Positions 1-53,506 of a stretch of DNA of 53,506 bases are shown in pieces. A model generated the notes under the pieces. That model did not search any database. It had not been told where the DNA came from and worked only from the letters and a program-made list of their open reading frames with translations. The position numbers and the translations under genes are program-made. This stretch comes from a virus. The stretch lies in IMG/VR virus record IMGVR_UViG_3300044618_002464, positions 1 through 53,506 of that record; one strand, written 5' to 3'. Positions within the stretch are counted from its first letter, which is position 1; each line of letters begins with the position of its first letter.

Positions 1-127
1 TAAAAATACACTTCCGTCTGCATTTACTGTTATTTTGTTTGCTGTTTGTAAAGTAAACGGTGTACTGTTAGGAGATACAGAAGCACTATTATCAGGTATT
101 ATTGATAATAATGCAGTTGGATAACCT
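1..127. repeat. Terminal overlap, copy 1 (identical to 53380-53506)
   Basis: These 127 bases are identical to the last 127 of the window. The sheath gene is open straight through the join, so this is an overlap of a circular assembly rather than a separate repeat. A length of exactly 127 equals a common maximum assembler k-mer, which favours an assembly overlap over a true phage terminal repeat. Confidence 0.95.
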
Positions 128-714
128 GAAACAGGTTGAGCTGCTATCAATGCTTGTTCATAAAACCAATATGCCATTATACATATTGGTGCTGATTTAT
201 CTGGATCAGGTGCTTCAATTCCATTTAATCCATTCAGCAACATATCTTTACCTTGATTGCCAGAAGTTATAAACAGTGGATTACCATTTACAACCATAGT
301 CGCTACATTGTTGTTAATAAAAGCATTTCTAACAGTAGTATTCACAGTTTCTTGATTTAAAGAACCACTTAATGCCATACCGATTAATTTTGTAAATCCA
401 TATGGTATTAAATTCCATTGTAAAGTAGTTGTTGATCCATTATTAGTGATTGTATCTGGTGCTGGTAAAGTCCATGTGAAATAAATACCCATTTGACACT
501 GCAATCCTAATTTTCTTAAATATTGAATTGCTTGATTACCATTTGAAAATGAAGGTAATTTAACTGGTTGAAATAAATTAGGTTGATTATAACCACCACT
601 TGCTAACGATAATTTATTACCTTTGTTACCTTTACCAAATAATAAAACTTGTTTAGTAGGTGATTCTGCTGTTGGGCTTCCAATATAATTTGTTCTTGTA
701 TGTATAAATTGCAT
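1..714 (-). CDS. Contractile tail sheath protein, N-terminal part (gene continues at 53379-51844)
   Basis: This holds the first 238 codons of a 749-aa sheath protein. ATG is at 714-712, and the frame runs through base 1 into 53379 with no stop. The first residues, MQFIHTRTNYIGSPTAE, begin the N-terminal domain. Further on come segments on substrate-free beta structure and a DPDKSAP loop. The gene follows the 195-aa tail-completion gene after a 3-nt gap and precedes the tube gene, the usual sheath-tube order. The polymerised sheath surrounds the tube and contracts to drive it through the host envelope. Identification rests on size, position next to the tube and chaperone genes, and the sheath-like C-terminal half described at 51844-53379. 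Confidence 0.85.
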   Translation of the reverse strand, partial: MQFIHTRTNYIGSPTAESPTKQVLLFGKGNKGNKLSLASGGYNQPNLFQPVKLPSFSNGNQAIQYLRKLGLQCQMGIYFTWTLPAPDTITNNGSTTTLQWNLIPYGFTKLIGMALSGSLNQETVNTTVRNAFINNNVATMVVNGNPLFITSGNQGKDMLLNGLNGIEAPDPDKSAPICIMAYWFYEQALIAAQPVSGYPTALLSIIPDNSASVSPNSTPFTLQTANKITVNADGSVFL

Positions 715-717
715 TTT

Positions 718-1305
718 TTATTTTTCCTTTTTGTCGATTTCATCATTTAATAATTCAACATCAATAGATAATTTATCAACATGTTCATAAATTATATCAT
801 CTGGTGATTCAAGAGAATAACCATTTTGTTGTAATGTAGAATTATATATCATTAAATCTATTTTATAATCTATGGTTAATAATAACATAGGATCAGCATC
901 ATCATTGATTTTTGATCCATTAAAGTTAAACCTTTTACCAATCCACCACAGACCACCCATAAACTCTTTACAATAATTTTCCATTGATCTCTGTAGTATA
1001 ATTAGTTCTAGTAAATTTTGCAACTGGATAAAATCAAACATCAATTCTTTCCTTTGCTCTTTTAATGATAACCTGATTTCAAATTTTAATTCACCTCTAT
1101 TAGAAAAAGAAAAGCTATTGATATCTGATTTTATTGAATATACAAAAATACTAGGTCTTTGCATACTGTTTAAATCATCTTTGCTGTAAGTGTACTGTGC
1201 TGATTCAAAAGCCTTTTTAGTCCAATCATTATAATTGATAAAATATTCTATTATTAAGTTTGATAATCTTGATGTTGGTAAATTATTTTTTGGTAAATTC
1301 TTCAT
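718..1305 (-). CDS. Putative tail terminator / head-tail completion protein (195 aa)
   Basis: I do not recognise the sequence itself. It lies between the gpG/gpS-like completion protein and the sheath, where myoviruses of the Mu/P2 type usually encode a tail terminator or neck protein, and its length suits that role. Its ATG overlaps the stop of the upstream gene as TAATG, so the two are translationally coupled. The predicted protein is soluble and alpha/beta mixed, with no signal peptide or membrane segment. The function is inferred from position only. Confidence 0.5.
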   Translation of the reverse strand: MKNLPKNNLPTSRLSNLIIEYFINYNDWTKKAFESAQYTYSKDDLNSMQRPSIFVYSIKSDINSFSFSNRGELKFEIRLSLKEQRKELMFDFIQLQNLLELIILQRSMENYCKEFMGGLWWIGKRFNFNGSKINDDADPMLLLTIDYKIDLMIYNSTLQQNGYSLESPDDIIYEHVDKLSIDVELLNDEIDKKEK

Positions 1306-1772
1306 TATTTAAATTCTTTTTCTACTGCTGTTATTAATTCATTTACTAACCAGTCTATATCTTGATCATTTATTTCTTGAAAGTTTCTACCTGGTACAAC
1401 TTTGGGTCCTATTTTATTCCCACGAGGACTTATATAACCAGGTGTTGAAAAGCCAACTTGTAATTTATTGTATTTTGGGTCATTAAAACTTTCTTTTCTT
1501 GAAATAGTTATATCAACTGTAGTGTCGTTTATCGATAATTTTATTTCTTTTTGCCAGTTTGTTTTATCTGTCATTTCTGACTTTAAACTACCTAAATCAA
1601 CTAATGGCTCATTTCTTCCTTTATCTTTAACCACTTCACCTGCATTACTTTTCCAAAATTTATTACCATTGAATTCACCTTGATTTTCAAATCTTTCTTT
1701 TTCTATTACTGCTAACAATTCAGCAATTTTATTTTGTACAAATTCAATTATTTTAGCTTTAATTTGATTCAT
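1305..1772 (-). CDS. Virion morphogenesis / tail completion protein, gpG- or gpS-like (155 aa)
   Basis: The protein has an N-terminal helix (residues 1-30). A KGRNEPLVDLGSLK segment (about 52-65) and a C-terminal VPGRNFQEINDQDIDWLV segment follow. These resemble the 'N.PL.dtG.L' and 'PaRpFl.ls..D...i' patterns of phage virion morphogenesis and tail completion proteins (Mu gpG, P2 gpS). Such proteins join head and tail. It overlaps its upstream neighbour by 14 nt and shares TAATG with the downstream gene, so it belongs to a tightly coupled operon. Confidence 0.6.
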   Translation of the reverse strand: MNQIKAKIIEFVQNKIAELLAVIEKERFENQGEFNGNKFWKSNAGEVVKDKGRNEPLVDLGSLKSEMTDKTNWQKEIKLSINDTTVDITISRKESFNDPKYNKLQVGFSTPGYISPRGNKIGPKVVPGRNFQEINDQDIDWLVNELITAVEKEFK

Positions 1773-1971
1773 AATATGAATTAGATTTGTATTCAGATGT
1801 TGAATTATATGATTTAATATCTTGATTATCTTTTTTTATTTCAGTGTTGAAGTTTTCATAATTTGAATTAGAGTATAAAGTATTTTTTATTTGATGAATA
1901 ACAAATCTATTAAAAGATTTTCTATTAAAAATATATAAAACACCAATAGTTAACATTATTATAATTGCCAT
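1759..1971 (-). CDS. Small single-pass membrane protein in the head-tail operon (70 aa)
   Basis: The N-terminus (MAIIIMLTIGVLYIF, residues 1-15) is a hydrophobic segment followed by basic residues (NRKSFNRF), the pattern of an N-out/C-in membrane anchor. The C-terminal half is polar and rich in Asn, Ser and Tyr. It lies between the spike gene and the gpG-like gene, overlapping the latter by 14 nt. A membrane protein among neck genes is unusual. It could be a lysis-related protein or a small virion protein. Function unknown. Confidence 0.5.
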   Translation of the reverse strand: MAIIIMLTIGVLYIFNRKSFNRFVIHQIKNTLYSNSNYENFNTEIKKDNQDIKSYNSTSEYKSNSYYESN

Positions 1972-1972
1972 A

Positions 1973-2638
1973 TTATTTACCTTTTAATTCTTCAATCTTA
2001 TCTTGTATTTCTTTCATTATTTGATATGGTTGAAAATTCTTTGTTAATGCTAAATTTTTATTATTAGAAATATAAGGTTTATCTTTTGTTATATTAGTTG
2101 GCACTGGTGGCACTGTAAATGGCACTGCTATTGTTGCACTTGACCCAGTTCCAGTCTGAACACCTGTGTGTACATGAGCATTCAATGCTGTTGATAATAT
2201 TCCTAAATATTCATACAAATCTAATATATACTGTAATAAATCACTTATAACTTTATTTGTACTTTCACCCATCATTTGTGCTTCTGCTTTATATTCACTT
2301 TTTGCTACTTGCAGATAAACTCCATCATTTCCTGTTTTATTATACCAATGTTCAGAAAAAACAATAGTCTCACCTTCTTTTATTGAAAAGTTTTTATCAT
2401 TAATAGAATTTAATATACCAAATACTTTAGAATCTGTTTGACCATGCTGAGAAATAATACATAATTTATTTTTAGTTGGTATTGAAATTATTCCATAATT
2501 ATTTAATATCTGTACTGAATTTGGATAACCTAAAGTATTAGATGTTGATAATTTTGCAATAGTAAATCCAGTTTTTTCATCAAAGTATGCAGAATTTAAT
2601 AAAGCTATCTTAACTAAACCATTAATACTTTTTTCCAT
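1973..2638 (-). CDS. Baseplate central spike / puncturing protein, Mu gp45-like (221 aa)
   Basis: The N-terminal half has the OB-fold-like pattern of Mu gp45 and P2 gpV proteins: a GYPNSVQILNNYGIISIP segment (38-54), a G..DSKVFGIL strand and GETIVF (89-94). The region after it contains AHVHTGVQTG with an HxH at about 155-157. In known spikes, HxH near the tip binds iron. The protein would sit under the tail tube and pierce the outer host surface. It overlaps the portal stop by one nucleotide (TAATG coupling). It lies before the sheath rather than beside the hub and J genes, which is unusual. Confidence 0.65.
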   Translation of the reverse strand: MEKSINGLVKIALLNSAYFDEKTGFTIAKLSTSNTLGYPNSVQILNNYGIISIPTKNKLCIISQHGQTDSKVFGILNSINDKNFSIKEGETIVFSEHWYNKTGNDGVYLQVAKSEYKAEAQMMGESTNKVISDLLQYILDLYEYLGILSTALNAHVHTGVQTGTGSSATIAVPFTVPPVPTNITKDKPYISNNKNLALTKNFQPYQIMKEIQDKIEELKGK

Positions 2639-4212
2639 TATGATAATGCCTTGTGTTTTGTAAAGTTTGCTATAGTTTTATAATTTGTTGTTTTATCATG
2701 TCGTCTATTGTTAGGTTTATTAGATGTTTGACCTGTTTCATTTTGTGAATTACTATCATTGTCTGCATCATCATCATTTACTTTATTTGGTATTAAACTT
2801 TCTAATGCTGACTCTCTAATATCAATCATTTCACAGAATGAAGGTGTTTTTAATTTATAACCATTATCTTTTATTAGGTTTATCTTATCTAAATTCAATG
2901 CAATATCTTCTGATACATTGTAATTCTTAACGAATGTACCGAAATTATCTTGTTCTCTAAAATTTATCTGCAATTGTGGTTTAACATATTGAGCTATTAA
3001 ACATGATGATATCATTTGTACAATTGCTGTAATATTTCTACCTAATAAATCTTTTTGAGTTTCACCTAATCCATAACTACCATGAGAAGACATGCCAGAT
3101 ATTTGGTTTGGATACAATAAGGCCATTAATATTTCATAACTGTTATTGTTTAATAAATCCACCATTTCACTTAAATTAGCTGTACTTTCTATTTTTTCAA
3201 TCCAAATAGATTTACCTAACTGACCCTGTAAAGCAATATAGTTGCTTCCTGCTCCATTGTCAAACATTCCGACTTTTTTCATTATTGCATCTATACTTTG
3301 CAATGGAGTTAATCCTGTTGTTGTATTTTTATCATTGTTTTCTACAATAAAAACAGGTAAAGTCGAACCTCTTAATCTAGCAGCGTTTAAAATTATTTTT
3401 TCTAATTGACATCTTCTTATATAAAGATCATAAACTGCTCTTAACATACTTCTGCCATATGGTGAAGTAAATCCATCTATACCTTTATATGCAAAATGCA
3501 ATGATTTGTTTAATGGTAAAATTACTTCACCTATTGGCTGAGCCCAAAAAATCCGTAATGGATATGGTAAATCGCCTCTTGGTGCATATGGATTTGGTGT
3601 TGACATATTATTGAAATACATATTAGCAGACAGTATGTTCGCATTTGCACCCCATAAAGCATTAAAATAATATTGTCTAATTCCATTTTCTGTTAACATT
3701 CCATGTGGATCAACTTCAAACATTATTGATGTTGGCGGTCTAGGTTGAATGTCTTTTATAATGGTGTATATACCTCGTTTTACTGTATATGTTTTTTCAC
3801 CGACATAAAATCCAGCCCATAATGCTGTTAACATTTCTCTTATAATATCTGTTAATGGTCTATCTAATGAATCAATAGCAAATTTAATAAACTCTTCATA
3901 TTTTTTATTTTTATGTTCATACTTTCCAATTTCATTTAATACTAAATTATTAATAATTGTTAAAGCGGCTATAATAGGTGCTTGAGTAGTTGCCATCTTC
4001 TGAAATTCTAATATACTAACAGTTGATGGGTTTATAATTAAATTAGATGGTATTAAAGTTTGATAAGGTACAGAAGTTCCAATTAAATGATCTTTATTTT
4101 TTCCAAACATTGCAGAATTTTTTAATGCCTGTGAAGTATCAAAATTATTATAAGATTTATCAAATAAATCAGCACCATTTGCTTTTAAAAGTGCATCTGT
4201 TATATTGTTCAT
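2638..4212 (-). CDS. Portal protein (524 aa)
   Basis: This protein would form the dodecameric DNA entry channel at one head vertex, docking terminase during packaging and the neck afterwards. The stretch GIDGFTSPYGRSMLRAVYD (about 243-261), followed by a helix and 'GSTLPVFIVEN', resembles the 'G.pyG.s.Lr..y......k......a.e..G.P' pattern of SPP1/Mu-type portals (DUF935-like). Length is typical. The Asn/Asp-rich C-terminal tail (from about 485) is low complexity. It lies downstream of the major capsid gene, whereas most phages place it right after terminase. Confidence 0.75.
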   Translation of the reverse strand: MNNITDALLKANGADLFDKSYNNFDTSQALKNSAMFGKNKDHLIGTSVPYQTLIPSNLIINPSTVSILEFQKMATTQAPIIAALTIINNLVLNEIGKYEHKNKKYEEFIKFAIDSLDRPLTDIIREMLTALWAGFYVGEKTYTVKRGIYTIIKDIQPRPPTSIMFEVDPHGMLTENGIRQYYFNALWGANANILSANMYFNNMSTPNPYAPRGDLPYPLRIFWAQPIGEVILPLNKSLHFAYKGIDGFTSPYGRSMLRAVYDLYIRRCQLEKIILNAARLRGSTLPVFIVENNDKNTTTGLTPLQSIDAIMKKVGMFDNGAGSNYIALQGQLGKSIWIEKIESTANLSEMVDLLNNNSYEILMALLYPNQISGMSSHGSYGLGETQKDLLGRNITAIVQMISSCLIAQYVKPQLQINFREQDNFGTFVKNYNVSEDIALNLDKINLIKDNGYKLKTPSFCEMIDIRESALESLIPNKVNDDDADNDSNSQNETGQTSNKPNNRRHDKTTNYKTIANFTKHKALS

Positions 4213-4215
4213 AAA

Positions 4216-4863
4216 TTAATAATTTCCGTTATTATAAAATCCATTTAACCAGTTTTGCTGAGGATTTGTTAGTTGATTTTCACTATAATCATCGCCACCG
4301 AATGAACCAGTCATACCATATTCAGAAACTTCTCTGCTGATTCCGTTTTCAAGCAATGGTTTCAATCCATATAAATTATATTTATAATTTCCTGTTGATA
4401 GTTTTTCAACAATTCTTGTAAAAATCTGTTTATATTGATGTTGATAATAATCTGCAAATTGTAATAACTCGTGATCTCTATATTTTGTATTAATGGTAAC
4501 GAAAGATGAAATTATTTCATAAGCCCCCATATAAGTAAAACATTTTCTTAAAATGTTGTAAGTTTGAGGAGCAAAGTCTAATAACATCTTCCAATCACCA
4601 GAAATATTAGTTTTAGGATTATAAGCAATCAATTCTGGATCAGTTACATAAAAAGGTGATAAATCAAAAACAACCAAAGTAACACCATTTGCAACTAATT
4701 CATTTGCTAATGATATTGGTATTCCGTTGTCATCACTTGTATCATCTTCATTTACCTTTACTTTGTCTACACCAATTAAATTTTTTACATCATAGTAATT
4801 AATATATTGCTGTTTCGGTAAAGGTGATAAAGGTTGATTATCACCATTTTTATTTTGTTCCAA
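4216..4863 (-). CDS. Putative head completion / connector protein between capsid and portal (215 aa)
   Basis: I do not recognise the sequence. It sits between the major capsid gene (stop-start directly adjacent) and portal, a place often held by gp36-like or DUF1320-like head-tail adaptors. Residues 80-170 look mostly helical. The N-terminus is polar and the C-terminus is Gly/Asn-rich and probably flexible. Function is inferred from context only. Confidence 0.45.
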   Translation of the reverse strand: MEQNKNGDNQPLSPLPKQQYINYYDVKNLIGVDKVKVNEDDTSDDNGIPISLANELVANGVTLVVFDLSPFYVTDPELIAYNPKTNISGDWKMLLDFAPQTYNILRKCFTYMGAYEIISSFVTINTKYRDHELLQFADYYQHQYKQIFTRIVEKLSTGNYKYNLYGLKPLLENGISREVSEYGMTGSFGGDDYSENQLTNPQQNWLNGFYNNGNY

Positions 4864-6447
4864 TTAAGCAGCTCCACGATTGTATTGTGTATTTGCTCTT
4901 AATGCTTGATCAATTCTTCTCTTTTCTCTCATTTGTGAATAAGAATCAATATTGCTGTACAATCCTGAAATAATAAACACATTTTGAGGGTTGTAAATTG
5001 CCGGAGCACCTGCTAACGATACAATTAAGTTTATACGAGGACCACCATCTGAATTATTCCAGTTTCTTTCTGCAACATTCATGTATAAACCTTTTGTTTG
5101 TGCTAATTCACCACTTTCATCATTTCCTTGATAATTTCCATCATTTGGATTATAAGTCAATAGGAAGTTTCCAATAGGTCCATAAATATTAGGTAAATCC
5201 ATTAAAACATAAATAGTTCCAGTTGGTACATAATAATTTTGCTCATCATTATTCATTGTTCCATCTGCATATTGTCCTACCCAAACAGCATCATCAGGAT
5301 ATATTGGTATATTGTTCAATGGTGCATATAAATGACCAAGGTTAATACCAAGTTCTTTAATTTGATCAATACTTCTTTTAACATTTGGTAAAGCCATACC
5401 TGCTGTCATAGTTGCTTGAATTAATGATTGAATTGTTGGGTAATTCATAACATTTTGAAAATCCCCAGCATTCATAATAAAACCACGAATATACTGACGA
5501 TATTTTCTTAAATGAGGTAAATTAATAATATTTGCTAATGCTTTAATTGGGTTATAATATGGGTCAGGATTGTTATAATCACATAAACCAGTTGAACTGT
5601 CATAAGTTCCCATCGGTGATATTGCTAAATAATTTTCATCAGGAATACCCATTGCAATATTTTGATCACCCCATAAAAACTCATTATAAGCTAAAGCATT
5701 GTTTTTTAACACATTTCTTAATGTATCTGCTTGTGTTTTCATCATAATTGAGTTATATGTAATTTGTTGCACAACACCTCTTGATGAAAAGTTTTTAGAT
5801 CCCATTTTACGAATGTTTGTCAACAAAGCACCTTGTAATGTACAAATACCAGTCCATAAGGCTGATCTATAAACAACACCCGCTGTTGGTCTTGGTGAAA
5901 TTTGAGATATAATATTTTGATCATGTCCTGAATACGGCAATATACCAGATACACCACCAACAATATCAGCTTCTACTTCATACGCATTTACTGGGCTATC
6001 AGGTAAAATCATTCCTGCTAATGTTTGTGGATTTAAGTTTGATCCTACAATTTCAGAAACAATTCCTAATGATGCAAAGGTATTTGATGTTATTGGATTA
6101 CCTGAAACAGCATTACCATCTAATGCACCTTGACCATTTCCCTCAGAAAACTCTAAATTATTTCTAATTCTTTTTTCTTCTTTTTTTATAAATTTTTCTA
6201 ACACAGATCCAAATTCCAAGTTTTCACCTAATTGTATTTTACCAACTTGTTTAATTTGTTCTTTTAAATTATGTAAGCTTGATATTGGTTGACCTTTTGT
6301 ATTATCAACCATAGCAGTTACAACATCTACTATTGCATCAGTATTATAACCTTCTGCAAAACTAAGTGATCCTGGATTAAAATTATCAGGATAATTAGTT
6401 TGCTTGTTCATAGACAAAGCTCTTTGTATTTTGTTCATATTTGACAT
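4864..6447 (-). CDS. Major capsid protein (527 aa)
   Basis: This is an HK97-fold shell protein by context and pattern. It has a polar, charged N-terminal arm with basic stretches (KKEEKRIRNN) that may be a scaffold-like delta domain. After it comes 'MILPDSPVNAYEVEADIV' and 'SPRPTAGVVYRSALW', similar to the start of gpE-type capsid cores. Near the end are 'IPIYPDDAVWVG' and 'PRINLIVSLAGAPAIYNP', typical P-domain strands. It follows a decoration-like gene and precedes an adaptor and the portal. A cleavage site in the N-terminal arm is plausible but not visible to me. Confidence 0.8.
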   Translation of the reverse strand: MSNMNKIQRALSMNKQTNYPDNFNPGSLSFAEGYNTDAIVDVVTAMVDNTKGQPISSLHNLKEQIKQVGKIQLGENLEFGSVLEKFIKKEEKRIRNNLEFSEGNGQGALDGNAVSGNPITSNTFASLGIVSEIVGSNLNPQTLAGMILPDSPVNAYEVEADIVGGVSGILPYSGHDQNIISQISPRPTAGVVYRSALWTGICTLQGALLTNIRKMGSKNFSSRGVVQQITYNSIMMKTQADTLRNVLKNNALAYNEFLWGDQNIAMGIPDENYLAISPMGTYDSSTGLCDYNNPDPYYNPIKALANIINLPHLRKYRQYIRGFIMNAGDFQNVMNYPTIQSLIQATMTAGMALPNVKRSIDQIKELGINLGHLYAPLNNIPIYPDDAVWVGQYADGTMNNDEQNYYVPTGTIYVLMDLPNIYGPIGNFLLTYNPNDGNYQGNDESGELAQTKGLYMNVAERNWNNSDGGPRINLIVSLAGAPAIYNPQNVFIISGLYSNIDSYSQMREKRRIDQALRANTQYNRGAA

Positions 6448-6466
6448 TTTATATTATCCTTTTAAA

Positions 6467-7000
6467 TTAATAAATGATGGCGATTTCTGAACCACTGCTT
6501 GAATTCTGCATTGTAGTTCTTGTTATATCACCCGCATCAGCTAATGTTTTCATGTATGCACTAACAATTTGTTTATCTTTTTTTGGTGTTGATGGACCAT
6601 ATAAGAATTGTTCTCTTAAAATGTTATTACCTTTTTGCACCATTGCTTGATAACTTCCAACATATAAACCATCTTTTGGCAATATTGGAGCTGTTACCAT
6701 TGAATCATATAATACCATTTTACACCATACTTTCTGACCTGTATCAGTTGAATTTGGATCCCAGTTTATTAATGCACCTGCGATTTGTCCTGCATATGCT
6801 CCAGTTCCATCACCTGCTGATCTAGCCAACATACAACCTGAAAAATAACCAAGTTCAGTATTTGTTGGTAATTGCAGTTGAATGCTAGGTATTCCTGCAA
6901 CTGTTTGTGCTGAACCACTTAACATTATTTGTGTATTTAATCTAAAATAAGGATTTTCAAAACTTGCACCAAATAATTTTTGACCACTACATGGATTCAT
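6467..7000 (-). CDS. Putative head decoration protein (177 aa)
   Basis: It is encoded between the scaffold-like gene and the major capsid gene, where lambda-type phages encode the decoration protein gpD. The protein is beta-rich with many Gly, Ala and Ser residues. A segment around 55-75 (CMLARSAGDGTGAYAGQIAG) and 'GALINWDPN' recall the repeated 'a.ADgtg.aaGvl' pattern of such proteins. No signal peptide or enzyme motif is seen. It could also be a minor capsid protein. Confidence 0.5.
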   Translation of the reverse strand: MNPCSGQKLFGASFENPYFRLNTQIMLSGSAQTVAGIPSIQLQLPTNTELGYFSGCMLARSAGDGTGAYAGQIAGALINWDPNSTDTGQKVWCKMVLYDSMVTAPILPKDGLYVGSYQAMVQKGNNILREQFLYGPSTPKKDKQIVSAYMKTLADAGDITRTTMQNSSSGSEIAIIY

Positions 7001-7003
7001 ATA

Positions 7004-7321
7004 TTACTCCTTTGTTTTTACAATTTTGTCAATTTTTTCACTTAACTCTGTTACAGCTTTGTGATGCTCTTCTTGTTTTTTTGAATATTCAGCAAATTCC
7101 TGTTTAGTCATATACCTTTCTTCTTTGCTTTTTTCATGTTCTTCCATGTATTCAGCAAATTCTTTTTTGCGATCTTCTTTCTTTTTTTTCTTTGCCTCTT
7201 CTTCATCATCTTTTTTTTCTGTGTTTTCAGATTCGGAAGGAGTTGATTTTTCGCTAAACTGATAAGATTTACCTTGCAGTATTTCTACCAATATATCGCC
7301 ATTTTCTCTGAATTTATCCAT
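7004..7321 (-). CDS. Charged coiled-coil protein, candidate scaffold (105 aa)
   Basis: Nearly all of it beyond residue 25 is Glu/Lys-rich and predicted to form a continuous coiled coil (for example EEEAKKKKKEDRKKEFAEY). Small, highly charged helical proteins before the capsid gene are typical scaffolds. I prefer ATG at 7321, giving MDKFRENGDILVE, which begins just after the stop of the 460-aa gene. The longer reading from TTG at 7345 would overlap that gene by 20 nt. It may work with the 460-aa protein as a split protease/scaffold pair. Confidence 0.55.
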   Translation of the reverse strand: MDKFRENGDILVEILQGKSYQFSEKSTPSESENTEKKDDEEEAKKKKKEDRKKEFAEYMEEHEKSKEERYMTKQEFAEYSKKQEEHHKAVTELSEKIDKIVKTKE

Positions 7322-7325
7322 AATT

Positions 7326-8708
7326 TTATAATTCCTGTAATTCAATAGACATTTTTTGAATATTATCTTGACTAGCTTTTAACTCTTCAAGATACCCATG
7401 TAAATGAAAATCACTTGGATCGTTTTCTTCCATAGCTGACTGTTCACACTCTCTTAATTCTACTGCACAATATGTTTTTGCTAAATCTGGTGAGATTTGC
7501 AATAAATCTTTAATGTGTCTAATTTTATCTTCATAAATTTTCTCAATATCTGGTGTATTTTCCATTAACTCTAATGGTTGTAATGCTTTATTTGATTCTG
7601 TTTCTTCACTTTCCGTTTTATTGTTTGATGTTTGAGTTTCATTTTCAGAATAATAATCTTGCACTTGTTCAAAAAAATGTTTAAATTTTTCTTTTTTATG
7701 ATTATCTTGTTCAGATAAAGCAATTGGTGCAATTGAATATCCAAAATTTAAACCAATATCATGTGATTTAGTATGAGTATCTAACATAAAAATAACATCT
7801 GGACTTTTATCTATTAAATCAAAATAACTTGCACTTAATATTTTACCTGATTTGATCATTTTTTTTAATCTATAGTGATTTGGTATAATATTTTCAGATA
7901 ATTCTATTTTTCTTGATTCTAACTTTTTAATTTTTTCAGATAATTCTATTTTTTTACTAAGTTTTTCGTCTAATTGAATATTGGTTGCATGATTTTCATT
8001 TTCTGACAGATTTATTTCAGTATTTTCTTTTAATGATTCATTTACTGATTCAGTGTTTTCTTTACTTATATCATTTTTTTCATAAAATTCAGTTATATCA
8101 CTGTTTTTATTAAAAACATTTTTTATTTTTTGAGTTACATTGTTTATGTAACTTGAAACTTTTTCACTAAACACATAACCACCATGAATGACTGCACCAT
8201 TTTGTACATTTGAAATTTCTGAAATACTTCCATCATCTCTAGTTCCTAATGAAGTTGCTCTAATTAAATCATTTTCAAGTCTTGCTTTAGCTTCATTATC
8301 TTTTATAATACCTTTTATAAATAAAGTATTAACACCTTTGTATTTTTCAATCCATGTTAAACCTAGACTGTAACCAGATACATCTGTTGCACTTTTTTTG
8401 TGATCATATGCAACTGGAATTACTTCTGCATTTGCATAATCTTCTGTTTCATTAACATAACTTTTTAAATCTGCATACTTATGATTTACATATTTTTTAA
8501 TAAATTCATTTGTTTTATTTCTTGTGAATTCTAAAAATTCTAAATTCATATTTAATTGAGTTCCATGACTATCTTCTTTAGCTCCTTTTTCATAAGCTAA
8601 AATAATTGTAACGATAATGTCATGTCTTGCAAGGTCTCCAAAGTCTCTTTCATCTCTAGGGATTACTTTGCGATTATGTTTTATATATTGTTTTGGTGTA
8701 ATAGCCAT
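7326..8708 (-). CDS. Candidate prohead protease with scaffold-like C-terminus (460 aa)
   Basis: Its position between terminase and the scaffold/decoration/capsid genes is that of a prohead protease. Residues about 93-165 contain 'VIPVAYDHKKSATDVSGYSLG' (with a His), 'TLFIKGIIKDNEAKARLEND' and 'ATSLGTRDDGSISEIS'. This layout is like herpes-type (S21/U35) and P2 gpO-type capsid proteases, where His and Ser are catalytic. From about 190 the protein is Glu/Lys/Ser/Asn-rich and helical, as expected of a protease-scaffold fusion. The catalytic residues are not certain. It could instead be a large scaffold without protease activity. Confidence 0.5.
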   Translation of the reverse strand: MAITPKQYIKHNRKVIPRDERDFGDLARHDIIVTIILAYEKGAKEDSHGTQLNMNLEFLEFTRNKTNEFIKKYVNHKYADLKSYVNETEDYANAEVIPVAYDHKKSATDVSGYSLGLTWIEKYKGVNTLFIKGIIKDNEAKARLENDLIRATSLGTRDDGSISEISNVQNGAVIHGGYVFSEKVSSYINNVTQKIKNVFNKNSDITEFYEKNDISKENTESVNESLKENTEINLSENENHATNIQLDEKLSKKIELSEKIKKLESRKIELSENIIPNHYRLKKMIKSGKILSASYFDLIDKSPDVIFMLDTHTKSHDIGLNFGYSIAPIALSEQDNHKKEKFKHFFEQVQDYYSENETQTSNNKTESEETESNKALQPLELMENTPDIEKIYEDKIRHIKDLLQISPDLAKTYCAVELRECEQSAMEENDPSDFHLHGYLEELKASQDNIQKMSIELQEL

Positions 8709-8737
8709 ATTTTGTTATAAAAGTAATTAATAAAAGT

Positions 8738-8766
8738 AGTCTAAAAAATATTGTGAACATTGTCAA
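8738..8766 (-). promoter_or_regulatory. Candidate promoter for the capsid genes
   Basis: On the minus strand TTGACA (8766-8761) lies 17 bp before TAGACT (8743-8738), in the 65-bp gap between terminase large subunit and the 460-aa gene. The -35 is perfect and the -10 is weak. It could give capsid genes extra transcription over the terminase genes. Confidence 0.45.
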
Positions 8767-8773
8767 GTATATT

Positions 8774-10282
8774 TTACATATCATACCATTTTTTTACAGT
8801 ATTTTGTCTTTCTTCTGGTAATATTAATGCTTGTACTTCTGATAATGTATTTATCTGTGTACTAATCATATAAGCCAAAACATCAACTTGATCATCATGT
8901 TCTTTTGATTCACCATTCATTTTAACATGTTTGCCATCTTTTCTAAAACATTCTAATTCTTCAAAGAATTTGTTTACCCAATTACCAGAATCTGGTATCA
9001 TCACAAATTGATTCTTTATAAACATCAAACCATCATTTAATCTTAAATATTTATCTTTAACAGCTTTTAATGGTTGACATGGTATTCCCTTTCTTGGCAA
9101 CCTTTGTAATAAACCAGTTCCGCAACTTTTGTCTTCAATCCATATTCCGCGAGGTGGTGAAAATTGAATTTTATTGTCTAACTTACTTCTCCATTCATGC
9201 CATTTATCGATAATTAATTGTTCTAAATCTGGTTCTTCTAATTTTTCTCTTATCCAATCTATAATATACCATTTGTCATCAATATTAGATCGTCCCGCTA
9301 ATCCAATTACACTGTAATCATTTGATTCTTTAGTTTTTGATGCTCCATCAATAACAAAATATGTTTCTTTAAAAAATCCTGGTATTTGCATTTTTTCTGA
9401 CAGATTATATCTGGGAAAATACTCTCTATTAAGTATAATTCCAAAATCATCATAATCAATATTCCAGTTTCCGTATAACATTCTTGCTTTTAATACTGCA
9501 TTTTGTGCGTATAAATTTGCAAGATAATCTGGTGATTGTTGCACCAAAATCTGATTATCATAAACAGTTGAATTGATGAATGTAAAAGTTTTAATTGGAA
9601 TATTGTCAGGAATATCATATTGTCTTGCTTGTTCTCTAACTTCTTGTTCTGTATCACCCCAAACAAGCCTAGTTTCTAATGCTTCACCTATTCTGATAAA
9701 GTATCTAATTACACCACATCTTGATTCAATAGGTAATCCATCTTCATCTAAATACCAATCAATCATCATTCTAACCCATGAATTCTTTTTAGGATTGCAT
9801 GTTGCTCTTATGTATGGTTTAATTTTACCCATTGCTCTACCAGATGCACGATTTCTACTTACAAGAAACCAAAAAAAATCTTCATTAAACTGAGTTAACT
9901 CATCAAGACCAATAAAAGCCATCTGCCAACCTTGTTTATTTAACATTTTGGCTGGTTTATCCTGTGAAGAGAATAATATTCTTGCATTTGTTTTCTTGAA
10001 TTTCCAATCATACTTTGATGATCTGGGTGTCCCACCTACAATAGGAAATATTTCTTGAGATTGATCCCAAATTGCACCTGCACCAATTAAATCTTTAATT
10101 TCAGCACGAAAATAAGCACCAGTAAAATCAGGTACATGAATGTTTCTTGTTCCCTCTAATAACAATACAAAAGTTTTACCACCACCCATGGCACCGCCAT
10201 AAAATGCAATATCTGCATCTGTTGACATAAACATTTCTTGTTTGCCTGGCTGTGGTGATAATATCTTTCTTTGTGTGTTCAT
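8774..10282 (-). CDS. terL: Terminase large subunit (502 aa)
   Basis: This is the packaging motor ATPase plus headful or site nuclease. Walker A is GGAMGGGKT at 29-37 and Walker B is MAFIGLDE at 121-128, with the catalytic Glu at its end. The C-terminal RNase-H-like nuclease shows VIDGASKTKESNDYS (Asp about 312), WIEDKSCG (Asp about 384) and HDDQVD near 462-467. The length is normal. It acts on concatemeric DNA at the portal vertex. It is transcribed after the small-subunit candidate and a 229-aa gene. The recognition mode (cos or pac) cannot be read from it. Confidence 0.95.
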   Translation of the reverse strand: MNTQRKILSPQPGKQEMFMSTDADIAFYGGAMGGGKTFVLLLEGTRNIHVPDFTGAYFRAEIKDLIGAGAIWDQSQEIFPIVGGTPRSSKYDWKFKKTNARILFSSQDKPAKMLNKQGWQMAFIGLDELTQFNEDFFWFLVSRNRASGRAMGKIKPYIRATCNPKKNSWVRMMIDWYLDEDGLPIESRCGVIRYFIRIGEALETRLVWGDTEQEVREQARQYDIPDNIPIKTFTFINSTVYDNQILVQQSPDYLANLYAQNAVLKARMLYGNWNIDYDDFGIILNREYFPRYNLSEKMQIPGFFKETYFVIDGASKTKESNDYSVIGLAGRSNIDDKWYIIDWIREKLEEPDLEQLIIDKWHEWRSKLDNKIQFSPPRGIWIEDKSCGTGLLQRLPRKGIPCQPLKAVKDKYLRLNDGLMFIKNQFVMIPDSGNWVNKFFEELECFRKDGKHVKMNGESKEHDDQVDVLAYMISTQINTLSEVQALILPEERQNTVKKWYDM

Positions 10283-10291
10283 AAATTCAAA

Positions 10292-10981
10292 TTATTTTAC
10301 CAATTCAACAACTAACACAGTTTCTAAAGTTTGTGATTCATCGGTATATAATTCACCATTTCTGAGTCTACCTTTTGCATTTATAATTGACTTAGTTTCA
10401 TAATGACTAATCATTGTTTTTGCTTTATCAAGGTAATTTACATAACATGATAAAGGGATTGACATTTTACGATCTTTGTTTAACTGAAACCACCATTTTG
10501 GAACTGTAACAATTTCTTTGTTTTTAACCATTTCTTTAGTAACTGATCTGCTTGGTAATGGATTAACACCATTTAACATTTTATCATTGTATGCGTCAAT
10601 ATTTACTGATCTCAATTTATTGAATTTTTGTTGATGTTCTTTCAACTGCTTTAAACTATATAAAGGGTAGTTAGTGCATACATTAAATATAACTTTAACT
10701 GATCCATCTTCTAAATTATCAATCTTTTGATTGATTTCATTAAATACATCTTCAAAACATGAATCTAAATTATTTTCAGGTTGTACATTATCTTGTAACT
10801 TATTTTGTTGTAACAATATTTCTTGTTCTTTGATTTTTAGCTCTTGTTCTTTCAACTTCAATTCTAATTCTTTATTTTTTAATTCTTGCAACAAAATACT
10901 ATTATCATCAATCATTTTATTTGCTTCTGGTGTTTCCATGTTAATTACTTCTTTTGTGTTGTTTTTATTTTTTCTACCCAT
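10292..10981 (-). CDS. Unknown protein with N-terminal coiled coil, between terminase genes (229 aa)
   Basis: I do not recognise it. Residues about 30-60 form a regular heptad-rich helix (KELELKLKEQELKIKEQEIL). The C-terminal half is a mixed globular domain with 'VTVPKWWFQLNKDRKMSIP' near 160. It overlaps the upstream HTH gene by 8 nt and lies between the two terminase-type genes, so a packaging or DNA-binding accessory role is possible. Nothing in the sequence shows this directly. Confidence 0.5.
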   Translation of the reverse strand: MGRKNKNNTKEVINMETPEANKMIDDNSILLQELKNKELELKLKEQELKIKEQEILLQQNKLQDNVQPENNLDSCFEDVFNEINQKIDNLEDGSVKVIFNVCTNYPLYSLKQLKEHQQKFNKLRSVNIDAYNDKMLNGVNPLPSRSVTKEMVKNKEIVTVPKWWFQLNKDRKMSIPLSCYVNYLDKAKTMISHYETKSIINAKGRLRNGELYTDESQTLETVLVVELVK

Positions 10982-11675
10982 TTTTTACCTCTTCTATAAA
11001 ATTTACTTCAATTATTTCACGGCCATTAGATGGTATTCTTACTTTTGGTTTGTCATAAACTTCTAAATTAGACTGTGATTCATTATCTTTATTATCTTTA
11101 CCAGGGAAATTTATATTAGTTTGATTTGCATTAATTGGTCTGTTATGTCCTAAAGAATTAGATATTGAATCAATACTTAATCCGATTTTTTCTTGAATTT
11201 TAGCTATTTTTAATGTTTTATCTAATACACTGTCATCTAAATAACCTTTCTTTTGTGCAATCTTTAACAATTCACTTTGTGCATGATGCAACAAATTAAT
11301 TATTTTACTAGATAAACTAATACCACCAGTTTGAACTTGTCTAATATATAAATTTGCTTTGCTTTCTTCTTCTATCTTTTTTAACTGCCTTTGATCATTT
11401 TCTGACAACTCTTGAATGGTTAACTCAGCTGTAGTCAATATTTGATTAATGGATTCAACAGCTTGTTTCTGAACATTAGATATCTTTTCAGCATTTTCAG
11501 TTGATTCCCATAATGAGTTATATTTTTTTCTATTCAAGCAAATTGATGATAAAGGAATACCAGTTTCTTTTGATATTTCTTTATCATTCTTACCTAGTGC
11601 ATACATTTTTCTGGCTTCTCGCCACTGCATTTCAGTATATTTGCTATTTCTTTTATTCAGTTTCTTTGCTGTCAT
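10974..11675 (-). CDS. Putative terminase small subunit, HTH protein (233 aa)
   Basis: Residues 14-45 (YTEMQWREARKMYALGKNDK, then EISKETGIPLSSICLNRKKY) form a clear helix-turn-helix of the kind found at the N-terminus of terminase small subunits. The middle (60-150) is a long helical region that could oligomerise. The tail is Asn/Lys-rich. Its location two genes before the large subunit supports the call. It would bind the packaging start site and present DNA to the motor. Confidence 0.65.
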   Translation of the reverse strand: MTAKKLNKRNSKYTEMQWREARKMYALGKNDKEISKETGIPLSSICLNRKKYNSLWESTENAEKISNVQKQAVESINQILTTAELTIQELSENDQRQLKKIEEESKANLYIRQVQTGGISLSSKIINLLHHAQSELLKIAQKKGYLDDSVLDKTLKIAKIQEKIGLSIDSISNSLGHNRPINANQTNINFPGKDNKDNESQSNLEVYDKPKVRIPSNGREIIEVNFIEEVKNG

Positions 11676-12075
11676 TTTTATTTAATTTGTTCATTATTGC
11701 ATCAAGTTTTATATTATCTTCTCTTTTTTGAAGATTAATTTTATATTCTGTTTCTGCATGATTTGCTTGTATTTCATAACGAATTGAATCAAGTATGTTT
11801 GGTACACTAAAAATCAGTAATTCTTTTTCTTTTTTGTTTGTTGTTTGAGCAATCAAATCAAAAAAAGCTAATGCAACATCAAATATGTTATTAGGTAAAC
11901 TATCAAGTCTTTTATCATAATTTATTGATTTATTTTCGTTTTCTGATTCTTTCAAATATTGAGCAAACCCCGGATATGTTTTACACATGTTTAATATAGT
12001 TTGATTGTCAACTCGTTCACATTCATTGTGTTCTTCAAATTGAATATTGATTTTATGATCTTCTGCTTTTGACAT
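11653..12075 (-). CDS. Unknown helical protein at the start of the packaging operon (140 aa)
   Basis: I do not recognise it. It is acidic at the N-terminus, helical in the middle (IFDVALAFFDLIAQTTNKKEK) and ends in charged residues. It overlaps the HTH gene by 23 nt, implying coupled translation. It may be a packaging accessory or simply a small virion-operon protein. Confidence 0.45.
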   Translation of the reverse strand: MSKAEDHKINIQFEEHNECERVDNQTILNMCKTYPGFAQYLKESENENKSINYDKRLDSLPNNIFDVALAFFDLIAQTTNKKEKELLIFSVPNILDSIRYEIQANHAETEYKINLQKREDNIKLDAIMNKLNKNDSKETE

Positions 12076-12094
12076 TTCTGTTTCCTTTTAAAAG

Positions 12095-13135
12095 TTAAAT
12101 TTTTGATAACCATTGTAAATAAATTTGATGAGATATTTGGGCCATCATAACTGGTGGTACACTCATACCTAATAAATAATATGGCTGTACATTTCCAAAG
12201 TTATAATTTTGTGGGAATGAACTAGCTGTTATTAATTCCTGTGATAATAGCTTTCTAGGTGTTTTATAATGATAAAGTTTGATATCATTGGCTACAATTG
12301 TTGGTAATACTTTGTTTGGTGATACTTTACAATAATTGAAAAAACTGCCTGTTGCATGTGCATCTGAAAAATCTTTACCTGCCATTGTTTTAACCCACAG
12401 TTTCAGTAAAGTATCTGTGATATTTTTGTTGTTATTTTGTATTTCAATATCTTTATAATAAATTGGTTGACAATTAAAATTTAATTCAAGTTTAGGAAAG
12501 TTTAATTTTTTCTGTGAACAGATTATAAACACTCTTTCTCGGCGTTGTGGTAATCCCATTGTTGCACCATTTAACAAAAATACCTGTACATTGTAATCAA
12601 TTTCGTTTAACTTTTTAATTATTTCTGTCAGATATACTTGTGCATTACCAATTAATAAACCTTTTACATTTTCTGCAATAGCAACTTTTGGTTGCAAGAT
12701 TCTAACTGTTTCAATCCATTCAAAAAATAGGTCATCTAATTGTTGCTTTTTTTGACCTTCTTTAAATTGCTTTTCAATTCCCCATGCTTTTTCACGACTT
12801 CCGGCCATTGAGAATGTAGAACACGGCGGTGATCCATCTAATAAATCCAATTCAAATAATTCTGGGTATTGTTGTTTGTTTACTTGTTTGTTAAAGTCTC
12901 TGATATCTTGTACAAATAAATGCTTGGGATTGTGATTTTTTTTATAAATTTCTGCAATCTTTTTATCTAATTCAACACCACCAAGATGATCATATCCAGC
13001 TAATTTATATCCCATTGTACTGCCACCACCACAAACGAATGTCCCAAATACTTTTAAATTGTTTTTAGGTACAGCATTATATTGATCTGACAGTTGCCAC
13101 TTGTAAGCAAATAATGACGATTGATATTTTTTCAT
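12095..13135 (-). CDS. DNA (cytosine-5) methyltransferase (346 aa)
   Basis: The protein methylates cytosine at C5 using S-adenosylmethionine. Motif I is FVCGGGSTMGYKLAGY (33-48), motif IV is GSPPCSTFS (101-109) with catalytic Cys105, motif VI is ENV (155-157) and motif VIII is QRRER (197-201). The target-recognition region follows and motif X-like residues (YYLLGMSVPP) lie near the end. Motif IV has PCS where most have PCQ. No restriction enzyme gene is near, so it is an orphan enzyme likely to protect phage DNA from host restriction. It precedes the packaging genes, an arrangement common with ParB-like genes in phages. Confidence 0.92.
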   Translation of the reverse strand: MKKYQSSLFAYKWQLSDQYNAVPKNNLKVFGTFVCGGGSTMGYKLAGYDHLGGVELDKKIAEIYKKNHNPKHLFVQDIRDFNKQVNKQQYPELFELDLLDGSPPCSTFSMAGSREKAWGIEKQFKEGQKKQQLDDLFFEWIETVRILQPKVAIAENVKGLLIGNAQVYLTEIIKKLNEIDYNVQVFLLNGATMGLPQRRERVFIICSQKKLNFPKLELNFNCQPIYYKDIEIQNNNKNITDTLLKLWVKTMAGKDFSDAHATGSFFNYCKVSPNKVLPTIVANDIKLYHYKTPRKLLSQELITASSFPQNYNFGNVQPYYLLGMSVPPVMMAQISHQIYLQWLSKI

Positions 13136-13223
13136 AATTTTATGTTTTTTGTAAAAAATTGAACTCTTATATTTACTGGCTTTGGTTAGGTTTGCTCACC
13201 GTGCCGAGACAAATTATTTTGTG
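13136..13223. other. 88-bp gap with a GC-rich island
   Basis: The gap between the ParB-like gene and the methyltransferase gene holds an island much richer in G+C than its surroundings (about 13180-13212, including GCTCACCGTGCCGAGAC, with imperfect dyad CTC...GAG). No ORF covers it. It may be a binding site for the ParB-like protein or a packaging site, but neither can be shown here. Confidence 0.4.
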
Positions 13224-13841
13224 TTATAAATCAAGCAACTTTAATAGACCTATTTCCATTGTTGAGCCATGTTTTTTTAATTCTTTGGTAACATTTTGGT
13301 ATTGATCATAAGAAAAGTTTAAAGTTAATTTCATATCTTCTTTTAAATCATCTGAATTAATTTCGGTGTTAGTATTCTTTGGTTCATCTTCTGCTTGGTT
13401 GTGTTCTGAAAAGTAATCCGGTACATTCATACCCCATTCTATACATTGTTCAATGTTATATTCATTTGCAATTACATCAAAATTAGTTATCCCATACTCA
13501 AGATTGTCTTTTATAATGAACTCTATTATCTGTTCATTGGTCCATTCATCTGCAACAAAGCAAATTGTATTTTTAAACTTTAAATGATTTAGGGCTCTTA
13601 ATCGCTGATTGCCACCAATTACTACATATTTATCTTTAACAGGAATAACGACTAACATTCGTGCTTCTAACATGTGTGGTGCATCTTTTATTGACTGAAC
13701 ACATTTATCAAATCCATCATCAGTTAAATCTCGTGGATTCTGGGGAACATTTGGAATCTGTCCGGTGTTGTTTTCTAATTTAGATAAATTAATTAATTTA
13801 AACCGATGATTTAATTTATCAATTTGATCAATGTTTGACAT
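13224..13841 (-). CDS. ParB/sulfiredoxin-fold nuclease-like protein (205 aa)
   Basis: Residues 35-90 match the ParB N-terminal domain: PRDLTDDGFDKCVQSI, a strand, then KYVVIGGNQRLRALNHL with the GGNQR core (76-80) that binds nucleotide in ParB and acts as the nuclease core in related proteins. The central HTH of plasmid ParB is not obvious, and there is no ParA gene, so this is not a partition system. Phage genes of this type are often found beside methyltransferase and terminase genes. It is the first gene of the leftward operon, behind the divergent control region. Confidence 0.75.
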   Translation of the reverse strand: MSNIDQIDKLNHRFKLINLSKLENNTGQIPNVPQNPRDLTDDGFDKCVQSIKDAPHMLEARMLVVIPVKDKYVVIGGNQRLRALNHLKFKNTICFVADEWTNEQIIEFIIKDNLEYGITNFDVIANEYNIEQCIEWGMNVPDYFSEHNQAEDEPKNTNTEINSDDLKEDMKLTLNFSYDQYQNVTKELKKHGSTMEIGLLKLLDL

Positions 13842-14040
13842 GCTTTGAAGCCTTTTTTAATAAAAGTTAAATTAAAGTGAAATTGATTTATACTAGAATT
13901 ATAGCTTAATTTAATTTAAATTTAAAAGTTAATTTAATTTAACTTGCATCAAAGTCAAGTAATTATTGATTTAGTTTTACTTTAAATTAGAATAAAAACA
14001 CAAAAAAAGTAAAAAAGTTAGGTTCATTAGTAAAATAAAT
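13842..14040. promoter_or_regulatory. Divergent control region between late and early operons
   Basis: This very AT-rich stretch separates leftward and rightward transcription. The 14-mer TTAATTTAATTTAA occurs at 13906-13919 and 13929-13942, a 23-bp period on nearly the same DNA face, with a related partial copy (inverted) near 13866. A minus-strand TATAAT lies at 13903-13898 right beside the first copy and could be the -10 of the late operon. No good -35 is visible, so it may need an activator. The repeats look like operators. Confidence 0.5.
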
Positions 14041-14070
14041 TTGACTGATTGATTTAAAAAGCGATACAAT
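14041..14070 (+). promoter_or_regulatory. Early promoter P1 (TTGACT-18-TACAAT)
   Basis: TTGACT at 14041 and TACAAT at 14065 are separated by 18 bp. TAGTAAAATAAAT lies directly upstream. It is the first of five near-identical promoters (with 16608, 18465, 19887 and 22221) and reads into the first early genes. Confidence 0.8.
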
Positions 14071-14119
14071 ATCTTATGTGTGAGTGTGTTTATAAATAAA
14101 AATCTTGAAAGGAATAAAA

Positions 14120-14332
14120 ATGATACTAACAACTAATCAACAATTTCTAGTTAACAATGCAAAAAAAGCAAACAAAGGTAGTTGGAAAAATGGGGTTGCA
14201 ATCATCAGCAAAATCAATTTGTTTAAAGTTTATTACAATGCTTTGTTAGAATCAGGTTTAAACAAAGCACAATTAGAAGAATTGATTTTTAACAGAAAGT
14301 TAGAAAACATTGCATTAGTAAGAACAAAATAA
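14120..14332 (+). CDS. Small unknown early protein (70 aa)
   Basis: This is the first early gene after P1. I start it at ATG 14120, because the upstream TTG at 14105 is part of the ribosome-binding leader CTTGAAAGGA shared by many genes here. The protein is basic, with Lys/Asn-rich N-terminal residues and a helical C-terminus (LNKAQLEELIFNRKLENIAL). First-position early genes are often host take-over factors. Function unknown. Confidence 0.65.
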   Translation: MILTTNQQFLVNNAKKANKGSWKNGVAIISKINLFKVYYNALLESGLNKAQLEELIFNRKLENIALVRTK

Positions 14333-14370
14333 TAATTATAATTATAATAACTTTGAAAGGAAACCATAAA

Positions 14371-14787
14371 ATGAATTCAACTGTAAAAAACTTTAACATT
14401 GATTTAAACAAATTCTTGTGTTCAATTGAAGCATTGCTATTAATGAAACAATTACAAGAAAGAATGCAAATATTAAATAAAGATCACAGAAACAACTGCA
14501 CTTACTTTGAAATAAATTTAAATGATTATGCTGTTAGAATCAAGAAAGATTGTGATTGTAAAAATGATGAGCATGAATCTTGTACACATGGCAATAAAGA
14601 AACACAGGCAGATTCTGAAAGAAAGGGTTATTTTAATGGTTGGTTGTCTATTCCATCAGGTTTTACCTATGAATTAGAATGTATGTTATTCAACAAAGAA
14701 AAAGCAAGAGAATTTTTAAAAGATGAATCTGCTATATCTGACAGTGGCGACTATTGGTATATGTTTACTGTAACATTTATTGATTAA
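14371..14787 (+). CDS. Unknown early protein with a Cys/His cluster (138 aa)
   Basis: ATG at 14371 follows the standard leader TTGAAAGGAAACC. The TTG at 14353 belongs to the leader. Residues around 60-78 hold a DCDCKNDEHESCTHG cluster (three Cys, two His) that could bind a metal. The rest is an acidic alpha/beta protein. No family recognised. Confidence 0.65.
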   Translation: MNSTVKNFNIDLNKFLCSIEALLLMKQLQERMQILNKDHRNNCTYFEINLNDYAVRIKKDCDCKNDEHESCTHGNKETQADSERKGYFNGWLSIPSGFTYELECMLFNKEKAREFLKDESAISDSGDYWYMFTVTFID

Positions 14788-14816
14788 AATTTAAAACTTT
14801 GAAAGGAAACAAAAAA

Positions 14817-14978
14817 ATGACTTTTATAACTTTAGCATTGATATTGATTTTTGTTTTAGAAGTGATTACATTACTTATTATATTAATTATGTATAATGTA
14901 GTAGTTGGTACATTAGTAAATATTCAAGAAAATCAACAATCAACTTTGAAAGGAAATAAAAAAAATGAATCAAGATGA
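14817..14978 (+). CDS. Small single-pass membrane protein (53 aa)
   Basis: This short gene has a perfect leader (TTTGAAAGGAAACAAAAAA before ATG 14817). Its first 35 residues are almost wholly hydrophobic (TLALILIFVLEVITLLIILI), and the tail is polar. It overlaps the next ATG by 14 nt, and the next gene's ribosome binding site lies inside it. Likely an inner-membrane peptide acting on the host. Function unknown. Confidence 0.6.
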   Translation: MTFITLALILIFVLEVITLLIILIMYNVVVGTLVNIQENQQSTLKGNKKNESR

Positions 14979-15354
14979 TTTAATACAATTTGCTATTAAA
15001 AATGCAATTGATGCAAGTGATATTAGCATTTTAAGAAATCAATTAAAAGAACTAAATTTATTTGGCCATAGTTGGGGTATTTTAGTTGGTGCTGTGCTTT
15101 TAAAAATATCTAAAAATAATCATGTTATTATTACTACATTAAATAAAAAGAAATGTGAAATTAAAGGTGGAATTTATCATTTAAGTTCAACAGAAAAGAA
15201 ATGTTTAGAATATGCTTATAATAAATTTAAAGATGGAATAAAAGGATTATGGGGCACTCCTAGAATTACAGTTGAATTTATTAGCAATACTGAATTTCAA
15301 TTAAAAAGATCAAATGAAAAAGAGTTAAATGTTTATTTTTATAAATTTTTATAA
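14965..15354 (+). CDS. Unknown early protein (129 aa)
   Basis: It starts at ATG 14965 behind CTTTGAAAGGAAATA. An N-terminal helix (DLIQFAIKNAIDASDISILR) leads into a basic beta-rich domain. I recognise no motif. It is cotranscribed with the membrane peptide upstream. Confidence 0.6.
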   Translation: MNQDDLIQFAIKNAIDASDISILRNQLKELNLFGHSWGILVGAVLLKISKNNHVIITTLNKKKCEIKGGIYHLSSTEKKCLEYAYNKFKDGIKGLWGTPRITVEFISNTEFQLKRSNEKELNVYFYKFL

Positions 15355-15400
15355 AAGTAAAAAACAAAAAAGCATAAATAAACTTAAAAGGTAACAAATA

Positions 15401-16063
15401 ATGAATATTATTAATGAAAATATAAAAGAAAGTGAATTATTAAATAAAAAAAATAAAATAGATGGATTAAAACTATTATCTTTAATTTCTAATGATGTTA
15501 TAAAAGCCACTTTTTTCGATCCACAATATAGGGGATTATTGGATAAAATTAATTATGGCAATCATAAAAGAGAAGTTAGGAGAAAAAATTTACCACAAAT
15601 GTCCGAACAAATAATAATAAACTTTATAAAAGAAATTGATAGAGTTTTAATGCCATCTGGACATTTGTTTTTATGGATTGATAAATTTCAACTAACAGAA
15701 GGGTATCAACATTGGTTAAACAATACAAATCTAAACATTGTAGATTTAATTGTATGGGAAAAACATAAAATAGGTATGGGTTATCGCAGTAGAAATAAAT
15801 GTGAATTTTTACTTATTTTACAAAAAACACCTAAAAGAGTAAAAGGAATATGGACTATTCACAATATACCTAATGTTTGGAAAGAAAAGGTAGAAACAAA
15901 AGAACACCCACATTCAAAGCCTATTGAATTACAAACAAGATTAATAGAAGCCATTTCTAATGAAAATGATTTTATATTAGATCCAGCCATGGGTAGTGGC
16001 AGTGTATTAACAGCTTGTATACAAATTAAAAGAAATTTTATTGGAGGAGATATTAATGATTAA
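15401..16063 (+). CDS. Beta-class DNA methyltransferase, probably adenine-N6 or cytosine-N4 (220 aa)
   Basis: Motif IV is FFDPQYRG at about 38-45 (DPQY, a variant of DPPY/SPPW). Motif I is FILDPAMGSGSV near 192-203 and motif X-like HPHSKPIELQTRLI lies before it. Motif IV before motif I defines the beta class. The enzyme transfers methyl from S-adenosylmethionine to an exocyclic amino group in DNA. It is short, with little room for a target-recognition domain between motifs. The gene has a weaker leader (TTAAAAGGTAACA). With the C5 enzyme at 12095 it gives the phage two different DNA modifications, likely against host restriction. Confidence 0.88.
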   Translation: MNIINENIKESELLNKKNKIDGLKLLSLISNDVIKATFFDPQYRGLLDKINYGNHKREVRRKNLPQMSEQIIINFIKEIDRVLMPSGHLFLWIDKFQLTEGYQHWLNNTNLNIVDLIVWEKHKIGMGYRSRNKCEFLLILQKTPKRVKGIWTIHNIPNVWKEKVETKEHPHSKPIELQTRLIEAISNENDFILDPAMGSGSVLTACIQIKRNFIGGDIND

Positions 16064-16292
16064 AGTGATTATTATGAAATGTATTTTTTGGAGTTGTGTG
16101 TTTTCTTGTGCATTGTCTTTGATTTTATTAAAGTTACTGCTGTTAAATGATTTGTATTATATCTTTACAGGTAAATACATAATCAAAATGTTTAATGAAG
16201 CTGGTGCATATTTTGTTGTGATCATTCATTTTATAATCATGTTCATAATTTTAAGTGTTATTCAGATAGAATATGAAATTATTGATAAATAA
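16056..16292 (+). CDS. Two-pass membrane protein (78 aa)
   Basis: ATG 16056 follows GGAGG closely and overlaps the methyltransferase stop by 8 nt, so translation is coupled. Two hydrophobic stretches (residues about 4-28 and 52-72) flank a short polar loop containing LYYIFTGKYIIKMFNEAG. It might be a holin-like or superinfection-exclusion protein. Nothing specific supports either. Confidence 0.55.
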   Translation: MIKVIIMKCIFWSCVFSCALSLILLKLLLLNDLYYIFTGKYIIKMFNEAGAYFVVIIHFIIMFIILSVIQIEYEIIDK

Positions 16293-16320
16293 TATTTTAA
16301 TTAGAAAGGAAACAGAAAAA

Positions 16321-16605
16321 ATGAAACATTTATTATATACAAGAAAAAATGCTGTAATTGAAATAAGATTATTATTTGATGATTTAAAGTTTTTATATAA
16401 CATGTATAATCATCATAATGAAGCAAAAATATTACAATTATATGAAGAATTAAACAAATTGAAGTCATGTTTAGAAGAATTGAATATCAATGAATTACTT
16501 TGTCAAATTTTCATTAAATCACAGAATAAAACTGAGTTTAAAGATAAGATTATACAGCATTTACCTATTTTATTTATTAACTGGAATGTGCTAATGGTAA
16601 AATAA
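16321..16605 (+). CDS. Unknown helical early protein (94 aa)
   Basis: The ATG at 16321 follows AGAAAGGAAACAGAAAAA. The protein looks fully helical with coiled-coil character (LYEELNKLKSCLEELNINEL). Its stop codon lies just inside the upstream element of promoter P2. Function unknown. Confidence 0.6.
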   Translation: MKHLLYTRKNAVIEIRLLFDDLKFLYNMYNHHNEAKILQLYEELNKLKSCLEELNINELLCQIFIKSQNKTEFKDKIIQHLPILFINWNVLMVK

Positions 16606-16607
16606 AT

Positions 16608-16636
16608 TTGACTAATTAAATGAATGGTGTTATTAT
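16608..16636 (+). promoter_or_regulatory. Early promoter P2 (TTGACT-17-TATTAT)
   Basis: TTGACT at 16608 and TATTAT at 16631 are 17 bp apart. The upstream block GGTAAAATAAAT and the downstream AATTAAA match P3 and P4 exactly. It directly follows the stop of the 94-aa gene and serves the gene at 16680. Confidence 0.8.
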
Positions 16637-16679
16637 TTTTCAGTGATTGAGTTTAATAACCTTGAAAGGAAACAAAAAA

Positions 16680-17003
16680 ATGAAAAAAGAAAAAATGCTT
16701 TTAAAAGATTTCAGAACACAAGTAAAAGAATTGGCAATAAAATTCGGATACAAGAAAGAAGATATATCTGTTAAAGTTGAGCACCATAATTCAGTAAATG
16801 TACAAATCAGAAATTTAAAAGAATTATATGATGATCACTTTTCTAATTTTAGAAATGCAGTTAGAGAATTGGGTGGTGTTGGTAATGCTGGCGATGCAAT
16901 GATTGATTATTTTGATAATTACACTTGTGTTTGTAAAGATATATCTATGTACTGTTACAAATTCATTAGTGTTAGCTGTCATAGCAACAAAGATTTTTAT
17001 TAA
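16680..17003 (+). CDS. Unknown early protein in its own unit (107 aa)
   Basis: ATG 16680 follows CCTTGAAAGGAAAC. The gene stands alone between P2 and a terminator, so it is probably expressed strongly and early. The sequence is basic at the N-terminus with a mixed fold and several Cys near the end (YTCVCKDISMYCYKF). No family recognised. Confidence 0.6.
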   Translation: MKKEKMLLKDFRTQVKELAIKFGYKKEDISVKVEHHNSVNVQIRNLKELYDDHFSNFRNAVRELGGVGNAGDAMIDYFDNYTCVCKDISMYCYKFISVSCHSNKDFY

Positions 17004-17018
17004 TATTTACAAGAAAAA

Positions 17019-17046
17019 AGCCCTCATCACAGGGCTCTTTAGTTTT
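17019..17046 (+). terminator. Rho-independent terminator
   Basis: AGCCCT, a CATCAC loop and AGGGCT form a 6-bp stem (17019-17036) followed by CTTTAGTTTT. It lies 16 nt after the stop of the 107-aa gene. Confidence 0.75.
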
Positions 17047-17073
17047 ATGTCATTTTTATAGGAAATTAATTAT

Positions 17074-17649
17074 ATGTCAACAATTCAAAATAATCAAATT
17101 AATTTATATTTTTTAGATATATTAAATCAGTTTGCAGATAACAAAGTAAGAAAAAGCTCAGCAATAAAGCAAATGTTATCAGTTATTGATTTATTAAAAG
17201 ATCATCAGAATTTTAAAAGTTTTGAAATCTTGAAAAGCAAAAAATCTTTTTATGAATTTGTTCACTATCCTGAATTAATTCAAAGTGTTTATCGTGAAAT
17301 CAGTATTTACCATACATTTTTTGATTCTTTTTTCTGCAGAGGTTTACCAGTTATTAAATTTGACTTCAAACATTCTGATCAAATATGTATTTTGTTTTAT
17401 AGTCAGTTTAGACAATCAAAAACATATTTTTTAGCAATATTTAATAAATCTTTAGATGCAACAGGTTTTTTGTCAATGAAAATAAAAGATATTGAATCAT
17501 CATTAACTACCAGATATTTACCACAATTTGAAAAGTTTTTATTAGATTCTGAATATCCTTTGAATGTTTCCAAAGAAAATCATAACAATGAAACAGCAAT
17601 GATTGATTCAAGTATATTGAATTTATTAAAATTGGATTCTGCATATTAA
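17074..17649 (+). CDS. Unknown early protein (191 aa)
   Basis: It begins at ATG 17074 after ATAGGAAATTA. No domain is recognised. The N-terminal third is helical, and the middle contains aromatic-rich strands (YHTFFDSFFCRGLPVIKFDF). It is bounded by hairpins on both sides, so it may be transcribed by readthrough only or from an unseen promoter. Confidence 0.6.
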   Translation: MSTIQNNQINLYFLDILNQFADNKVRKSSAIKQMLSVIDLLKDHQNFKSFEILKSKKSFYEFVHYPELIQSVYREISIYHTFFDSFFCRGLPVIKFDFKHSDQICILFYSQFRQSKTYFLAIFNKSLDATGFLSMKIKDIESSLTTRYLPQFEKFLLDSEYPLNVSKENHNNETAMIDSSILNLLKLDSAY

Positions 17650-17665
17650 TGGTTATATGGCAAGT

Positions 17666-17687
17666 GGTTGGTGAGTTATCACCAATC
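17666..17687 (+). terminator. Terminator-like hairpin
   Basis: GGTTGGTGA pairs with TCACCAATC (one G-T pair) around a GTTA loop. A weak T-rich tail AACTTATTTATT follows. It lies after the 191-aa gene. Confidence 0.55.
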
Positions 17688-17730
17688 AACTTATTTATTA
17701 AAAAATCAATACATTTAAAGGTATATTAAC

Positions 17731-18426
17731 ATGAAAACAATGAATCATGGTAATGACTGCTTTTGTATGCTTTGCAAAGCTAACATAAGAAACAATAAAG
17801 AAATCAGTGCATTAAAAAGAGAAATAAAGCTATTGAATCAACATTTAAAGTATAAAGATAATTTGATCGATAATTTATTGATCAGATTAAACCAATATCA
17901 AGATTATTCAATCAATCAAGATAAATGGAATAAAGAATATTTTCATCAATTGATAGAAAAAGAATTGATCATTAGACAGCAGAATTCTATTAATGGAAAC
18001 AAGTTATTATTACCAAGTATTGCCATAAGAAAAAGAAAGTACAGTAAAACAGAAAAAGAAAAGCATAAAACATTAAAAACTTATTTTGAAGTGTACATTA
18101 GATTATGTGATTTTATTGTAGAGGAATATTTTCAGAAAAAAGAGGTTTATATTCAATATAAAGATCATTGCTTATATTTATCTTTAAACCCCACTTTGGG
18201 ATATTATAAAGTCAATATCACTAAAAACGGAAACAGGCCATCTTATTCATGTGTTTTTTCTGGTTTGCTTGGTGAGTATGCAGAAGATTTTAAATTTGAA
18301 GATTCTTTAAATTATCGATTAAAAAAATCTGATATCAAGTTTCAAGACAATCAAATTATATTAGATTTGAATCAACAGATCAATTTAAAAAATAAAAACA
18401 TCATTGAAAACACTGATAAACATTGA
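17731..18426 (+). CDS. Unknown protein with Cys motif and coiled coil (231 aa)
   Basis: Residues 10-15 read CFCMLC and may bind a metal. A coiled coil follows (about 22-60, ALKREIKLLNQHLKYKDNL). A basic linker (IRKRKYSKTEKEKHK) and a beta-rich C-terminal domain complete it. No known family. The gene ends 38 nt before P3. Confidence 0.6.
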   Translation: MKTMNHGNDCFCMLCKANIRNNKEISALKREIKLLNQHLKYKDNLIDNLLIRLNQYQDYSINQDKWNKEYFHQLIEKELIIRQQNSINGNKLLLPSIAIRKRKYSKTEKEKHKTLKTYFEVYIRLCDFIVEEYFQKKEVYIQYKDHCLYLSLNPTLGYYKVNITKNGNRPSYSCVFSGLLGEYAEDFKFEDSLNYRLKKSDIKFQDNQIILDLNQQINLKNKNIIENTDKH

Positions 18427-18464
18427 TGTCATTAAATAATAACGATTTAATTGGTAAAATAAAT

Positions 18465-18494
18465 TTGACTAATTAAACCAAGAAACGATATTAT
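18465..18494 (+). promoter_or_regulatory. Early promoter P3 (TTGACT-18-TATTAT)
   Basis: TTGACT at 18465 and TATTAT at 18489 are separated by 18 bp, with the conserved GGTAAAATAAAT upstream and TTCTTATGTGAATG downstream, as at P1. It drives the J-domain gene. Confidence 0.82.
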
Positions 18495-18536
18495 TTCTTA
18501 TGTGAATGTTTAATAAATCTTGAAAGGAAATAAAAA

Positions 18537-19034
18537 ATGATGAATTTACTAAATGCTGAAAAAATCTTCGGTTTAACAAAAGGTATTTACACTGCAAAAA
18601 ACATAAAAGAAATTTTCAGAAAGTTAGCAAAAGAAAATCACCCAGACAAAGGTGGCAATGTAGAAACAATGCAATTGATAAATCAAGCATACAATGATTT
18701 TTCAAAATATTTTATAAACAATGCTGAATATGTTGTCAAAAATGATCAAGAAAATCACAGCATCAACCTTGAATTCATTAATGAATTAAAGTCAATGACA
18801 GGTATTGTAATTGAAATAGTGAATTATTGGGTATGGTTAACTGGTAATACCTTTGCATATAAAGATCAACTAAAGATTCTTGGTTTTAGATACAGTGGTG
18901 GTAAAAAAGCATGGTATTGGGCTCCTGATCTGTCAGAAAAGAAAAAAAGAGGAACTTTATCATTGAAAAATATTAGAAACAAATATGGTAGCAAAATCAT
19001 TGAAACAGAATCAGCTAAATTATTAACAGCTTAA
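18537..19034 (+). CDS. J-domain (DnaJ-like) protein (165 aa)
   Basis: Residues 1-60 form a J domain: helix II (IKEIFRKLAKENHPDKGG), the HPD tripeptide at 35-37, and helix III (ETMQLINQAYNDFSKYF). J domains stimulate the ATPase of Hsp70/DnaK. The C-terminal part lacks the zinc and peptide-binding domains of DnaJ and instead has WVWLTGNTFAYKDQLKILGF and KKAWYWAP, a module seen in small phage and plasmid J proteins. It probably redirects host DnaK during replication or morphogenesis. The gene has its own promoter P3 and terminator, suggesting high early expression. Confidence 0.88.
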   Translation: MMNLLNAEKIFGLTKGIYTAKNIKEIFRKLAKENHPDKGGNVETMQLINQAYNDFSKYFINNAEYVVKNDQENHSINLEFINELKSMTGIVIEIVNYWVWLTGNTFAYKDQLKILGFRYSGGKKAWYWAPDLSEKKKRGTLSLKNIRNKYGSKIIETESAKLLTA

Positions 19035-19036
19035 TC

Positions 19037-19068
19037 AATTCGGTGGAAATCCACCGAATTAAATTTTT
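19037..19068 (+). terminator. Rho-independent terminator
   Basis: AATTCGGTGG and CCACCGAATT make a perfect 10-bp stem with an AAAT loop (19037-19060). AAATTTTT follows. It starts 2 nt after the J-domain stop. Confidence 0.85.
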
Positions 19069-19093
19069 AAACTTTTACTTTAAAAGGAAAATC

Positions 19094-19261
19094 ATGAAAA
19101 AATCAGAAACAATTGATGAATTAAAAATTCAAATACAAGAATTAAGTGAATTATTTGAAAATGAAACATGGTGGGATTCTGCAAATGCAAAATTTCAAAA
19201 AAGAACATTAAAAGCATTATTAGTTTTATTAAAATTTTGTTTAAAAGGAAATCAAAAATGA
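19094..19261 (+). CDS. Small helical protein (55 aa)
   Basis: ATG 19094 follows TTTAAAAGGAAAATC, and in-frame upstream starts lie inside the terminator. The protein is helical (ELKIQIQELSELFENE) and basic at the end. It overlaps the next gene by 4 nt (ATGA). Function unknown. Confidence 0.55.
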   Translation: MKKSETIDELKIQIQELSELFENETWWDSANAKFQKRTLKALLVLLKFCLKGNQK

Positions 19262-19602
19262 TTATGAAGCACAGCGAATTATTAGAAAAATTTGAAGTAT
19301 TATTAACTTTATTGGGTTTCAGTGATTATGATTGCAACCTTGATAAAGTTTTAATGAATTATGATCATGCTGTAATATTACCAAATGTTTTATATAAAGC
19401 AAAAATATCAAGAGATGTTATAAATTGGGATACATCAGATGTTACTTTAATTTATTCTACTTCTAGTTTATATGGTCCTAGTTATTATGTTAATTTGGTG
19501 GATCAATTGGTTACAAAAAAAGTCATTACTGATTTAAAAGACATTGAATTAATAAAAAAATTCAAAGTAAGTGTTTACAGTAAACTAAAAAAGAAAATAT
19601 AA
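19258..19602 (+). CDS. Unknown protein (114 aa)
   Basis: I start it at ATG 19258 in the ATGA overlap, behind TTTAAAAGGAAATC. An upstream in-frame reading overlaps the 55-aa gene too far. It is an alpha/beta protein with a basic C-terminus (KFKVSVYSKLKKKI). No family recognised. Confidence 0.55.
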   Translation: MIMKHSELLEKFEVLLTLLGFSDYDCNLDKVLMNYDHAVILPNVLYKAKISRDVINWDTSDVTLIYSTSSLYGPSYYVNLVDQLVTKKVITDLKDIELIKKFKVSVYSKLKKKI

Positions 19603-19604
19603 AA

Positions 19605-19898
19605 ATGTGGAAAAAAATCTATATTCAGACAAAAGATATTCATATGGCCACTGACAGAGCAGCATTAATAAAACTACCTAAAAAATCTATTTACAGGGAT
19701 TATAAATTTTGGTGGGGTGGTTCATTGATAATTAAAGATAAATTCAGTCATCAATGGATATTGAGCTATAAAGATGAATTTGATGTTAAGTTGATTAAAG
19801 ATAAAAATAAAGATGATTATTTAATGTTTAAAGCCAGTGAAATCATGTCTTTTTTTGATCATGTGATTCCGTATGGTAAAATAAATTTGACTAATTAA
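19605..19898 (+). CDS. Unknown protein whose 3' end carries promoter P4 (97 aa)
   Basis: It starts 2 nt after the preceding stop. The protein is basic and rich in aromatic residues (YRDYKFWWGGSLIIKD). The last codons (GKINLTN and the stop) are encoded by the conserved promoter block around 19874-19898, so the promoter element forms the end of the gene. Function unknown. Confidence 0.55.
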   Translation: MWKKIYIQTKDIHMATDRAALIKLPKKSIYRDYKFWWGGSLIIKDKFSHQWILSYKDEFDVKLIKDKNKDDYLMFKASEIMSFFDHVIPYGKINLTN

Positions 19899-19916
19899 AA
19901 GATAATATGATAATAT
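19887..19916 (+). promoter_or_regulatory. Early promoter P4 (TTGACT-18-TAATAT)
   Basis: TTGACT at 19887 and TAATAT at 19911 are 18 bp apart. The -35 and its upstream block lie inside the end of the 97-aa gene. TTCTTGTGTGAATG follows, as in P1 and P3. Confidence 0.82.
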
Positions 19917-19964
19917 TTCTTGTGTGAATGAGTGAATTTAATAACCTTGAAAGGAAACAACAAA

Positions 19965-20153
19965 ATGATCAAATATGAAGATGCTTATTTTTATTACAAC
20001 TTATTAACAACAAAAGCTAAAAAAATGTTCAAGTTTAAAGATGTTGCAAGAAAATGGGAATCTGAACAAATTGCATCTGTGATCTTTGATTTTGATTTTG
20101 ATATCAGCATGAAAAAATTTATCACAGGTTTGAATAACACAGCTCTTAATTAA
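19965..20153 (+). CDS. Small unknown early protein (62 aa)
   Basis: ATG 19965 follows CCTTGAAAGGAAACAACAAA. It is alone between P4 and a terminator, so likely highly expressed. The sequence has a basic middle (KAKKMFKFKDVARKWE) and an acidic stretch (FDFDFDISM). Function unknown. Confidence 0.6.
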   Translation: MIKYEDAYFYYNLLTTKAKKMFKFKDVARKWESEQIASVIFDFDFDISMKKFITGLNNTALN

Positions 20154-20165
20154 TGAACAGGGTTT

Positions 20166-20193
20166 GTTAGTTTTCCCAAAAAACTAACTTTTT
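20166..20193 (+). terminator. Rho-independent terminator
   Basis: GTTAGTTTT and AAAACTAAC pair perfectly (9 bp) around CCCAA. TTTTT follows at 20189-20193. Confidence 0.85.
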
Positions 20194-20217
20194 ATAAACT
20201 TTGAAAGGAAACATAAA

Positions 20218-20652
20218 ATGACACAAAAATTAGATTTAACAAAAGTAATTATTCCGTATATAAGAAAACGAGTGCCAGCATATGACACAACATCAATTTA
20301 TTATTCTTATATTCACAACAATTATACAGAAGCTAATTACATTAATTTTTATATTGGTGCTGAATTGATTAAAGATTTAAACATCACGATTGCAGATCGG
20401 TTTATGTTTGCACATGATGGAAGTAATAAAAACAAATGGCATTTAATCATTACAAAAAATCAAGGCGTTCAAGTTAAATTAAATAAAACAGAAAATGGCT
20501 TAGTTATTGTTACCAACCCATTCATTCATAAAAACACAAAAATGAATAAAATAGAATATGCAGAAATTTCAATTATAAACAACAAAAATCAAAGAGTTTT
20601 ATCTTTTGAAGTAAAAGATTGTGATAATGATTTAAAAAGAATTGAAGCATGA
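20218..20652 (+). CDS. Unknown beta-rich protein (144 aa)
   Basis: It begins at ATG 20218 behind CTTTGAAAGGAAACATAAA. Most of it looks like beta strands (KWHLIITKNQGVQVKLNK). It overlaps the pentapeptide-repeat gene by 4 nt (ATGA), so the two are coupled and may work together. No family recognised. Confidence 0.6.
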   Translation: MTQKLDLTKVIIPYIRKRVPAYDTTSIYYSYIHNNYTEANYINFYIGAELIKDLNITIADRFMFAHDGSNKNKWHLIITKNQGVQVKLNKTENGLVIVTNPFIHKNTKMNKIEYAEISIINNKNQRVLSFEVKDCDNDLKRIEA

Positions 20653-21512
20653 TTATTTCATTAAATTATATTTATCATCAATTGGCAAGATCAGATAAAA
20701 GATTTGAATCTAAATGTATTGCACATGAAACATTGATTAATCTTGATCTTTCATATTGTGAATTTGTTGATTGTACTTTTGATGATTTGTACATTGAAAG
20801 TTGCAATTTTCATTTAACAGAATTTATAAATTGTACTTTTAAAAACTCGAGAATTACTGAAAGCTGTGATTTTTTCAATACTGCTTTTAAAAATACGACT
20901 TTCATTGAATGTAATATTAAAGCTAACCTTTCTACAGCTTCATTTAAAGATGTTATTGCAGAAGATTCTGAAATATTGTCAACTGATGCTGATACTTTAG
21001 ATGAAACAGATAACATCATTCATATTGATACTACAATAAAATATACAGGACTTAGTGGCAAAACTGGTGCCGATGATGATGATGATGATGACAGTGAAGA
21101 TGATGAAAAAGAAAATTTAATCATAACTAAAAAAGCAATATTTCTTTTTAATAAATTAACAAGTGGCCAGTATATCAAAAATGCAACTTGTTTGTGGGAA
21201 CTGTCAGAAGATGAGCATCATAATTTAATAAAATGGTGTATAGAGTTTTCTAATTTTTGTATTATAGATTTTGATTCATGTTATGCAGTAGATTCAAGAA
21301 TCAATATATACATCATTGATAATGATCATTTAACAACTGTAGAGGGCCATAGATTACCAATCTATAAAATCAATGACAGATACAGCATATATATTGCTAT
21401 AAATTCAATGAACAAACATTTAACACTGTATAACAAATTGTATCAAGCATACACTGTTTATGATGGCTGGAATGATCATCAATTAAAAGAAATATTTTTA
21501 AAAACATTATAA
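20649..21512 (+). CDS. Pentapeptide-repeat protein (287 aa)
   Basis: Residues about 26-112 follow the five-residue rule with Phe/Leu/Ile at the centre and small or Cys residues outside, for example LDLSYCEFVDCTFDDLYIES. This builds a right-handed quadrilateral beta helix. A run of Asp follows (about 143-150) and then an unrelated C-terminal domain (160-287). Some pentapeptide proteins mimic DNA and bind gyrase (Qnr, MfpA). A gyrase- or host-directed role is possible but not shown. The repeat is degenerate and Cys-rich. Confidence 0.75.
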   Translation: MIISLNYIYHQLARSDKRFESKCIAHETLINLDLSYCEFVDCTFDDLYIESCNFHLTEFINCTFKNSRITESCDFFNTAFKNTTFIECNIKANLSTASFKDVIAEDSEILSTDADTLDETDNIIHIDTTIKYTGLSGKTGADDDDDDDSEDDEKENLIITKKAIFLFNKLTSGQYIKNATCLWELSEDEHHNLIKWCIEFSNFCIIDFDSCYAVDSRINIYIIDNDHLTTVEGHRLPIYKINDRYSIYIAINSMNKHLTLYNKLYQAYTVYDGWNDHQLKEIFLKTL

Positions 21513-21523
21513 AAGGAATCAAG

Positions 21524-21823
21524 ATGAAACTAACCGGATTTGAACAAAATGCAGAAACAGTTTTAGATGTTACTGACGATTTTATTGCAAACATAAAAGA
21601 AATGAATTTTAATTTAGATATAAAAATTAAAAGGTTATCACTTAAATATTGGGGTATATTCTTTAGGGGTAAACAAACAATTTTTATTCATTGTTCACCA
21701 ATGTTAGTAATATCAGAATTAAATAAATTATTGACTAAAGAAATTAAATTTGTTGGTAGCTTTGATATAGAAAAAGTTGACAAAAAAGCAGAAGAGATTA
21801 AATGCAAGATAAAATATTATTAA
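21524..21823 (+). CDS. Unknown protein (99 aa)
   Basis: The gene starts at ATG 21524 after AAAAGGAATCAAG, 11 nt beyond the pentapeptide-repeat gene, so they share a transcript. It is a basic alpha/beta protein with a C-terminal Lys-rich helix. No family recognised. Confidence 0.55.
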   Translation: MKLTGFEQNAETVLDVTDDFIANIKEMNFNLDIKIKRLSLKYWGIFFRGKQTIFIHCSPMLVISELNKLLTKEIKFVGSFDIEKVDKKAEEIKCKIKYY

Positions 21824-21830
21824 AAGAAAA

Positions 21831-21851
21831 GACAGTTAAAAAATAACTGTC
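21831..21851 (+). terminator. Terminator-like hairpin
   Basis: GACAGTTA and TAACTGTC form an 8-bp stem around AAAAA. Only TTCTAG follows, so termination may be inefficient. Confidence 0.5.
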
Positions 21852-21865
21852 TTCTAGTGAAATTA

Positions 21866-21926
21866 TTCTTGAAAGGAAACAAAAACACTAAAGATATTAT
21901 ATCTTATTTATAGGAAAAACACAAAT
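21866..21926 (+). other. Orphan ribosome-binding leader without a start codon
   Basis: CTTGAAAGGAAACAAAAA (from about 21868) is the standard translation leader, but the next ATG is 40 nt away. That ATG has its own site, TATAGGAAAAAC. Between them is the palindrome AAGATATTATATCTT. It looks like the remnant of a deleted small gene or an insertion between leader and gene. Confidence 0.5.
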
Positions 21927-22211
21927 ATGATTACAAGCGAAAAGCCAACTCAGAAAAAAGATTATATGGATTTTTTGACTTTGCTATTAATGAACAATGA
22001 AAAAGTACCAAAAAAACTTATTAATGTTTTTTGTTATATTTTTGAAAGAGGCCATTTAAACACAACTTTGTTATTTCTGCAGAAGCAGATTAATATTTCA
22101 AAGCCAACTTTATTAGAATGTTTAAATCTTTTGGAAAGGTATAGAATCATAACTAAAAAAGCAAAATGTGGCACAAAAAATGGAACAGTCATTGAATACA
22201 TAAAAAAATAA
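21927..22211 (+). CDS. Winged-helix DNA-binding protein (94 aa)
   Basis: Residues 35-90 have a winged-helix pattern: a first helix (KLINVFCYIFERG), a scaffold helix, the recognition helix ISKPTLLECLNLLERYRIITK and a wing (KCGTKNGTVIEYIKK). This is like small phage regulators and replication-initiator N-terminal domains. It ends 9 nt before P5, so it could control early transcription. Confidence 0.65.
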   Translation: MITSEKPTQKKDYMDFLTLLLMNNEKVPKKLINVFCYIFERGHLNTTLLFLQKQINISKPTLLECLNLLERYRIITKKAKCGTKNGTVIEYIKK

Positions 22212-22220
22212 TAAATATTT

Positions 22221-22250
22221 TTGACTAATTAAAAAAGAATACGATAATAT
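22221..22250 (+). promoter_or_regulatory. Early promoter P5 (TTGACT-18-TAATAT)
   Basis: TTGACT at 22221 and TAATAT at 22245 are 18 bp apart, with AATTAAAA after the -35 as in P2-P4. The upstream block is diverged (ATAATAAATATT). It reads into the XRE-like gene and probably the recombination genes. Confidence 0.78.
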
Positions 22251-22276
22251 TGTAAAGTGAGGGTTTAAATTACAAA

Positions 22277-22438
22277 ATGAATAAAAACGATAACAACATA
22301 AATATATTTGAATTAATAATTGAAGGAGGGATACAGCAACTAATAGAACAAACACAAAAAAATAAACAAGATGATTATAACTGGGTTATAGATTTTAACA
22401 ACATAGAAAAGGAAACAAAAAATGAAAAAAAAGAATAG
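22277..22438 (+). CDS. Small acidic protein (53 aa)
   Basis: ATG 22277 lies about 20 nt after the expected P5 start, with no clear Shine-Dalgarno sequence, so it may be translated from a short leader. The product is polar with ELIIEGGIQQLIEQTQ in the middle. It overlaps the next gene by 17 nt and contains its ribosome binding site, as a leader gene would. Its reality is moderately supported. Confidence 0.45.
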   Translation: MNKNDNNINIFELIIEGGIQQLIEQTQKNKQDDYNWVIDFNNIEKETKNEKKE

Positions 22439-22844
22439 TTTAATAGACACATCAGAATTAAAAGATTGTGAAGTAACTGCAAAAAAAAATCTTATATTGT
22501 CATTATTTGAAAAAAAATTGATAAAAGAAACTAAAGTCAATTTAGCAGTGCATGATTTCAATTTAAATGAAGTAACAAATGATGAATTTTTTAAAGCAAT
22601 TGGTGGCATATTTAAAGATAAAAGAAAGGGTTTGAAATTATCAATTAGAACTGTTTCAGAATTATTAAATATACATTCCGGTTGCATTATTAAATTTGAA
22701 CAAGGGAAAACCAAAATAAATATTTTAAATTTACTATCATTGATGAATTTGTTAAATATTTCTTTGAATATTTCTTTAAACACATCAACACTAACTGATT
22801 CTATTAATAAAGTAGAAACGGTTTTTGAAGCTGAAAACAATTAA
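22422..22844 (+). CDS. XRE-type helix-turn-helix protein (140 aa)
   Basis: Residues about 66-118 carry an XRE pattern: FKDKRKGLKLSIRTVSELL, then NIHSGCIIKFEQGKTKINILNL, with the 'sv..iE.Gk....l..l..l...L' signature. The N-terminal half is Lys-rich and of unknown fold. It is probably a transcription regulator of the early or recombination operon. Its leader is AAAAGGAAACAAAAA. Confidence 0.7.
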   Translation: MKKKNSLIDTSELKDCEVTAKKNLILSLFEKKLIKETKVNLAVHDFNLNEVTNDEFFKAIGGIFKDKRKGLKLSIRTVSELLNIHSGCIIKFEQGKTKINILNLLSLMNLLNISLNISLNTSTLTDSINKVETVFEAENN

Positions 22845-22877
22845 TATAATTTTTAAACTTTGAAAGGAAACAGAAAA

Positions 22878-23198
22878 ATGAAAACACAAAAACAATTAAA
22901 AAATGAATTTATTGGATTTACTGCATTAGCATTAATAATTGAAGTTGATATTGCATTAAGTGTCATTTATTATGCTCATCACAATCCTTTTATATATTAT
23001 TACTTTTTATATCATAAAAATGTAGTTTCAATGTTATGTAATTTTTTAATCATAAGTGCAGTAATTTATACAACAATAAAAGTTACAAATAAAATGGCTT
23101 ATTTTATGTTTAAATTTGAAAAAATAATATTCAAAAAATACAAATCCATTCAAAAAAGTTTTAATAAAAATATTATTCATGCTCATTTAAGAGGTTAA
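22878..23198 (+). CDS. Two-pass membrane protein (106 aa)
   Basis: ATG 22878 follows TTTGAAAGGAAACAGAAAA. Two hydrophobic helices are clear (about 12-34 and 52-75), followed by a basic cytoplasmic-type tail (FKKYKSIQKSFNKN). Function unknown. Confidence 0.6.
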   Translation: MKTQKQLKNEFIGFTALALIIEVDIALSVIYYAHHNPFIYYYFLYHKNVVSMLCNFLIISAVIYTTIKVTNKMAYFMFKFEKIIFKKYKSIQKSFNKNIIHAHLRG

Positions 23199-23206
23199 AG
23201 TCAATC

Positions 23207-23317
23207 ATGGTAGAAGATAAATTTGGAAGTTTAGAATTATTGCTGTTAATTGCAATAGTATTTTTTATAATAAAATTATTCACAAAAAAGGAAAACGATA
23301 AAAATGAAAGTAAATAA
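23207..23317 (+). CDS. Small membrane peptide (36 aa)
   Basis: ATG 23207 opens a short frame with one hydrophobic segment (LLLLIAIVFFIIKLF) and a charged tail. It overlaps the exonuclease gene start by 14 nt, the same architecture as the 53-aa gene at 14817. There is only GAGG 13 nt upstream. Confidence 0.45.
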   Translation: MVEDKFGSLELLLLIAIVFFIIKLFTKKENDKNESK

Positions 23318-24413
23318 AGGTACATACTTTGAACATGTTGATTTGATTTCTGGGTCTGACACCTGGAAAGATTTCAGAAAAGATAAAATGGGTGCAACTG
23401 ATCTTTCTCTATCAGTAACAGTAAATGTTAAATCTGCTGTAAAAACCAAAGTATCTGATAATTTTGGTGGAAACCGGTTTACATTATGGGGGCAGTATAG
23501 AGAGCCAATAATCAGAGAATATTTAAATGATTATTTGGATATATCAACATCATCAACAGTTATATCTCATTTAAACAATGAAAAAATCATTGCCAGTTTA
23601 GATGGTATTGATGATATAAAAAAATACATTCTTGAAATAAAAACTACAAAATATTTATTGATGGGAAACAATGAAAATCAATTGATTATGTTGCAAGACT
23701 ATATTAAAAAGTGGGCTCAACAAATCAGTCATCAATATTATATTTTAAATGATTCTGAGTATAAAGTGTTACTGGCCATTGAATGTTATCAAGATAACAG
23801 TGATTTTGCTACTTCATTTAAACCATTAGAGTTATTAGTTTTTGAATGCAATATAAATAATGGTTGCTTCAATGTTCAATTAAAGCACAGGTTTGAAATA
23901 GATGAAACACATGACAATAACGGATACTATCCTGAAGTAATTTCAACTAATTTAATTGAAAAACCTTTTAATGAAATTAATAAAAATTATTCAGTAATGT
24001 TAAAAGAAGTTTGGAATGAAATCTGTCAAGAGTTTTTAGACCTATTATCACAAAGAACAAATTCATCAGAACAGATTAATGAAATAGATGAGTTATTAGC
24101 AAGTTACAGCAATTACACTAATATGATTAATGAGTTTCAAGAAAAATGTGATGAGATAAAACTTCAATTACAAAAAAAATTCCTGTCAGAACACAAAAAA
24201 ACATATTTTAGTAAAGTTGGTTCAATTGAAGTAAAAATCAGAAAAACACCAGTAACAGAAAAAAAATTAGTTGATTTATTAAACAATCAAGGTGTTTTAT
24301 TGAATTCATTGAACGAGTCTTATTATGAAAGAAAGTTGAATATTAAAAAAGTTTTAGAGGATTTTAAAATAGAACAGCCAGTAACAGAAACATTTAACAT
24401 TGAAACATTTTAA
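23304..24413 (+). CDS. YqaJ/lambda-exonuclease-type recombinase nuclease (369 aa)
   Basis: This is a PD-(D/E)XK 5'-3' exonuclease that resects double-stranded DNA for single-strand annealing. It has MGATDLSLSV (29-38), GQYREPIIREY with Glu67, IASLDGID with Asp100, and LEIKTTKY with Glu111 and Lys113. This order of conserved residues is the YqaJ core. The C-terminal part (230-330) is helical. It directly precedes the ERF annealase, the usual exonuclease-annealase pair. Confidence 0.88.
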   Translation: MKVNKGTYFEHVDLISGSDTWKDFRKDKMGATDLSLSVTVNVKSAVKTKVSDNFGGNRFTLWGQYREPIIREYLNDYLDISTSSTVISHLNNEKIIASLDGIDDIKKYILEIKTTKYLLMGNNENQLIMLQDYIKKWAQQISHQYYILNDSEYKVLLAIECYQDNSDFATSFKPLELLVFECNINNGCFNVQLKHRFEIDETHDNNGYYPEVISTNLIEKPFNEINKNYSVMLKEVWNEICQEFLDLLSQRTNSSEQINEIDELLASYSNYTNMINEFQEKCDEIKLQLQKKFLSEHKKTYFSKVGSIEVKIRKTPVTEKKLVDLLNNQGVLLNSLNESYYERKLNIKKVLEDFKIEQPVTETFNIETF

Positions 24414-24428
24414 AAAAGGAAACAGCAA

Positions 24429-25274
24429 ATGAATGATACAGAAATTAATATAGATGATTTAGTTGAAAAGATAGAGCAATCTGAACAGGAATCAATAACA
24501 GAAATTGAACAAGAAGTAATTGAACAGGAAGTAATGGCAGATTCAGCAGAAGAAACTCAAGAATCAATATCAAAAAAAGTGCAAGAAAAAGAAAAAGAAT
24601 TGATTGAATTAAAAGCTAAAAAAGATATTGATGATTTACACTTTTTGATACTTTTAAAGAAAATACAGTTAGCTAAAATAGGATTCAAAGATATCAAAAA
24701 AAAGAAAGAAAACAAATTTTCTAATTACAAATATGCAGATTTAAATGAAATTTTTTCATCAATCAAAGATTCTTTGAATAAATATAACTTATATTTAGAT
24801 GAAACATATATTGATCAAGAATTAGCTTTAAATGTTGTTGATCTTGAAACTGGATATAATCGCAGAATGTTTTCAAAGAAAATAGAAAAAATTGAATTGA
24901 AAAGCTCAAATGCAGCTCAGCAGGAAGGAGCTGCTATCACATACTTTAGACGATATGCAATACAAGTTGCATTAGGTTTGATAGCAGAAGATGATATTAT
25001 TGATTCATCAGATCAAAACAGCAATAAAAACAATAAAAATCAATTGCCAAATGAGAAGCAGAATCAACAGAATAATACACAAAAAACTTTAAAATATAAC
25101 AGCCAACAATTAGGTGAATTATACAAAAAAGTTATAAATATGTTTCAAAATAGAAAAGTTTCTAATGATGAAATAAAAGCTATTCAACAAATCATAAAAA
25201 ACTTTGGTAAAGGTTCAAATGAATATGGTGATTATTTATCTTTAATTATAAAAAAAGTAGAAACAAAAAAATAG
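24429..25274 (+). CDS. erf: ERF-family single-strand annealing protein (281 aa)
   Basis: The ERF core covers about 70-190: helix, FSNYKYADLNEIFSSIKDSL, a strand region, then NAAQQEGAAITYFRRYAIQV and ALGLIAEDD (161-189), the diagnostic ERF motif. The N-terminal 65 residues are Glu-rich and probably flexible. The C-terminus is Asn/Gln-rich and ends in a small helical domain. It anneals single strands produced by the exonuclease and works with SSB. Downstream genes follow closely. Confidence 0.93.
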   Translation: MNDTEINIDDLVEKIEQSEQESITEIEQEVIEQEVMADSAEETQESISKKVQEKEKELIELKAKKDIDDLHFLILLKKIQLAKIGFKDIKKKKENKFSNYKYADLNEIFSSIKDSLNKYNLYLDETYIDQELALNVVDLETGYNRRMFSKKIEKIELKSSNAAQQEGAAITYFRRYAIQVALGLIAEDDIIDSSDQNSNKNNKNQLPNEKQNQQNNTQKTLKYNSQQLGELYKKVINMFQNRKVSNDEIKAIQQIIKNFGKGSNEYGDYLSLIIKKVETKK

Positions 25275-25283
25275 GGGGTGAAT

Positions 25284-25535
25284 ATGTCAAAAACTTTAAA
25301 AGAATATCAATTATCTTATATTAAAAAGTTGAAATCTGAGTTATCAGAGTTATATCAAAAAAAAACTTTAAATGGTAAAGCTGTTGGGTATGCAGAATTA
25401 ATACACTTTATCACCAATAGAGAACATAATTTAAAAAGTCAAATTATGAGTTTACCAATATCTAATGCAGAAATTATGTATAACTCAATTATTAAAAACT
25501 TAAAAAGAAATGAAAATGACACAATGGCAAAGTAA
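25284..25535 (+). CDS. Small unknown protein in the recombination operon (83 aa)
   Basis: I prefer ATG 25284, with AGGGGGTG as the ribosome binding site. GTG 25278 lies inside that site. It is basic and helical (KEYQLSYIKKLKSELSELYQ). It overlaps the nuclease gene by 26 nt. Context suggests an accessory to recombination. Confidence 0.55.
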   Translation: MSKTLKEYQLSYIKKLKSELSELYQKKTLNGKAVGYAELIHFITNREHNLKSQIMSLPISNAEIMYNSIIKNLKRNENDTMAK

Positions 25536-26253
25536 ATTTATGAGTCCAAGCAAAATTGATATATTTTATCAATTTAAAAATAATGAATATGAGTGGTATT
25601 TTGGACCTCATGCTCATGGTGAAAAATGGACTGATGAATTATTCATAAAAAAAGTATTGGGAATCGGTGCAAAGTATGGTTATCAGGTTCATGCAGGGAC
25701 TGCTATTCATAAAGCCATTGAAAAGCATAATCTATTAAAAGGAAAGATAGGAACACAAACAACTCCAATAAACGAATGGGAAATTAAATTGTGTATTGAT
25801 CCAATTAATATAAATATTCCAAATGAAGACACCGAAAAATTCATAAAAGGCATTATAGGTGGAATATTAATCAATGGTAAGTATGATGCAAAAGATCACG
25901 AAAAAATACATGATATAAAAACAACATCAAAGATCGATCTTGATTCTTATAAAAACAGTTATCAATGGAAAATGTATCTTGTTATGACCGGATTAAAAAG
26001 ATTTGTTTATGATATTTTTCAAGTAAGATTTGATGAAAAAAAACCATATGAAAAAGATGCAAACGGCCATAAGATTTTAAACAGAAAATTAGTTGAAATT
26101 GTTAACTATGAAAGATTGGAATTAGATTTTTATAATGGATTAGATGTTGAATGTCATCAGTTTGTTGCTGAATTCAACGATTACTTGATTTCTAACCTCA
26201 ACTTGATCAAAGACATTGCAAGACAAAATAATGTTCAAATTAAAGGTTTATGA
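25510..26253 (+). CDS. PD-(D/E)XK nuclease, Cas4/RecB-like (247 aa)
   Basis: HAGTAIHKAIEKH (61-73), INGKYDAKD with Asp126, and HDIKTTSKID with Asp135 and Lys137, followed by YKNSYQWKMYL (the QxxxY helix), make a clear RecB-type PD-(D/E)XK core. The Cas4 cysteines are absent, so it is not an iron-sulfur Cas4. It is the second nuclease of this superfamily within 3 kb. A role in recombination or replication fork processing is likely. Confidence 0.82.
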   Translation: MKMTQWQSKFMSPSKIDIFYQFKNNEYEWYFGPHAHGEKWTDELFIKKVLGIGAKYGYQVHAGTAIHKAIEKHNLLKGKIGTQTTPINEWEIKLCIDPININIPNEDTEKFIKGIIGGILINGKYDAKDHEKIHDIKTTSKIDLDSYKNSYQWKMYLVMTGLKRFVYDIFQVRFDEKKPYEKDANGHKILNRKLVEIVNYERLELDFYNGLDVECHQFVAEFNDYLISNLNLIKDIARQNNVQIKGL

Positions 26254-26384
26254 TGAAAATTAAAACAGAATCATATAAAAACGAAAAATATTACAAACAA
26301 AGAATAAAATACTTAATAGCATTAATTATTATTTTTGTTGTTTTATTAGTTGTCAATAATATTATTAATTTTTATATGTTTTAA
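26253..26384 (+). CDS. Small membrane protein (43 aa)
   Basis: The ATG at 26253 overlaps the preceding TGA as TGATG. Residues 21-40 are hydrophobic (LIALIIIFVVLLVVNNIINF) after a strongly basic N-terminus, so the N-terminus stays inside. The stop overlaps the following hairpin. Function unknown. Confidence 0.55.
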   Translation: MKIKTESYKNEKYYKQRIKYLIALIIIFVVLLVVNNIINFYMF

Positions 26385-26406
26385 TTCTGTGGGATTCTAC
26401 GGAATT
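26383..26406 (+). terminator. Terminator-like hairpin
   Basis: AATTCTGTGG and CTACGGAATT pair over 10 bp with two G-U pairs around GATT. The form is close to the terminator at 19037. AAAAATAATAAAAG follows, so there is no T-tract. Confidence 0.5.
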
Positions 26407-26423
26407 AAAAATAATAAAAGAAA

Positions 26424-26447
26424 AATCCCATATGAAAATATGGGATT
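26424..26447. terminator. Hairpin before the replication gene, possibly a minus-strand terminator
   Basis: AATCCCATA and TATGGGATT form a perfect 9-bp stem around TGAAAA. On the minus strand the stem is followed by a T-rich tract, on the plus strand by AAAAG. It could stop antisense transcription or form part of the leader of the replication gene. Confidence 0.5.
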
Positions 26448-26473
26448 AAAAGACACAGCAAAAGGATCATAAC

Positions 26474-27475
26474 ATGGGAAAACAAGAAAATCAATTGACA
26501 AAAAAAAGAGAATCTATAGTTTTTTATTTATCTTTTTATAATTCTGTAAAAAGAAGACCAAAAAAAATAAAATTAGCTATTTATGAAGCAATTTTTGAAT
26601 ATTCTTTTAATTTTGAATTACCTGATTTTTCAGAAGATAGTGAAGAGTATTCAATTTGGAATTTAATCAAGCCACAGCTTGACGCAAACATGAAAAAGTT
26701 TTTAAATGGTTGTCAAGAAAAGACTAAGCAAGACGGAAGCAAAGCAGAAGCAAACGACAAGCAAGAGATAAGCGAAACAGAAGCAAAGCAGAAGCAAACA
26801 ACAAGCAAGAGTGAAGCTAATGATAATGATAATGATAATGATAATGATAATGATAATGATAATGATAATGATAATGATAATGATAAACCAAAAAAAGAGA
26901 CGATGTCTCAATTTGAGTGTAAAAAAATGATTTATGAATTTAACGATTTAAATGAAGCAGAAAAACAATCGTTATGCAATTGGATTGATCACAAGTATGA
27001 GAATAAAAAAGAAAAATATAAAGAACGAGGATTGAAAAATATTTTAAATCAATGTTTAGAAGAATCTAAAACTAATAGAGATATCTGTTATGTTATTGAG
27101 AAATCTATCAATGGTGGAAAAGATGGCCTTGGTTGGAGTGGGATAGGATTTGATCATGTAAAGTTTGTTGCAAAAAGCGGTTTGAATGCAGATATACAAG
27201 ACATGAAAAAACAGAAGTGTAGAATAATTTTGTTGAATCAATGTCATGGATTGAATTATACCGATGCTAGTAATAAACTGAATAAGTTTAAAGATGGCGT
27301 TTATGATCCAAAATTTAACCCATTAGATAAAATAGAAGATATGATTACAAAAGCAGAATGTGAAAAGTATAATATAAAATACCCAACTCAAAGCAATTTA
27401 AAGTTATTTGGCAATCAGTTTATGAATAATTTATTAAGTTCTGGATTTAATGAAAAGGATTTTAAAGATGAATAA
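26474..27475 (+). CDS. DUF6291-type replication initiator / replisome organiser (333 aa)
   Basis: Residues about 12-85 (RESIVFYLSFYNSVKRRPKK through the PQLDANMKKFLNGCQ helix) match the DUF6291 domain found in phage replisome organisers. A Lys/Glu/Gln-rich linker follows, then a long Asp-Asn repeat encoded by TGATAA repeats, and a C-terminal helical domain (170-333) with IEKSINGGKDGLGWSGIGFD, as in proteins that contact helicase loaders. The gene itself contains iteron-like repeats. The start is at ATG 26474 behind AAAGGATCAT. Confidence 0.72.
   Translation: MGKQENQLTKKRESIVFYLSFYNSVKRRPKKIKLAIYEAIFEYSFNFELPDFSEDSEEYSIWNLIKPQLDANMKKFLNGCQEKTKQDGSKAEANDKQEISETEAKQKQTTSKSEANDNDNDNDNDNDNDNDNDNDNDKPKKETMSQFECKKMIYEFNDLNEAEKQSLCNWIDHKYENKKEKYKERGLKNILNQCLEESKTNRDICYVIEKSINGGKDGLGWSGIGFDHVKFVAKSGLNADIQDMKKQKCRIILLNQCHGLNYTDASNKLNKFKDGVYDPKFNPLDKIEDMITKAECEKYNIKYPTQSNLKLFGNQFMNNLLSSGFNEKDFKDE
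26736..26886 (+). repeat. Iteron-like repeats plus TGATAA tract: putative origin
   Basis: A 32-bp sequence beginning GAAGCAAAGCAGAAGCAAAC occurs at 26736-26767 and 26780-26811 (one mismatch, 44-bp period), with further AAGCAA-type units around it. It is directly followed by 11 exact copies of TGATAA (26821-26886), an easily melted tract. Repeats plus an AT-rich block inside the initiator gene mirror the lambda O gene origin. Function is inferred. Confidence 0.6.
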
Positions 27476-27872
27476 ATACATTAACAGTATAGAAAGCGCA
27501 ATGATAAAAATAGAGGTAAATTATCAATGTTCTATTCATAAAAAAAGTGGGACACAATTCATTAAAAAGTTTAAATCTAAACCTAAAAATTGGAATTTAG
27601 GAAATTGGCAGAGTTGGCAGTATCCGAAACAAGATGAATTGTGTCCAGACTGCAGAAGAGAAGAAATTGAAAAAAGACATCAAGAAAAATCAAAAGAATA
27701 TATGAAAATTTGGTTTGATAACAAAACACCTCAACAAAAACAAGACTTAATTCAACATCAAAAAAATCTTGAAGCAGAGAAACAATATGAAGAAGAATTG
27801 AGGTGTAGAGATGGCTTTGTCAGTCAAGCAGAAATAATTGATTATAAAAAGAAATTAATAGGAGATGATTAA
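27468..27872 (+). CDS. Unknown protein with zinc-ribbon-like Cys/His motif (134 aa)
   Basis: ATG 27468 overlaps the end of the replication gene by 8 nt and follows AAGGATTTTAAAG. Residues about 20-62 show C..H and later CPDC, which could form a zinc site. The C-terminal half is a charged helix (RREEIEKRHQEKSKEYMK). Its position after the initiator gene is where helicase loaders or their partners are found, but there is no ATPase motif. Confidence 0.55.
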   Translation: MNKYINSIESAMIKIEVNYQCSIHKKSGTQFIKKFKSKPKNWNLGNWQSWQYPKQDELCPDCRREEIEKRHQEKSKEYMKIWFDNKTPQQKQDLIQHQKNLEAEKQYEEELRCRDGFVSQAEIIDYKKKLIGDD

Positions 27873-27906
27873 TTGCAAAAATATAAAAATATAGGGGGTC
27901 ATCACA

Positions 27907-28419
27907 TTGAAAATTGAAGAAAATTTTTTTATAAATGATATACCGGCAATAACAACAACATTAAGATTTAAATTGTATTTTTCAAATTCATTCAGTGTAA
28001 ACGATACAACTAAAACTTTTTTAGAAAAAAATGAAAAGAATAATGACGGCAAAAAACCATTTAAAATTAAAACTGTTAACACTAGAGAATATGTTTGTTA
28101 TCAGCATTTAATAGAAAATGAATTGAAAAAACAAAACATTAATCCTAAAGTTAAAAATTTATTAACATCTGATTTATTGGCTTGTGAAATCGTTTATCAC
28201 CCAAAACAAAACAAAGATGGTACAGCAAGTAATGTAAGACCTGATGTTACTAATATTGAAAAAGGGTTAGTGGATATTCTGCAATATAAGAAAAAAAGAG
28301 GTTATGGTTATCTGTTTAAAGATGATAAGCAAATAGTTAACTTTAATTCAAAAACGGGTAAATCTAACAAATACTATAGATTAACAGTAAATTTTTATAA
28401 TGTTAAAATAATAAAATAA
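27907..28419 (+). CDS. RusA-like Holliday junction resolvase (170 aa)
   Basis: The RusA signature is clear: RPDVTNIEKGLVDIL (Asp113, Asn116, Lys119, Asp123) and, further on, LFKDDKQIV (Asp139/Asp140). These acidic residues bind the metal that cuts four-way junctions. The start is TTG 27907 behind TAGGGGGTC, with no better in-frame ATG. The N-terminal 60 residues are longer than in Escherichia coli RusA. It completes the replication and recombination set. Confidence 0.85.
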   Translation: MKIEENFFINDIPAITTTLRFKLYFSNSFSVNDTTKTFLEKNEKNNDGKKPFKIKTVNTREYVCYQHLIENELKKQNINPKVKNLLTSDLLACEIVYHPKQNKDGTASNVRPDVTNIEKGLVDILQYKKKRGYGYLFKDDKQIVNFNSKTGKSNKYYRLTVNFYNVKIIK

Positions 28420-28436
28420 TTTGAAAGGAAACTAAA

Positions 28437-28961
28437 ATGACAACTTCTTATGAAATAAAATTTATCAAAGAAAGAATTGATTATCAATATATTAATGATT
28501 GGTTACAGAAAAATTCTTTAAATATTAATGATTATGTGTCATGTTCATTAGATAAGATTATTAATTATAAAATGAAGATCAGCAATGATACTACATTGAT
28601 TTTTAATAATAAAGAAGATTTGATGAATACACTGATTGAAAAGTTAGCAAGGGAATTAGATAAAGATATATTGACAATATGTTATGAAATCAGACCCATC
28701 AATAAAGAACGGCTTCGTAAAATATCAAAGAAGCAATGGCAAAAGTTTGGTGAAAAATATAACATGAAAATCACTGAAACTTTTATAAAATCTAGGTCTT
28801 TATTTGAGTCTATCAGACTTGATGATTTTATTGAGCGTAATAATTATCATCAATCTGCTATTTTAGCAAAAGCATCACTATACCCAAATTTAGATATTTG
28901 CAATTATATGGAAACAACCAAAGCAATACATGATCTTATTTGGGAATTAGAAAGTTTATAA
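28437..28961 (+). CDS. Unknown protein (174 aa)
   Basis: ATG 28437 follows TTTGAAAGGAAACTAAA. The protein is mixed helical, with RPINKERLRKISKKQWQKFG in the middle as a basic helical stretch that might bind nucleic acid. No family recognised. It is the first of a run of unknown genes after rusA. Confidence 0.55.
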   Translation: MTTSYEIKFIKERIDYQYINDWLQKNSLNINDYVSCSLDKIINYKMKISNDTTLIFNNKEDLMNTLIEKLARELDKDILTICYEIRPINKERLRKISKKQWQKFGEKYNMKITETFIKSRSLFESIRLDDFIERNNYHQSAILAKASLYPNLDICNYMETTKAIHDLIWELESL

Positions 28962-28987
28962 AAAATCAATTTAAAAGGAAACAAAAA

Positions 28988-29368
28988 ATGAAAAAAGGTT
29001 TATTACTGTTAGAGTTTTTATTAGAAAAAATTTGTAATTTCAATAAAAGTGCAGAAGAAACATTAATGTCTTATAGGTATAAAATATTAAGTGAATTAGA
29101 GAAAAAACTCGATCAATATGAAATAAGAAATGAATCACGCAATCACCCACAAAATGGCAAATATTTAAAGATATTTCACAACCAAAGCACAAAAGATGTT
29201 TTATGTGAAGTTTTAATATTAGAAAACAAAACATTCAGGATAGTATTTGCTAATTTGTCTTTAATTCCATCAGAGTTTAAGTATAAAGGTTTATCATATA
29301 ATGAAGAAATCATTGAAAAGATAATAACAACTTTGTCAGTAATAGAAAACAAAACAGAATCAATTTAA
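28988..29368 (+). CDS. Unknown protein (126 aa)
   Basis: I start it at ATG 28988 behind TTTAAAAGGAAACAAAAA. The in-frame TTG-type start at 28940 lies inside the previous gene. Predominantly helical at both ends. No family recognised. Confidence 0.55.
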   Translation: MKKGLLLLEFLLEKICNFNKSAEETLMSYRYKILSELEKKLDQYEIRNESRNHPQNGKYLKIFHNQSTKDVLCEVLILENKTFRIVFANLSLIPSEFKYKGLSYNEEIIEKIITTLSVIENKTESI

Positions 29369-29380
29369 AGGTAATTAACA

Positions 29381-29758
29381 ATGAAAGTAAAAACAGTTTT
29401 AAGTAAATATTTGAGAAGTATTGAATGCAAAGAAATCATAAAAATTTCTGATAAAATTTCAGCAATTATAATTGATGGTGAATTTAGATTTAATCTTCAA
29501 ATTAAAAAAATAGATCAATATGTTTATGCAGTATATAATGATGATCTATTAAACAACTTAACAATAAATGGTAAGATATTGTTTAATTTAATGAGAAATG
29601 ACAGAATAAAAAATCGTATAAATAGTGATGGCATTATAAACTATTTAACTAAGTGGGATTGTGAATCGTCAGAATTACAAATATTAAATCATGCTGTTGA
29701 GGATTTGATACAAGTGATAAATATAATATTAACTATAATAAAGGAAAAACACAAATGA
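29381..29758 (+). CDS. Unknown protein (125 aa)
   Basis: It starts at ATG 29381 behind TTTAAAGGTAATTA. The N-terminal half looks beta-rich and the C-terminus is a hydrophobic helix (HAVEDLIQVINIILTIIK). It overlaps the next start by 4 nt (ATGA). Function unknown. Confidence 0.55.
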   Translation: MKVKTVLSKYLRSIECKEIIKISDKISAIIIDGEFRFNLQIKKIDQYVYAVYNDDLLNNLTINGKILFNLMRNDRIKNRINSDGIINYLTKWDCESSELQILNHAVEDLIQVINIILTIIKEKHK

Positions 29759-30285
29759 AAGAGAAAAAACAACATATAACAGAAGTAGCAGAAGAGCAGA
29801 AGTTAAAGCCGTTTAAAATATCACATTATATTGCAAAAGAACAAGATATAGAAGTTCTATCATCATTATATGTTTCAGCAAAAAATGCAAATGAAAATAA
29901 AGAAAATCTTGCAATGGCTAAACAATACTTTACTGATATTTTGACAAAATTAAATTTCAATGTTCATGTAATAGTTTATGAAATTGAAGAACATAAAATA
30001 CCAATTGGCTATATATCATTCACCAATAGTTATAATTTAGATATTCACTTGATAGATTTTGTTTGTGCCAATGATAGTTTAGGTACAGATATTATTACTC
30101 AAATTTTAAAATCAATTTTAAAACAGTATAAAGATATTGGTGTTAAATATTGTTTAGTGTCTGTTCCATCAAAAACACAACCTATAATTGATCTTTACAA
30201 AAAAATGAATTTCATTGTATTGAGTGTAAGAGAAGACTTTTATCCAAATAAAGATAAAGCATTATTTATGGAGTTATGTTTATAA
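29755..30285 (+). CDS. GNAT-like acetyltransferase (176 aa)
   Basis: Residues 80-176 follow a GNAT fold: HVIVYEIEEHKIPIGYISF, LIDFVCANDSLGTDIITQIL (the acetyl-CoA-binding A motif in a variant without the full Q/RxxGxG), a helix, KYCLVSVPSKTQ, YKKMNFIVL and a last strand. It could acetylate a host protein or small molecule. The weak A motif lowers certainty. Confidence 0.5.
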   Translation: MKEKKQHITEVAEEQKLKPFKISHYIAKEQDIEVLSSLYVSAKNANENKENLAMAKQYFTDILTKLNFNVHVIVYEIEEHKIPIGYISFTNSYNLDIHLIDFVCANDSLGTDIITQILKSILKQYKDIGVKYCLVSVPSKTQPIIDLYKKMNFIVLSVREDFYPNKDKALFMELCL

Positions 30286-30286
30286 A

Positions 30287-30502
30287 ATGAAGCCAGTATG
30301 CGTACAACTGTTAGATTTCAGAAACAGAGATTTTTTAAAATTTTATTTAAAAAATTGTGCTGTTTCAGAAAATAACTTAAAAAATCATAAGCCAGTCAAT
30401 TATGAATATTTATTAAATATAATTGATCAAGAGGTTAATATATTAAATAAAACAGGAGATAAATATATGGTACATCACTTTCCAGTAATGTATAGTATTT
30501 GA
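30287..30502 (+). CDS. Small unknown protein (71 aa)
   Basis: It follows the GNAT gene by 1 nt. It has basic and aromatic residues (NRDFLKFYLKNC) and no recognised motif. The stop is 7 nt before the perfect 14-bp hairpin that closes this operon. Confidence 0.5.
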   Translation: MKPVCVQLLDFRNRDFLKFYLKNCAVSENNLKNHKPVNYEYLLNIIDQEVNILNKTGDKYMVHHFPVMYSI

Positions 30503-30509
30503 TTTAAAT

Positions 30510-30540
30510 ATCAGTTGTAAAGAAAATCTTTACAACTGAT
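30510..30540 (+). terminator. Perfect 14-bp hairpin ending the rightward operon
   Basis: ATCAGTTGTAAAGA and TCTTTACAACTGAT pair perfectly around AAA. No T-tract follows on the plus strand (TATAAACC), and the minus side has TATTTAAATC. It separates the rightward operon from a convergent minus-strand gene. Confidence 0.6.
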
Positions 30541-30595
30541 TATAAACCAATAATTATTAAGAGAGTATTATTTAAAATTATTGATTTACAGAACA

Positions 30596-30865
30596 TTATA
30601 ACAAATTATATTCCTGTATGCTTTTAACATGTATTAAATTATATGCAGAATAGTTCATTGTAGCATTTATTAATATCATTGAACCAGAAACAATCACATG
30701 ATTATCTTTTTTCAATAATTCTATCCCTGGACAATCTAAAGGGCATTGCAATTTAAATCTTTGTTTTAAATTATGTATTAATGCAGATTCATAATAATTT
30801 TTATTATATGGTTTAATAAAATCTAATGTGATGATTCCTGATATTTCTGTTTTATTTATTTCCAT
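30596..30865 (-). CDS. Lone minus-strand protein in the early region (89 aa)
   Basis: This is the only minus-strand gene between 14 and 35 kb. The protein is mixed, with MEINKTEISGIITLDFI at the start and a VIVSGSMILINATM strand region. Two Cys occur in CPLDCPG. There is no Shine-Dalgarno sequence before the ATG, although a near-consensus promoter and a structured leader lie upstream. Expression is therefore probably controlled by that RNA. No family recognised. Confidence 0.5.
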   Translation of the reverse strand: MEINKTEISGIITLDFIKPYNKNYYESALIHNLKQRFKLQCPLDCPGIELLKKDNHVIVSGSMILINATMNYSAYNLIHVKSIQEYNLL

Positions 30866-30893
30866 TTTTAGTAAATAAGTTTAATTAGTAGAA

Positions 30894-30982
30894 AATAGGT
30901 AGGATTAATAGAATTTTAAGGAGTATGGTGTTTTTTTAATCCTACCTATTTGTTTGTTAAGTTCAGCTCTATGAACCCAACT
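30894..30982 (-). ncRNA. Two-hairpin leader or small RNA
   Basis: Transcription from the promoter at 31016-30989 should start near 30982. The RNA opens with a 10-bp stem (30981-30972 with 30965-30956, two G-U pairs). It then has a perfect 14-bp stem (30950-30937 with 30907-30894) with a 29-nt loop containing ACTCCTTA, identical to the core of the 16S rRNA anti-Shine-Dalgarno. A short TTCT follows. It could be a free small RNA or a 5' leader of the 89-aa gene. Confidence 0.5.
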
Positions 30983-30988
30983 GAAATA

Positions 30989-31016
30989 ATTATACCACAA
31001 AAAATAAAAGTGTCAA
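30989..31016 (-). promoter_or_regulatory. Near-consensus sigma70-type promoter, leftward
   Basis: On the minus strand TTGACA (31016-31011) and TATAAT (30994-30989) are both perfect, with a 16-bp spacer. It is the best-matching promoter in the window and reads toward the hairpin RNA and the 89-aa gene. On the plus strand a possible -10 TATAAT at 31048-31053 may serve the gene at 31112, without a clear -35. Confidence 0.75.
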
Positions 31017-31111
31017 AAAAAAACTTTTATTTTATTATGTTATACGATATAATTTTTCATGGTGATCAATTGTCATCATAATTTTCACAGTTCAAAAAGA
31101 AAGGAAAAGTC

Positions 31112-32080
31112 ATGGAAAACACAAATATAGAAATTATAACTAATGAATTAGCATTGATTTTAAAAAATAATAATCATTGTTTACCTATACAAGCATCAAT
31201 TGAATGGGATAAAAGTTTGTTTAAACAAACAATAGACAAAATTATTGAAGATTACAAGTCAAGATTAACTAATGATAATTATGATGTTAAAAAAGAAATA
31301 GCATCTATCAATAATATATGTAATGAAGTTACTGAAATCAGAATAGCCATCACAAAACATTTAACAGAAAATGTTATGATTTTTGAAAATGAAATCAAGT
31401 CAGAGTTGAATAGGTTGTTAGCAATCAAAGATGTTTTAAAGTTGGAGTTTGAAGAACATGAAAAAACAAGAGTTGCTGAAAAATTTTCAATAATTGAAAG
31501 TTATTTTGATGCAGTAAAAGTTGATTGTTTTTTATCTGACAATGATATTTCTGAACTAAAAAAATCTTTATTTGAAAATCAGAAAAGATGGTCATTAAAA
31601 GGAGTAAAGATACAATCAATCAAAGAAGAGATTGATAATGCAGTAAATGTTTACAAACAACAACAAGAAAACCAAAGATTGCGAAATGAAAACATTGCAT
31701 TATTAGTAGAATCTTTAAATGCAGAATATGGTTATAATCTTTTACCTGATGTTTTTTCTAATTATGAAAATGAAGCAATTAGAAAATATTATCAAAGATT
31801 AAAAGATGTTGCAGATGAAAAAATCGCTAAAGAAAATCAATTAAAAGTAATGCAACAACAAGCTCAACAAATACAACAACCGATTCAACAGCAAGTTAAG
31901 CAAGAGATTAAACAAGAAGTTAAACAAGAAACAAAGCCAGAAAATTCAACAAATGAAAAGTTAGGTGTTTATCTAATATCTTGCAACATAAAACATAATA
32001 ATGATTTATTTTCATTGAAAGAAATTGTTGAATTAGCAAGACAAAAAAATGTGTTTTTAAAATTAACAAAAGAACAATAA
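31112..32080 (+). CDS. DUF1351-family protein (322 aa)
   Basis: The first 200 residues are a long helical region (IEWDKSLFKQTIDKIIEDYK, then KKEIASINNICNEVTEIR) like DUF1351 proteins, which accompany YqaJ and annealase genes in phages. Their role is not known. A Gln-rich linker (QQQAQQIQQPIQQQ) leads to a small C-terminal domain. Its own promoter region lies just upstream. The leader is AAAGAAAGGAAAAGTC. Confidence 0.6.
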   Translation: MENTNIEIITNELALILKNNNHCLPIQASIEWDKSLFKQTIDKIIEDYKSRLTNDNYDVKKEIASINNICNEVTEIRIAITKHLTENVMIFENEIKSELNRLLAIKDVLKLEFEEHEKTRVAEKFSIIESYFDAVKVDCFLSDNDISELKKSLFENQKRWSLKGVKIQSIKEEIDNAVNVYKQQQENQRLRNENIALLVESLNAEYGYNLLPDVFSNYENEAIRKYYQRLKDVADEKIAKENQLKVMQQQAQQIQQPIQQQVKQEIKQEVKQETKPENSTNEKLGVYLISCNIKHNNDLFSLKEIVELARQKNVFLKLTKEQ

Positions 32081-32086
32081 ACATAA

Positions 32087-32386
32087 ATGAGTAAATACAA
32101 AGGTTTAAAAGTTTTAATTTATAATAAAATCTATGAATATAAATTAATCAACAATAAATTACCAGATACGGATATTTATCATTCCATGTTATTAGAAATT
32201 GCAAACGGCAGTAAAGAATTAAGAGGTAAGTATAGAAACTATCTTAATAGGTTTATCAATACTTCACAATTTTGTAAAAGCAAGATAAAGTCCATAGCTT
32301 ATTTTGTAATTGTAAATGAATGTTATATTGATATAGTTGAAAAATGTGTTTATAAAAGAAAGGAAAACAAAAATGTCAAAAAATGA
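32087..32386 (+). CDS. Unknown basic protein (99 aa)
   Basis: It starts 6 nt after the DUF1351 gene. Lys-rich and helical, with SKELRGKYRNYLNRFINTSQ in the middle. It overlaps the next gene by 14 nt. Function unknown. Confidence 0.5.
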   Translation: MSKYKGLKVLIYNKIYEYKLINNKLPDTDIYHSMLLEIANGSKELRGKYRNYLNRFINTSQFCKSKIKSIAYFVIVNECYIDIVEKCVYKRKENKNVKK

Positions 32387-33029
32387 TTGTCATATTATTG
32401 AAAATTTAAAAGAAAAAGCAGATCAGACAAATACTATTCAATCTCAATTGAATCAAGATTTTTATAAAGAATTGATGACGATTCCTTATGATTCAGATGC
32501 TGGTAAATCTGTGTTAAATTTATGTAAAGTTGCTTCATTAGAAGAGGTGATGAGAGATAATTATTATAACTGCTTTAAATCTTTAAAAATAATGAAAGCA
32601 TATAATAAAATCATTAATGATCAATATAAAGATAAAATCACTACTGATGAAATCTTGCAGTATCTTAACATAGTCGGTATTAAGTGTTTATCATATGGTG
32701 AGAAATCATATACTTTTATGTTCCCAGATATTAATCTTATTTTTCTTGATGGAAGTTTAAAATTAAAAGATAATATTGATATGTTTAATGATGAAGAATT
32801 AAATAATATAAAAGCATTGTTTGATGATTTTTCTGATAAATCATTTATAACTTTAATTTATGAAGATAAAAGTTATTTCATACCATATAATTGCAGGTCT
32901 TTGTTAGTATTTACAAAATACATTGCATCGACAGAATTTTATAATTTTAAAATTGATGACAAAATATTAATAACTATGATTAAAAATATTTTAGAAAATA
33001 ATAAACTTTTCACAGAAAATCTTAAATAA
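32373..33029 (+). CDS. Unknown acidic protein (218 aa)
   Basis: ATG 32373 follows AAAGAAAGGAAAACAAAA. Its middle is alternating strand and helix with many Asp (FDDFSDKSFITLIYEDKSY). No family recognised. Confidence 0.55.
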   Translation: MSKNDCHIIENLKEKADQTNTIQSQLNQDFYKELMTIPYDSDAGKSVLNLCKVASLEEVMRDNYYNCFKSLKIMKAYNKIINDQYKDKITTDEILQYLNIVGIKCLSYGEKSYTFMFPDINLIFLDGSLKLKDNIDMFNDEELNNIKALFDDFSDKSFITLIYEDKSYFIPYNCRSLLVFTKYIASTEFYNFKIDDKILITMIKNILENNKLFTENLK

Positions 33030-33052
33030 TACTTCAAAAGGAAACAGAAAAA

Positions 33053-33475
33053 ATGAATATAACAGCAACCGAATATAAATTTATAGTTGATAATCAAGAA
33101 AAAACTATAACATTAAGTCAATTTTTAAAATACATTAGTGAATGTACGAATTGGTGGACTGATGATTTTGAATTTGTGCAAGATATAAACCCAGATGATA
33201 TTTTATTGTTTCATATGATGGACGAAGAACAGCCGTATTTTGCAACATGTAAAAATAATATTAGAAGTTTATTAGATTTAGTGAAACAAATATTATTAAA
33301 ACATTTTGATGATACAGAAGAGTATCTTCCTATGCATGAAGCATTAATTGATCATTGGGAAAATGGTAGTAATGATTTAGCTTCAATAGATGAAGTATCA
33401 GAAGTTACAGATGAACATATTTGTGATTTGATTTTATTAAGACTTGAGCTTTCTGGTTATAATGACAATGATTGA
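33053..33475 (+). CDS. Strongly acidic unknown protein (140 aa)
   Basis: I count 31 Asp/Glu against 7 Lys/Arg, spread over the whole length (for example WWTDDFEFVQDINPDD). Small phage proteins this acidic are often DNA mimics that block restriction or repair enzymes, but many are not. The leader is CAAAAGGAAACAGAAAAA. It overlaps the next gene by 14 nt. Confidence 0.55.
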   Translation: MNITATEYKFIVDNQEKTITLSQFLKYISECTNWWTDDFEFVQDINPDDILLFHMMDEEQPYFATCKNNIRSLLDLVKQILLKHFDDTEEYLPMHEALIDHWENGSNDLASIDEVSEVTDEHICDLILLRLELSGYNDND

Positions 33476-33689
33476 TGATATACCAGAATGCGTGTTTAAT
33501 CGTCCAAAAGAAATAATATTATGGTTTCAAAACATAACAGCAAAATATAAAAAAGATAAAGATGTTGTTTTAATTTATCGTGATATATTTAATAGTGATG
33601 ATTATAAACCTAGAATCAATATAATAAAAAATAATCAATTAATTACTACAGAGTATTTTAAAATTAACATGGAGACAAATAATGAATGA
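33462..33689 (+). CDS. Small unknown protein (75 aa)
   Basis: I start it at ATG 33462; an alternative ATG is at 33468. No good ribosome binding site is visible inside the upstream gene, so translation may be coupled. The protein is basic with DDYKPRINIIKNNQLITT. It overlaps the next gene by 8 nt. Confidence 0.45.
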   Translation: MTMIDDIPECVFNRPKEIILWFQNITAKYKKDKDVVLIYRDIFNSDDYKPRINIIKNNQLITTEYFKINMETNNE

Positions 33690-34032
33690 TGAATATAAAA
33701 ATAAAGAAATATTTTATAGCTTTGGTGAATATAACATGTTTCACATTTATATTAGGTTAGATGATACTGTTTATACTGGTTGCATATATGATAGAGAAGA
33801 TGGTGAAGGTGTTAAAATCTCTATTGATAATCATACTTCATATGAAGAACATATTAAATCTAACACTTATAAACATGAAATTACAGATATTGATAAAGAT
33901 GAATTTACTGAAAAAGATTATAAAAAATTATATTCAGTAACATCATTATTTAATATTGATTTTATTATAAGTACAGTTAAACAATATATAAAAAACAATC
34001 AAAAGTTACAAGAAGGTATTAAACTCAATTAA
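33682..34032 (+). CDS. Unknown acidic protein (116 aa)
   Basis: ATG 33682 follows TGGAGACAAATA. Like its neighbour it is rich in Asp and Glu (TGCIYDREDGEGVKISID) but less extreme. No family recognised. The two may be diverged relatives. Confidence 0.5.
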   Translation: MNDEYKNKEIFYSFGEYNMFHIYIRLDDTVYTGCIYDREDGEGVKISIDNHTSYEEHIKSNTYKHEITDIDKDEFTEKDYKKLYSVTSLFNIDFIISTVKQYIKNNQKLQEGIKLN

Positions 34033-34044
34033 AAGGAAGTATAA

Positions 34045-34320
34045 ATGAATAATAACAATGATTTACAATCTTTAAATACATTTTTTCAAGGTGTTGCATC
34101 AGCAGTGTTGGCAATGATAAATCCCAACCCCGTTACTATTGCAAATGCAATTCCTAAAGTATTAAATATGATTCAGCAAGTGCAAGATGAATACCATGAA
34201 TCAAAAAAAGATAATCCTGATCTTGATCCAATAGATCATGTTGTTAATCACCCATTAATGACACAAGATAATATTCAAGAATTGGTTGATAATGTAAATA
34301 ATGAAAAAGCGGAGGTATAA
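34045..34320 (+). CDS. Unknown small protein before ssb (91 aa)
   Basis: It starts at ATG 34045 behind TTAAAAGGAAGTATAA. The first half is a hydrophobic helix (FFQGVASAVLAMINPNPVTI), the second acidic with DNPDLDPIDHVVNHPLMT. The leader of ssb overlaps its end. Function unknown. Confidence 0.5.
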   Translation: MNNNNDLQSLNTFFQGVASAVLAMINPNPVTIANAIPKVLNMIQQVQDEYHESKKDNPDLDPIDHVVNHPLMTQDNIQELVDNVNNEKAEV

Positions 34321-34321
34321 A

Positions 34322-34780
34322 ATGGCTTTATTTGAAATAAACACAAAAGGAAGAATTGGTAAAAGTGGCGTTCAAGCATCAAAGTATAATGATCAAGAAT
34401 CCATGTTTTCTTTGAGTTGTTATCACAGTACAATTAAAGATGACAATGGCGAAGTTAAAAAACATATTTATGCAAATATTATTGTTGTAGTAAGTAATGA
34501 GCAAATCAAGTATAAATTAGATAAACTTATTCCAGGTGCAACAATATTATTGAGAGGTAAATTAAACTGGTCTGAAAAATTACAAAATGGAGCAGTAACA
34601 ACAACATTTACAGTGAGATACCCAAATGTAGTTGAACCAGATGAACCAGTAAAGTTATTTGAATCACAAGGTCAAGATAATAATAACAATTACTTTAAAA
34701 ATAATGATTTTAGTAAAAGTCATTCATTTAATAATGATGATGATTTTTCACATATATCAAGTGATGGTATTCCTTTTTGA
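34322..34780 (+). CDS. ssb: Single-stranded DNA-binding protein (152 aa)
   Basis: An OB-fold pattern runs over residues 1-105: FEINTKGRIGKSGVQASKY, IYANIIVVVSN, ATILLRGKLNWSEK, TTTFTVRYPNVV. It is followed by an Asn/Ser-rich linker and the acidic tip ending DGIPF, like the DDIPF tail with which SSB recruits partners. It binds single-stranded DNA in replication and recombination, with ERF. ATG 34322 follows GGAGGTATAAA. Confidence 0.85.
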   Translation: MALFEINTKGRIGKSGVQASKYNDQESMFSLSCYHSTIKDDNGEVKKHIYANIIVVVSNEQIKYKLDKLIPGATILLRGKLNWSEKLQNGAVTTTFTVRYPNVVEPDEPVKLFESQGQDNNNNYFKNNDFSKSHSFNNDDDFSHISSDGIPF

Positions 34781-34782
34781 TT

Positions 34783-34953
34783 ATGATAGTAATATTATTA
34801 ATAATGCAAGGGATTTTATTTGCAATATCATTATCAATTAGCAGTCATAAATCATTACCATTATTAATTAAAACAATATGTTGCTTATTTGCAATGAGTA
34901 ACATATTTTTTAGTGTGATACTGTTAAAGTTGTTATTTTTGCTGTATAAATAA
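34783..34953 (+). CDS. Two-pass membrane protein (56 aa)
   Basis: The ATG at 34783 is 2 nt after the ssb stop. Two hydrophobic segments (about 2-20 and 28-54) are joined by a short basic loop (SSHKSLPLLIK), a shape compatible with a small holin or a toxin-like peptide. No leader motif precedes it, so translation may be coupled. Confidence 0.5.
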   Translation: MIVILLIMQGILFAISLSISSHKSLPLLIKTICCLFAMSNIFFSVILLKLLFLLYK

Positions 34954-34954
34954 G

Positions 34955-35143
34955 ATGAAGTTAAAAATAAATTTAAAAGGTTATGATATTGGTTTAAAGT
35001 TGATTCATACTACAAATTACTTTAAACCAATTGTTATTATTTTTCACAAAGGCAAGATGCAAGAATATTGCTGTGAATTAAAACATTTAAAAGGATTTTT
35101 AAAAAGATTGTCAGATATTATAGAGTATGAAGAAAACAGTTAA
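34955..35143 (+). CDS. Small unknown protein, last early gene (62 aa)
   Basis: It starts 1 nt after the preceding stop. Basic N-terminus (KLKINLKGYDIGLKLIH) and acidic C-terminus. Its stop TAA overlaps the stop of the convergent gene within TTAA at 35140-35143. No terminator lies between the two operons. Confidence 0.5.
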   Translation: MKLKINLKGYDIGLKLIHTTNYFKPIVIIFHKGKMQEYCCELKHLKGFLKRLSDIIEYEENS

Positions 35144-35577
35144 TGTTTTTTAGTATAAAACAAAGCAACATCAAGTTTATCATTAGTTGATTTACTTGTG
35201 CTTAGTGCTTGATCTGATTTTTTTTCTGCTCTTTGAGCAATGAGTAATGTTTCTTGAGATTGCTGTTTATTGCTTTTAATTTCTTCATGATCGTGATAGA
35301 AAGTAGACAATATTAAAACAAAAATGAAAAGACTTGACCCAAATATTGCTATTAACATGTTTCGTTTATCTTTTTTATCTTGTTCTAATTCTTGTCTTTT
35401 TCTTTCATCTATTTCAGACCATTTTATTTTCATGCTCTGCAATATTTCACGGGGTAAATCAATTTTTAATGCTTGAATGTCTTTGTCTACACCTTTAAAG
35501 CCATTATCTAATTTTTCAGATGTTAACTCAAAGTGCGTTTCTAATTTATGTATTCTTTCTATCAATTGATCTGACAT
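35140..35577 (-). CDS. Coiled-coil membrane protein, possible lysis accessory (145 aa)
   Basis: N-terminal coiled coil (1-45), basic/acidic helix (50-74), one transmembrane segment (about 76-95, MLIAIFGSSLFIFVLILS), then a second charged helix. This topology resembles i-spanin or holin-associated proteins and the 'hemolysin XhlA' type. It sits at the end of the late operon with a multi-pass membrane protein, where lysis genes are often placed. No signal for lipidation is seen. Confidence 0.5.
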   Translation of the reverse strand: MSDQLIERIHKLETHFELTSEKLDNGFKGVDKDIQALKIDLPREILQSMKIKWSEIDERKRQELEQDKKDKRNMLIAIFGSSLFIFVLILSTFYHDHEEIKSNKQQSQETLLIAQRAEKKSDQALSTSKSTNDKLDVALFYTKKH

Positions 35578-35584
35578 AATCGTA

Positions 35585-36028
35585 TTACCCTAAACTTTTA
35601 ATCCAAGTTTTAACCAATAGGAAACCAAAATCTATACATGAAACTACTTTGTCAAATCCCATTCTAACAAAATAACCACCATGAATTATATACAAAGCAT
35701 CTAAAAAAGCATACCAATGCGGTGTATCAGTTACAGTTAAATCCATAGGCATGTGATATATAACCCAAGAAAATGATAAAAAGTATAAAAGCCAAACAGA
35801 TAGACTAAAAACTCTGCAAATTAAAGTAAAGCATAATGCAATAGTGTACATTATACATACAGCAAAAAACTGTAAATTGGTTTGCCAATCAGGATATGGG
35901 TAAACTCCATGGATTGCATCTATTAAAGATTTAATGTCTAAATACCAACCCCAAGTAAATAAAAATAAACCAATTAAAGTAATACTCCAATCAGGCTGAA
36001 TACTTTTCAATAAAAATAATTTTTTCAT
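35585..36028 (-). CDS. Multi-pass membrane protein, holin candidate (147 aa)
   Basis: Three or four hydrophobic segments are visible (about 14-34, 50-72, 75-94 and a weaker one at 110-125) with short loops rich in Trp, Tyr and Pro. It overlaps no neighbour and precedes the coiled-coil membrane gene by 7 nt. The pair at the end of the late operon could form the lysis membrane system. No endolysin gene is recognised beside it. Confidence 0.5.
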   Translation of the reverse strand: MKKLFLLKSIQPDWSITLIGLFLFTWGWYLDIKSLIDAIHGVYPYPDWQTNLQFFAVCIMYTIALCFTLICRVFSLSVWLLYFLSFSWVIYHMPMDLTVTDTPHWYAFLDALYIIHGGYFVRMGFDKVVSCIDFGFLLVKTWIKSLG

Positions 36029-36108
36029 ATATTTCTCATAAGTTTAATTGTTGATATTATAATAACTTATTGCATTTTTTGCAACAGTTGAATGTAAAAA
36101 AGTAAAAT

Positions 36109-36132
36109 AGTATGGGTATAAATACCCATACT
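36109..36132 (-). terminator. Terminator of the 224-aa gene
   Basis: AGTATGGGTAT and ATACCCATACT pair over 11 bp with an AA loop, 8 nt beyond the stop at 36140. On the minus strand the tract ATTTTACTTTTTTAC follows, as in an intrinsic terminator. Confidence 0.78.
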
Positions 36133-36139
36133 AAGTTAA

Positions 36140-36814
36140 TTATTTCTTGCTAGCGTATTTTACTAAAGCAGTAATAACAGGAGTTTGTCCAGAACTGTCA
36201 ACTGTAAATGATACAGTTAAAAGTTGAAGGCTACAACCACTGCTACCAACTGCACCAGTGTCAACAGAAGTAACATAAAGAGTGTTGCCATCTCTTTGAA
36301 TGTCTTCACTACCTACTTGTTTATAAGTAATTATAGTAGTTGCACCTGCATAAGTAAATGAAAAGGTAACAGGAACTGATCTAATACCACCAACAACAGG
36401 AGATTCTGCACTGATTTCAGGAGAGAAAAATCCAGTATTAACACAAGATTGTAAATTTTGAAGTGTTGAACCTGGAACGATAAATTTCTCTAAAGCAACT
36501 GGTACAGCACTTACAGAATTAGTTGCAACAAAAAGATGACTAGCACCTTTTGCTGTGTGTCCTGCAATAATTGGGTATGTTACTTGATTATCTGTTGCAT
36601 ATGGATCAATAACAGATATTTCCCCTGCAGTTGCTGGAGATGCAACTATTTTTAATGCAAATTCTGAATTACTGAAAATATTTTTTTCTACTTCAACATC
36701 AGCTTCACTGATATTAATTGCTTGACTTCCACTGTTTAAAATATCTTTCAACAATTGCATTTGTTGTAAATATTTTATAGACATTGGATCCGCTATTGTA
36801 CTTAATGAATTCAT
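36140..36814 (-). CDS. Putative abundant virion protein in its own transcription unit (224 aa)
   Basis: No family recognised. The protein is rich in Ser, Thr, Val and Ala and mostly predicted beta strand after a helical start (YLQQMQLLKDILNSG). It has its own promoter (36877-36848), a good ribosome binding site (AAAGGAAATTTTT) and a strong terminator. That monocistronic design suggests a highly expressed structural protein such as a head fibre, decoration or receptor-binding protein. Confidence 0.55.
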   Translation of the reverse strand: MNSLSTIADPMSIKYLQQMQLLKDILNSGSQAINISEADVEVEKNIFSNSEFALKIVASPATAGEISVIDPYATDNQVTYPIIAGHTAKGASHLFVATNSVSAVPVALEKFIVPGSTLQNLQSCVNTGFFSPEISAESPVVGGIRSVPVTFSFTYAGATTIITYKQVGSEDIQRDGNTLYVTSVDTGAVGSSGCSLQLLTVSFTVDSSGQTPVITALVKYASKK

Positions 36815-36847
36815 AAAAATTTCCTTTTAAATTAATTGAAAAAAACA

Positions 36848-36877
36848 ATTATATAATCTATAATTGATTTGCTACAA
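36848..36877 (-). promoter_or_regulatory. Promoter of the 224-aa gene
   Basis: TTGTAG (36877-36872) and TATAAT (36853-36848) are 18 bp apart on the minus strand. TTTGTAGC near 36914-36921 and GCTACAAA at 36871-36878 are inverted copies flanking the region, so a regulator or a hairpin may act here. Confidence 0.65.
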
Positions 36878-36928
36878 AGTGTATTCTAGTAATTACTCGT
36901 TAATTCTTTATATATTTTGTAGCATACT

Positions 36929-37261
36929 TTAAACTGACGTATATGTCAATTCAAAATTAAACCTACTTATTCTACCTATAACAATTTTAACACCTTTATC
37001 TAATTGAATGTATAAACCACCATCAGCTTTATAACAAATTGCTTTTGGTAATTCAGTGATAATATTTCCATTAAAAATAAAAACTTCTACACAGGGAATA
37101 CTAATATCACATTTATATTGATAGTTATAATTGTTATAAGTTAAATCGTTAAATTTATAAGCCAGTATCCCTAAATCTATAGTTGCATTAGACTTTAAAA
37201 TAACATCAAATTGATATTTGTTTAAAGGTTGCCAAGTTTTATGTCTGAGATTGTTCTTCAT
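36929..37261 (-). CDS. Small protein after the tail fibre gene (110 aa)
   Basis: The ATG lies 23 nt inside the end of the fibre gene. The protein is beta-rich with CDISIPCVEVFIFNGN. Short genes directly after fibre genes often encode fibre chaperones or trimerisation subunits, but no family is recognised. Confidence 0.5.
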   Translation of the reverse strand: MKNNLRHKTWQPLNKYQFDVILKSNATIDLGILAYKFNDLTYNNYNYQYKCDISIPCVEVFIFNGNIITELPKAICYKADGGLYIQLDKGVKIVIGRISRFNFELTYTSV

Positions 37262-40200
37262 TTAACACTTTTACTCCAAATGTATCCTTTATGCTTATTA
37301 CTGCTTCTGGCTCATTTTGTTCTGTTAAATAACATAACCTCATGTCAATATCGTTTACTTCATTAGATAAATCTATTTCAATTATACCATCTACATATTG
37401 AGCATCATTCCAGTTTGTAACTTGATAAGGTATAGTATAATGTCTTCTATTTGTTTCACTTTCTCTAAAATTATTTTCACATAAACCTATTAAAATTGGT
37501 TGAGGATTGCTTGGATCAGGATTTTGCAAAGGACCATTTAAAATAAAAGTTGTTGCAACAAATAATTTATAAATAACACCGGCTTTTAATGTTACCAATC
37601 TATTTAAAATATCTGTAGTTATAGTATTTAATAAGTTAACATGATGATCCATTTTATCAAAGTCAATAACACTGTTTAAACCATCTTTCAATGCACATTG
37701 TCCTTTGTTTAAAGAAACTGCATAAGTAGGATTAACAGAATTAAGTGATAATGATGAATTATTAGAATTACTCCATGAGGTATTAATTACAATATCATAA
37801 TTTATTGATGTTATTGTAATCAATGGATCATTTTGAGAATCTGGCATGTTAGGATAAGTCCCTGTTGCTGGTATTTTTATATCTTGATACCACATGATTT
37901 TTCCATTAGTCTTTTTGACTGTTGGTATTAAATAATCAGAAGTAACAAGATTATCATCAACTGCTACTATTATAATTCTTAATGTTACTACCTTTGCTAC
38001 TGCTAACTGTGCTGTAAATGAAATAAGTTTTTGCCATGTTCCACTTGATAATTGGTTTAATGGTATGTTTACAGGGTAGTAAACAATATTACCATTTGAA
38101 CCACCTTGATTTACATCACGGCCATCAAAGAATATTTCATGTAATTGATTAATGTAAAATTCACCAAATTCACTTAATACATCAGTTAAACACCAAGCTG
38201 TAGTTGAACCATCTAAAGTATAGTTAGCTGACAGCATATTAGGATATACTTGTTTCATTCCTTTGTCTGTATAAGATTTAGCAGTAACTCTGATCAATGA
38301 TTGATTTGCTAAACATAAATAAGGTTTAGCCATTAATGTTGTAATGTTTATTCTGGTGCAAGTTATGTATTCATTATCTAAAACAACAGTAGTAGATGGT
38401 GCAAAAACTTCATTTGATTTTACTTCATAAGCATTTATATCAACAGATAGATCATTAAGGATATCTAAATATAATTCATCAATGTTATCTTCTTTTTCAT
38501 TTAATAAATGTGATTTAAATGTTTGCAGTAATTTGTTTTTTTCATTCTTAAATAAAGATTTGAATGTGTTTATTAAATCAGATTTACTTAATTTTGATAA
38601 TTCTACCAATTGACTATACACATATAAACTAATTGCAAATAAATCATGTTGCATATTGTTAATTTTGTGAATGTAATTGATTATAATCGCTTCTTGTACA
38701 TCTTCAATTAATGTTACTTGATAACTTACCCTGGTTGCACTAAATGTATCAGTTGCAACATTAATATCATTTGAAACAGAAATATTTGCAAATCCTGCTT
38801 GACTAATTTTAAGTAAATCATTACCCAAACCATTAGGAGAAATTAATATTTGATTTACTGTACCATTTGAAATATTGAATCTATTACCATCATAAGTCAT
38901 TGTGAAGTTAGGATATGCGTCTTTTGTGGCAGTTTTAGACCTCATAAATGCTGTCATTATGTCAGCCAATCCTGATAAACTTGGCACATCTTCCATTTTA
39001 ATGAATAAACCAGGTAACTCACCAGATACTGAAAAATTAAATGATATTGCTAATTCACCCCTAGGATTTGCTGTGATTGCATCTTGTATATCTTTTAAAA
39101 CTGGTGTGCCACTTTGTAAAACATTCATTACTGATGCAACAGTCCAAGTTGCATAACATATTTTCGTTAATGATATTTTATTTGCTAATGTTCCTGATGG
39201 TGATAAAGTCAATGAAAAAGTTGCATTATAATTTGCAGACATTTCAAATCTATTTGTTACACCATTCCACTGCATTTTAAATCCAGTCCCACTAACATAA
39301 TTTGAATCTTTTGCAACTTCTGAACTAATGAAACCAGCAAAACTGTCAGCAGTTTTTAAGTAAATAGTTGTTTTATCACATATAACTGTAATGTCTACAT
39401 TTGCATTGGTGATTAAATTTGTAAATCTAACTACAAAAGGCAATGTGTTTGAACCGCCAAAGGTTGCTATAACATCATTCCAGTTTATATTATAACCACC
39501 ATATACAGCAGTTTTTGTTAACCGTTTGATTGTTCTTGAAGTATTCAAAGCAAATAAGAAATAATAAAAGCTATCAGGATAATATGACGGCATTATTTTC
39601 TGTAAAGTAATGTTTAATTCTTTAGTCGGTAAAGGTTGTTTAATTTGAGTAATACTAGGTGCAGAAGGGAAAGCATTTATATCATAATCTGTTACCCATT
39701 GCCCTGTATAATCCCAAAACTGAATACCATTACTAAAAGATGGACCTGGTTGATCAATTGTTATTTTAACTGGTAATTCAAAAGTTGACCCATCTATTTG
39801 AGATTTTTCTTGCGGTATTCCGTTTACAGTAGGAGCACTTGTTATTTTTTTCATATTAGTATCAACTTCTGTTAATTTCGTGTTAGTTGTGTTTAGCTGT
39901 GTTTGTAAGTTAGTACATTCGGCAGCTACACCTGCAACGGCTAAATCTGTTTGTGCTTTAGTATAAGCACTAATATCACTTGCTTTTAATGGAACATTAC
40001 CACCTGCATCAGCTGGTACACCTGCAACTGTTTTTACTGTTCCTTGCCCCCCGCCTTGTGTGCTTAATACACCATCATTTGCATCAATATTTGTTCCTGC
40101 TTGAGCAACACCCTTTGTTGTTTTACTAGCATTTGCCATTGATACAGTTTGTTTATTATTTGCTTTCGGACTAACTATTACACCTTGCGATTGATTTCCT

Positions 40201-41012
40201 TGTATTTCATATGCTAAAGCAGTATCAACATCTGCTTTCATTTTATCTATTTGCTGTTGCAATCCATTATCAGAATTTCCGTCAAATTCTTGTAAAATAG
40301 CATCTGTATCTTGAGTTAAACACAAAATTATACCAAAATCATCAACATTAATATCATCTGAACAATATTGAATTGAAACATTACTGTCTAAATTAGAACA
40401 TAAAAAAACATTGTATTCATCAACAAAATCAAAAAAGAAATTTTCATAATCTGTAGAAAGGTTGTTTATATATCTTGTTACATAATCACAGAAATTACTT
40501 AATGTTTGAAAAGATAAAAATTGATCTTTAGAAATAGTGATTGTAATTGGTGTTGAAGTATTTAACTTTACACTATCATTTTTTGTAATATTTTTATTTA
40601 ATTTGTTTTTTAATTCTTGAGCTGTTGGATTATAAAAGTTAAACTGCAATTTGTTTGTTGCATTTAATTTATCTGCTATTTTAGTAAACAATGTATCTGC
40701 ATCATCAGTAAAGAATGCACTCATTAAATAATCAATGTTTACACCCATATAATAAATAGTAAACAAAGTATTTACTTCTGCAATGGTAGATTGATTTAAT
40801 GCTTGTTGTGCTATCGCTTTTACTGGATTAACTGCATCACTTATTTTGTTTAAAGTTTGTTGCTGAGTAAAAGCATTAACATCAGAAGCAGTTGCAACCA
40901 CATCACCAGTCATACCATTCCAAGATTTTACTCCTGAATCACCACCGCCACCGCTTCCATTGTTCATACCTAAACTAGAATTGTAAACTTTTAAAGTTGA
41001 TGGGTAAGACAT
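37239..41012 (-). CDS. Large tail fibre protein (1257 aa)
   Basis: This is the largest gene of the phage. The N-terminal domain is short and Gly-rich, then VKSWNGMTGDVVATASDVNA (28-47) and VKTVAGVPADAGGNVPLKAS (326-345) are copies of the 'VxSVNGxxGxVxLtasDv' module of phage fibres. Between and after them are coiled-coil stretches and beta-rich domains. The C-terminal part (from about 900) is beta-rich and would contact the receptor. It is encoded at the end of the baseplate genes. Confidence 0.82.
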   Translation of the reverse strand: MSYPSTLKVYNSSLGMNNGSGGGGDSGVKSWNGMTGDVVATASDVNAFTQQQTLNKISDAVNPVKAIAQQALNQSTIAEVNTLFTIYYMGVNIDYLMSAFFTDDADTLFTKIADKLNATNKLQFNFYNPTAQELKNKLNKNITKNDSVKLNTSTPITITISKDQFLSFQTLSNFCDYVTRYINNLSTDYENFFFDFVDEYNVFLCSNLDSNVSIQYCSDDINVDDFGIILCLTQDTDAILQEFDGNSDNGLQQQIDKMKADVDTALAYEIQGNQSQGVIVSPKANNKQTVSMANASKTTKGVAQAGTNIDANDGVLSTQGGGQGTVKTVAGVPADAGGNVPLKASDISAYTKAQTDLAVAGVAAECTNLQTQLNTTNTKLTEVDTNMKKITSAPTVNGIPQEKSQIDGSTFELPVKITIDQPGPSFSNGIQFWDYTGQWVTDYDINAFPSAPSITQIKQPLPTKELNITLQKIMPSYYPDSFYYFLFALNTSRTIKRLTKTAVYGGYNINWNDVIATFGGSNTLPFVVRFTNLITNANVDITVICDKTTIYLKTADSFAGFISSEVAKDSNYVSGTGFKMQWNGVTNRFEMSANYNATFSLTLSPSGTLANKISLTKICYATWTVASVMNVLQSGTPVLKDIQDAITANPRGELAISFNFSVSGELPGLFIKMEDVPSLSGLADIMTAFMRSKTATKDAYPNFTMTYDGNRFNISNGTVNQILISPNGLGNDLLKISQAGFANISVSNDINVATDTFSATRVSYQVTLIEDVQEAIIINYIHKINNMQHDLFAISLYVYSQLVELSKLSKSDLINTFKSLFKNEKNKLLQTFKSHLLNEKEDNIDELYLDILNDLSVDINAYEVKSNEVFAPSTTVVLDNEYITCTRINITTLMAKPYLCLANQSLIRVTAKSYTDKGMKQVYPNMLSANYTLDGSTTAWCLTDVLSEFGEFYINQLHEIFFDGRDVNQGGSNGNIVYYPVNIPLNQLSSGTWQKLISFTAQLAVAKVVTLRIIIVAVDDNLVTSDYLIPTVKKTNGKIMWYQDIKIPATGTYPNMPDSQNDPLITITSINYDIVINTSWSNSNNSSLSLNSVNPTYAVSLNKGQCALKDGLNSVIDFDKMDHHVNLLNTITTDILNRLVTLKAGVIYKLFVATTFILNGPLQNPDPSNPQPILIGLCENNFRESETNRRHYTIPYQVTNWNDAQYVDGIIEIDLSNEVNDIDMRLCYLTEQNEPEAVISIKDTFGVKVLNEEQSQT

Positions 41013-41013
41013 A

Positions 41014-41415
41014 TTAATACCCTTCTGTTGTTCTTGCTAACAACATCAAGATATATTCAGCACCAACAATATCAGTAGTAACAATATTTAATCCTGATGT
41101 TATCCCAGTCCACTGTAAAATACATTCTTTGCTGATATCTATTGTTCCTTTGCTCAAATTAACAGGATATGGTGCATCTTCATAAGCATTAATTGAAATA
41201 TTGATAATTCCACTTAATCCTGTTTTTACTACACTACTTTTATCTGGGACAATTAGCGGTCCATCTTCAATAATTCTTGTGTAAAATGCTAAAGTTAATT
41301 GATTACACCACGGCGTATTCATACCTTGACCATATTTTGATATTTGACATAAATTTTGATTTTGTTGGGGATTTAAAAAATTCCCGTTTTTGTCTATTAA
41401 GATCGGTATTATCAT
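41014..41415 (-). CDS. Unknown tail/baseplate protein (133 aa)
   Basis: It lies between the fibre and a 172-aa gene, stop and start nearly adjacent. It is a beta-rich protein with PILIDKNGNFLNPQQN and GYILMLLARTTEGY-like ends. The position suggests a baseplate or fibre attachment protein. No family recognised. Confidence 0.5.
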   Translation of the reverse strand: MIIPILIDKNGNFLNPQQNQNLCQISKYGQGMNTPWCNQLTLAFYTRIIEDGPLIVPDKSSVVKTGLSGIINISINAYEDAPYPVNLSKGTIDISKECILQWTGITSGLNIVTTDIVGAEYILMLLARTTEGY

Positions 41416-41417
41416 TT

Positions 41418-41936
41418 TTATTTACCTATAGATAATATTAATAAAGTACCTTTTTGTATATTATTAAAGTCATTTACTGTTTGATTTAATAATACTTGTT
41501 GTTCATAGGTATCATAACTTATATTGTTCAAGTATAATGCTTTTAACATACCCATATTATACTGCACGACATAATATATAATGTTTTTATTTCTTGCGCT
41601 GATTAAAGCTAAAGCAAATACATTTAAATTGCTAATAGAGGTGTTTAAAACTACTTGTAATCTTTCTAATTGTAAGTTGGTTTGTGTGTTTATATTGGTT
41701 GTAATCTTTACAATCAAGTCATTACATAAATCTACATAAAATTGTATCTGTGCATTAATCTGATTGTCCGTTAAATTGTATAAGAATTCTGAACCTGGTA
41801 TTAATAAACTGTAATCTATTGATTGCTTTGATAAGTTGTTATTAACATATACAGATTGAGGTATTGCTTTATAAAAAAATGCAGAAATAGATTGATATGT
41901 ATTCTGTATATTTTGTAATTGTTGAAATAGTAACAT
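41418..41936 (-). CDS. Unknown helical tail protein (172 aa)
   Basis: The sequence is mostly helix, rich in Gln, Asn and Tyr (QLQNIQNTYQSISAFFYK). No membrane segment or motif is clear. It lies in the baseplate/fibre operon. It could be a fibre connector. Confidence 0.5.
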   Translation of the reverse strand: MLLFQQLQNIQNTYQSISAFFYKAIPQSVYVNNNLSKQSIDYSLLIPGSEFLYNLTDNQINAQIQFYVDLCNDLIVKITTNINTQTNLQLERLQVVLNTSISNLNVFALALISARNKNIIYYVVQYNMGMLKALYLNNISYDTYEQQVLLNQTVNDFNNIQKGTLLILSIGK

Positions 41937-41942
41937 CTATAT

Positions 41943-42671
41943 CTATCCTATAATATTATGAGATAATCCTTTTAAAGCATCTACCATTGCACCTATTGAT
42001 AACAAAGAATTTTCAATTGCAATATATGCAAGAGCGATTTGTTCTCTTAATCCTTGGTTTAAACTTTGTGGGCTTAAATGCAAAATGTTAGATGTTCTAA
42101 AAGTAATGTCTACTGCAACAAAATTTAATGTATCATACACAAACTCATTACTCCATGCTAAAGGCAATACTCCTTTTATTTCATTATAAAATGGGTGATA
42201 TAGTGTACCTAAATCATTATTACTTGAAGAATACCCAAATAAATTTTGAATTACATTCAGATATGCAGTCAAATACTGTGTTCCTGCAAATACTACTTTA
42301 AAAGTAATCAGTTGGCCACTCATACCTAAATTAACTAATTGATCATAATTAGCATATGGAACTTCTCTAATGCTGTATTTTCTTTTACATGATTCTTTAA
42401 TCATGCTAACACCAAGATTTGTATTAAACAGTGTTTGATTTGGGTCTTTTTGATTTTTATTAAAAAATAAACCATTCACCAAATTAAAAGCATTGATTCC
42501 ACCATTTAAATACCTGGCTATTGGATATTTAACTCTATTTAATACATAAAATGAAACTATTGAACCATCGGGATTTTTAAACTTTGCATCATTTATTTCC
42601 CAGTTTAATAATCCTGATAATTCAGCAATATCATTTAGTGTACTGATTTTTCCTAGTATGTTTGTATTCAT
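41943..42671 (-). CDS. DNA circularisation N-terminal domain protein, Mu gp43-like baseplate/tail protein (242 aa)
   Basis: Residues 110-205 match the DNA_circ_N pattern: KYSIREVPYANYDQLVNLG, LITFKVVFAGTQYLTAYLNV, GTLYHPFYNEIKGVLPLAWS and a final 'FVAVDITFRTSN'. In Mu-type phages this family is a tail or baseplate component despite its name. In those phages it precedes the hub gene. Here it is downstream of J. Confidence 0.65.
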   Translation of the reverse strand: MNTNILGKISTLNDIAELSGLLNWEINDAKFKNPDGSIVSFYVLNRVKYPIARYLNGGINAFNLVNGLFFNKNQKDPNQTLFNTNLGVSMIKESCKRKYSIREVPYANYDQLVNLGMSGQLITFKVVFAGTQYLTAYLNVIQNLFGYSSSNNDLGTLYHPFYNEIKGVLPLAWSNEFVYDTLNFVAVDITFRTSNILHLSPQSLNQGLREQIALAYIAIENSLLSIGAMVDALKGLSHNIIG

Positions 42672-42672
42672 A

Positions 42673-44409
42673 TTAATTAAGTGTTTTATCTTTTAATTCT
42701 GCTTCCAACCATTTTGGTGCAGTAACTTTTGTTAAATCCTTTGCTTCATCAAGACTGATATAATATTGACGCAATTCAACTTTTTTGTCTTCAGGTAAAT
42801 CATCATAATAAAAGCTAGATTTATATGCTCTAATTTTAGCAAGTTCATCTCCAACATAGTTTGCTAAGATACCAATTACTAAAATAGCAATATATGCACT
42901 AGTACCTACGCCAGTGTCCATATAAAATGCCTTTCCAGTAATTGTAGTATTATTGGTGCTAAGCTCTGCTACTGCAAATTGATTATGATTTGGAGATGAA
43001 CTATCTTGTAAAATACTACAATATACAGGAACTTGATTTGCACCACCAAGATTTGTAAGTGTTTTAAGTTGCGGTATATTAAAACTAAATAAACCATCAG
43101 AATTTGTAACTACTTGTCCTGAAAAAATAACAAGACCACCTGAAAGATAATATAAAACAGCTCTTGGGTTTTCATCATAAATAATTTGTCTATACCCAAT
43201 TTTATACTGCATATTAATGTCTTTAAACAAAGGAGCATTTGAGCCATCTGATGAATAAAATGCTTGTATTGCTGATGTTGTAGGGTCTTTATATGTTAAC
43301 TCTCTATCATTTATAATAGTATTTACAAATTTTATTAAAGCTGTTTGAATGTCATTAGGATTAATAATTGTTTTTTGTTGTGCTGAATTTTTATCGATAA
43401 AATATATTTTCCCATTTTCTTGAATAATAGTGTAATCATCACCTAATACACCTAATAAGTTCTTAAAATATTGTTTATTTTTATCAAGATAAGCAAGTTT
43501 GGTTATTCCTGATATAATCCAGTCTTGATGAGAATCTAATGTTGGATCACTTGCTTTATTTCCTGCTGACGCAATGAAGCTAAAAGAAATTGCATAAGTC
43601 CCTTTTTCTAAAAAAGTAGGTGGAGGATTCTGATCAGTAAATGTATATACTTTGACTATAGTATCATCATAACCATATAAATACTCTAATAATTTATTGA
43701 AGTTTCCATGTTTACCATTATCAGTAAATAATTTTAATAAGTATGGTGAAATTGCAGAGGTATAATGTTCTGAACCACTATCTCTGGTTAAAGAATCTAT
43801 GTTATCTGTTGCATGATTTATAAACCAATTTGTCTTTGTTATACTGTCATAACCTAAAGTATTGTTTGTTATTGTTAAAATAACAACATCAGTAATTGGA
43901 TTTACTGTATCAGTGTAAACATATTCAGTTGGAAATGAATAATTGTTTGAATCTGGCTCTTGGGGTGTTACAGTATATCTTGCAACTACAAATCCATTTG
44001 TTAGATTGTTAAATCTTTTTTCTTTAGCATATCCCATGATTGCTGTATTGTATGGAAGAAAAGGATAGGTTGTGTTAGGAAACTTAAACATACCATCTGG
44101 AATTATTGCTGAGTTTTGAGAATAAATACCAATATCTGACTTTAAATATAAAATACCGGATTTGCCGTTGCTAGTCATTCCCATTATTCTCTGATATAAA
44201 TCTTGAGAAAAAACATTCATTTGATCTGCTGTTACCAATTGATTATGAAACCATACTGACTGTTGGTCTGCAATTGTGTCAGAAAATTCTTGTTTTGGCT
44301 GTTTATTATTATTTTCACTTTCATTAAAATTTTTATATAATTTTTGTAAAAATTCTAATAATTCTGGTGTTAAGTTTAAATCACTCTTTATAATATCTTT
44401 ATTCTTCAT
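42673..44409 (-). CDS. Large baseplate or tail fibre-associated protein (578 aa)
   Basis: I do not recognise its family. It has a helical N-terminus (1-40), a segment with VWFHNQLVTADQMNVFSQDL typical of baseplate-attached proteins, and beta-rich central domains. A hydrophobic helix near 505-520 (YIAILVIGILANYVGDEL) and a charged C-terminus complete it. It overlaps the 329-aa gene by 11 nt. Confidence 0.55.
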   Translation of the reverse strand: MKNKDIIKSDLNLTPELLEFLQKLYKNFNESENNNKQPKQEFSDTIADQQSVWFHNQLVTADQMNVFSQDLYQRIMGMTSNGKSGILYLKSDIGIYSQNSAIIPDGMFKFPNTTYPFLPYNTAIMGYAKEKRFNNLTNGFVVARYTVTPQEPDSNNYSFPTEYVYTDTVNPITDVVILTITNNTLGYDSITKTNWFINHATDNIDSLTRDSGSEHYTSAISPYLLKLFTDNGKHGNFNKLLEYLYGYDDTIVKVYTFTDQNPPPTFLEKGTYAISFSFIASAGNKASDPTLDSHQDWIISGITKLAYLDKNKQYFKNLLGVLGDDYTIIQENGKIYFIDKNSAQQKTIINPNDIQTALIKFVNTIINDRELTYKDPTTSAIQAFYSSDGSNAPLFKDINMQYKIGYRQIIYDENPRAVLYYLSGGLVIFSGQVVTNSDGLFSFNIPQLKTLTNLGGANQVPVYCSILQDSSSPNHNQFAVAELSTNNTTITGKAFYMDTGVGTSAYIAILVIGILANYVGDELAKIRAYKSSFYYDDLPEDKKVELRQYYISLDEAKDLTKVTAPKWLEAELKDKTLN

Positions 44410-45388
44410 ATCTTATGTAACCTTTTATATTTAATGGGTAATTATCAAATCCACAATATTCAATACATTTTCCATAAATGGTGCGAGGATCTCCTTTATA
44501 AGTATATCCTACATATTTAAAATGCTGTTCTGGCGGTGTTACAGAATTATCAAATATGACTTTATTTCCAATATCTGCTCGACTTACCCTGTTTATTAAA
44601 TCTTGAATTTCTTGTCTAAAGAACATACTGAAAGATGTACTATTGAAAATAGTCCATTTTAAATCAGCAATTATTGGTTGAAAGTCTTGAGGCGGTAATC
44701 TGGTTGTTACCCCTAATTCTGAACTACCTGAAATACCTAACTGCCAATATCTTGAAAAATCATTTATGTGTTCATCTAAATATACTGCACAAACAATCCC
44801 TAATCTAAAATAAATATACTGGCTAATATACAATTCAAGATCATATGTGTTTAAATAATATGAACCAGTTGCACTTAACAATTGAAATAATTGAGGTAAA
44901 TACTTGGAATCACTTAATAAACCTTTTGTACCATTATATTGGTATTCTAAATCTTGAGAATATTCAAAAGAAAATAATTGATTTAAAACGCTAAAATACA
45001 CATAATAATAATTGATTAATAATGAACTAATTGCATATATAATATTCCCGATAACATCTGTCATCAATAATGATTTAAAAATACCAGATGGAATATTTTG
45101 ACATAATAAATTATAATGATCAGGCATGATGTTGCCAATAATGGCTTTTGTATATAATATGTCAATATATTCTTTGTCTTCAAAAATACCAGTTACCAAT
45201 ATAGCCAAAGGTTGATTATTTGTAGGTGTAAAAGTTTTATCTTGAATTATACATTTACCATATAATATTTTTAACTTTAACACATTTAACTGATTATAAC
45301 TATAGTCATCATCAATCAAAGTCATAAATACTTGTGTTGTATTCCCAACTTCTGGCAATGTGTTTAATAATGCTTTTACTTGTTTCAT
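44399..45388 (-). CDS. Baseplate protein following J, gp48/gpI-position (329 aa)
   Basis: The gene follows baseplate J by 6 nt, the place of Mu gp48 or P2 gpI. The sequence is not clearly of that family. It is aromatic-rich and alpha/beta, ending in DNYPLNIKGYIRYEE. I call it baseplate by position only. Confidence 0.5.
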   Translation of the reverse strand: MKQVKALLNTLPEVGNTTQVFMTLIDDDYSYNQLNVLKLKILYGKCIIQDKTFTPTNNQPLAILVTGIFEDKEYIDILYTKAIIGNIMPDHYNLLCQNIPSGIFKSLLMTDVIGNIIYAISSLLINYYYVYFSVLNQLFSFEYSQDLEYQYNGTKGLLSDSKYLPQLFQLLSATGSYYLNTYDLELYISQYIYFRLGIVCAVYLDEHINDFSRYWQLGISGSSELGVTTRLPPQDFQPIIADLKWTIFNSTSFSMFFRQEIQDLINRVSRADIGNKVIFDNSVTPPEQHFKYVGYTYKGDPRTIYGKCIEYCGFDNYPLNIKGYIRYEE

Positions 45389-45394
45389 TTGTGA

Positions 45395-46714
45395 TTATAT
45401 TTCTTGAAAAAAGCAAGTTAAATCAATAGAATCATAATCATATAAATCATATATATATTGAATGTACTTTGCATTTGATGAATAATCTGGCACTAAAATG
45501 TTTTCATGTATGTTATTCTGCACCCCCTGAACATCAACATCAACTAGTATTTGTGCTAATGTCCCTTTGTTTGATAACAATGTTGTGTTTAAAGCATCAT
45601 TGATGCTATCTAAAGTGATATAATTTTGTCCCATGATTCTTGTCCCACCATAAGGCTGTGAACAAATAGCTCTTCGGATTTCTCTTTTTATTAAATCTGT
45701 TACTGATAAAGTTATTTGTATAGGTTGATTATTTTCACTTTGTGATTCTATTGTAATTGGTGTTGTTGGTGAATATCCTTTTAACAAAGTAACTTCTACA
45801 ATTAATTTCATAAAAGCATTAGTGATCAAATATGTTTTTGAAGTATTGGTTATAATAGTTAAACCTGCCAATCTAATGCTATTAATATAATTGGTAACAA
45901 TATCAATTAAATCTTGAGGTGCTTCCCTGGAGTATGAAATAAAATCAGTATCAGGTAATAAACCTTGATTTAAAACATATTCAGTCATTTGCTGACCTAC
46001 TAATATAAAATTACCTAATTTACCTACTCCATTTACTTTTACAAAATTTTGTATCTGAATACTGTCTGTTACTTTAGCAAAACCAATAGGCACTAACTTA
46101 TTTGCTTGAATATCAAAAACAGCATAATCAGTAATTCTTGCACCAGATAAAGGTGATTGTTCAGCTTGTAATATTCTGTAAATTGCTTGTTGATCTGTTT
46201 CTTCTGTTTGACCTATGTTGCAAGATAAAACGGCCACAATATCACCGCTATTATTAGTTAACAAAGCATTTATTGGTTCAAATATAGTATTACCAGGGTT
46301 GACTGCATATAAAGTAAATACATCATTATCTGTTATTGCGGTTACATCAATCTCTTGCAAATTCTGATAGGTGTTTCCACTTTTTTGATCAGTAAATATT
46401 GTATTTACAGGAATAATTGCAGTAGATATTATTGTTGAAAATTCTACAACAATAAAACCATAACTTAATCCCATTCTAGCTGGCAATCCATTTTTATATA
46501 ACCATTGATCAACTCTATCACCTTGAGCATTTTGTGGAAAAAGAAAACTCAATACTTGATTTAAATTTGCATATAAGTTTAAAAAAATAGAAGCAATTCC
46601 TTGACTTATTATATCCCATGCTAAGTTTGGTTTATATGGGTTTATTTTTGAATTAATTGCTTGTAAAGCATCTTTAAATTGTTGTTTTAAATTTTCTAAT
46701 GTTTCAATTATCAT
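45395..46714 (-). CDS. Baseplate J-like wedge protein, Mu gp47-like (439 aa)
   Basis: The N-terminus (PNLAWDIISQGIASIFLNLY, about 29-48, then GDRVDQWLYKNGLPARMG) and the following 'FSTIISTAIIPVNTIFTDQ' strands are typical of the Baseplate_J family. 'QSPLSGARITDYAVF' (about 187-201) matches its conserved central motif. The protein links the hub to tail fibres in the baseplate wedge. Confidence 0.88.
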   Translation of the reverse strand: MIIETLENLKQQFKDALQAINSKINPYKPNLAWDIISQGIASIFLNLYANLNQVLSFLFPQNAQGDRVDQWLYKNGLPARMGLSYGFIVVEFSTIISTAIIPVNTIFTDQKSGNTYQNLQEIDVTAITDNDVFTLYAVNPGNTIFEPINALLTNNSGDIVAVLSCNIGQTEETDQQAIYRILQAEQSPLSGARITDYAVFDIQANKLVPIGFAKVTDSIQIQNFVKVNGVGKLGNFILVGQQMTEYVLNQGLLPDTDFISYSREAPQDLIDIVTNYINSIRLAGLTIITNTSKTYLITNAFMKLIVEVTLLKGYSPTTPITIESQSENNQPIQITLSVTDLIKREIRRAICSQPYGGTRIMGQNYITLDSINDALNTTLLSNKGTLAQILVDVDVQGVQNNIHENILVPDYSSNAKYIQYIYDLYDYDSIDLTCFFQEI

Positions 46715-46718
46715 TTGT

Positions 46719-47120
46719 TTAATCCTGTATATTAGACCATGAAAAAGTTACAGATTGATTCTGTGAATCTAACACATCTATAGTAATGTATAAAATATTT
46801 CCTTTTAATACTGGCACTTTTATTTCTATATTCTGAATTGCATTTATATATAACAATGGCTGAAATGCACTTTTTAATATTTGTGTGATAGTATTTTTAT
46901 TCCATTCTGAATAATGTGTTGATTCTAAATATGGAATTAAAAGGCTTTCACTAAATGTACTTGCAACACTATCATAACTTAAAGCAGTAACATATACTTG
47001 AGTTTCTATATCTGGTGCAGTTACTAATTGACCTTCATCATCAATATACATTACCCCATCTTTAATTAATGGTGATTCTGATACTGTTAAGTTGTTTAAT
47101 CCCATTGATAAATTTTGCAT
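46719..47120 (-). CDS. gp46/gp25-like baseplate wedge protein (133 aa)
   Basis: It is directly upstream of baseplate J, the usual place of Mu gp46 or gp25/W. The beta-rich N-terminus (MYIDDEGQLVTAPDIETQVY) and helical 'KNTITQILKSAFQPLLYINA' agree with that family, as does the length. It shares one base (TAATG) with the hub gene stop. Confidence 0.6.
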   Translation of the reverse strand: MQNLSMGLNNLTVSESPLIKDGVMYIDDEGQLVTAPDIETQVYVTALSYDSVASTFSESLLIPYLESTHYSEWNKNTITQILKSAFQPLLYINAIQNIEIKVPVLKGNILYITIDVLDSQNQSVTFSWSNIQD

Positions 47121-48487
47121 TATTTATTATTCCAAATTCCAATTAATGAACCTAAAGGCAATAATGTAAAGTTTAAATAACTACCATCTTGACCATAATG
47201 TCTGTTATATGTTGCTACTATTCCATGTTCCATATCACAATTACCTATATTCATAATGCTCCCCAATAAATTACTTATATCTTCTGGTAAAAATTTATCA
47301 TCTAATGATACTTTACCTATAAAATGATTGTAATCTTTTAATTTATCAGCTAATGAATCTGCTGTCAATAATGCTTGATAATAAGAAAAAGCATTATTTT
47401 GTTTAACATCAGCATTTATGTTTTTCATATATTTATCAGGTTGAGTGTTTATTTGATTTAAAATTGCTTGAAACTCTGCACTGCCAATAATGTTACTACT
47501 TATTTGTGTTGTTTCAATAATTCCACTCCACCAACCTTTATTTTTTAAAGTATATACCCTTGGAAAATATTTTTCACTTGGCGCATATGTCAATATAAAA
47601 ACTTTTGCATCTTCTGCATTTGAAATATCAGGAGATAAAATATTGTAATTACTAATAAACAGTGGCACACTGGTTGCATGTTCAATATATTTATAACCTA
47701 ATAATGCAACATTATCACCTGCTTTAAACTTTGGATTTAGCGCATCATTAAATATACTATTTTGTGTTATATCAACATTGAAAGGAGATAATGTTTTATC
47801 ATCTAATCCTCTAATAATTATTTTACCTGATTCATTTTGATATATCACAACATTCATACACTTTAAAGATGATCTTAAAACTTCATCTCTATTAACGCCA
47901 CTAGTTGCTAAAACAAAAGTATCTTTTGATAAATCTTGATAATTGATTTTATCTTGTTCCCAATAATTTTTATAAAAAGTATTATCAATTATTAAATTTA
48001 AAAATTGTTCAGTGTTAACTTTTTGTGCATAATCACTGATCAACATTAATTGTGCATTTAAATTGGTTAACTTTTGAATTTGTTTTATCTGATCTGATGA
48101 AAAAATAAAAGGTATTTTGGTTAATTGAAAGATACTTTGCACCAAAGTTAATATTACTATAGGTCCTGTTTCTGGACTTACTTCATAAGTTACTAAGTCT
48201 ATATTACCTTGAAACACAATAACGCCATTATCTGCAACTTCTACTAACTGACCGCTTCTTAATGTATTCTTTTTTGTTTGGGGTTGATTAAGCCCAAGTA
48301 TTAATAAAGATGGTGTTAAAGATGATGTTAAAGAATAGTTTAAATCACATAATAAAAATTTATATTCTTTAGTTACAGAAACTCCATTAATATAACCATC
48401 GTCTGTGTCATCTGCTGTTAAATTAAATGAATATTCAACATCATTTGCATCATCTAATGGGTATATTAATAATTGTGTTTTTCTCAT
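47120..48487 (-). CDS. Baseplate hub protein, gp44/gpD-like (455 aa)
   Basis: It follows the tape measure/transglycosylase gene and precedes gp46 and J, the position of hub proteins (Mu gp44, P2 gpD). Two beta-barrel-like stretches are visible at 55-110 (GQLVEVADNGVIVFQGNIDL) and 215-330. The middle is helical. It would form the ring that joins tube and spike. Confidence 0.65.
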   Translation of the reverse strand: MRKTQLLIYPLDDANDVEYSFNLTADDTDDGYINGVSVTKEYKFLLCDLNYSLTSSLTPSLLILGLNQPQTKKNTLRSGQLVEVADNGVIVFQGNIDLVTYEVSPETGPIVILTLVQSIFQLTKIPFIFSSDQIKQIQKLTNLNAQLMLISDYAQKVNTEQFLNLIIDNTFYKNYWEQDKINYQDLSKDTFVLATSGVNRDEVLRSSLKCMNVVIYQNESGKIIIRGLDDKTLSPFNVDITQNSIFNDALNPKFKAGDNVALLGYKYIEHATSVPLFISNYNILSPDISNAEDAKVFILTYAPSEKYFPRVYTLKNKGWWSGIIETTQISSNIIGSAEFQAILNQINTQPDKYMKNINADVKQNNAFSYYQALLTADSLADKLKDYNHFIGKVSLDDKFLPEDISNLLGSIMNIGNCDMEHGIVATYNRHYGQDGSYLNFTLLPLGSLIGIWNNK

Positions 48488-48489
48488 AA

Positions 48490-48894
48490 CTATTCTTTAA
48501 AACCTTGTACATATTTTTCTGTGATTTTAGGTAAATGTCTTTTTCCTAGTAAATATTTTGTTAAATTACCAGGTCCCATGTTATAGGCCATTAATCCTAA
48601 AGTGTAATTACCAAATTGATGGGTCAAGTCTTTTAAATAATGAGCACTAACATTTAAATTTTCTTGATAATATTTGGGATTTCCTGCTAAATTATAACTT
48701 ATTTTACTGTATTTATCCCAAACATCTTTACTTACTTGCCCTACTCCTTGAGTATATCCAGTAGGATCGCTTCCTATATTAATATTACCCTTGCTTTCAT
48801 TATACACTAACCTATTAAATGCTTTTGGATTTATATGAAATTTATAGGCTGTACTTAAAACCGCCCCTTGTATGTCTACAGGAGCGGAAAGAAG
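48490..48894 (-). CDS. Lytic transglycosylase (SLT) domain encoded in the -1 frame, fused to tape measure by frameshifting
   Basis: This 134-codon segment has no credible start of its own. A GTG at 48807 would cut off the first helix and has no ribosome binding site. Read from the slippery site it gives LLSAPVDIQGAVLSTAYKFH, then VYNESKGN with catalytic Glu, TQGVGQVSKDVW and LGLMAYNMGPGN, all SLT landmarks. The product cleaves peptidoglycan between MurNAc and GlcNAc. As a C-terminal domain of the tape measure (602 + 134 = 736 aa, Glu about 635) it would be delivered with the tail at infection to open the cell wall. Confidence 0.85.
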   Translation of the reverse strand, partial: LLSAPVDIQGAVLSTAYKFHINPKAFNRLVYNESKGNINIGSDPTGYTQGVGQVSKDVWDKYSKISYNLAGNPKYYQENLNVSAHYLKDLTHQFGNYTLGLMAYNMGPGNLTKYLLGKRHLPKITEKYVQGFKE

Positions 48895-48900
48895 TTTTTT
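48861..48900 (-). promoter_or_regulatory. Programmed -1 ribosomal frameshift signal in the tape measure gene
   Basis: On the mRNA, AAAGGGA (48917-48911) lies 10 nt before A_AAA_AAC (48900-48894, in the correct frame). A 6-nt spacer TTCTTT and a 7-bp stem CCGCTCC/GGGGCGG (48887-48881 with 48867-48861, one G-U) with a 13-nt loop follow. The loop contains the zero-frame stop TAG. This is the same three-part layout as dnaX. The loop TGTA could also pair with TACA at 48853-48850 to form a pseudoknot. Confidence 0.85.
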
Positions 48901-50699
48901 GTTGGGTCTGTCCCTTTAGGGTGTACCATAGGAGACATACCGGTATAACCACCACTACTGCCACCAGAAGATGAACTATTACCACCATTGTCAATAACAG
49001 TAACATGCTGTGCTGATACTTGTAGACTAGATATATCTTTTAAACCTTGTTGTAATGAAGTGATAATATCAACACCTAATTTCTGTGCAACATTTTCACT
49101 TGCATCTAAACCATCATTACTCGGATTTTTAAATACTTGAGCTCTTTCTCTATTTAATGCAATAATTTTTTCTGGTGAAAATCCAAATTTACCGGCAACA
49201 GCTAAATCTAAGCCATAACTATTAATATCTTTAGTATCACCAGACATAAAACTTTGTGCATGTTGTACTAATTCATTTATCTTGTCTGCTTTACCACTTA
49301 ATTTACCAGTTCTTAATGTTGTATTCCAGTCTATACCCATTGCTTGTTTTAATGCTTCATTTCTAGCAAATTGAGAAATATCTTCATTTGCATATTCAGA
49401 TACAGCGCTAGAAATATGAGGATTATATTGTGAGTTATAAGCTAACTCTCTTGATAAATCTTTACTGTATCCTATTGTCATTAAATTTAATGCTGTTTGA
49501 TTTGTTTGTTCAGAATAACCATAACCAAATTTATTACGAGCATCTTTAATATCTTCACTGAAAGATTCCAATGATTTACCAGTAACAATCTGATACTGTG
49601 TTGCTTGAGTAGTTAACTTTGCAAAAGAATCCACAGCAAAACCTGCTTTGGTAAAATTCTGTGCTACTGCTGACAGATTTTCATTTAATGGATTGCTTCC
49701 CATATAAGGAACGATATTATTTAATATTGAATTGTAGTTTAAGTCTGAACCATACTTTTTCTCAAACTGTGCTGACAATGGTGCATTTATAGCTGAACCA
49801 CCAGTTATTTTACTTGATGCTAATTCATAATTGCTTTTATTTAAACCAAAGCGACTAAATCCTGTTGACCATTCAGAAACAGAAGCTGATGCCATTCTTT
49901 CTGATATAGCAGATTTTAAAGCTGTTTCAACTTCTATTTTTTGATTTTTTTCAGCGGCCGACAATGTACCATAACCACCACCCAACAATGCACCGCCATA
50001 TTTACCATATCTTGAACCATACTTTGCCCCTTCATATGTACCAACTGCTAAACCTGGTAAATTCCCAACTGTAAACCCTGCAATACCACCAGTTAACCCA
50101 CCCAAAATACCACCGCCAATACCTCCAACAGTTCCCCATATTCCCTGACTTTTTGCAAGGTTATTAGATATTTGTTGTTCTTTGTTGACAGAATATAAAT
50201 TAGCAATGTATCCATTAAAAGATTGATTTGCATTACCTTTTATTGCTTCTTGAATAAAACCACCTTGACTAGTGGCTCTACCCATGATTGCATTTGCTTC
50301 ATTATTCATGTATCTAGTAGCGGTAACAGTCAAGCCAGTTAATAATGTTGCACCAATTAATTTACCTGTACTTGCACCAATTGATGAAAATATCTGATTA
50401 AATGATTGCTGTTGTTTATTAAGCCAATCCTGAAATACTTGTACCTGTTCATCATTTGGAAAGTCGTTAGGATTACGATCAAATTCAGGATTTCTCGAGT
50501 ATTTTGGCTCTTTATTTGATTCACTGTTTACTGCATTACCTGCTTTATTGTCAAAATTTAAATTCAATTTGTCTATTGATGAATTTAATTTTGATAAAAT
50601 ATCTGCTAAATATTGAAAACTTGCATTATTATTACCTGACATATCAGATATATTATCATCACCACCAACAAATTGAATTTGAATCTTATGATCAGACAT
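48876..50699 (-). CDS. Tape measure-like tail protein, zero-frame product (607 aa)
   Basis: It follows the tail chaperone gene and precedes the hub, the place of tape measure proteins. A polar N-terminus is followed by a hydrophobic segment (106-126) and a Gly-rich, glycine-zipper-like region (186-245, VGGIGGGILGGLTGGIAGFT), as in tape measures that insert into membranes. The rest is helical. It is short for a tape measure, which predicts a short tail. Gly/Ser-rich residues form a linker just before the frameshift site, as expected for a fused domain. Confidence 0.72.
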   Translation of the reverse strand: MSDHKIQIQFVGGDDNISDMSGNNNASFQYLADILSKLNSSIDKLNLNFDNKAGNAVNSESNKEPKYSRNPEFDRNPNDFPNDEQVQVFQDWLNKQQQSFNQIFSSIGASTGKLIGATLLTGLTVTATRYMNNEANAIMGRATSQGGFIQEAIKGNANQSFNGYIANLYSVNKEQQISNNLAKSQGIWGTVGGIGGGILGGLTGGIAGFTVGNLPGLAVGTYEGAKYGSRYGKYGGALLGGGYGTLSAAEKNQKIEVETALKSAISERMASASVSEWSTGFSRFGLNKSNYELASSKITGGSAINAPLSAQFEKKYGSDLNYNSILNNIVPYMGSNPLNENLSAVAQNFTKAGFAVDSFAKLTTQATQYQIVTGKSLESFSEDIKDARNKFGYGYSEQTNQTALNLMTIGYSKDLSRELAYNSQYNPHISSAVSEYANEDISQFARNEALKQAMGIDWNTTLRTGKLSGKADKINELVQHAQSFMSGDTKDINSYGLDLAVAGKFGFSPEKIIALNRERAQVFKNPSNDGLDASENVAQKLGVDIITSLQQGLKDISSLQVSAQHVTVIDNGGNSSSSGGSSGGYTGMSPMVHPKGTDPTKNFFPLL

Positions 50700-50701
50700 T
50701 T

Positions 50702-50863
50702 TTATTTTGTCCTTTCTTGCTCGATTTTATTTACAATTAACTTTAACCACATTAAGTATTCAAAACGGATTGCATCTTCTCTTCCAGGCTTCTGCAAGAG
50801 ATCGCTAATGAACGAGCTATTTGTCGTAAGCTCAATAAGTCTAAGGTATTCAAAAGTTCTGGC
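50702..50863 (-). CDS. Minus-one-frame extension of the tail assembly chaperone (53 aa, GT-like)
   Basis: From the A-run at 50872-50864 the -1 frame stays open for 53 codons (ARTFEYLRLIELTTNSSFIS and on). It stops at TAA 50704-50702, 2 nt before the tape measure ATG. The extension covers the otherwise empty 52 bp after the zero-frame stop. The chaperone product would be 174 + 53 = 227 aa. This corresponds to the lambda G-T protein, which holds tail protein and tape measure together. The overlap region is GC-richer than its surroundings, as two-frame coding would cause. Confidence 0.75.
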   Translation of the reverse strand, partial: ARTFEYLRLIELTTNSSFISDLLQKPGREDAIRFEYLMWLKLIVNKIEQERTK

Positions 50864-51384
50864 TTTTTTTTTACTGCTTTTTCAATATTGATTCTTTCAT
50901 CTTCTGACATCTGTGTTGGTCTAATAGTGCATTCTTTTACCCAGTTAGCATAGATTTCAAATAAATCATTTAACATACCTAATGGCAACCAACCTAAATC
51001 TTCTAATGTTAAAGTTTCTTTGCTTTTTTCTTTTACTGGTGATTTAGTGTTTGCTTTATATAATGTAACAAGCATTTTTCTTAATGAAATTCTAATGTCA
51101 TCTCTTATATTGTTTTCATCACAGAATTTTATAACTTCTGATTCTATATCAAAATTTTCTTGTGCTGATAATATTCTTAATTCAAGCTCTATTCCGTTTA
51201 TTTCAATATTGGTATATGTACCAACACCATATTGAACAAAGTCCAATATCTTATTTAATTTCATTGCTTGAAAAGTTTTATCAAGATCAGTATTTTCAAT
51301 TGGCTTTTCTTTTATATCACTAATTACATTTCTATTATTAGTGGTCATTGCTTGTATTCTTTGTAATTTTTCTTGTCTATCCAT
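50752..51384 (-). CDS. Tail assembly chaperone, zero-frame product (210 aa, G-like)
   Basis: It lies between the tube and tape measure genes, the defining position. Residues 55-110 hold a small alpha/beta domain (IEINGIELELRILSAQENFD), and the second half is helical. The homologue class helps assemble tube subunits on the tape measure and is absent from the virion. The frame contains GTA AAA AAA AAG at 50874-50863, a slippery site for the -1 product. Confidence 0.75.
   Translation of the reverse strand: MDRQEKLQRIQAMTTNNRNVISDIKEKPIENTDLDKTFQAMKLNKILDFVQYGVGTYTNIEINGIELELRILSAQENFDIESEVIKFCDENNIRDDIRISLRKMLVTLYKANTKSPVKEKSKETLTLEDLGWLPLGMLNDLFEIYANWVKECTIRPTQMSEDERINIEKAVKKKPELLNTLDLLSLRQIARSLAISCRSLEEKMQSVLNT
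50863..50872 (-). promoter_or_regulatory. Slippery site for -1 frameshift in the tail chaperone
   Basis: The nine A bases of GTA-AAA-AAA-AAG give A_AAA_AAA and A_AAA_AAG in the correct frame. A_AAA_AAG is the most efficient slippery heptamer in Escherichia coli. No strong stem or Shine-Dalgarno-like stimulator is obvious nearby, unlike the downstream tape measure site. Confidence 0.7.
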
Positions 51385-51386
51385 TT

Positions 51387-51827
51387 TTATAATCCTGATA
51401 CTCTAGTTGCTATAAAGCTAACTGATCTTGTTAATTCTTCACCCTCACCATCACCATTTATACCATTACCAGTGGGGTTAATTCCTGAAATAATATAATG
51501 ATAAGGTAATGCAATATCTTTACCATCTGCTGAAACTTTAAAAGGTATTATGCTTATCTGCATATCTGGATTTGCTTTGCATAATTCCCTAAAATTAATG
51601 TATTTTTCTGTATCTGGTAATATTTCTTTCCAGCTAACTGAATATTCAGTATTACCCATTGTTGTACCTAAAGGCAATCCGTCAGGTGTCATACTTTTTA
51701 ATGCTTTAGAATTAGTTGCTCCACCAATTCTAAAGTTTTGAATATATCCATCTAAATATGCAATTCCATCTATATTTATTTTTGCACGATCCCACTGTAC
51801 TAATGTACCTGAATTAACTCCTGCCAT
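51387..51827 (-). CDS. Tail tube protein (146 aa)
   Basis: This is a small, beta-rich protein directly after the sheath gene. AKINIDGIAYLDGYIQNFRI, EYSVSWKEILPDTEKYINFR and a final strand SFIATRVSGL suit the tube fold. It stacks as hexameric rings inside the sheath. A leader ending CCTTTTT... AAAGGATAAATAAAA precedes the ATG. Its length agrees with myovirus tubes. Confidence 0.8.
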   Translation of the reverse strand: MAGVNSGTLVQWDRAKINIDGIAYLDGYIQNFRIGGATNSKALKSMTPDGLPLGTTMGNTEYSVSWKEILPDTEKYINFRELCKANPDMQISIIPFKVSADGKDIALPYHYIISGINPTGNGINGDGEGEELTRSVSFIATRVSGL

Positions 51828-51843
51828 TTTTATTTATCCTTTT

Positions 51844-53379
51844 TTAAAATGAAGTGATTAATGAACTAAAAATATTGAATGTAATATCAACACCTTGTAA
51901 ACCAGGTATAATTTGTAAAGGTATTGAAGCTAATATATCTTTAGCATTTTTAGAGTCTGCTATTACTATTACTTTATTTTGATATAAATTAACATTTTCT
52001 AACATTCCGTTTGCTTCTGCATCAACTAAAATTTGAATTATACCTGCTCTAAATTGCTCTCTAAAGTCTGGTGAATTGAAAGCAATCCCTCTGTTGTTTG
52101 GCAATTCTTTTATAACATTAAAATAATCACATGCTTCTTGTTTAATATATCTAATTGAATCTTGTACATTTGTTTGATTAAATTCTGTATTAGTTGTTGT
52201 TGTGTTTGGTAAAGTCGTTCCACTTGTGTTACTACTCAAAAATTCTACCAAATTAAGTGTAATATTAGCACCCAATACCAACCACCCTTGTTCAATTGCT
52301 ATATCACCATTACCACCTTCTTGGCGATCATATGATGTTGTTGAAGCAACACTGCTTACAGGTAACATCATTTTTGCTGTTGTCAACAATGGGAAAGGAA
52401 TATCACCATTTGCGTACATGTATGCAACAGCACTAGCAACAGCACCAGAACCAACATTTTGCTCTGCATTGTCTAATGGCACATCACCAAATTGACATAC
52501 ATAAGGGTATGTTGGTAATATCAAATTGTAATCATTTGGAGATGGTAAATTTGCAGATTGATTTGGTAAAGATGTTATATTTCCTGCAATTCCATATGTT
52601 CCATAGTGTTTTAATAATCCTTGATTACCTAAATTCAATTGTTTAACAATACCAAAGAAATCACCATATTTTGTGGTAATATCAGTAATTACATTAATCG
52701 GATATTGTAAAACACAAGCATATAAGTTAAGGCCATTTAAATATTGACCTGCATTTTGTGTTGAATCTAAAGTTATTGTGAATGTTTTTGTAACATCAAA
52801 AGCACCACCAGTTACATTTGTTACAGAAACTCTTACAGTTCCAGATGTTGATGATGTTTGAAATACATTAAATCCATTATATATACCAGTTACAGTTGTT
52901 GTTGCATATTCAACTTTTTCTATTTGAGTTATTGAACCAGTATTTAACTTTAACAAATCATTAAATGGTTGATCAGGTGATACATTTAATTTTGCTTCAT
53001 CAGTGTTTAAACATAATACTAAATTACCATTTTCACCATCTTCGCTATTCCATTGTACAGTTGCTTTTGTATAACCTGACATTATCAACATATCTTGAGA
53101 ATAAGAAACAACCCAATCCATAGTTGGGTCACCATTTACAAAAGTCCTTGAAGGTGTAATAGTATCACCATTAATCTTAGTTATTGAAAATGAAATTACA
53201 GTAGGATTGTTTTTATTGTCAATAATATATTGTATAATTTCACTTGCTTTTATATCACCACTAGTTAAAATTGTACTGTTTAAATCTGTTAATACTTGAG
53301 ATACAGCTGAATTACCAAGTGGAGTTGTTGGCAAGAAACCAAAATTATTTAAAGTTGAAATATCTGTATATTGAAAATC
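51844..53379 (-). CDS. Contractile tail sheath protein, C-terminal part (gene starts at 714, 749 aa in total)
   Basis: Codons 239-749 plus stop of the sheath. The C-terminal third shows sheath-like features: SYDRQEGGNGDIAIEQGWLV, then SIRYIKQEACDYFNVIKELP, RGIAFNSPDFREQFRAGIIQ and ILVDAEANGMLENV. The reading is open across 53335-53379 and joins 1-714 without a frame change. An ATG at 53334 is internal and not the true start. The protein polymerises around the tube and contracts on infection. Confidence 0.87.
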   Translation of the reverse strand, partial: DFQYTDISTLNNFGFLPTTPLGNSAVSQVLTDLNSTILTSGDIKASEIIQYIIDNKNNPTVISFSITKINGDTITPSRTFVNGDPTMDWVVSYSQDMLIMSGYTKATVQWNSEDGENGNLVLCLNTDEAKLNVSPDQPFNDLLKLNTGSITQIEKVEYATTTVTGIYNGFNVFQTSSTSGTVRVSVTNVTGGAFDVTKTFTITLDSTQNAGQYLNGLNLYACVLQYPINVITDITTKYGDFFGIVKQLNLGNQGLLKHYGTYGIAGNITSLPNQSANLPSPNDYNLILPTYPYVCQFGDVPLDNAEQNVGSGAVASAVAYMYANGDIPFPLLTTAKMMLPVSSVASTTSYDRQEGGNGDIAIEQGWLVLGANITLNLVEFLSSNTSGTTLPNTTTTNTEFNQTNVQDSIRYIKQEACDYFNVIKELPNNRGIAFNSPDFREQFRAGIIQILVDAEANGMLENVNLYQNKVIVIADSKNAKDILASIPLQIIPGLQGVDITFNIFSSLITSF

Positions 53380-53506
53380 TAAAAATACACTTCCGTCTGC
53401 ATTTACTGTTATTTTGTTTGCTGTTTGTAAAGTAAACGGTGTACTGTTAGGAGATACAGAAGCACTATTATCAGGTATTATTGATAATAATGCAGTTGGA
53501 TAACCT
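53380..53506. repeat. Terminal overlap, copy 2 (identical to 1-127)
   Basis: The copy of bases 1-127 closes the circle. All 127 bases lie inside the sheath gene and are read in the same frame in both copies. Unit length without the duplicate is 53,379 bp. Confidence 0.95.

Follow-up and report, generated by a model that had tools for sequence, protein, structure and literature searches.

A candidate dnaX-like -1 frameshift site at the end of a presumed phage tape measure gene, predicted to add a lytic transglycosylase domain, and analogous cassettes in prophages

We analysed a viral DNA stretch of 53,506 nucleotides (IMG/VR record IMGVR_UViG_3300044618_002464), below called the window, and found a candidate site of programmed -1 frameshifting at the end of a 607-aa ORF, which is presumed to encode the tape measure protein. 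Frameshifting at this site would fuse the protein to a lytic transglycosylase domain encoded in the -1 frame. Programmed -1 frameshifting is the best explanation of the site and, in our assessment, a very probable one. The original prediction of a dnaX-like frameshift is supported by the heptamer, the Shine-Dalgarno (SD)-like sequence and the hairpin at the right spacings, by a complete but start-less SLT domain, and by the codon usage upstream of the only GTG codon that might start it. It is also backed by independent prophages with the same arrangement, covarying hairpins and relatives in which the fusion is in frame.

The proposed mechanism is as follows. The ribosome would pause owing to pairing of the SD-like sequence with the anti-SD and to an 11-bp hairpin, with A_AAA_AAC occupying the P and A sites. 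Some of the ribosomes would re-pair one base back, pass the zero-frame stop codon and add a complete SLT lytic transglycosylase behind a Ser/Gly-rich linker, the predicted fusion product being 736 aa long. The fusion would then be incorporated into the virion. As a minority product it may provide a useful dose, that is, one or a few enzyme domains for a tail tip with room for only few. Frameshifting might set the enzyme dose per virion: by way of illustration, with assumed values of six carrier copies per tail and 20% frameshifting, 74% of virions would have at least one enzyme.

Structure of the candidate frameshift site

The features of the region are listed in Table 1. The overlap of the two frames contains a heptamer of the X_XXY_YYZ type, followed by a downstream structure and preceded by the optional SD-like sequence of the dnaX type.

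Table 1. Features of the candidate frameshift site and adjacent ORFs in the window
Feature	Position	Strand	Comment
Presumed tape measure protein ORF, zero frame, 607 aa	48876..50699	-	identity by gene order only
SD-like AAAGGGA	48911..48917	-	10 nt 5' of heptamer
Slippery heptamer A_AAA_AAC	48894..48900	-	zero frame of 607-aa ORF
Putative stimulatory hairpin, 11 bp, one bulge	48861..48887	-	6 nt 3' of heptamer
Zero-frame stop TAG	48876..48878	-	within hairpin, 15 nt 3' of heptamer
-1 frame ORF (SLT extension)	48490..48915	-	141 codons, 134 after slip
SLT lytic transglycosylase domain	48535..48852	-	PF01464, Pfam residues 22-127
Catalytic Glu codon	48796-48798	-	E40
Sole GTG of -1 frame upstream of active site, judged non-start	48805..48807	-	without clear RBS, would cut domain
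Downstream gene, 455 aa, tail protein of no assigned function	47120..48487	-	packed tightly against -1 ORF

The 607-aa ORF ends with CCT AAA GGG ACA GAC CCA ACA AAA AAC TTC TTT CCG CTC CTG TAG, and its protein product has the C-terminal sequence GTDPTKNFFPLL. The SD-like AAAGGGA, the 10-nt spacer, the in-frame heptamer, the 6-nt spacer and the stem were all noted originally, and all are present at these spacings. The seven GC-rich pairs described then do exist, but they form the base of a longer stem; the complete hairpin has 11 base pairs, one bulged A and a 4-nt loop, with the energy of -16.2 kcal/mol (z-score -4.1; all 200 dinucleotide shuffles fold less well). The zero-frame TAG, previously assigned to the loop, indeed lies within the hairpin, but is partly in the uppermost stem and partly in the loop. 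An Rfam search of the site produced sub-threshold matches only. Many ribosome-binding sites of this phage read AAAGG or AAAAGGA, and thus AAAGGGA is credible as an SD sequence.

The heptamer of dnaX is A_AAA_AAG (PMC5009743). The window heptamer, A_AAA_AAC, is weaker than A_AAA_AAG in E. coli (PMC5009743, PMC4066793). However, it has been assigned as the site of the g-t shift in HCTV-2 (PMC5009743) and is used by a proven IS cluster (PMC4066793).

The predicted tryptic peptide spanning the junction of the fusion is NLLSAPVDIQGAVLSTAYK, and the zero-frame product ends with NFFPLL. Near the C-terminus of the carrier, ahead of the slip site, there is a Ser/Gly-rich stretch (NGGNSSSSGGSSGG) that would be suitable as a linker to an additional, optional domain at the C-terminus.

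Rarity of the signal

We considered all 265 in-frame XXXYYYN heptamers in 65 genes of the window, counting SD sequences at the right position and hairpins with the cut-off <= -8. SD sequences accompany 15 heptamers and hairpins three; the site described here is the only one with both. Among 169 strict in-frame heptamers in the same 65 genes it has the strongest hairpin (-16.2, the next being -12.7). Segments of 30 nt folding at <= -16 kcal/mol occur at two places in this very AT-rich genome, both strands considered, and the frameshift hairpin is the second most stable. The probability of this combination arising by chance in the 13-codon overlap is estimated, roughly, at 3e-6.

A near-perfect inverted repeat at a gene end, TTAATTCGGTGGATTTCCACCGAATTGATT (positions 19033-19062, -16.9 kcal/mol), forms the most stable hairpin detected in the genome. 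It is a candidate terminator or operator.

The SLT extension

The -1 ORF matches the SLT family (PF01464, E-value 6.8e-9). It contains the motifs NESKGN, GVGQ and AYNMGPGN, and retains the invariant residues E40, G57, Q60 and A110-Y111-N112. The AlphaFold (AF2) model, built with 38 aligned SLT sequences, has the pLDDT of 84, and its fold matches Slt/Slt70 transglycosylases in a Foldseek comparison. The Pfam match, the motifs and the Slt70-like model confirm that the -1 frame encodes an SLT domain, as had been proposed. The stop codon of this ORF, TAG, is situated about 2-3 nt ahead of the ATG of the next gene.

Analogous cassettes in prophages

We screened 245 SLT ORFs, from the window and other contigs, for the same anatomy. 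Nine have no common start codon before the domain. Eight of the nine are read in the -1 frame relative to an ORF upstream that has a heptamer; they comprise the window itself, L099/L253, L101/L254, L255, L168 and L256, L253 being one contig with L099 and L254 with L101. The ninth, L106, is near a contig edge. The five non-window phages have a common upstream protein, unrelated to the presumed tape measure of the window, and contain G_GGA_AAC_TGA or G_GGA_AAG_TAG with a hairpin starting 6 nt further on. A GTG codon occurs at the edge of the SLT domain in L099, L101, L255 and L168, where an independent start is possible; L256 has none. A more distant contig (L257, 3261-5408) has an SLT domain in -1 relative to an ORF of 562 aa; its candidate heptamer, C_CCT_TTC, immediately ahead of the stop codon, is weaker.

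The common upstream protein was searched for in 399 class-level genomes and then in 400 genomes of one bacterial family, which belongs to the class Bacilli by the centre used. The resulting family of prophage loci includes L099, L168, L256, L334-L336 and L397-L453. Of the copies with a readable end, 41 are distinct, and 29 of these have an X_XXY_YYZ heptamer directly abutting the stop, together with a -1 extension of 97-209 aa. These heptamers are GGGAAAC (18 copies), GGGAAAG (7), GGGAAAA (2), CCCAAAC (1) and AAAAAAC (1), the last being the heptamer of the window itself. The best hairpin found is separated from the heptamer by exactly 6 nt in 24 of these copies. Across 22 alignable copies a 7-bp stem is kept in 148/148 cells, with four pairs changed on both sides, and the covariation collapses on sliding by one column; as these copies were selected for alignable arms, the result is biased toward structure.

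The -1 extensions tested encode different wall hydrolases, namely SLT (PF01464), glucosaminidase (PF01832) and a VgrG3-like C-terminal muramidase (PF21277, E-value 4e-45). In 18 of 34 cassettes, the stretch from the opening of the -1 frame to 90 nt past the slip has no ATG, GTG or TTG. In L337 the same carrier is fused to SLT in frame, and L446 has SLT-like sequence in frame at its end, as judged by eye. Judging by the gene order and by one neighbour that weakly matches a structural protein, the prophage carriers may be ejected podovirus-type virion proteins.

Several loci deviate from this pattern. In L436 (stop at about 2629) and L426 the zero-frame stop overlaps an ATG of the -1 frame (AUGA), and termination-reinitiation could replace or supplement frameshifting there; these two loci are possible evolutionary intermediates. 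L407 has kept A_AAA_AAC-TGA with a -1 extension of 26 codons only, and the SLT extension of L435 is truncated to 97 aa. Both are possible remnants of the cassette.

Alternative explanations

The arrangement in the window would also result if an error of sequencing or assembly, or a recent indel, had affected the A6 run and split a true in-frame fusion of the tape measure and SLT. The site is seen in one contig only and the break falls at a homopolymer. Moreover, in-frame tape measure-SLT fusions are ordinary, as illustrated by the annotated SPbeta YomI and Geobacillus E3 matches, and the analogous prophage family has in-frame relatives (L337 and L446). However, the presence of an SD-like sequence and of the second most stable hairpin of the genome at canonical spacings would then be a coincidence at the level estimated above, and the same anatomy recurs in unrelated phages. 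Finally, none of 65 checked genes is broken, although 25 late genes contain 66 A/T runs of length at least six; all genes being intact despite so many long runs argues against random homopolymer error. We consider this explanation quite unlikely. The A6 run might also cause slippage of the transcribing polymerase rather than of the ribosome, and the homopolymer is indeed located at the junction. Still, six adenines are a short run for transcriptional slippage, intact genes of the same genome contain longer runs, and neither the SD-like sequence nor the hairpin would be needed; such an origin of the fusion is extremely improbable.

A further possibility is that SLT is a separate gene, started by termination-reinitiation at the GTG at 48807 or at some non-standard codon. 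The original prediction had stated that the domain has neither a start nor a ribosome-binding site. There is no usable start, as the -1 frame contains no ATG, GTG, TTG or CTG 5' of this GTG, but the in-frame GTG itself does exist, although without a clear ribosome-binding site. In two prophage relatives from the analogous family (L436 and L426) an ATG overlaps the zero-frame stop. On the other hand, the GTG is residue 37 of the -1 ORF, three residues ahead of the catalytic Glu; since the model places helices at residues 15-25 and 30-41 with high confidence, initiation here would leave the domain without helix 1 and without most of helix 2. The 29 codons between the slip site and the GTG score +9.4 bits in codon usage, compared to 21+-7.5 for real genes and -20+-8 for wrong frames, and this coding-like usage means that coding begins upstream of the GTG. 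A separate gene is therefore a very improbable reading.

Recoding of TGA was rejected, since no late gene lengthens on TGA read-through and early genes use TGA stops. Among ORFs of at least 130 aa, the leftward ones end with TAA (27), TAG (5) and TGA (0), and the rightward ones with TAA (17), TGA (5) and TAG (1). This pattern indicates a strand-specific avoidance of TGA stops in the late (minus-strand) genes.

Relation to known systems

Like the window site, dnaX (tau/gamma) has an SD-like site 10 nt upstream, an A_AAA_AAN heptamer, a hairpin 5-6 nt downstream and a stop soon after. However, frameshifting in dnaX shortens the product, whereas in the window it would lengthen it by a catalytic domain, and the heptamers end with AAG and AAC, respectively. 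The phage tail chaperones gpG/gpGT also use -1 frameshifting near the end of a tail gene and yield a minor, C-terminally extended product (PMC5009743). These chaperones are not virion components, and their genes precede the tape measure gene, whereas in the window the presumed tape measure itself would gain an enzyme. The tape measures of SPbeta (YomI) and Geobacillus E3 contain an enzyme of the same SLT family, but in every copy, and not in frameshifted copies only, as predicted here. Capsid and tail proteins with frameshifted C-terminal extensions exist, for example, in Listeria phage PSA; there too a virion protein has a minority extended form, but the extensions are structural and are not wall hydrolases. 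The prophage carriers share with the window a candidate -1 frameshift cassette at the carrier end, a hairpin 6 nt on and a wall hydrolase in the -1 frame. In contrast to the window, these carriers are unrelated to the presumed tape measure, and their heptamers are mostly G_GGA_AAC/G abutting the stop, usually without an SD sequence.

No tape measure or virion wall hydrolase made by frameshifting was found in the open literature. False positives of PRFect include lysin and tape-measure hits, the latter of which may be mislabelled chaperones (PMC10885494). The earlier statement that no described tape measure gains its enzyme by frameshifting at the very end holds for the open literature searched, although this phage is not alone in having the device. 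The novelty is in the combination, as both in-frame transglycosylases of tape measures and frameshifted tail proteins are already known.

Overall, the device looks like a general and apparently undescribed strategy. It seems fairly likely that a modular recoding cassette, consisting of a heptamer, a short spacer and a hairpin, has arisen independently in unrelated phages at the end of genes for tail or ejected virion proteins; this cassette would add interchangeable peptidoglycan hydrolases to a minority of copies and set a sub-stoichiometric dose per particle. Virions need wall hydrolases, yet the tail has room for few such enzyme domains, and frameshifting at the 3' end of the carrier gene would provide a built-in mixture of carriers with and without the enzyme. 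Of most interest is that the device recurs, with swapped enzymes, in phages unrelated to each other. Its occurrence in one isolated AT-rich phage and, independently, in dozens of prophages leads to a testable general principle. Gene callers would cut the carrier short and report the enzyme as a gene that has no start or a wrong one.

Identity of the carrier and relatives of the phage

The tentative assignment of the 607-aa carrier as a tape measure is based on gene order. Upstream of it are ORFs of the sheath, tube and chaperone sizes, assigned by size and order only, and downstream are genes for the baseplate wedge (phrog_6) and hub (DNA_circ_N, phrog_184). The carrier has no match to known tape measures in Pfam, PHROGs, NCBIfam or PDB sequences, and the PDB and NCBIfam searches identified no tube, sheath or tape measure protein. 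Because no homology search confirmed its identity, we call it the presumed tape measure. Tape measures are often without detectable homology. The failure of these searches lowers the confidence in the label, but not in the frameshift. No G/GT-like overlapping frameshift ORF was observed at positions 50700-51384, between the chaperone-sized ORF and the presumed tape measure, and the classic tail-chaperone frameshift seems to be absent in this phage.

Relatives were sought by IMG/VR single-protein scans, which reach close relatives only, by a terminase profile and a Walker-A DNA pattern, by tblastn against INPHARED, and in GTDB. Among the matches listed in IMG/VR, INPHARED and GTDB, there were no relatives of the window tape measure, SLT, sheath, terminase or major capsid protein beyond distant similarity, and even this was found for the terminase, portal, methyltransferase and SLT only. 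Among the matches listed there was also no relative of the carrier gene with which its heptamer, SD and stem could be compared. The closest match of any window gene compared is that of a DNA cytosine-type methyltransferase (12095-13135), which is 47% identical to those of Flavobacterium phages and may be a weak hint at the host.

Follow-up and report, generated by a model that had tools for sequence, protein, structure and literature searches.

Results

Tail gene region and genome setting

The window analysed here is the whole 53,506-nt virus record IMGVR_UViG_3300044618_002464, which has a GC content of 27.1% and a GC3 of 0.157. A 127-bp direct terminal repeat occupies positions 1-127 and 53380-53506, and the record is therefore likely to be a circular map, complete at 53,379 bp. 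On the minus strand, genes follow one another in the order sheath-like gene, tube-size gene, chaperone gene G, tape measure gene and baseplate genes (Table 1), the last of these recognised by matches to phrog_6 (baseplate wedge, 7e-12) and phrog_184 (baseplate hub, 1e-9). Head genes run leftwards to position 1, with the terminase at 8774-10282 and the portal at 2638-4212. On the circularised map, the sheath-like gene starts at window position 714 behind an AAGGA and spans the record ends, so that linear gene calling truncates it. This gene order is that of a contractile tail in a low-GC unclassified phage, where a sub-threshold Pfam match is the support for the sheath, and the names of the tube and tape measure come from their position and size. 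There are no tRNA genes in the window.

Among 40-nt folds of the sense strand, the two most stable in the genome lie at 50286 on the minus strand (-16.9 kcal/mol), inside the tape measure gene, and at 30505 on the plus strand (-16.8 kcal/mol), in a gap without a long ORF (30285-31112). Also on the plus strand, ORF 19168-19602 ends in an A AAA AAG from which the -1 frame runs 101 codons into the next ORF (region 19168-19898); this next ORF has its own ATG at 19605, the structure downstream is weak (-5.0), and the two are probably ordinary adjacent genes.

Table 1. Features of the tail gene region, in the order in which they are read on the minus strand
Feature	Position	Strand	Details
Tail sheath gene, probable	51844..53506, on across the record end to window 714	-	749 aa when circularised; Pfam Phage_sheath_1C 0.0035, below cut-off
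Tail tube gene, probable	51387..51827	-	146 aa; by position and size only
Gene G, tail assembly chaperone, frame-0 product	50752..51384	-	210 aa; ORF call, position between tube-size gene and tape measure
Slippery run A9G	50863..50872	-	In frame GTA AAA AAA AAG; context ...GCA GTA AAA AAA AAG CCA...
T extension	50702..50863	-	53 codons in the -1 frame plus TAA
Dual-read stretch	50755..50862	-	36 codons (108 nt); atypical codons in both frames
Tape measure protein, frame-0 product	48876..50699	-	607 aa; by position, size and a Gly-rich hydrophobic stretch
Second slippery heptamer A AAA AAC	48894..48900	-	Five codons before the tape measure stop
Hairpin	48861..48887	-	6 nt past the second heptamer; 11 bp, -15.6 kcal/mol, z -4.8
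-1 frame with lytic transglycosylase SLT domain	48490..48894	-	134 codons; fusion 736 aa; Pfam PF01464 5e-9

A slippery run and an open -1 frame at the end of G

Near the 3' end of G lies a run of nine adenines (50872-50864); no other occurs in the sense strand of any minus-strand gene. Together with the guanine that follows, it holds two overlapping in-frame heptamers, A AAA AAA (50872-50866) and A AAA AAG (50869-50863). A shift into the -1 frame at this point leads through the T extension, whose 53 residues are ARTFEYLRLIELTTNSSFISDLLQKPGREDAIRFEYLMWLKLIVNKIEQERTK, to a TAA at 50704-50702, after which there are only two nucleotides (AA) before the tape measure ATG at 50699; an SD-like AAAGGA upstream of this ATG sits inside the end of the T frame. 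The resulting GT fusion is 227 aa long, compared with 210 aa for G. The first-pass annotation had proposed a G/GT-type -1 frameshift here, with GTA AAA AAA AAG in frame and a 53-codon -1 frame ending 2 nt before the tape measure gene, and each of its coordinates proved exact to the base.

A signature of coding in both frames

The composition of the dual-read stretch sets it apart from its surroundings. Its GC content is 0.40, compared with 0.264 upstream and 0.27 downstream, in agreement with the GC enrichment noted in the first annotation. Its GC3 is 0.42 versus 0.157 for the genome, and the composition drops back to 27% GC immediately where frame 0 stops. Codon adaptation within the overlap is 0.32 in frame 0 and 0.31 in the -1 frame, values that lie below the minimum of 0.43 (median 0.72) found for all 36-codon windows of 36 other genes. 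Past the frame-0 stop, over the 16 codons read in the -1 frame only, the coding score is found in the -1 frame only. If a single frame were real it should look normal, yet both frames are abnormal in the overlap, which argues against a one-frame reading.

It is also worth considering whether the -1 frame might be open by chance, its reading untranslated and the gap before the tape measure gene a mere spacer. Taken by itself, the open frame is weak evidence: it persists across the overlap in 7% of synonymous reshuffles of frame 0, and the 16 further codons stay open with a probability of about 0.24, although comparable windows of other genes have it in only 0.7% of cases. The composition, in contrast, is strong evidence. 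Under a model in which only frame 0 is translated, a GC content as high as that seen arises in 3.5e-5 of draws, and it never coincides with an open second frame (0 of 200,000). With the gene position and the heptamer both as expected for a G/GT pair, a chance open frame is improbable in the extreme.

The model in which only the -1 frame is real fares no better, as observed GC and an open second frame coincide in 0 of its 200,000 draws, and the rejection of both single-frame models is a strong argument against a simple homopolymer error as well as against chance. An indel in the assembly would mean that the true gene is one uninterrupted frame, with either the frame-0 or the -1 reading an artefact; a run of nine adenines is error-prone in some sequencing methods, and there is one sequence only. 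However, such an error does not account for two frames that are equally abnormal within the overlap and normal outside it, and we regard it as highly improbable. A single sequence with so long a two-frame overlap thus gives a strong case for dual coding.

A probable G/GT pair and the origin of the shift

The mark of the class, a -1 frame that stays open past the G stop to the tape measure start and is under coding constraint, is found in G. The location of the gene, its slippery run, a -1 extension filling the space up to the tape measure gene and the signature of coding in two frames all support the lambda G/GT-type reading put forward in the first annotation, and we think it highly likely that this stretch is a tail-assembly chaperone gene of that type with a -1 shift. 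A -1 slip very probably gives the phage its chaperone in two versions. Most ribosomes would read G to its stop and yield the 210-aa chaperone, and a minority would slip one base back on A AAA AAA AAG and read 53 more codons, yielding the 227-aa GT. In lambda and many other tailed phages, G is the part that binds the tape measure protein, and T the part that binds the tube protein (PMC5009743). By analogy with lambda, the G made here would bind the tape measure protein, and GT would recruit the tube protein through its T tail.

What moves the reading into the -1 frame deserves separate consideration. Both A AAA AAG and A AAA AAA belong to the recognised ribosomal -1 heptamers (PMC5009743, PMC3711429). 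No RNA structure 3' of the A9 run exceeds that of shuffled sequences (z -0.14 and -0.49), and because the run of nine adenines is not followed by a hairpin, the sequence fits ribosomal and polymerase slippage alike. In the latter case GT would still be real, made by standard translation of transcripts in which RNA polymerase, slipping on the A9 run, had added one A or dropped two. Runs of more than seven adenines are recognised polymerase slippage sites (PMC3711429), and the structure analysis found no ribosomal stimulator downstream of the run. However, this same run also holds two in-frame ribosomal heptamers, and the other G/GT pairs treated in the review are ribosomal (PMC5009743). Slippage of the polymerase therefore seems rather unlikely to us, and slippage of the ribosome is the likely cause of the GT shift.

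A second candidate -1 site that would join the tape measure to a transglycosylase domain

The tape measure ORF ends in PTKNFFPLL-stop, and the codons ACA AAA AAC TTC within this end contain a heptamer, A AAA AAC, that is followed by a stable hairpin (Table 1). In the 62-nt stretch the structure has a z of -3.5, and none of 200 shuffles was as stable; the hairpin is the third most stable 40-nt fold on the sense strand in the genome. ORFs of 80 codons or more contain 285 in-frame heptamers; among them, this site ranks first both for the stability of the structure behind it and for the length over which its -1 frame continues beyond the frame-0 stop. The site therefore combines a heptamer of the form X XXY YYZ, a spacer of 6 nt (within the range of 5-9 nt for -1 frameshift sites) and a stable 3' structure, and its -1 frame encodes a real protein segment, an SLT domain, without a usable start of its own.

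Several observations bear on whether this domain could be started separately. The PHROG matches of the SLT frame begin at residue 8 (position 48888), two codons past the heptamer, and the Pfam SLT match starts before the first possible start codon of its ORF. The sole in-frame start is a GTG at 48807, which lies inside the domain just before the catalytic-type Glu (YNES). Judging from the layout of SLT domains, initiation there would remove the helix ahead of this Glu.

These features suggest a second programmed -1 shift that probably yields a 607-aa tape measure protein together with a 736-aa tape measure-transglycosylase fusion, the junction of which would read PTKN-LLSAPVDIQ. Through the heptamer, the 6-nt spacer and the hairpin, a minority of the tape measure copies would then acquire the transglycosylase domain. 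We think it reasonably probable that two consecutive tail genes each contain a programmed -1 shift, with the second setting how many of a tail's few tape measure copies carry a peptidoglycan-cutting domain. The competing explanations are that the SLT ORF is a small gene started at GTG 48807, or that the junction is a sequencing error, the hairpin being an attenuator in either case. A GTG is indeed present, UUUU comes right behind the hairpin, and a one-base error would likewise split one gene into two. Nevertheless, the family matches begin at 48888-48843, ahead of the GTG, the AGG that precedes this codon is only 3 nt away, and the hairpin was not called as a terminator. Furthermore, a random error is unlikely to place both an A AAA AAC and the most stable of the structures behind in-frame heptamers at the junction. 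Taken together, we consider a separate gene or an error unlikely, and a programmed shift remains the reading that we prefer.

Relatives of the phage and of its tail genes

The G protein has no match among Pfam, PHROGs and NCBIfam profiles, and the tape measure protein likewise has no profile match. A match of T to phrog_23433 (E 0.013) was set aside as too weak, as was an AlphaFold model of G from its single sequence (pLDDT 38). Viral contigs were searched with the chaperone, sheath, portal, terminase and tape measure, genome contigs with the chaperone and terminase, and annotated phages with the chaperone, GT, T, sheath, baseplate wedge, tape measure, portal and terminase. Across these searches only the terminase and, weakly, the portal gave matches; no relatives of the chaperone were found in any of the three collections and none of the tape measure in the viral contigs or annotated phages. 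The single-protein scans match exact 8-residue words and so exclude close relatives only. A tblastn search among 50,697 phage records identified relatives for the terminase (about 30-45% identity) and, weakly, for the portal only; within the stretches compared, these terminase relatives have no tail gene in common with the phage. Low similarity between phages is normal for the chaperone class (PMC5009743). The phage is thus an orphan, known from a single environmental sequence.

Discussion

The G/GT shift described here adds an orphan low-GC phage to the many in which this device is conserved. The tape measure-transglycosylase site is of a less usual kind and would matter more than the chaperone shift, and it too is drawn from one sequence. 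If it is used as proposed, the amount of a virion enzyme would be under the control of recoding, and the site suggests that frameshifting can serve phages as a means of dosing the cell-wall-cutting domain that a tape measure carries. Gene-calling software would report a protein of this kind as two, namely a shortened tape measure and an enzyme lacking its first part. In the portion of the literature that our search covered, we found no description of a tape measure SLT domain gained by frameshift. Tape measure genes are among the unexpected predictions of PRFect, the authors of which suspect that these may be mislabelled chaperones (PMC10885494).

It is informative to place both sites beside known systems. 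The lambda G/GT pair, reviewed in PMC5009743 (which cites Xu, Hendrix and Duda 2004), resembles the present one in its position before the tape measure gene, in a -1 shift near the 3' end of G and in a short T that runs to the tape measure start. The two have no detectable sequence similarity, and the slippery run here is A9G. In addition, the frames here overlap by 36 codons, GT is just 17 residues longer than G, and the two products are predicted from the sequence.

A second comparison is offered by the fecal phage MT835491, which has a related terminase. It has the same order of sheath, tube, chaperone and tape measure, and its XkdN-like chaperone (phrog_389, 1.5e-23) contains an unannotated -1 site, A AAA AAC at 27918-27924, with a 59-codon extension. 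It differs in having a stop directly after the heptamer and a hairpin of -13.7 kcal/mol. A resemblance between T and the MT835491 extension was considered and dropped, as BLASTP gave no alignment. MT835491 shows that the layout is a normal one, not that the genes are homologous.

With regard to the tape measure, Basilisk-like phages have tape measure proteins with in-frame lytic transglycosylase domains (PMC6145125). All copies of those proteins carry the domain in frame, whereas in the present phage a -1 shift would be the only way to reach it. In another virus record, an SLT domain lies inside a 3251-residue open frame. Other SLT matches (Moorella phage MCACPph1, MT835635) are separate genes without such a junction and are not parallels. 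The use of two shift sites by one phage has precedent: phage A2 has two -1 events, and Listeria phage PSA uses +1 shifts (PMC5009743). No tape measure case is named among the two-shift phages in the part of that review used here. The shifts of PSA are in its capsid and tail shaft genes, whereas those proposed here lie in the chaperone and tape measure genes, side by side in the tail gene order.
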